Source: a virus
Reading direction: 5' to 3' (one strand)
DNA: 22,807 nt
Virus record (IMG/VR): IMGVR_UViG_3300049893_000215
Coordinates: 1-22,807 of that record
Positions within the stretch are counted from its first letter, which is position 1; the number at the start of each line of letters is the position of its first letter. The position numbers and the translations under genes were made by a program. Positions 1-22,807 of the stretch are shown piece after piece. The notes under the pieces are model-generated. The model did not search any database, was not told the DNA's origin, and saw only the letters and a list, made by a program, of their open reading frames with translations.

Positions 1-23
1 ACCCCCTACGGAGGAACTGACTG

Positions 24-296
24 ATGACATCCCGTTCTAAGAGCAAGAAGCTGGTCGCCAATACGGCGCCCAAGACCAAGACCCAACGCGCCAAGCCGAC
101 CCATAGCAAGGTGTTTCTTTATCGCCGCTATGGCGAAGTTTGTGCCACCAGCAGGCGGGATAACCTTCCCGATGGCGCTCGGTTCGTCGAGGTGACGATG
201 CCGTATAACTATCTGGCTGGCCCCGCTGCTCGGGTCTGCATTGGCAAGGTCAACATCACCCCGGAGAACCTTCCGGCAAACACGCTGGCTGACTAA
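24..296 (+). CDS. Hypothetical small basic protein (90 aa)
   Basis: I do not recognise this protein. The first 30 residues are rich in Lys, Arg, Thr and Ser and look disordered and nucleic-acid friendly. The rest has a mixed alpha/beta look, with a YNYLAGPAARVCIGKV segment. A purine-rich GGAGGAA ribosome site lies about 8 bases before the ATG, so the start is well supported. Its TAA stop overlaps the ATG of the exonuclease that follows (TAATG), which suggests coupled translation with a DNA-metabolism gene. No function is proposed. Confidence 0.7.
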   Translation: MTSRSKSKKLVANTAPKTKTQRAKPTHSKVFLYRRYGEVCATSRRDNLPDGARFVEVTMPYNYLAGPAARVCIGKVNITPENLPANTLAD

Positions 297-1033
297 TGCC
301 CATCGCGCTAATCGACGCCGACATCCTAGTGTATAGGGTGGGCTATGCTTCCGAGACAGTCTCACAAGGCATAGCCTTGGCGCGATTGCGCGAGAGTATT
401 AATGGGATCCTCGATGCCCTGAACCTATCGCAAGATAATTATCAGGCTTACCTGAGTGCGAACGACAAGTCCAACTTCAGGTATAATTTCTATCAGGAGT
501 ATAAGGCCAATCGTAAACAACCGCGCCCAGTCCACTACGACATTATACGGGACGCCTTGGTAAATGATTACGAAGCCAAACTTATCTCCGGGCAGGAAGC
601 TGATGACGCCATTGGGATTGATAATAAAAGGTACGAGGATTCCATTATAGTATCCATCGACAAGGATCTAAACCAACTTCCGGGGAAGCATTTCAATTTT
701 GTGAAGGGTCTGTTGTATACTGTTTCCCCGGAGGAAGGTCTCAAGTATTTCTATAAGCAGTTGCTAACTGGCGACAGAACTGATAATATCCCCGGCCTCA
801 CTGGTATTGGTGAGAAACGGGCCGACAAAGCCTTAGCCTCTGCGGGTGTCGAGAAGCATATGTTTGAGATTGCCAAGCAGATGTACCAGAGTGAGTTCCA
901 AGACCAATGGAACGAGGTTATGCTAAGGAATGGACGGCTCCTCAAGATCCGACAAGAGGAGCATGAAATTTGGCAATTCCCCGACGTAGACGAAACCCAA
1001 ACCGACGAATCAGCAACAAACGAAGTGGACTAG
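296..1033 (+). CDS. 5'-3' exonuclease, FEN/T7 gp6-like
   Basis: This is a phage flap-endonuclease-family 5'-3' exonuclease, expected to degrade DNA from 5' ends and remove RNA primers using two metal ions. Acidic ligands appear in family order: D7 and D9 (LIDADILVY), E101, D103 and D104 (GQEADDAIG), D122 and D124 (SIDKDLNQLPG), and D160 and D163 (GDRTDNIPG). A helix-hairpin-helix type GLTGIGEKRA segment follows. The YKANRK stretch near residues 69-74 also occurs in T7 gp6. At 245 residues it is a little shorter than T7 gp6 (about 300). The ATG overlaps the upstream stop, and the last 64 bases overlap the resolvase gene in another frame. Confidence 0.92.
   Translation: MPIALIDADILVYRVGYASETVSQGIALARLRESINGILDALNLSQDNYQAYLSANDKSNFRYNFYQEYKANRKQPRPVHYDIIRDALVNDYEAKLISGQEADDAIGIDNKRYEDSIIVSIDKDLNQLPGKHFNFVKGLLYTVSPEEGLKYFYKQLLTGDRTDNIPGLTGIGEKRADKALASAGVEKHMFEIAKQMYQSEFQDQWNEVMLRNGRLLKIRQEEHEIWQFPDVDETQTDESATNEVD
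953..960 (+). promoter_or_regulatory. Ribosome binding site deciding a TTG start
   Basis: CAAGAGGA ends 9 bases before a TTG at 970. In that reading frame a TGA stop lies at 964-966, so TTG is the only reasonable initiator for the endonuclease I-like gene. This purine run supports it. The ATG at 963 is in a different frame. Confidence 0.6.
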
Positions 1034-1524
1034 AGGTTGCCTTTGAAGAGCTTCTGATTGCTCTAGATCTACCCCACGATTACGAAAAAGTCACGCTCTC
1101 CTACACCCAACCGGAGACTAAACGGAAGTACAAAGCGGACTTCACTCTCAAGGATTATCCCCACGTAATTCTGGAAACCAAGGGTAGGTTCACCTCTGCA
1201 GACAGAAAGAAGATGCTTCTACTGAAGGAGCAATACCCAGACAGACTGTTTGTTATGGTGTTCTCTCGCCCGCAAAATACTCTCTCCAAAGTAAGTAACA
1301 CTTCCTACGGTGCGTGGTGCGACAAGCATGAGTTCGCATGGCTATCTATTCAACAGATAAAGGATGATCCTCAATGCCTATTCAATATGATCCAAAAAAG
1401 AAAGAGTGGACCTTCAAGCCAGACTCCCAAGAAGAAGTCGACGCGTTCTACAACATCGGTAAGACGGTCGTACTCCAAAAACTCACGGAAAAGTTCGCCA
1501 CCGAGACCTTCGAAAAGTGGCTGA
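970..1524 (+). CDS. Endonuclease I (T7 gp3-like Holliday junction resolvase)
   Basis: This is a homologue of T7 endonuclease I, which cuts four-way junctions and branched DNA and helps degrade host DNA. The catalytic set is intact with near-T7 spacing: E22 in SGLE, D57 in YKADF, and E69 and K71 in LETKG, against T7 E20, D55, E65 and K67. Further family signatures are DRKKMLLLKEQYP and NTSYGAWCDKH. The start is TTG, supported by a ribosome site; the frame is closed just upstream. It is 184 residues, against 149 in T7. The extra 40-50 residues are a Ser/Lys/Arg/Pro-rich tail lying over the next gene in another frame, so the tail is probably a by-product of that overlap and not a conserved domain. 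Confidence 0.93.
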   Translation: MAIPRRRRNPNRRISNKRSGLEVAFEELLIALDLPHDYEKVTLSYTQPETKRKYKADFTLKDYPHVILETKGRFTSADRKKMLLLKEQYPDRLFVMVFSRPQNTLSKVSNTSYGAWCDKHEFAWLSIQQIKDDPQCLFNMIQKRKSGPSSQTPKKKSTRSTTSVRRSYSKNSRKSSPPRPSKSG

Positions 1525-1556
1525 ATCTTAGCAAGAAGAAAATGTTTGAGGCATAA
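1374..1556 (+). CDS. Hypothetical small protein (60 aa) overprinted on resolvase tail
   Basis: I do not recognise it. It begins with an ATG preceded by AAGGA at a 9-base spacing and overlaps the last 151 bases of the endonuclease I gene in another frame. The protein looks well formed: a [17 protein letters not shown] start followed by an amphipathic helical half. By contrast, the overlapped resolvase tail is low complexity, so this frame is probably the selected one here. It ends two bases before the next ATG, in keeping with a coupled operon. Confidence 0.7.
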
Positions 1557-1557
1557 C

Positions 1558-1746
1558 ATGACTAATCTCCAAATGTTTGTAGCAGAACTCACTATACTGT
1601 CTAACAAATACGGCTACCATATTGGTGGTTGTGGATGCTGTGGTTCTCCGTGGATCGGCACAAACGAGAACAAAGAAGGTTACTATCTCCCTCGTCCAAA
1701 AGACGACGACGAGGATCTTGAACAGTTGGAATGGATGCAAGAATGA
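1558..1746 (+). CDS. Hypothetical small protein with GCGCCGSPW motif (62 aa)
   Basis: This is a small acidic protein of unknown function. I place the start at the ATG preceded by TTGAGG at 6 bases; a longer reading from a TTG at 1546 has no comparable ribosome site. The middle carries [10 protein letters not shown], three cysteines in four positions, suggestive of a tight turn or metal site. The C-terminus is strongly acidic ([11 protein letters not shown]). Its TGA overlaps the ATG of the following exonuclease (ATGA), suggesting coupling. Confidence 0.68.
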
Positions 1747-2486
1747 AGATCCTGCTCCTAGACATCGAGACTGCTCCGAACACAGCCTATGTCTGGCGGC
1801 TGTTCAAGGAAAACATTCCTCTCCAACGCCTCAAGGAAACCAGCTACGTTCTCTGCTGGGCAGCCAAATGGCTGGACGAACCTGACGTAATGTTTGCCTC
1901 TACCCACAAAGGCGGAGTCATGAAAATGCTTACCAAGATCCATGCCCTGTTGGATGAGGCAGATGTGGTGATCCACTACAATGGCAAAGCCTTCGACATT
2001 CCTATTCTCAACAAGGAATTCCTGATCTATGGCTTGCCTCCTCCGTCTCCCTGCAAGCATGTGGATCTGCTGCAAGTAGCCAAGGACAAGTTTCGGTTCG
2101 TGTCCAACAAGCTGGACCACGTTGCACAGCAACTTGATCTAGGCCAGAAGCACGATACCTCTTTCGAACTGTGGATTGGCTGCATGAACGACGATCCTAC
2201 CTCATGGGTAATCATGGAGGAATACAATAAGCAGGACGTTATCCTTCTTGAGCGGGTCTATCGCAAGTTCCGTCCGTGGATTAGGAATCATCCGAATACG
2301 AATCTCTTCGCTGAGACTCCGACGCTCTGCCCGAACTGCGGTAGCGTTCACATCCAGAAGCGTGGCTTCACCTACACGACCATTGGTAAGTACCAAAGGT
2401 TCTGGTGCAAAGACTGCGGCAATTGGTCCCGTAACGGTATCAATCTTCATCCTCAACAAAAGGAGACTCTTCGCAATGTTGCCTAA
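1743..2486 (+). CDS. DEDDy 3'-5' exonuclease (RNase H-like fold) with C-terminal zinc ribbon
   Basis: This is a DnaQ/RNase H-like exonuclease of the YprB/RNase_H_2 type. Using the ATG at 1743 (ATGA overlap), D7 and E9 form exo I (LLLDIETAP), D85 forms exo II ([12 protein letters not shown]), and Y161 with D165 forms the YxxxD exo III motif that defines DEDDy enzymes. Residues 196-225 add a zinc ribbon, CPNCG and CKDCG, about 23 residues apart, probably for nucleic-acid binding. No polymerase domain is attached. It sits with two other nucleases, so degradation or trimming of DNA or RNA is likely; the substrate is not known. An in-frame ATG at 1731 would add four residues. Confidence 0.85.
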
Positions 2487-2691
2487 AGAAGAACGTGCTG
2501 CCCTTCTCACCAACAAGATTTACTTTGATCCCATTCGACGGATGGGGATTGATCGTATTGTAGCTGCGCAAAAGGCATTGACTTCGTTTCTTGCCTACGG
2601 CTATAATCCGAACTATATACAGAGCGCAATCAACGACCTCAAACTTGCGCAAGAATACATAGGAGATGATGATGCGGACACCCAAGTTTAA
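2476..2691 (+). CDS. Hypothetical helical protein (71 aa)
   Basis: I do not recognise it. The ATG at 2476 has AGGAG 10 bases upstream and overlaps the end of the exonuclease gene by 11 bases. The frame is open further upstream, but that extension reads as an antiparallel-frame artefact of the exonuclease gene. The sequence is probably mostly helical (IDRIVAAQKALTSFLAYG, then a second helix), ending in an acidic tail. It overlaps the next gene by about 20 bases. Confidence 0.65.
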   Translation: MLPKEERAALLTNKIYFDPIRRMGIDRIVAAQKALTSFLAYGYNPNYIQSAINDLKLAQEYIGDDDADTQV

Positions 2692-2851
2692 TCAAGCGGA
2701 CATTGAAGAAATCAAGTTGATTCTTGAAAACAATGACACGAAGGTAGTAGCGAAGTTGGTTGGCTGCTCCTACTTGACCATGCTCAAGATCAAGCAAGGT
2801 ACGTATCGTGCCCGAACCGACGACCGCCGCGCCTTCGTCGCCCCCGAATAA
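2672..2851 (+). CDS. Small helix-turn-helix-like protein (59 aa)
   Basis: The core FNQADIEEIKLILEN, then TKVVAKLVGCSYLTMLKIKQGTY, reads as a helix-turn-helix of the kind found in small phage regulators: a hydrophobic first helix, a turn before the glycine, then a recognition-like helix ending KIKQG. It could bind DNA and regulate phage genes; that is inference from pattern only. Three ATGs run in tandem (2666, 2669, 2672). AGGAG at 2661-2665 is best spaced for the third. The gene overlaps the holin candidate by 44 bases. Confidence 0.62.
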   Translation: MRTPKFNQADIEEIKLILENNDTKVVAKLVGCSYLTMLKIKQGTYRARTDDRRAFVAPE

Positions 2852-3119
2852 GGGATGGTGGTGGCAACTGATGCACGAGAGGGACGGATGGGCGTCCCTG
2901 ACCAAGGTCCAGAGATTTATTGGATTCATCCTCGTCTCTTGCATCATTGGCTGGTCCGCTTTCAAGGGGCAAGTAGCGACAGGTCTTACGGAACTGATTT
3001 TGGTATACCTGTCCTACATCGTAGGCGCACGCTTCGCGAGTCAAATCGCGTGGCAGAAGGAGAATAAGGATGGCAATTCCTCTGGCAGTACCGCTAGTAG
3101 CGAACTGGCTAAAGAGTAA
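2808..3119 (+). CDS. Putative holin, two membrane spans (103 aa)
   Basis: This small membrane protein has two hydrophobic segments, about residues 37-52 (FIGFILVSCIIGWSAF) and 60-77 (including ELILVYLSYIVG). A Pro/Ser/Trp-rich N-terminus precedes them, and a charged, Ser-rich C-terminus follows. Size, topology and position immediately before Rz/Rz1 spanin genes suggest a holin that would permeabilise the inner membrane at lysis. Holins share little sequence, so this rests on topology and context. The start is GTG with AAGGT 7 bases upstream. It overlaps the Rz gene by 50 bases. Confidence 0.6.
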   Translation: MPEPTTAAPSSPPNKGWWWQLMHERDGWASLTKVQRFIGFILVSCIIGWSAFKGQVATGLTELILVYLSYIVGARFASQIAWQKENKDGNSSGSTASSELAKE

Positions 3120-3678
3120 CTGGCTCCTTGTTGTGGCTGGCGTTTGTTGGGCCGGTTCCATCGGCATCACCTTGCACTATGGATATAGGTGGGGTGCCAG
3201 TGGGAAGGAAGCCATCAAGGCGGAGTTCGTCACATACAAGAAGACGCAGGAAGCACAACTGGAAAAGCTCCAAGGACTGAACGCCAAGGACGCTATCATC
3301 GCTAATCAAAAGCTGCGACAGCAGGAGTATGAAAGGGAAGAGTATGATCGCAAGCACAAGCGGCAATTGGCTGCTCTCCGTGAGGAGCTTGATCGTATTA
3401 AGCTCGATGCTGTTTTTATCGAGTTGCTCAACGAATCCGCCCGTGGTGGCAGGCCAGAACCAACTCCCCAACCCGGACAGTCCCGAGATGGCGGCACTGT
3501 TCAAGAAGCCGATCCGGCCCAAGGAAGTAACCAAGGCTCCGGAATCAAAGCCCCAAGCCTCTCCCTCTACGATCTTGGAGCGACTGTTCTAGAGAACAAT
3601 AAGAACCACAACGAGTGTGCGGATCTGGTAGAAGCATGGCAGAGCTTCTATCGTAACCTCTACAGCAACTTCAAGTAA
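3070..3678 (+). CDS. Rz: Rz-like inner-membrane spanin
   Basis: This is the i-spanin, which with Rz1 bridges the inner and outer membranes and disrupts the outer membrane after the endolysin has acted. It has one N-terminal membrane span near residues 18-35 (WLLVVAGVCWAGSIG). A long Glu/Lys/Gln/Arg-rich coiled coil (about 50-120), a Pro-rich linker (RPEPTPQPGQ) and a C-terminal segment with a cysteine follow. The ATG has AAGGAG at 7 bases. The strongest evidence is the nested lipoprotein gene in another frame, the arrangement well known for Rz/Rz1. At 202 residues it is somewhat longer than lambda Rz (153). Confidence 0.8.
   Translation: MAIPLAVPLVANWLKSNWLLVVAGVCWAGSIGITLHYGYRWGASGKEAIKAEFVTYKKTQEAQLEKLQGLNAKDAIIANQKLRQQEYEREEYDRKHKRQLAALREELDRIKLDAVFIELLNESARGGRPEPTPQPGQSRDGGTVQEADPAQGSNQGSGIKAPSLSLYDLGATVLENNKNHNECADLVEAWQSFYRNLYSNFK
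3344..3592 (+). CDS. Rz1: Rz1-like outer-membrane lipoprotein spanin, nested in Rz
   Basis: An 82-residue reading frame lies wholly inside the Rz gene in another frame. It begins with a signal sequence (VRSLIVLSSMLFLSSC) ending in a lipobox, LSS-C28. The cleaved and lipidated form would be a 55-residue, Pro-rich protein (PPVVAGQNQLPNPDSP), as expected for an o-spanin. It would sit in the outer membrane and bind the C-terminus of Rz. I chose the ATG at 3344 because AGGGA lies 5 bases before it. An ATG at 3329 has its GGAG too close, and a GTG at 3380 would give a shorter, more typical signal. Confidence 0.78.
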   Translation: MIASTSGNWLLSVRSLIVLSSMLFLSSCSTNPPVVAGQNQLPNPDSPEMAALFKKPIRPKEVTKAPESKPQASPSTILERLF

Positions 3679-3680
3679 TC

Positions 3681-3902
3681 ATGTATCCCATCGACAAACT
3701 GCTGAACTACCTCTACAAGCTGGACGAAGTATCGATTCTAGAGCTTCTGGATCTGTCAACAGAAGACATCTTGGATCGCTTCCGCGACAAAGTAATTGAA
3801 AGGCGGGCATACTTGCAGAAGGAAGTAGAGATTATTGATCCGGAAGAACAGGAACTATTTCTAGAGGACGACTACATCGATGACAACGACGAAAGCGAAT
3901 GA
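3681..3902 (+). CDS. Hypothetical acidic protein (73 aa)
   Basis: I do not recognise it. It starts two bases after the Rz stop with no strong ribosome site, suggesting that it depends on translation of the gene before it. The protein is helical and very acidic, ending in DDYIDDNDESE; the Leu-rich first half (KLLNYLYKLDEVSILELLDL) may form a helical pair. It overlaps the DUF3310-type gene by 23 bases. Confidence 0.62.
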   Translation: MYPIDKLLNYLYKLDEVSILELLDLSTEDILDRFRDKVIERRAYLQKEVEIIDPEEQELFLEDDYIDDNDESE

Positions 3903-4137
3903 TGTACAGATTGGTGGGGATCATTACCAGAAAGGACGTATCCAACCTTGGGACTACATCCTCGCCAATGACATTGGGTACCTTGAGGGTACCGCCATCA
4001 AGTACCTTACTAGGTGGAAGTACAAAAACGGGGTAGAGGATCTGAAGAAGGCTCGCCACTTCATCGACAAGGCTATCGAACACTACTACACACAAGAGGC
4101 GAATCAAGTTATCCTCTTCGACAAAGATGCTGAATAA
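3880..4137 (+). CDS. DUF3310-type phage protein (85 aa)
   Basis: This matches the DUF3310 (SaV-like) family of small phage proteins: GGDHYQKGRIQPWDYI near the start, then GYLEGTAIKYLTRWKYKNG and EDLKKARHFIDKAIEHYY. The length is usual for the single-domain form. Members are often labelled nucleotide kinase in phage genomes, but I see no P-loop and would not claim that activity. Its place just before ribonucleotide reductase fits a role around nucleotide metabolism, which is inference. A GAGGA motif lies 11 bases before the ATG. Confidence 0.85.
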   Translation: MTTTKANDVQIGGDHYQKGRIQPWDYILANDIGYLEGTAIKYLTRWKYKNGVEDLKKARHFIDKAIEHYYTQEANQVILFDKDAE

Positions 4138-4276
4138 GTTTAAGCTGTACCCCATCCAAGGAATGCTGTTCGGCTTGGAGTGGGATTGGGATAGGGGTTG
4201 GTTCTCCATCAACCTCCTAATAATTAAAATCGTATGCTTCTATAATGTGAGATATCCCATTGACGAAACTAACTGA
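4127..4276 (+). CDS. Candidate small protein (49 aa) between DUF3310 and RNR genes
   Basis: A 49-codon frame fills exactly the gap that would otherwise separate the DUF3310-type and reductase genes, overlapping them by 11 and 17 bases. The product begins MLNKFKLYPIQGMLFGLEW, is Trp/Phe-rich, and has one hydrophobic stretch (WFSINLLIIKIVCFY) that could associate with a membrane. No good ribosome site is visible, so it would rely on coupling through the ATG lying inside the end of the upstream gene. In favour: gene packing and the non-random look of the protein. Against: short length and no ribosome site. Confidence 0.45.
   Translation: MLNKFKLYPIQGMLFGLEWDWDRGWFSINLLIIKIVCFYNVRYPIDETN
4241..4246 (+). 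promoter_or_regulatory. TATAAT box ahead of the RNR gene (weak)
   Basis: A perfect TATAAT hexamer sits in a locally AT-rich stretch (4218-4246), 13 bases before the reductase start. I find no convincing -35 partner at 16-18 bases and no extended -10. If used, it would leave an almost leaderless message. The same bases are within the candidate 49-codon gene, so chance is quite possible. Confidence 0.2.
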
Positions 4277-6131
4277 CTACCAACGCTACATCCACCTGAG
4301 TAGGTACGCACGATATATCGAGAGTGCCGGTAGGCGAGAGACTTGGGAAGAGACTGTCAAGCGGTACTGCGACTTCTGGAAAGAGAAGTACCCGGATCTG
4401 TTTCCCTACCAAGTCGTCTACGACGCTATAGTTAATATGGAAGTCATGCCCTCCATGCGAGCCATGATGACTGCTGGTCCTGCTCTTGATCGGGACAACG
4501 TGGCTGGCTATAACTGCGCATATATCGATGTGGATCATCCTCGTGCGTTCGACGAGATTATGTACATCCTCATGTGTGGCACTGGTGTTGGTTACTCTGT
4601 GGAGAGGGAATATGTTCGAAAGCTTCCTGAAGTTGCTGAAGAGATGCGAGACACGGATACTACAATCGTTGTTGGCGACAGCAAGATTGGCTGGTCGACT
4701 GCCCTCCGAGAACTCATTTCCCTCCTCTACGCAGGGAAGATCCCGAGGTACGATCTATCCAAGGTTAGACCGGCAGGCGCTCGCCTCAAGACCTTCGGAG
4801 GACGAGCTAGTGGTCCGGGACCGCTGAAAGATCTGTTCGACTACGCCATCGAGGCGTTCAGAGCCGCCGCAGGGCGGCGTCTGAACGCACTTGAGGTTAG
4901 CGATCTGGTGTGCAAGATTGCAGATGCAGTCATTGTTGGAGGCGTGCGGCGCTCTGCACTGATCTGCCTCTCCAACCTGACGGATGAACGTCTCCGGACG
5001 GCGAAGAGTGGGAATTGGTGGGAGAACTTTGGACATCGTGCCAATGCCAACATCTCCGTAGCCTATTCCGAGATGCCGGATATGAATGTCTTTATGCAAG
5101 AATGGATGGCCCTATATGAATCAAAGTCTGGAGAAAGAGGTATTTTTAATCGCGTTGGCGCACAAGCTAAGGCAAAATTGGCAGGACGAAGAGATTGGAC
5201 TTTTGATTTTGGAACAAATCCTTGCGGAGAGATTGTCCTCCGACCTAAGGAATTCTGTAACTTGTCAGAGGTTGTTATTCGAAATCTCGACAATGCTGCA
5301 GACCTTGAACGAAAGGTTGCGGTCGCTACAATCATCGGAACTTTTCAATCGACCCTTACCAACTTCCGATACCTCCGGCCCATTTGGAGAAAGAACGTCG
5401 AAGAAGAGCGGCTCCTTGGAGTCTCCCTCACCGGAATCATGGACAATCCCTTTCTGGCGGTCGAACCCTCCACTGAACTCCTTGCAAGACTCAAAGAGGT
5501 AGCCATTGAAATCAACAAGCAATGGGCCGAGGCGCTGGGTATTAATCCTAGTGTTGCTATTACTACTATTAAGCCCAGCGGGACTGTATCTCAACTCGTT
5601 GATTCTAGCTCTGGGATTCATCCTCGTCACAGCGCGTATTACATCCGAACAGTACGAGCCGACAACAAGGACCCCCTCTGCACCTTCCTCAAGCAGCAAG
5701 GAGTGCCTCACGAGCCCGACGTTACCAAACCGGAGTACGTTACTGTCTTTTCGTTCCCGATCAAGGCACCTCCCTCAGCAACCATGCGAGACGACATCAC
5801 TGCCATCGAGCAGCTTGAACACTACCTCGTCTTTGCGAAAGTTTGGTGCGAGCACAACCCTAGTATTACCGTCTATGTACGGGAATATGAATGGATGGAT
5901 GTGGGGGCTTGGGTCTTCCGGCACTTCAAGGATCTTGGTGGAGTGTCCTTCCTGCCGTACTCTGAGCATGTTTACAAGCAGGCCCCTTATCAGGAATGTG
6001 ATGAGGAGTTTTACAACGAGGCATTGTCCAAAATGCCGCAAGCCATTCACTGGGAAGAGTTTGTCGAGAATGTTGATTCGACAGTCGCTTCACAGGAATT
6101 CGCCTGTGTCGCAGGCGTGTGTGAAATCTAA
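4260..6131 (+). CDS. nrdJ: Adenosylcobalamin-dependent (class II) ribonucleotide reductase
   Basis: This B12-dependent reductase makes deoxyribonucleotides from ribonucleotides without oxygen or a second subunit. The active site follows Lactobacillus leichmannii RTPR: N320-P-C322-G-E324 corresponds to N406, thiyl C408 and E410. C333 lies 11 residues on, as C419 does. C86 (YNCAYID) matches C119. The C-terminal C616/C621 pair (CVAGVCEI) would pass electrons from thioredoxin or a similar reductant. Also present are GTGVGYSVE, VGGVRRSALICLSNL and TIKPSGTVSQL. At 623 residues it is shorter than RTPR (739). The start is a TTG, since an in-frame stop lies at 4248-4250; only a weak GTGAG precedes it. 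A strong hairpin lies inside the gene. Confidence 0.94.
   Translation: MTKLTDYQRYIHLSRYARYIESAGRRETWEETVKRYCDFWKEKYPDLFPYQVVYDAIVNMEVMPSMRAMMTAGPALDRDNVAGYNCAYIDVDHPRAFDEIMYILMCGTGVGYSVEREYVRKLPEVAEEMRDTDTTIVVGDSKIGWSTALRELISLLYAGKIPRYDLSKVRPAGARLKTFGGRASGPGPLKDLFDYAIEAFRAAAGRRLNALEVSDLVCKIADAVIVGGVRRSALICLSNLTDERLRTAKSGNWWENFGHRANANISVAYSEMPDMNVFMQEWMALYESKSGERGIFNRVGAQAKAKLAGRRDWTFDFGTNPCGEIVLRPKEFCNLSEVVIRNLDNAADLERKVAVATIIGTFQSTLTNFRYLRPIWRKNVEEERLLGVSLTGIMDNPFLAVEPSTELLARLKEVAIEINKQWAEALGINPSVAITTIKPSGTVSQLVDSSSGIHPRHSAYYIRTVRADNKDPLCTFLKQQGVPHEPDVTKPEYVTVFSFPIKAPPSATMRDDITAIEQLEHYLVFAKVWCEHNPSITVYVREYEWMDVGAWVFRHFKDLGGVSFLPYSEHVYKQAPYQECDEEFYNEALSKMPQAIHWEEFVENVDSTVASQEFACVAGVCEI
4854..4888 (+). 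other. 15-bp stem-loop inside the RNR coding sequence
   Basis: The arms GCGTTCAGA and TCTGAACGC (9 bp) enclose GCCGCC and GGCGGC (6 bp) around a GCAG loop, with a single bulged G at 4879. All pairs are Watson-Crick. It encodes residues around AFRAAAGRRLNA just before the conserved VGGVRRSA region. No T-run follows, so it is not a standard terminator. Its function is unknown. Confidence 0.6.
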
Positions 6132-6135
6132 CCTA

Positions 6136-6141
6136 GAGGAG
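6136..6141 (+). promoter_or_regulatory. Strong ribosome binding site for the 55-codon gene
   Basis: GAGGAG lies 7 bases before the ATG at 6149, immediately after the reductase stop. It is among the best ribosome sites in the left arm and is the main reason to accept the short gene that follows. Confidence 0.65.
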
Positions 6142-6148
6142 TAACTAG

Positions 6149-6316
6149 ATGGACTATCTTGTATTTGAAATTGAAGAAGCGCTTTACAAGAATGATATTC
6201 TTGATGATGCTATTGAGGAACTACAGAATGCTTCGATCACTGCCTTCCTGAATAATTGGAATGCTGATATCGAAGATGCAGGGGATGGGGCGGTGTTTAA
6301 CGCTCTTCTTTACTGA
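6149..6316 (+). CDS. Small acidic protein (55 aa), last gene of the left arm
   Basis: This 55-codon gene lies downstream of the reductase with a strong GAGGAG ribosome site. The product is acidic and probably helical (VFEIEEALYKNDILDDAIEE), with no recognisable domain. It is the last + strand gene. Its 3' end overlaps the end of the opposite-strand muramidase gene by 20 bases, so the two arms meet with no spacer. I have no function to offer. Confidence 0.65.
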   Translation: MDYLVFEIEEALYKNDILDDAIEELQNASITAFLNNWNADIEDAGDGAVFNALLY

Positions 6317-6734
6317 TATCTACAAGCTTCTGTAGATCGTTGAGACGGTTCAGCCAGCCACGGAGATACTTCTTCATGGTTGGCTGACCAGCAAGATTGA
6401 TGTAGTGGTTCTTCCTAAAGGCCATAAAATCATCGATACCCTCCGACTGTTTGAGCCATTTGAGAGCACGACCTACACCACAATTAACCGCAGTGTCAAA
6501 GACCACGACGTTGTACGGGTACTCAAGTTCAGAGCACCCGGCCTTAGCCCAGTAATCGTTGTAGTAGATGTAAACGGCGTCAATCATCTTAAGGTTGGCG
6601 ATGTCGAGATGTGGATACGCCCGCTTTGAAATGCCATACTTCGTCTCACCACCCGGATCATCGGGATCGTTGACGTAACCTCCCTCCCATTTAAGTATGA
6701 ACTGGAAGCCCTTCTTGAAGTCTTGTAGGTTCAT
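6297..6734 (-). CDS. Endolysin, GH108-type N-acetylmuramidase (145 aa)
   Basis: This is a peptidoglycan-cleaving muramidase of the glycoside hydrolase 108 type. The signature is FILKWEGGYVNDPDDPGG followed by ETKYGISKRAYP, with E17 of the EGGY motif as the expected catalytic acid. A second conserved block reads FDTAVNCGVGRALKWLKQ. There is no signal peptide or membrane span, so it probably needs a holin to reach the wall. At 145 residues it is somewhat short, and I see no binding domain. Its ATG overlaps the stop of the preceding membrane-protein gene (ATGA). The spanins and holin candidate lie on the other strand about 3 kb away. Confidence 0.88.
   Translation of the reverse strand: MNLQDFKKGFQFILKWEGGYVNDPDDPGGETKYGISKRAYPHLDIANLKMIDAVYIYYNDYWAKAGCSELEYPYNVVVFDTAVNCGVGRALKWLKQSEGIDDFMAFRKNHYINLAGQPTMKKYLRGWLNRLNDLQKLVDISKEER
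6318..6337. terminator. 7-bp inverted repeat at the arm junction (possible terminator)
   Basis: ATCTACA and TGTAGAT are perfect inverted repeats around a 6-base loop, beginning two bases after the stop of the last + strand gene and within the last codons of the muramidase gene. The position suits a terminator for the left arm. No T-run follows on either strand, so intrinsic termination is doubtful. Confidence 0.25.
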
Positions 6735-7021
6735 TTACCCTTTTGCGAGCTATAGAAATCTTTACGGAGATCACGAAGTTCTTCCTTGATCTCGGCAGTC
6801 TGGGCACGAATTTCGTTCTTCAGATCTACCGAAAGTTCTTTCATCGTCGCATCCTGTTTATGGTCGATTACTTCTTGACGGATAGTAGACGCCTTAGCAT
6901 CTATCTCCATCCTCTCTAGCCTCCAATTCATTGTAGCCCAAGCACCAGCCAAGGCGCAGACCACGCCCCCAAAATAGAGCCAGTCTTTGAAAGTGAATGA
7001 TTTGAAATCGGGCATGGACAT
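6731..7021 (-). CDS. Small membrane protein with coiled coil, possible holin or lysis regulator (96 aa)
   Basis: There is one membrane span near residues 14-31 (LYFGGVVCALAGAWATM), then a charged Glu/Lys/Arg-rich coiled coil to the C-terminus. It is fused by ATGA overlap to the muramidase gene and by TAATG overlap to the giant protein gene. Position just before an endolysin suggests a role in lysis, such as a second holin or a partner that regulates one. The single span followed by a coiled coil also resembles generic phage membrane proteins, so function is open. An ATG at 7015 is an alternative start. Confidence 0.7.
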   Translation of the reverse strand: MSMPDFKSFTFKDWLYFGGVVCALAGAWATMNWRLERMEIDAKASTIRQEVIDHKQDATMKELSVDLKNEIRAQTAEIKEELRDLRKDFYSSQKGK

Positions 7022-10000
7022 TATTCTTGTTCCTCTGGTGCGGGCACCCCAGCAGGGAAGAGAAGCTCTTGCCGCATTTTATGTTGTACTTGTGCAGATG
7101 TACTCTTAGTGAGAGCACGTTTGGTATGTTTATCAAGACGACGCCGAGCTATCTCAGCAGCAACCCGCTTCTCATAACCAGCAGGATCGGTTCCAGTCTC
7201 CTGCAATAATTGCCGAACTCTCTTCATCAGGTCCTCTTGATTAAGGGAAGAAGGCAAGCCTTCGATCAGATCCGCATGAAGCTTGACCAGATGCGTCATA
7301 CGCTTCTTGTTCTTTGCAGTTACCCGATCTATCTCCCGCTCTACCGCCCGTTCCTTACGTTCAGAAATAGAGTGCTTTCCACTAAGTACGAGCGAGATTA
7401 TATCTTCCGGAGTACGCTTAGTCAATCCCTCGACCGAGGTCGACTTAAGGCCACGGCGCATATCCCAATCCGTCATAAATCCCTCTACAACAGGATGCAG
7501 AACATTGGGGGTGAGCTTCCTAGTGGGTTCGTAGAAGTCCGTCACTGACGGGGGATAGATGCCCGATCCGGGGATCTGGGCCAGCCCCGCCTGAGCCGTA
7601 AGTCCAACGACTTGGCTGATCGCCTTCCAGAAGGGGAGGATAGCAAAAGATCCAGCGTCATCGATATTGACTGCTCCCATACTGGGAGAAAAATTAATGC
7701 CGTTCCCAAAGCCGAACAGCTTGAAGATCTGGGACGGAGCGCCATAGGTCAGGATGTCGGGAGCATTGGCCTTGAGCATCCCCACCTCCAGCGTAGGAAG
7801 ATCCAGTTCTCCGGGGAACATATAGTTAATGGCATTAATTAACATATCGTATTCACCGGCAAGCGGGATACCCGAAGCACCCGCCAACGCCATGAACGTA
7901 GCCATCGTAGTCATCAGAGGCTTGGCTGCTTCCAGCTTCTTGGGATGGTTAGCCAGTGTCTTGACCATCAGGTACATATTACCAAGGAAGGCATTACGGA
8001 ACACGGCAAACGGGGCCATTGCCTCGCCAGTCATACCTAGATTCTGGTACATGAGGGGACGAGAGGCTCGGTCGTAATTGACCATAGTCATGCCCATAAC
8101 CAGACGAGCAGCCTCGTAGGCTTGGTGCTCGTTCATTCCCTTGTTGAGATAGAAATCAAAGGCCGTCAGGAAACTCTTCTCCCGACCGTGGCGTTCCACT
8201 ATAGCGTTGACTTCCCCAGTCCTATCCCATCCCTTCTGGATGGCGCCAAGAATAGGCACATCACTGAAGAGGCCCCGGTTCTCCCCACGGATTTCCATAT
8301 CCAGCAGCGGATCGACAATGTGATTTACCCGCGCCTTCTCCAAGGCGTCATAGTAAACCTTGTCCAGCTTGTCCGAGTCCTTGGAATTCATCTTGATGAA
8401 GGACTTCAGGGCACCCGAAGAATCTCCACCAGAGATAGTCTCCATGTACTGGATCATGGCTACCGTATGTACCTTCTGGAGATAGTTAGCCATCCAGTTG
8501 GCAGGGTTCACACGGAGCTTGATGGTTGCCAAGGCATTCCGAGTAGCGCGGACGAAATGGCGAGCAAGGTTCGGGTCAAGACCCGCCGTGACCATCACAG
8601 ACCGGAGACTGTTGTCCACCCATTCCAGATGATTGAGGTTCTTGCCCAAGAAGTTCTTGCCATGCTGCTCAAGGAGCTTGTAGGTGTTATCCAGAGGAAG
8701 CACCTTCTTCCCATGACGGGCCTGAGTATCGACAAGCTTGGTCTGCAGCCCCATCAGAGGAGCATAGACATTCTCCATGAACATCACGTTACGATACGAC
8801 TCAGCCACATCCTTGAAGTACTTGTCGTAGATATGCAAGGCGTTGCTCTCACCAAAGAGCTTGGCCTTCATCCGAGTCCACGTACCATCGTAGGGATTTA
8901 CACCTCCCGTGCCACCAAACTCTCCCTCAAATCCACGCACATCATCACGGGTCTGCATATGCTTATCCCAGTGGGAGTAAGCTATATCCTCAGCCTGCTG
9001 CGTCTTGAGGGCAATACCGTTCTTGTCCGCATCCATCAGATTGAGGTGGGCGTCGAGGTGATCCTTGAAGTTCTGGAGCAGACCATTACCAACATCGTCC
9101 CAGCGGAACACACGAATGTTACCTCCGGTGCGAGGATCGGGAGCAATCTCCAAACCCTGTTTTATCATCTCGGTAACAAACTTGTTAGCATACATCCGAG
9201 TCTTGAACCCACGCACGAGCGTAACCCGCTTAACTGGCGTGCCATCTGCATTGGTGCCAACTTGTTCTAATACGTGAACCTTGTAGGGACCAAGATGGTA
9301 GTGCGGCATGTAGCCGGGGATACGAGGAATCGTCTTCCCCGTAATCTTCATACTGAGCATGTTGAGGACGTTGAACGCATTGTCCGTAGCGCGGGCAAGC
9401 CCTTGGTAGCCAGCGATCTGCTCTGGAGTGAGCCCCTGCGCACGCAGCATATTCTCGTCAGGCCAGTTGATCTGTCGCCGCATCAGTTCCCTACGACCAG
9501 CAAGAGAGTCGTAGTGAGCAGCAACGTCCATGACCCTAGCCTGATCCTTCTTGGCAAGCTTGTAGTATTCCTTGGCGTCCTGCGTCTTCAGTTGGTGATA
9601 GATCTTGTCGCCCTCATGGGCGTACCGAGCCATCTGGTCAAGACCATACTTAACCAGCCTGCCACCAAGTCCACCATCCTGCGCAGCAAGAAGGCGGATG
9701 GTGAGAGGGTTAAGGAACATCCGAGCAAAGCCATTCAGCTTGAAATCCCGAACCGCAGTGTCGGCCTCGTCCTTGAAGAACTCATCGACAGTGCGATCAT
9801 CGTAGCCAAGCTTCTTCTTGTCTCCCGGAAGATCCTTGATAGTAGCCAAGCTATCCCGAAGACTTTCGGCGTACCAGTCCTTACGCTCCCAGAGAGCCCG
9901 GCTCTTTTCCCGAGTCCACTTCGCCAAGGCAGCGTTGTTGGGATCGATGTTAACCATCGAGACAACGAACTCATCGAGAGTATCAGCGTGACGGAGGTTG

Positions 10001-12009
10001 TACCAGACCTGTCTCCAGAACAACTTGGAATCAGGCCCATCTTTCCCAGTCACACGCTCATTAAGGCGGTCCTGTGCAAACTCCTTACGATTGAGCATCT
10101 CCTGATGCATGGGATTCTTCATCGTAACTGGCTGTCCAGTAGCATCGGAAAACGGTCCCAGTGCAGTATAATCCTGCATCCGGGTTTGTCTAGCAAGATG
10201 GTCATACCACAAGGCACCTAGATCCTTGAGGCTAATCATGTCCTGCGATTCTGACACTCGCATGAAGTTGAAGAACTGGCGAGTGATAGCATTCATCTCA
10301 GGATATTCGTAGTCATTCGGAAGCAAGTCCTCTGCTTCCTTGCGAGTAAGGAATACGTCGGAGAGATCCTCTTTGAGATGGCGGGTGATTGTCTGGGGAG
10401 CGCCCATTTGCTCCGTAGGAATAGACGACTGCCTATCCCGAATAGCATTGGGGAACTCTGCCAAGAACTCATGGATGTTGTCCAGACCACGGAAGCGAGT
10501 CCCTTCAACAGTCTTCAAATCCGGATTCATATACTTCTCACGCATCTTCTGGCGAGCAGTCTCAAGGAACTTGCCTTCGAAGTCCTTGATGACTTCCGGC
10601 TTGGTCTGCTCTAGACGGAACACCGTATAGGCAGTACGAGCATGACCAATCTCATGCAGAAGAGCAGAATAGAAGTTAGTCTTATCGGGCTTTGAAATAT
10701 GGAGCGCAGGATTAGTCGGATCCTGTTCGAAGGTAGTCTTGTACGCCTCGTTAAGGATGACCCTTGAGCGCCCTTGCTTTGGACTCCATCGAGTGTCTGG
10801 TCCCAACGGGTGGTTGCTGTCAACAACAAAGACGTTGTGCCAGTTGAGCCCGTCTACAATACCACGATGCAGTAGGAAGTTAGCATAGCCACGTTGCTCG
10901 GCATCTGTAGAGGTACGCACAACAAGCTCTAGAGCCTGCATTATATTACCATTAATCCTATCTACATCTCCCTTACCAGTATCTTGGAGAAAATCGGAGA
11001 TGGTCTTGTACGTACCTTCAGGAGCAAAGAACCTGTCGGCGGCAGCCTGCCAAGTCTCATTAGGTTGACGAGCGGATTGCCAGTTATTGACTCCGGTGAA
11101 AAGGTCGGCAGTGACTCCCTCGTTGACGAAGAACGTCTCGCGTTCTTGCTGAGTCATCTTGGCCCACTGGTCAGTCAACTTCTGGGCCGGGAGATTGGCA
11201 CGCCAATTGCGGTATCCGATAGTTCCTGCCACACCACCAACGACAGTCTCGGTAAGGCGGGTAGCGAAGTAGTCCTTGTTCAGATTACCATTGGCGTCGA
11301 ACATCACATAGGGAGACTTGCCAGCATCCGTCTCAGCAACCATGCTGGTCAGGAAGTCGGCGCCAGCGCCAGTCACAGGCCCGCCAGCAATGGCAAGGCC
11401 AGCAGTACCAGAGACAGTCTTACCAAACGCCGGAAGGCGCATAGCTACCATCGTAGCTGCGCCTTGGTATGCCGCCATCTGCATGGCGTCCATCGTCCCT
11501 TCGCCAGCATCCTTGGCCTGACCATAGGTATTGACGGTGGAGGAAGCAGCACCAACCACGGCACCACCTATCGGCCCCAGCGCGAACAGAGGAAGAATGC
11601 CAGCTATCTGGGCAGAGGTCCTGTCAACCAGATCCATGTTCTCCCGCTCTTGCGGGGTGATGACTGCCTCGGAAATGTTCTTCTGGACTTGCTTACCCTT
11701 CTCCTTGAAAGCAGTACCGGCTTCACTTACAGAGGTAAGTCCAGTAAGGTTCCCGACATTCTCCATAGTACCACCAGCAAGGCGAGTACCAGCGGCAATA
11801 AGCCCGCCGCCAAGATCAAGAGCACCTTGGGCAACGGACTTAGCAATACCGGGAGAAGCTACCTCCTCTGCTGGAACTGCTGTACTTGGATCAAAAGAAG
11901 CCTCCTCTACTGGAACAGCAGTAGCGGGGTTGAACTCGACCGCTGTAGCGGGATCAAACCTAGGCTTTTCTTCTTCAGCCAGTACTGCATTAGACGGATC
12001 AAATGCCAT
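7021..12009 (-). CDS. Giant virion-associated protein with HEIGH metalloprotease motif (1662 aa)
   Basis: This is the largest gene in the window. The N-terminus has four copies of F-D/N-P-x-x-A-V (residues 3-45). Hydrophobic Gly/Ala-rich segments follow at about 50-220 (AGILPLFALGPIGGAVVGA). Residues 452-456 read HEIGH in SALLHEIGHARTAYT, a classic zinc-protease motif, with a possible third ligand at E514 or E518 in IHEFLAEF. The remaining 1100 residues are mostly charged and helical, with a RIPGYMPHYHLGP segment, a late hydrophobic stretch (TTMATFMALAGASGIPLAG) and a very basic helical end. Size and place suggest a large polyvalent or ejection protein carried in the virion and delivered with the DNA; that is inference. 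The ATG has GGGAG 6 bases upstream. Confidence 0.85.
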   Translation of the reverse strand: MAFDPSNAVLAEEEKPRFDPATAVEFNPATAVPVEEASFDPSTAVPAEEVASPGIAKSVAQGALDLGGGLIAAGTRLAGGTMENVGNLTGLTSVSEAGTAFKEKGKQVQKNISEAVITPQERENMDLVDRTSAQIAGILPLFALGPIGGAVVGAASSTVNTYGQAKDAGEGTMDAMQMAAYQGAATMVAMRLPAFGKTVSGTAGLAIAGGPVTGAGADFLTSMVAETDAGKSPYVMFDANGNLNKDYFATRLTETVVGGVAGTIGYRNWRANLPAQKLTDQWAKMTQQERETFFVNEGVTADLFTGVNNWQSARQPNETWQAAADRFFAPEGTYKTISDFLQDTGKGDVDRINGNIMQALELVVRTSTDAEQRGYANFLLHRGIVDGLNWHNVFVVDSNHPLGPDTRWSPKQGRSRVILNEAYKTTFEQDPTNPALHISKPDKTNFYSALLHEIGHARTAYTVFRLEQTKPEVIKDFEGKFLETARQKMREKYMNPDLKTVEGTRFRGLDNIHEFLAEFPNAIRDRQSSIPTEQMGAPQTITRHLKEDLSDVFLTRKEAEDLLPNDYEYPEMNAITRQFFNFMRVSESQDMISLKDLGALWYDHLARQTRMQDYTALGPFSDATGQPVTMKNPMHQEMLNRKEFAQDRLNERVTGKDGPDSKLFWRQVWYNLRHADTLDEFVVSMVNIDPNNAALAKWTREKSRALWERKDWYAESLRDSLATIKDLPGDKKKLGYDDRTVDEFFKDEADTAVRDFKLNGFARMFLNPLTIRLLAAQDGGLGGRLVKYGLDQMARYAHEGDKIYHQLKTQDAKEYYKLAKKDQARVMDVAAHYDSLAGRRELMRRQINWPDENMLRAQGLTPEQIAGYQGLARATDNAFNVLNMLSMKITGKTIPRIPGYMPHYHLGPYKVHVLEQVGTNADGTPVKRVTLVRGFKTRMYANKFVTEMIKQGLEIAPDPRTGGNIRVFRWDDVGNGLLQNFKDHLDAHLNLMDADKNGIALKTQQAEDIAYSHWDKHMQTRDDVRGFEGEFGGTGGVNPYDGTWTRMKAKLFGESNALHIYDKYFKDVAESYRNVMFMENVYAPLMGLQTKLVDTQARHGKKVLPLDNTYKLLEQHGKNFLGKNLNHLEWVDNSLRSVMVTAGLDPNLARHFVRATRNALATIKLRVNPANWMANYLQKVHTVAMIQYMETISGGDSSGALKSFIKMNSKDSDKLDKVYYDALEKARVNHIVDPLLDMEIRGENRGLFSDVPILGAIQKGWDRTGEVNAIVERHGREKSFLTAFDFYLNKGMNEHQAYEAARLVMGMTMVNYDRASRPLMYQNLGMTGEAMAPFAVFRNAFLGNMYLMVKTLANHPKKLEAAKPLMTTMATFMALAGASGIPLAGEYDMLINAINYMFPGELDLPTLEVGMLKANAPDILTYGAPSQIFKLFGFGNGINFSPSMGAVNIDDAGSFAILPFWKAISQVVGLTAQAGLAQIPGSGIYPPSVTDFYEPTRKLTPNVLHPVVEGFMTDWDMRRGLKSTSVEGLTKRTPEDIISLVLSGKHSISERKERAVEREIDRVTAKNKKRMTHLVKLHADLIEGLPSSLNQEDLMKRVRQLLQETGTDPAGYEKRVAAEIARRRLDKHTKRALTKSTSAQVQHKMRQELLFPAGVPAPEEQE
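11875..12003 (-). repeat. Four FDPxxAV peptide repeats at the N-terminus of the giant protein
   Basis: FDPSNAV, FDPATAV, FNPATAV and FDPSTAV occur at residues 3-9, 18-24, 26-32 and 39-45, separated by short Glu/Pro/Val-rich linkers of unequal length. The repeat is of a short peptide and not of an exact DNA unit, which favours selected motifs over recent slippage. Confidence 0.7.
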
Positions 12010-12012
12010 AGA

Positions 12013-13380
12013 TTACTCCCAACGGCCATTACCAAGATACTTTTTGGTTACTCCGTTGCTAGTGTAGGACTTTCCGGGAATGAATCCATGACTGTCCTTT
12101 TGGGGTTGTGGAGATGCCGGTGCAGTAGGCGCAGCCGGAGTAGGAGTATCCTCTCCATATGAAGACGCATTAATCATCTCGGCAGCAGTCGAGGGAGCAG
12201 GCATACTGCTCCCAGTAGTTCCCGGCGATGTGGGAGCAGTGGACGTCGAAGGAGCCGCGAGAGCGGCTGCAGCGGGCGGTACAGGAAGTTGGGGATGCGA
12301 CTTAGCGACCTTGTTCTTGAAGTCGAGGTAGCCCGGACGCTTGGACGCTTCGGCTTCAGCCACACGAATCGTGATGTCCGCTAGTTCAGCCGAGGTCTTC
12401 TCAATCTCCCGATCAATACGGGCAAGTTCCTTCGGATCATCCTTATAGATGATGTTCTGCTTCGCAGCCTCAAGCTGTTCAAGAGCTTTGGTCTTAGCCC
12501 GGAACGAAGGATGGTCCTTTACAGCAGCCCGCATATCGTCCTCAATACCGGGGAACGCCTTGGCAGTGTACACGCCGAAGTCTCCTGCCCTAGGCATAGG
12601 TGCGTTAGTCGGATCCTTAAGCCACTCATCCACACGCGAGAACGCCTCGCCTTGCTGACGAGCAAGAGTAGCAGTAGGTTCATCAGACTTGGCCCATCGG
12701 GCCTTCTCAGCAGCAAGTCGAGCAGCAGCAATATCCCTAGTGGTTTGGTTGTTCGCAGCATTGCGACGATCATCACCAGCTTCCTGCACTTGGGTACGCG
12801 CCATTGCTGCGTCATTATTCCGGTCAATCTCCTGCAGTTTGCGTCCATGAGTAATCACACTAGGAGCCATAGCTCCCTTCTGCTGGAGAGCACGGAAGTT
12901 TTCGAAGGAGTACTCTTGCGGGAAGTTCTTGATGCCCCGCTTGGCAGCTTCTTCCACGGCTACAGGCCACTTAGTCCGGATAGTTTCTTCATCATCCGTA
13001 GGTTGGAACAGGGTGGAGACGGCATAGGCGTCTTCAGCAGCGCGAACAACACGCTCGCGCTCTGCCTTATCCATCTTGTCCAGAAGCTCCTGAGCCTTGG
13101 TTTCCCTCTCAATGCGGAGAGCCTCTGCCCTGTTGCCAGACTTAATATCGTTCTCTTCAAACTCCTGTCGAGCAATCTCCGCAGCACGCTTCGCTGCATC
13201 CATCGGCTTGTTGAGTTCGTTGGTTTCGATCTGCTGGCGGTTAAGAGTCTGAGCAAGCCGCTCCGATTCCAAGGCGCTGTCGGAGTGCATCAGAGAACGG
13301 GTATCAGACATCCCTCCACGGAAGCCACCCATCGGAGACTTGTCAAGGATGCTGATAGGAGTCATCAAGAATTGGGACAT
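12013..13380 (-). CDS. Coiled-coil putative virion/ejection protein (455 aa)
   Basis: I do not recognise this protein. Residues about 35-300 are dominated by Ala/Glu/Lys/Arg-rich helices (AKRAAEIARQEFEE and KALEQLEAAKQN are typical), giving long predicted coiled coil. A Pro/Ala/Thr/Ser-rich linker (about 365-430) leads to a short C-terminal GKSYTSNGVTKKYLGNGRWE module. It lies only 3 bases before the giant protein gene and 8 after the Gly-rich protein gene, so all three are expressed together. A role as an internal virion or ejection protein is plausible from context, not proven. An AAGGT ribosome site precedes the ATG. Confidence 0.7.
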   Translation of the reverse strand: MSQFLMTPISILDKSPMGGFRGGMSDTRSLMHSDSALESERLAQTLNRQQIETNELNKPMDAAKRAAEIARQEFEENDIKSGNRAEALRIERETKAQELLDKMDKAERERVVRAAEDAYAVSTLFQPTDDEETIRTKWPVAVEEAAKRGIKNFPQEYSFENFRALQQKGAMAPSVITHGRKLQEIDRNNDAAMARTQVQEAGDDRRNAANNQTTRDIAAARLAAEKARWAKSDEPTATLARQQGEAFSRVDEWLKDPTNAPMPRAGDFGVYTAKAFPGIEDDMRAAVKDHPSFRAKTKALEQLEAAKQNIIYKDDPKELARIDREIEKTSAELADITIRVAEAEASKRPGYLDFKNKVAKSHPQLPVPPAAAALAAPSTSTAPTSPGTTGSSMPAPSTAAEMINASSYGEDTPTPAAPTAPASPQPQKDSHGFIPGKSYTSNGVTKKYLGNGRWE

Positions 13381-13388
13381 AGTTTACC

Positions 13389-14516
13389 TTAGAAGTCAAA
13401 GAAGCTGCTAATATCTTCCAGACCCATATCGCCACCAAAGCCAGTGGTCCAGAAGTCATCACCGAAAACTTGCGACCAATCCCAGTTACCGTCGCCAAGA
13501 CCAAAGTTACCGAAACCCGCAAACGGACTACCGAACTGTCCGAAGCCAGTATTCATTCCCGGACCAAAGACGCTCGGATTGTACGATCCATTAGCGAAAC
13601 CGGGAACGTTCTGGGTCACATAATCCTCGTAGCCATTTCCAAAAACTGTTCGGAGTTGTTCTGGATTCATACCACCGAATAGTCCCTCGACACCGCCGGG
13701 AATCTGTCCGAGGCTCTCAAACAATCCCGGAGGGAGTGAACTAAGAGGAAGACGGGAGATGGCCTGAAGCATACTCTGCGGACTGAAGCTACCCCCACTA
13801 CCGCTACCTCCACCTTGGTTTCCGCCAATCATGCGAGCAATCTGCGAGAGGATATTACCGCCACCCCCACCAAGGCCGCCACCACCGCTCGGTCCACCTT
13901 CTCCACTAAGCATACCAAGAGGATACAGCCGGGCAGCAAGAGCCTGTGCGCGAGCATCACCAGCCTGTCGCCCACCTTCCATCAGCATTTGTGCGGCAGA
14001 GGCAGGATTGAATTGATAGCCAGCCATTGCCATAAGGTCGTCTCGTTCCTTTCCAACATACCGACTGGAAAGATCCGACAAGAACTCAAGTTGATCCGTG
14101 GTAGCTTTGCCACCAAGATTGTGACCACGCGCGGAATTCTCCGCTAGGATCTTGCCAAGGCCCAACTTCATATTGGCTTGGTATTCGGGATTCTTTTCTA
14201 AGAAGGAAGCAGGATCCTCATACAGTTGGGAAAGCCTAGCATCCCATTCTCCACGCCTAGCGTTGGAGACAGGACTAGCCATTCCTGCAGCACGCTCTCC
14301 CAGTTGCTCATAGCGACCAGCCTGTTCATTCATCTCATCGGCAGCTCGCCCGGAAGCATATTGAGCAGCACCATACCGCATGAACGGACTAGCTCCACTA
14401 AAGAGGGAGGATAGAAAGTCTCCCCATCCACCTCCAGTGTTGGTGGTAGCGCCAGTAGGCATACCACCTCCACCACCTTGCGGATTGAAGATTTGCATCA
14501 GATTAGGAATAGCCAT
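13389..14516 (-). CDS. Gly-rich putative virion protein (375 aa)
   Basis: Family not certain. The N-terminus is Gly-rich (NPQGGGGGMPTG). Residues about 45-175 are helical and include YEDPASFLEKNPEYQ, then LGLGKILAENSARGHNLGGKAT and a DLSSRYVGKERDDLMAMAGYQ stretch. That pattern of a DPxSFL segment, an ARG with small residues, then a Tyr/Asn-rich helix recalls phage DNA-transfer or ejection proteins. The second half has Gly/Ser linkers (GGGGLGGGGGN) and a Gly/Phe/Asn-rich tail. The start overlaps the upstream stop (TAATG). Confidence 0.68.
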   Translation of the reverse strand: MAIPNLMQIFNPQGGGGGMPTGATTNTGGGWGDFLSSLFSGASPFMRYGAAQYASGRAADEMNEQAGRYEQLGERAAGMASPVSNARRGEWDARLSQLYEDPASFLEKNPEYQANMKLGLGKILAENSARGHNLGGKATTDQLEFLSDLSSRYVGKERDDLMAMAGYQFNPASAAQMLMEGGRQAGDARAQALAARLYPLGMLSGEGGPSGGGGLGGGGGNILSQIARMIGGNQGGGSGSGGSFSPQSMLQAISRLPLSSLPPGLFESLGQIPGGVEGLFGGMNPEQLRTVFGNGYEDYVTQNVPGFANGSYNPSVFGPGMNTGFGQFGSPFAGFGNFGLGDGNWDWSQVFGDDFWTTGFGGDMGLEDISSFFDF

Positions 14517-15451
14517 TATCCTCTACCTCCACCAGAATTATTACGCAGCATGTTTGAGAAGAATCCAGAGCCCATACGGGCCATGTTCAAAGGAAGCCCA
14601 CTAAGACCTGTCATCGGAAGACCGGCGCTTACTAGCGCCTGAAGCATACGACTGAAATCTCCCTGCAAGGCCCCACTAGCACCTTGCCCAAGGCTCATAA
14701 TAGTGCTTGGGTTGAAACCTCCACCAAGCAGTCCTGCTCCACCAAGGGCACCACCTAAACCCATACTTGCCAAGGACAGAAGCAACGGAGTTCTAGTAAC
14801 CATCCTACTAAGACCGTCCATGAAACCGTCGTCAGGACGAAGGTTCTGCCGAGGAGTAATTCGACCATACAAAGGATCGTCGTATTGAAGTTCAGGACGA
14901 TACAAACCATTGCGACTAAACTCTCCTTGTACGGATGTGCCGTAGTTACCAAAAGCATCACGAGGAATAGCTTCGTGGTTCCACATGAGGTTCATGGAAG
15001 GACGGCCATCTTGATAGTCTTCCCGATACGGGTCGTTCTCTAGACGGAAATTCAGGTTGGGCATCATCCGATTGAGCTCACCAAGTCGTCCTTCCGGATT
15101 GATTTCCCACTTCCCGGTCTCAGCATTCTTTCGATAGAGACTTACGCCGTTATACCGATTGAAGTTATCAAAGGCAATCTCATCAAAACCGCCATCACCA
15201 GTCTTCCAATGTTTGAAAGGATCTGTCTGGAGATACATTCCCAAATCGGCAAGAGGATTCTTCCAGTTGGACGAGGAGCCAAAATCTTGGCGGGCACCAC
15301 CACCAGATACATCTTGAATCTGGGTTTGATAGTGCCTAGGATCCCTGCTAGGTCCAGTAGGTGGAGTAGCAGGCGTATTCGTCTGCGCCTGCGGCTGCGT
15401 CATAGTTTGGAAGAGTCCTCGCCTGTTCAGATCACCCCAAGTTCCGGCCAT
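14516..15451 (-). CDS. Hypothetical virion protein with hydrophobic Gly/Leu-rich C-terminus (311 aa)
   Basis: I do not recognise it. Residues 15-65 are Pro/Thr/Gln-rich and probably disordered. A polar Asn/Arg/Asp-rich middle follows (about 65-215). The last 90 residues are hydrophobic and Gly/Leu/Met-rich (TPLLLSLASMGLGGALGGAG), the kind of segment that can insert in membranes, as expected of some ejection proteins. Both ends are TAATG overlaps with neighbours, so expression is tied to the surrounding virion genes. Confidence 0.65.
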   Translation of the reverse strand: MAGTWGDLNRRGLFQTMTQPQAQTNTPATPPTGPSRDPRHYQTQIQDVSGGGARQDFGSSSNWKNPLADLGMYLQTDPFKHWKTGDGGFDEIAFDNFNRYNGVSLYRKNAETGKWEINPEGRLGELNRMMPNLNFRLENDPYREDYQDGRPSMNLMWNHEAIPRDAFGNYGTSVQGEFSRNGLYRPELQYDDPLYGRITPRQNLRPDDGFMDGLSRMVTRTPLLLSLASMGLGGALGGAGLLGGGFNPSTIMSLGQGASGALQGDFSRMLQALVSAGLPMTGLSGLPLNMARMGSGFFSNMLRNNSGGGRG

Positions 15452-15813
15452 TATATCATACCTCTGGTTTTCTTCTTCTGGTTTTCCATATCTTCCATCC
15501 TCTTGAGAAGTATCTCACGCACAGTCTCAGGAAGATCGAACTCTCCTAGTTGTTTTGGAGAGTTGAGTGGCTGGTTCTGCAGACCCGGATCTGGCTTGAA
15601 GTATTTCGGATCCGTATCGGATCGACCAACAGGACTAGGCTTCAAACCATTTATGAAGTTATCGGCTTCATCCCACTCCGAGAGGCCATTGATAGCCTTG
15701 GTCCTAGCCGGATCTGGGTAGTTCCGATCATACTTCTTCAGATCTTCCGGATGGCTATAGAGCCTATCGTTAAGCTTACTCTCAACCAGCCGCAGAATGT
15801 CTCGGAGGTCCAT
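15451..15813 (-). CDS. Hypothetical protein in virion operon (120 aa)
   Basis: I do not recognise it. It is hydrophilic, with an N-terminal helix (MDLRDILRLVESKLNDRLYS), a Pro/Asp-rich middle, and a C-terminal helix (LPETVREILLKRMEDMENQ) ending in a basic tail. It starts two bases after the upstream stop (taacaATG) and ends in a TAATG overlap. It could be a minor virion or assembly protein. Confidence 0.65.
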   Translation of the reverse strand: MDLRDILRLVESKLNDRLYSHPEDLKKYDRNYPDPARTKAINGLSEWDEADNFINGLKPSPVGRSDTDPKYFKPDPGLQNQPLNSPKQLGEFDLPETVREILLKRMEDMENQKKKTRGMI

Positions 15814-15815
15814 TG

Positions 15816-16646
15816 TTACCTCACTTGCCCCGCCCGATTACGATACTGATACACACTGGGAGAGCCTGCAGGATTAGTTGGTGTAGCAACATTAGGAAGA
15901 ACAGGAGTAGACGGGGCACTACCCGGACCAACAGTCGGTCCCGGAACAGAGATAGTAGGCGCGGGCATAGGAGCACCTCCAATGGGATTAGGCTTAGTTC
16001 CGGGAATTACTCCGGGCCTTTGAAGACCAGCCACTACCGGAGAAGCAGGAGCACCACCCCCGAATCCAACCTGTTTATTATACTCTTCCCAAGCAGCAGT
16101 ACCATCATATGCATGACCGGGAAGGGATTGCAAACCAAGGCCAAGATTTTTCTGATAGTCTCCCCAGTTCCACGAAGAGGCCCAGTCTCCTGCCGCGTTA
16201 ATCCCACGATCTGCCATATATTGTTGGTTGTATCCGGGCCCTGCCGTCCACTTTCCAGTACCAAGATCAAAATTACCTTGATAAGCTTCATATCCACCGT
16301 GATGTGCGGCATTACGCCAATTGTTATAAGCGTCTAAATCACCATTAAACATCTTATGGATTGTGGTCGCTTGAAGATCATTTTCTCCATGTCCACGTCC
16401 AACAACAGACGACCAAAAAGCACGCGCAGCAAGTGGATTTTCTGCATTGATCTTTTGAAAGATGTCATAAAGCTCAGTTCCACTTCTCTTACGCCACCAC
16501 TCTTCCATAGCTCCTCTGGCAAGACCGGGAGCCGCACCAGCACCGGGTATAGGCGCTGCAGGGGCGGGAGTGGGAGCCTCAACAGGTGGCGGAACTGCCG
16601 GATTGGGACTTGGCGTATCTCGATAGTTATAGATTCGTTGTACCAT
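15816..16646 (-). CDS. Hypothetical Pro-rich protein in virion operon (276 aa)
   Basis: I do not recognise it. Pro/Ala-rich arms (about 12-40 and 200-265) flank a Trp/Asn/Gly-rich globular middle with MEEWWRKRSGTELYDIFQK, then AYNNWRNAAHHGGYEAYQG, then DWASSWNWGDYQ. The Trp content is unusually high. AAGGA lies about 7 bases before the ATG. A 23-base gap from the fibre gene is one of the larger gaps in this arm. Its place between the fibre and the candidate ejection genes suggests a virion component. Confidence 0.66.
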   Translation of the reverse strand: MVQRIYNYRDTPSPNPAVPPPVEAPTPAPAAPIPGAGAAPGLARGAMEEWWRKRSGTELYDIFQKINAENPLAARAFWSSVVGRGHGENDLQATTIHKMFNGDLDAYNNWRNAAHHGGYEAYQGNFDLGTGKWTAGPGYNQQYMADRGINAAGDWASSWNWGDYQKNLGLGLQSLPGHAYDGTAAWEEYNKQVGFGGGAPASPVVAGLQRPGVIPGTKPNPIGGAPMPAPTISVPGPTVGPGSAPSTPVLPNVATPTNPAGSPSVYQYRNRAGQVR

Positions 16647-16669
16647 AGTTTTATCCTTAAGTTAGGCTC

Positions 16670-18274
16670 CTATACAAAAATCTCAATTAGTTTTCCGGCG
16701 GAACCATCAGCACCATTACTACCGCCTTGTTTTCCAGCACCACCTGTCCCTCCAGCAACAGAGACAGTAATACCGCCAGATTTATAATTCGTAGATGTCG
16801 TGACGATGAAAATAACACCGCCCCCACCACCTCCTCCTCCACCAAGTTCACGTCCCGGAGAGTCAACAGGAGTTCCACCTTGATATCCTTTTGCCTCAAT
16901 TGCACCAGAACCCGTGATAAGTCTTGCGAAGATACTTACAATACCTCCACCAGCCCCACCGGCTCCTCCTACGAAACCTGCGTCATCTGATGACCCACCA
17001 CCACCACCAGCCCCGCCTTTTAGATTAGTTACCCCGGCGATTCCCATAACATTACCGTGGGTTGCAGCACTAAGAGAAAATACCGCTCCTGCTCCTCCAA
17101 CATTAGCCGCAGGAGCAGTTGCAGTACCTCCTGATCCTCCGGTTCGTGGAAGAGGTGTTCCACCTCCATTACCTCCAGAACCACCTACTGCATTTGTATT
17201 ACTGGTCCCGGCAGTACCATTAGAGTTATTACCACCAGCGCCACCATTGGTACCAGCACCAAAAATGTAAGCTGAACCTAGATTTCCGGGAGTGGTGGAA
17301 GAGGTGGCATTTGATTCAATTACTCCACCAGATTCGATGGTAAGGGTTCCTAAAACAAGAACGCGCGCACCTCCGGGTCGGAACGTCTGTCCATTGCGCA
17401 CCGTCAGATTATTAGCTAAGATAGTGCCTTTCTGCGCGGAGTAGACGCTACCCGACCTCGTAGCAATGCCAGTATAGGACGTTGACCCATCCATGTCGAG
17501 GTTGCCATCTGAACCATCACCCCATATTCCAATGGTATCTACTAAACCTAAGTTATTGGTCCCGGTTGCCCCAGTAGCTCCTGTAGCTCCTTGAACAGCC
17601 GCACCATAGAAGTAGCAGTCTGCCGAACCACCTTGTAGATTCTGAGATGCGCCAGAATCTTGGTAGACCTGAACTTCTACATAGTCCGTGGTTCCGTTAA
17701 AGTAGCGCAATGTTTCAACAGTAAGCCCAGTACAAGCCACACCATTAGACGGATAGTTAATGGTTCTGGCTATTTCAGTACTACCATTCAAATAGAACCT
17801 TGCTCCGTGGGTTTGTCCAGCAGAGCCGGGAGTAAATCCCCACCGAACATTAAGACCCAGAATATAGTAACCAGCCGTAGCAGGAGTCCATCGATAGTTG
17901 GTAGTAGAGTCAAAAGTACTTGACGTATCATACAACTCATTGTTGAAACTGACCTTGGTCCAAGCACCAGAAGCAATACTTTCATTAGCCGATCTGTAGG
18001 CCCAAAACCTTGGTCCCTCAGTAGCAGCAGGCCCAGTAGGGCCAGTGGCTCCAGTAGCTCCGGTAGGTCCTGTTGGTCCGGTAGGACCTGTGGGACCAGT
18101 AGCCCCAGTAGCTCCGGTTGCGCCAGCGGCACCAGCGGCACCAGCAGGCCCAGTTGGTCCTGTCGGTCCAGTTGGTCCAGTTACCCCGGCTACTGTAGAT
18201 AAATCTTGGAACCACTTTTTCCATATCCAAGAAGATACATTCTCCTCATTAAGGGGAGGTTTACGGATAGCCAT
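16670..18274 (-). CDS. Tail fibre/adhesin: collagen-like, C1q-like and polyglycine domains (534 aa)
   Basis: This is a multi-domain fibre. Residues 1-30 probably dock to the virion ([13 protein letters not shown]). Residues 33-83 are about 17 Gly-X-Y collagen-like triplets rich in GPT and GAT, expected to form a triple helix. Residues about 88-225 look like a C1q/TNF-type jelly roll ([19 protein letters not shown], then [15 protein letters not shown]). A short second collagen-like run (GATGATGATG) follows, then a beta segment. Residues about 330-534 are extremely Gly-rich, with repeated GG[AST]GG and runs of five to nine Gly, like polyglycine-II sandwich adhesins such as phage S16 gp38. Receptor binding is the likely role. 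The start is a TAATG overlap with the tail hub gene. Confidence 0.82.
18026..18178 (-). repeat. Collagen-like Gly-X-Y repeat tract
   Basis: About 17 consecutive 9-base units, mostly encoding GPT, GAT, GAA and GPA, form a short in-frame tandem repeat. Units differ at third positions, so the tract is degenerate at DNA level. Such tracts can expand or contract in units of nine bases and change fibre length without a frameshift. Confidence 0.85.
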
Positions 18275-20154
18275 TAGTGCGACCTTTTAGAGATAGTTAG
18301 CTCCAAGGAATCCAATCGAATTGGAGCAATAGCATTACAGTTGAATACAAACTTCCATTCTCGTCCTGTTCCAAGATTATTAAAGTAATACCTAGAGCGT
18401 GTCTGTGGTTCTGCGATGTCAGAATCAGCGAAGTCTGTATCAAACGGAATAGATTTATTACGAATCTTCCAGAGATTTTCTTCACCGAGTACATCAGAGG
18501 TAACAGCCCCACCAAAGAAACTACTATTCAGATTGCTCCAACCAAATCTGTAAGTCAATCCTTCTGAGATGAAAGAAACGTCTGGTTCACTTGCTGGCAC
18601 ATTCATTCTAGGCACGATATCGTCAGCAACAACATATGCTCTAGTTATCGTCTTTCTATTTCGTGTACCAAAATCATAGATATTAGTTATTACTTGTACA
18701 GGAATTCTCCAGTACAAGAGAGTAGTAGCATTACCATCCCGGAAAGTATCATAGTATGCACCAGAACTATTAGGCTCATAAAGTTGCGTATGATACGTAG
18801 GATGCGCTCCATAATTATCTTGAGTAACACCGTCTAAGTCCGCCGCGTCTGCCGCAAACCAGAAAAAGTAACGAGGGCTCCAAGAAGAAGAAACACTAGA
18901 AGCACAGAACAGTGCAACAGGACGATAGGTACATTCCAAAGCAAAGTTCCACCATGCTTTGGAATCAATACAGTAAACCAAAGAAGACCACAATTCATCA
19001 TTTTCAGGAGTAACTGGGTTTGCTTCTTGCGGATCTGTAACCCAACCAGACTGACTCTCTCTCCAAGAATTCATTATGATGTGCCTAACACCATACATAG
19101 AAAATACTTGTAGATTTGTATTATGGCGATCTTGAAAAGCCATGTACGACTGGTATGGCTGCGAAAGAAGGATGGGAGTATATCCTTCTATCTTCCACAG
19201 ACCAAGTGCGTTGTTAGAACTATGTGCCAAGAAGTAGAGGACATCATCAACATTAATGATCGCTTTTGGTCCGGCAACACCCATACTAATAAAAGCTTGT
19301 TGCGTCCTCTCTAAAGGAGAAGCGGGAGGGGCCGTACCAATGTTGTTAAAGAACTCTATGGTATTGTCTCCACAAGCAATGATGTGATGCTTGTAGCGAA
19401 CCAGACAAACACCCTGATCCGGTTTTGATCCTGCTTTGAGGTTAGCACTAGTATTCCACGAAGAAATACTGTTTATATCTGAGTTATAGATATAAGAGTC
19501 TTTAGTAAGAATAAAAGTATAACCATCCATTTGTACAAAACCACCAGTAATCGGGCGAGCGGGAGTCTGCTTCGGCGGGAAGTCTGTATCAGTTATTTCT
19601 GTCAAAGACGAAGCAGTAAACAGGCCACTAGTAGTAGCAGCATAATACCCCGCACTGGTAGTAGTAGATGTATCATATGGATACACAGCTACAGCTACAT
19701 ATGGAGTATTAGAAATGTCCAATTCCGTCAGTTTCACATGATGAGTTGTGTACCCAGTTATCTCTCCAATCTTAAGACAAGTGTTTGCCTCAGACCTATA
19801 CTGCACAATATAGATTTTACTATCAGACGCATCCTCATAAGCAACCACAAGAACGTCTGTTAATTGCGTCATTGTAATAACATCAAGAACCGTAATGCGA
19901 TCCGCATTGCCCACAACTCCGGTAAGATCTACCGTCATTTCCGGTTGATACAAAGGTGCCCTAGAGACAATTTGAGGAGTGCCAGCATCACCACGAATGG
20001 GATCTTTATATACGATAGGAAAACAATTAACCATATCCTGCTCAACGCCGGTACGTTTATTAAAGTAGTTTCCTTGAGCGTATAGACGCTGCATATCCGC
20101 TGCATACCAAGGGATACGAATAGTCTGGAGACTATCTTGTAACTGTTCAGCCAT
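18274..20154 (-). CDS. P22 gp10-like packaged-DNA stabilization / tail hub protein (626 aa)
   Basis: This resembles the phage stabilisation family typified by P22 gp10, which plugs the portal channel after packaging and joins portal and tail. Supporting stretches are [19 protein letters not shown] near the start, [21 protein letters not shown] in the middle, then [21 protein letters not shown] and a long series of beta-rich repeats, as in a propeller. Order supports this, since a gp4-like adaptor gene lies immediately upstream. The true start is the ATG at 20154 (MAEQLQDSL), overlapping the adaptor gene by 8 bases. The open frame runs further upstream but only as a shadow of the adaptor gene. 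Confidence 0.75.
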
Positions 20155-20911
20155 TAGAATTATCCCAATTAGGAGAGGGTTGAACGAACAAGGAACCCTC
20201 CTCCTGATCAAAGGAGTAGGCGATAGCCTTATGCGTCTGCGCCTTCCGAGTAATCTGTGCGCGATCTGCAATAGGCACACCGTACTCAAATGCCAGTTGT
20301 TCCGCAAGAGCCCAGCACAGAGCGTTGTAGAACTGCGGAGGGACATCTGGATTGTTGGTGCTGCCGTCGAAGTCGTCGAACGGCTCCATGTAGGAGATGA
20401 GAATGGATCCGGTAACACCTCCGCTGGAGATGAACTCCGCGCTCGGAACCGGCCACAAGTAGATGGTTCCTACCGCCGCTCCGCTGGAAGCGGGCGGCGT
20501 GCGGTACCACATCTGGATCGGAGGACCTTCCTGAAGCTTGGTAGGAATGTTCTGCCAGTCCGTCTTGGAGAGAATGTCCATCGGAACATCAACGATACTA
20601 CCATCCGTATTGGTTGTACGGCGATGGGCCTGAACGATCTTTAGCGGAGCGGGAGTACTCACTGTTTGCCCTTCACCAATATCATAGCCAGCCACGCTGG
20701 CAGTAGGAGTGAAGACAAGATCCGTGTACTTCCACAAATGGAGCCCATCGGCCATCCATTCCTTCATGATATCGTTGAGGGCATGGGCAGCTTCCGTTGT
20801 TGCCGCAGTAGTCGGAGTCTCTCCTTGGCCTATTGCGCCAATAATCCGCATAGCCCTCTTGATGATGTCATCCCGAGTTACAGAGTAGTTCGTACTTCCA
20901 GAGAGCGCCAT
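20147..20911 (-). CDS. Head-to-tail adaptor (gp4-like) protein (254 aa)
   Basis: This is a podovirus head-tail connector of the gp4/tail-tubular type. Conserved features are VTRDDIIKRAMRIIGAIGQGE at the N-terminus, HALNDIMKEWMADGLHLWKY, a TPTASVAGYDIGEGQTV beta segment, PPIQMWYRTP and YLWPVPS, and a PPQFYNALCWALAEQLAFEYG helix near the end. It would bind below the portal and carry the tail hub encoded next. The ATG has AAGGGG upstream, and a 10-base gap separates it from the tailspike gene. Confidence 0.82.
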   Translation of the reverse strand: MALSGSTNYSVTRDDIIKRAMRIIGAIGQGETPTTAATTEAAHALNDIMKEWMADGLHLWKYTDLVFTPTASVAGYDIGEGQTVSTPAPLKIVQAHRRTTNTDGSIVDVPMDILSKTDWQNIPTKLQEGPPIQMWYRTPPASSGAAVGTIYLWPVPSAEFISSGGVTGSILISYMEPFDDFDGSTNNPDVPPQFYNALCWALAEQLAFEYGVPIADRAQITRKAQTHKAIAYSFDQEEGSLFVQPSPNWDNSNG

Positions 20912-20921
20912 TTATTTCCCC

Positions 20922-22418
20922 TTATGCCGGTTCAAGAAGCATCCAAGCGACTGTAGAAGTGTCGGTTCCGCTTGACGAGTTAATAGTGAATCCAACACCA
21001 GCATTGAGTACAATAGAAAGATGCCCAAGAGTACCCCCGGTAGCCATACGAGAACAAAGCACGCGAGTATTAGCCGTAATACTAGTGTTAGCCACCACGA
21101 CAGTTCCGGCAGCAAGCGTTGACGTACCCATGCGAGCATTGCTACCCTCCTTAATGCGCAGGCCCTTGCCTGCGGTGGTGATATGAAGATCGTCCGGAAT
21201 CTTGTGAGTAGCATCCTCCATCCAGTTCTGGTAGTGGATCTTGAGGGTTGCCGTACTGAAGTCGTCGGCTCCTGCAGCCTTGTATCCACCTACCAACCAG
21301 AGATGGTTGTTAGTAGTAGAGTTGCTATAGACGTTTACCAGCGAATCTAGAAACGCGCAGTTCCTAACCGAGCAGCCATAGGCCACCGTATCGAAAGCAA
21401 TGGACTTTGAAGTACCTGTGTTGTGCGGAGAGAAGGAACAACCTTCAACAACCAGACCTCCGTAGAGGATTCCCATGTGCCACGGAGGAGATGCCCCAAC
21501 TACACGAAGACCATAGGCACTTTGGTTTTCAAACCAAGAGTCTACAATATGGCCGAAGGTTGGCGATACCATTCCAGTATTTTGATAGGCGAATTCACAA
21601 TCCTGTATGGAACTAACGCTATGGGAGTCGCCTCCCGGCCAGAACAGACCAACGTACCCACCGACGATGATACAACTCTTGAAGTAATACCCATCCGTAA
21701 AGTTATTGGTCGATGCTGATTGGTACGTCTGCCCGCCAAGGGTTTGACCCGGCCATCGCGGGTAGTTCATGACGCAGAAGGACGAGGGAACGTTGTCTCC
21801 ATTAACGTCCGTGGTATACGAACCAGAACCAGTGGTATCAGTCATTACAGTACGCATATCGAAGAAGCAACGATCAAACGTCCAGTTGATCATATTCTTT
21901 GTCATCACACAACCACGCACAGACGTTCCACTGGAGACAAACTCGCAGTTACGCATGATGCCGCCAGAGCCATACAGATACACCATGACAATGTTGCTAG
22001 AGGTGGTGAACTTTAGGTCCTCAATGTATCCCTGCCAACCAGAGTACTCCCCACTGGCAGTAGTGTCGGTAGGCGCAGCAACAAGTCCTGCGTACATGGT
22101 CGACAGAGAGGCAGTGCTAGATCCAGCAATCACAAAGTTGATCGTGGCTCCGTTGCCTTGGATTCGTTTGACGGAAGCAGCGTTACTATTACGCGAAAGG
22201 TACAGGGTGCTGGTAACTTTGTAGGTAGCTCCAGCACGGAACATCACCGTCTCTGCCGCCTCAAACGCAGCTTGGATGGCTGCCGTGTCGTCAGTAGTAC
22301 CGTCGCCTACCGCACCGTAGGCGGGGTCTTCAACGTGGGCAACGGCCTCAATGCGCCGTTGCGCCTGATTCATAAACGTGTTGGTAATTACATTACCATC
22401 GGACCAAGTAGTAGTCAT
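20922..22418 (-). CDS. Tailspike/tail fibre with pectate-lyase-like beta-helix (498 aa)
   Basis: This is a receptor-binding spike, perhaps a depolymerase. YGAVGDGTTDDT at residues 34-45 is the hallmark start of Pectate_lyase_3-type beta-helices in phage spikes. It is followed by AIQAAFEAA and many short beta-rich coils (VEGCSFSPHN, VRNCAFLDS) typical of a right-handed parallel beta-helix. The last 65 residues (AAGTVVVANTSITANTR, then TVAWMLLEPA) match a small C-terminal capping or trimerisation domain common in tail fibres. The first 33 residues would attach to the tail. I chose the ATG at 22418, which overlaps the upstream stop (ATGA) and has TTGGGGG upstream. Enzymatic activity on a polysaccharide cannot be judged from sequence alone. 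Confidence 0.83.
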   Translation of the reverse strand: MTTTWSDGNVITNTFMNQAQRRIEAVAHVEDPAYGAVGDGTTDDTAAIQAAFEAAETVMFRAGATYKVTSTLYLSRNSNAASVKRIQGNGATINFVIAGSSTASLSTMYAGLVAAPTDTTASGEYSGWQGYIEDLKFTTSSNIVMVYLYGSGGIMRNCEFVSSGTSVRGCVMTKNMINWTFDRCFFDMRTVMTDTTGSGSYTTDVNGDNVPSSFCVMNYPRWPGQTLGGQTYQSASTNNFTDGYYFKSCIIVGGYVGLFWPGGDSHSVSSIQDCEFAYQNTGMVSPTFGHIVDSWFENQSAYGLRVVGASPPWHMGILYGGLVVEGCSFSPHNTGTSKSIAFDTVAYGCSVRNCAFLDSLVNVYSNSTTNNHLWLVGGYKAAGADDFSTATLKIHYQNWMEDATHKIPDDLHITTAGKGLRIKEGSNARMGTSTLAAGTVVVANTSITANTRVLCSRMATGGTLGHLSIVLNAGVGFTINSSSGTDTSTVAWMLLEPA

Positions 22419-22732
22419 GCAACCCCCAAGGTAGCGCACCCAACGGTGCCAACAGTTACAGCAGGACGCCTACGAGTAGGTGTACATGCGTATTGTGTAG
22501 AATCCCAAGCATCGTAGTCCGTCATAGATGGAACTCCAAACTCGGGACGTACAAACGGAAGCTTGTGATAGTCGTTATGCACACGGAAGAAGTCGAGAGG
22601 ATGCCTAGTCTCGTAGTCTTCCGAGCAGACAATCAAGCCGTCCCACCTCTTCTTCATCTCAGAGGCTTTGAACTGGAATCCGCAGACATCACAGATTGCG
22701 TTGTAGGAATAAGAACCGCCAACAGTACCCAT
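22415..22732 (-). CDS. Small protein with CDVC zinc-binding-like motif (105 aa)
   Basis: This is a phage protein of unknown function that I have seen next to tail genes. A CDVCGFQFKASEMKKRWDGL block and a VCSEDYETRHPLDFFRVHND block together give three Cys and several His that could bind a metal. The C-terminal third is less structured and has four more Thr/Arg/Cys-rich stretches. The ATG at 22732 is best, because it overlaps the stop of the upstream gene (TAATG). The open frame to 22747 and beyond is probably spurious, since the upstream gene occupies a different frame there. Confidence 0.72.
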   Translation of the reverse strand: MGTVGGSYSYNAICDVCGFQFKASEMKKRWDGLIVCSEDYETRHPLDFFRVHNDYHKLPFVRPEFGVPSMTDYDAWDSTQYACTPTRRRPAVTVGTVGCATLGVA

Positions 22733-22807
22733 TAGACTATCCACCATCGGCGAGATACGCCGTCCGTTTTGTCCTTTGACACCCCGCCAATTGGAGTGCC
22801 ATCCTCT
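22732..22807 (-). CDS. 3' end of an unidentified virion-arm gene (partial)
   Basis: A - strand frame is open from the window edge to a TAA that overlaps the next ATG. It gives 24 residues beginning DGTPIGGVSKDKTDGVS and ending RRWWIV. The stop-start overlap matches the style of this arm, so it is probably the end of a real gene. Too little is present to identify it. Confidence 0.55.
   Translation of the reverse strand, partial: EDGTPIGGVSKDKTDGVSRRWWIV

Follow-up and report, generated by a model that had tools for sequence, protein, structure and literature searches.

In phage S16, the tip protein gp38 is built on a beta-helix, the turns of which are extended to form a polyglycine-II sandwich bearing variable loops (PMC6851490), an arrangement also described for PP01 (PMC12892980). 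It is a separate protein, present in one copy per gp37 trimer. The adhesins of haloarchaeal hafunaviruses have been likened to T-even gp38 by the authors who described them (PMC8651126), and the adhesin gene was concluded to be the key determinant of their host range (Liu et al. 2021, PMC8651126). For instance, HRTV-19 and HRTV-23 are distinguished by two substitutions, one in the adhesin and one in the next gene, and show a 1000-fold plating difference on two strains (PMC8651126). In later work, the type of adhesin showed no phylogenetic association with the ability to infect one Haloferax strain (PMC9229481). Additionally, phage tail proteins with a C1q/TNF-like fold are already known. Phage and bacterial jelly rolls of this fold include the phi812 central spike, those of cyanophages A4 and A-1(L), TM4 gp23, and BclA, in which the jelly roll follows collagen.

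The window, meaning the whole stretch of 22,807 nucleotides analysed here (IMG/VR record IMGVR_UViG_3300049893_000215), encodes a fibre that appears to be a new combination of known modules. Its ORF of 534 aa occupies 16670-18274 on the minus strand of this 22.8-kb virus record, which comes from an environmental sample, and begins with ATG, while the plus strand of the same interval contains many stops. An earlier note on this DNA had proposed the ORF with its strand left unstated; the reading frame is confirmed and the strand is minus. The modular order read by that note (dock, collagen, C1q-like knob, short collagen, Gly-rich domain) is borne out, with the following features in the order of the protein.

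18191..18274, minus strand: N-terminal segment, aa 1-28, presumed tail dock by its position only
18026..18187, minus strand: collagen-like stalk of 18 Gly-X-Y triplets, aa 30-83 (Pfam PF01391, triplet count, tandem repeat at the DNA level)
17597..18025, minus strand: C1q/TNF-like jelly roll, internal and not terminal, aa 84-226 (relatives, AlphaFold, Foldseek/VIA)
17555..17590, minus strand: second short collagen run of four triplets, aa 229-240 (sequence)
16673..17554, minus strand: putative Gly-rich adhesin domain, a member of the GDGSDG/DMYYNNL family, aa ~241-534, about 295 aa (profile and hhalign)
17303..17536, minus strand: conserved beta-strand head of that domain (GDGSDGN ... NNLTV ... 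GTLTIESGG), aa 247-324 (head profile, pLDDT)
16994..17302, minus strand: long Gly-rich insertion of 103 aa with 33% Gly, aa 325-427 (composition)
16970..16993, minus strand: non-Gly segment SSDDAGFV between two Gly runs, aa 428-435 (pattern)
16673..16993, minus strand: C-terminal beta strands with Gly-rich loops, aa 428-534 (pLDDT, hhalign)

No relatives of the dock (aa 1-28) were found by sequence; its Trp-rich motif matched only terminase-like proteins, and no dock relative was identified. The collagen triplets noticed earlier are present as 18 uninterrupted triplets and four later ones, and the stalk matches Pfam Collagen PF01391 at 32.4 bits, above the cutoff of 27.2. The following C1q/TNF-like domain, likewise expected from the first reading, is upheld by its relatives, by profiles and by its predicted fold, including the comparison with C1q by Foldseek. 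Residues ~88-222 share 33-38% identity with proteins of Pelagibacter and Methylophilales phages, of an archaeal-virus record and of a spring-water phage, one of these relatives being annotated as C1q-like, and a profile of the domain finds hundreds of relatives in viral contigs. The Pfam C1q sequence model gives no match to the window's own domain; it matches 19 of 54 relatives (best 6.6e-7), and a profile built from the relatives finds collagen X NC1 (E 0.0039). The AlphaFold model of aa 84-226, made with 54 sequences, has a pLDDT of 91.8 and a pTM of 0.85. Its VIA Z-scores reach 18.9 for the phi812 central spike and 18.1 for the vertebrate Caprin-2 C1q, and Foldseek matches it to C1QL3 with an E-value of 1.2e-7, further matches being C1q-like proteins, TNF ligands, cyanophage tail proteins, TM4 gp23 and BclA. 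Since relatives, profile, AlphaFold and Foldseek/VIA all agree, the C1q fold, though predicted, is a solid assignment. The window fibre shares this fold with the phage and bacterial jelly rolls named above, and the order of collagen followed by jelly roll with BclA. Unlike them, it carries the jelly roll internally, with a further collagen run and one more domain behind it.

This last domain, the Gly-rich part, could be assigned to no database family by searches with the window protein, and tblastn found no match to it in a phage collection even at E 10, presumably an effect of the low-complexity filter. The family was opened by DMYYNNL, which follows GDGSDG and which we take to be a motif of other phage fibres. 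Searched as a DNA pattern, it matched more than 120 viral contigs, nearly all of which encode GDGSDG-like, DMYYNNLT and FVkGTLT motifs, followed in most by Gly-rich sequence; the family consensus reads GDGSDG...DMYYNNLT...FVkGTLT.... A sample of 344 loci, drawn by similarity and motif, contained 193 non-redundant ORFs with the Gly-rich head and 116 with the C1q domain, the window included, and thus 192 other Gly-rich-head ORFs. Among the family members scanned there was no credible Pfam match to the Gly-rich domain, which has no Pfam model. Several members match PHROG 13336 (unknown function), and the window protein itself has no match to it at E 0.01.

Against the family profile, the window scores 63.3 bits, while shuffles preserving the Gly positions reached at most 25.3 (n=300) and 3.4 (a second 300). 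The head alone scores 20.6 bits against a head profile, with shuffles at most 7.5. Moreover, hhalign of the window against the family built without it gives 98.6% over 261 columns, and the C-terminal part (aa 428-534) aligns to the family at 97.0%. By these profile comparisons, the window domain belongs to a widespread, unnamed viral family and is a direct relative of the PHROG 13336 / GDGSDG-DMYYNNL domain of environmental phages. It reads TILANNL in place of DMYYNNL, keeping NNL, lacking DMYY and carrying an insertion of ~14 residues there; as DMYYNNL was the search term that drew the sample, the motif is not truly defining. The only relative found in a bacterial genome lies on one Acidobacteria MAG scaffold (L258) and is perhaps a prophage or a contaminating phage. 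The weak PDB matches of the family profile, which include Gly-Ser linkers, engineered fusions and Obg GTPases, were judged compositional, the Obg match having an E-value of only 0.01. Obg likewise packs Gly-rich helices, which is a curious parallel.

A search with a family member retrieved 29 Halorubrum and Haloarcula virus records, the majority of them annotated as 'putative adhesin'. Aligned with eight halovirus proteins by hhalign, the family without the window reaches 99.5% over 284 columns, falling to at most 1.3% when the non-Gly columns are permuted. The window domain alone gives 93.6% against the halovirus profile with a score of 56.2, compared with at most 24.9 in 20 shuffles. The window was not found by hmmsearch with the halovirus profile, its score being negative after bias correction, so its link to the haloviruses rests on the profile-profile comparison and on single-sequence hhalign with shuffles. 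Together, the alignments indicate that the Gly-rich family is homologous to the haloarchaeal hafunavirus adhesins. The adhesins of HF2, HRTV, HJTV and HCTV viruses have the same head, beta strands and Gly runs with variable segments, and are encoded at the end of the tail module. They are separate proteins consisting of this domain only, in contractile-tailed archaeal viruses, whereas the window domain is fused to a collagen/C1q fibre in a short-tailed phage. Comparing the sequences of HRTV-19 and HRTV-23, we found A217V in the adhesin and one change, at residue 52, in the next gene. The A217V site falls within a non-Gly segment that has Gly runs on either side, and SSDDAGFV of the window (aa 428-435) is a segment of the same kind, the correspondence being by pattern only. 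The adhesin role suggested earlier for the Gly-rich part is supported by this homology to adhesins with published host-range data. As its relatives are implicated in the host range of viruses that infect salt-loving archaea, the Gly-rich tip is probably the host-recognising part of the fibre.

Within the sample, which was drawn by similarity and motif so that uniqueness applies to that sample only, the architecture of the window stands alone. Collagen precedes the Gly-rich domain in one of the 192 other ORFs (L026, cut by a contig end), and none of the 192 carries a C1q domain. The C1q domain is C-terminal in all 115 other C1q ORFs; more than 40 residues after it are found in the window ORF alone. 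On contig L068, a C1q-like protein (L068:2416-2931) is encoded apart from a Gly-rich fibre (L068:10406-12745).

The C1q-like knob, terminal in those 115 non-redundant ORFs, might itself bind the receptor, the Gly-rich domain then being a C-terminal module for folding or capping, maybe shed after assembly. Among the structures matched by the knob are solved phage receptor binders of the C1q fold (the TM4 gp23 receptor-binding domain and the cyanophage A-1(L) short tail fibre), and gp38, an adhesin in S16, is known from T4 as an assembly factor (PMC6851490). However, stand-alone hafunavirus adhesins implicated in host range belong to the Gly-rich family, and the domain sits after the second collagen run like a further stalked module. 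No homologue was found in which it is a known chaperone that is cleaved off, a possibility raised by the earlier note. We therefore consider receptor binding by the knob in place of the tip unlikely.

The fibre gene is located in the tail module, directly after the genes for adaptor and head closure. Furthermore, the beta-helix tailspike that the first reading had expected, as predicted from Pfam domains, gives the genome another candidate receptor binder.

20922..22439, minus strand: tailspike-like beta-helix protein, second candidate receptor binder (Pfam domains)
20147..20911, minus strand: head-tail adaptor protein (Pfam SU10_adaptor above cutoff; relatives in podovirus records)
18274..20418, minus strand: head closure / DNA stabilisation protein, adjoining the fibre gene upstream (PHROG 578 head closure Hc3, 1.9e-18)

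The ATG of the fibre gene and the stop codon of its upstream neighbour share bases (TAATG), an overlap resembling that in a translationally coupled tail operon, and the head-closure gene probably starts further downstream than its ORF does. Neither a tail-tube nor a tape-measure gene was recognised in the 22.8-kb record; this fits a short tail, though the record is incomplete. The tailspike matches Pfam K1-lyase_C (3.5e-24), the endosialidase N-terminal extension (6.6e-7) and, weakly, a pectate-lyase fold. With lyase-type domains such as these, it could suffice for capsule-dependent adsorption and alone recognise the host, the fibre being a structural or decorative appendage with a minor role in specificity; phage collagen-like proteins are also often annotated as minor tail proteins. 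We regard such an appendage as slightly less likely still than receptor binding by the knob, because the terminal domain of the fibre is homologous to adhesins and because a depolymerase spike and a fibre occur together in many phages.

The last 90 residues of the tailspike (K1-lyase_C) show 50-63% identity to Streptomyces phage proteins, both tailspikes and minor tail proteins, whereas the adaptor and the fibre point to phages of aquatic bacteria, so a module has apparently been exchanged between distant phages. The minus strand also encodes a protein of 1662 aa (7021-12009) that matches the PLxRFG domain family weakly, with a score under the cutoff of the model, and is possibly an ejected internal virion protein. 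The plus strand encodes a 623-aa phage ribonucleotide reductase with a B12-dependent insertion domain (4260-6131), together with a T7-type endonuclease I and a 5'-3' exonuclease (970-1524 and 296-1033), and this module and the minus-strand structural genes converge near 6.1-6.3 kb. Searches with whole proteins and neighbouring genes found no close relatives of the phage carrying this fibre, which is divergent.

The Gly-rich domain had been taken to begin near residue 330 and to span 200 residues. Its start instead lies near aa 241, and ~85 beta-rich residues without polyglycine belong to it. Gly makes up 33% of the sequence from aa 325 to 534, which contains one run of nine Gly, seven GG[AST]GG and eight Gly-rich motifs. 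Shuffling the same composition 5000 times gave a run of nine in 24 cases, as many GG pairs in 47 and seven GG[AST]GG in none; by count and shuffles, the earlier description of Gly runs up to nine with repeated GG[AST]GG is confirmed. The nine consecutive Gly (aa 478-486, 16817-16843, minus strand) use all four Gly codons, so the run is not simple DNA slippage.

In the predicted structure, the head (aa 247-324) has block pLDDT values mostly of 69-96, with aa ~268-281 below 50 and aa ~284-324 modelled well. The values fall below 60, and mostly below 50, across aa ~325-419, and are again 74-96 across aa ~439-534. The modelled order is strands (~284-321), the Gly-rich insertion (103 to ~120 residues), strands (~445-462), a Gly-rich loop, strands (~487-508), another Gly-rich loop and a final strand. 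The domain is thus predicted to be a beta-strand scaffold with Gly-rich insertions, for which polyglycine-II packing is plausible. Disorder, which the earlier note had proposed as a test, is excluded for the scaffold but may apply to the middle insertion, where pLDDT is low. That the whole Gly-rich part is low-complexity sequence of no defined fold, similar to the family through composition, is scarcely credible despite its Gly content and the low pLDDT of aa ~325-419, as the match survives Gly-fixed shuffles, the non-polyGly head matches alone, and the confident modelling largely refutes it for aa 284-324 and 439-534.

The likeness to S16 gp38 claimed earlier holds for the layout, with eight Gly-rich motifs and strands before, between and after them. 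It does not extend to sequence, where hhalign between the window domain and gp38 gave 0.4% and 0.7%, no better than shuffled gp38. Foldseek with the Gly-rich model, part of which is of low confidence, matched no PDB chain, gp38 included; this is not evidence of a new fold. The gp38 proteins of S16, T2 and PP01 (PDB 6F45, 9V85) and the window domain share a beta scaffold, Gly-rich insertions, variable segments and a probable tip position. The resemblance is architectural, and the window domain may work in a gp38-like manner. The two differ in that gp38 is a separate protein with established polyglycine-II packing, while the window domain is fused to its fibre. Searching predicted viral structures with the Gly-rich model gave matches to proteins of the giant viruses Orpheovirus and Pandoravirus (E down to 1.2e-7) that are likewise named collagen-like. 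This is suggestive only, as TM is about 0.5 and Gly-rich models may match each other easily.

Taken together, we think it probable that the gene encodes a trimeric receptor-binding fibre of a short-tailed phage with a covalently fused Gly-rich adhesin tip, for which we infer trimerisation, tail attachment and receptor contact by the tip. The fibre would be a homotrimer docked on the tail by its N-terminal ~28 residues, and the collagen triplets would form a triple-helical stalk. The C1q/TNF-like jelly roll would trimerise and cap this stalk, with ligand binding of its own possible, and the second short collagen run would carry the axis onward. Every chain would end in a Gly-rich adhesin domain, in which the Gly-rich insertions, split by short variable non-Gly segments, would project from the beta scaffold as the host-recognition surface. 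More tentatively, the Gly-rich adhesin could be a mobile receptor-binding module of phages of bacteria, viruses of archaea and possibly also giant viruses, fused here to a collagen/C1q trimer to give three copies per fibre beyond the C1q knob, as against one per S16 fibre.

A large Gly-rich phage family that has no Pfam model is hereby tied, on the homology described above, to archaeal-virus adhesins with host-range data, and many environmental phage ORFs would thus gain a testable role. Additionally, this example suggests that a fibre can incorporate an adhesin otherwise known as a tip protein of its own, which raises the structural question of whether such a fibre presents three tips or one.
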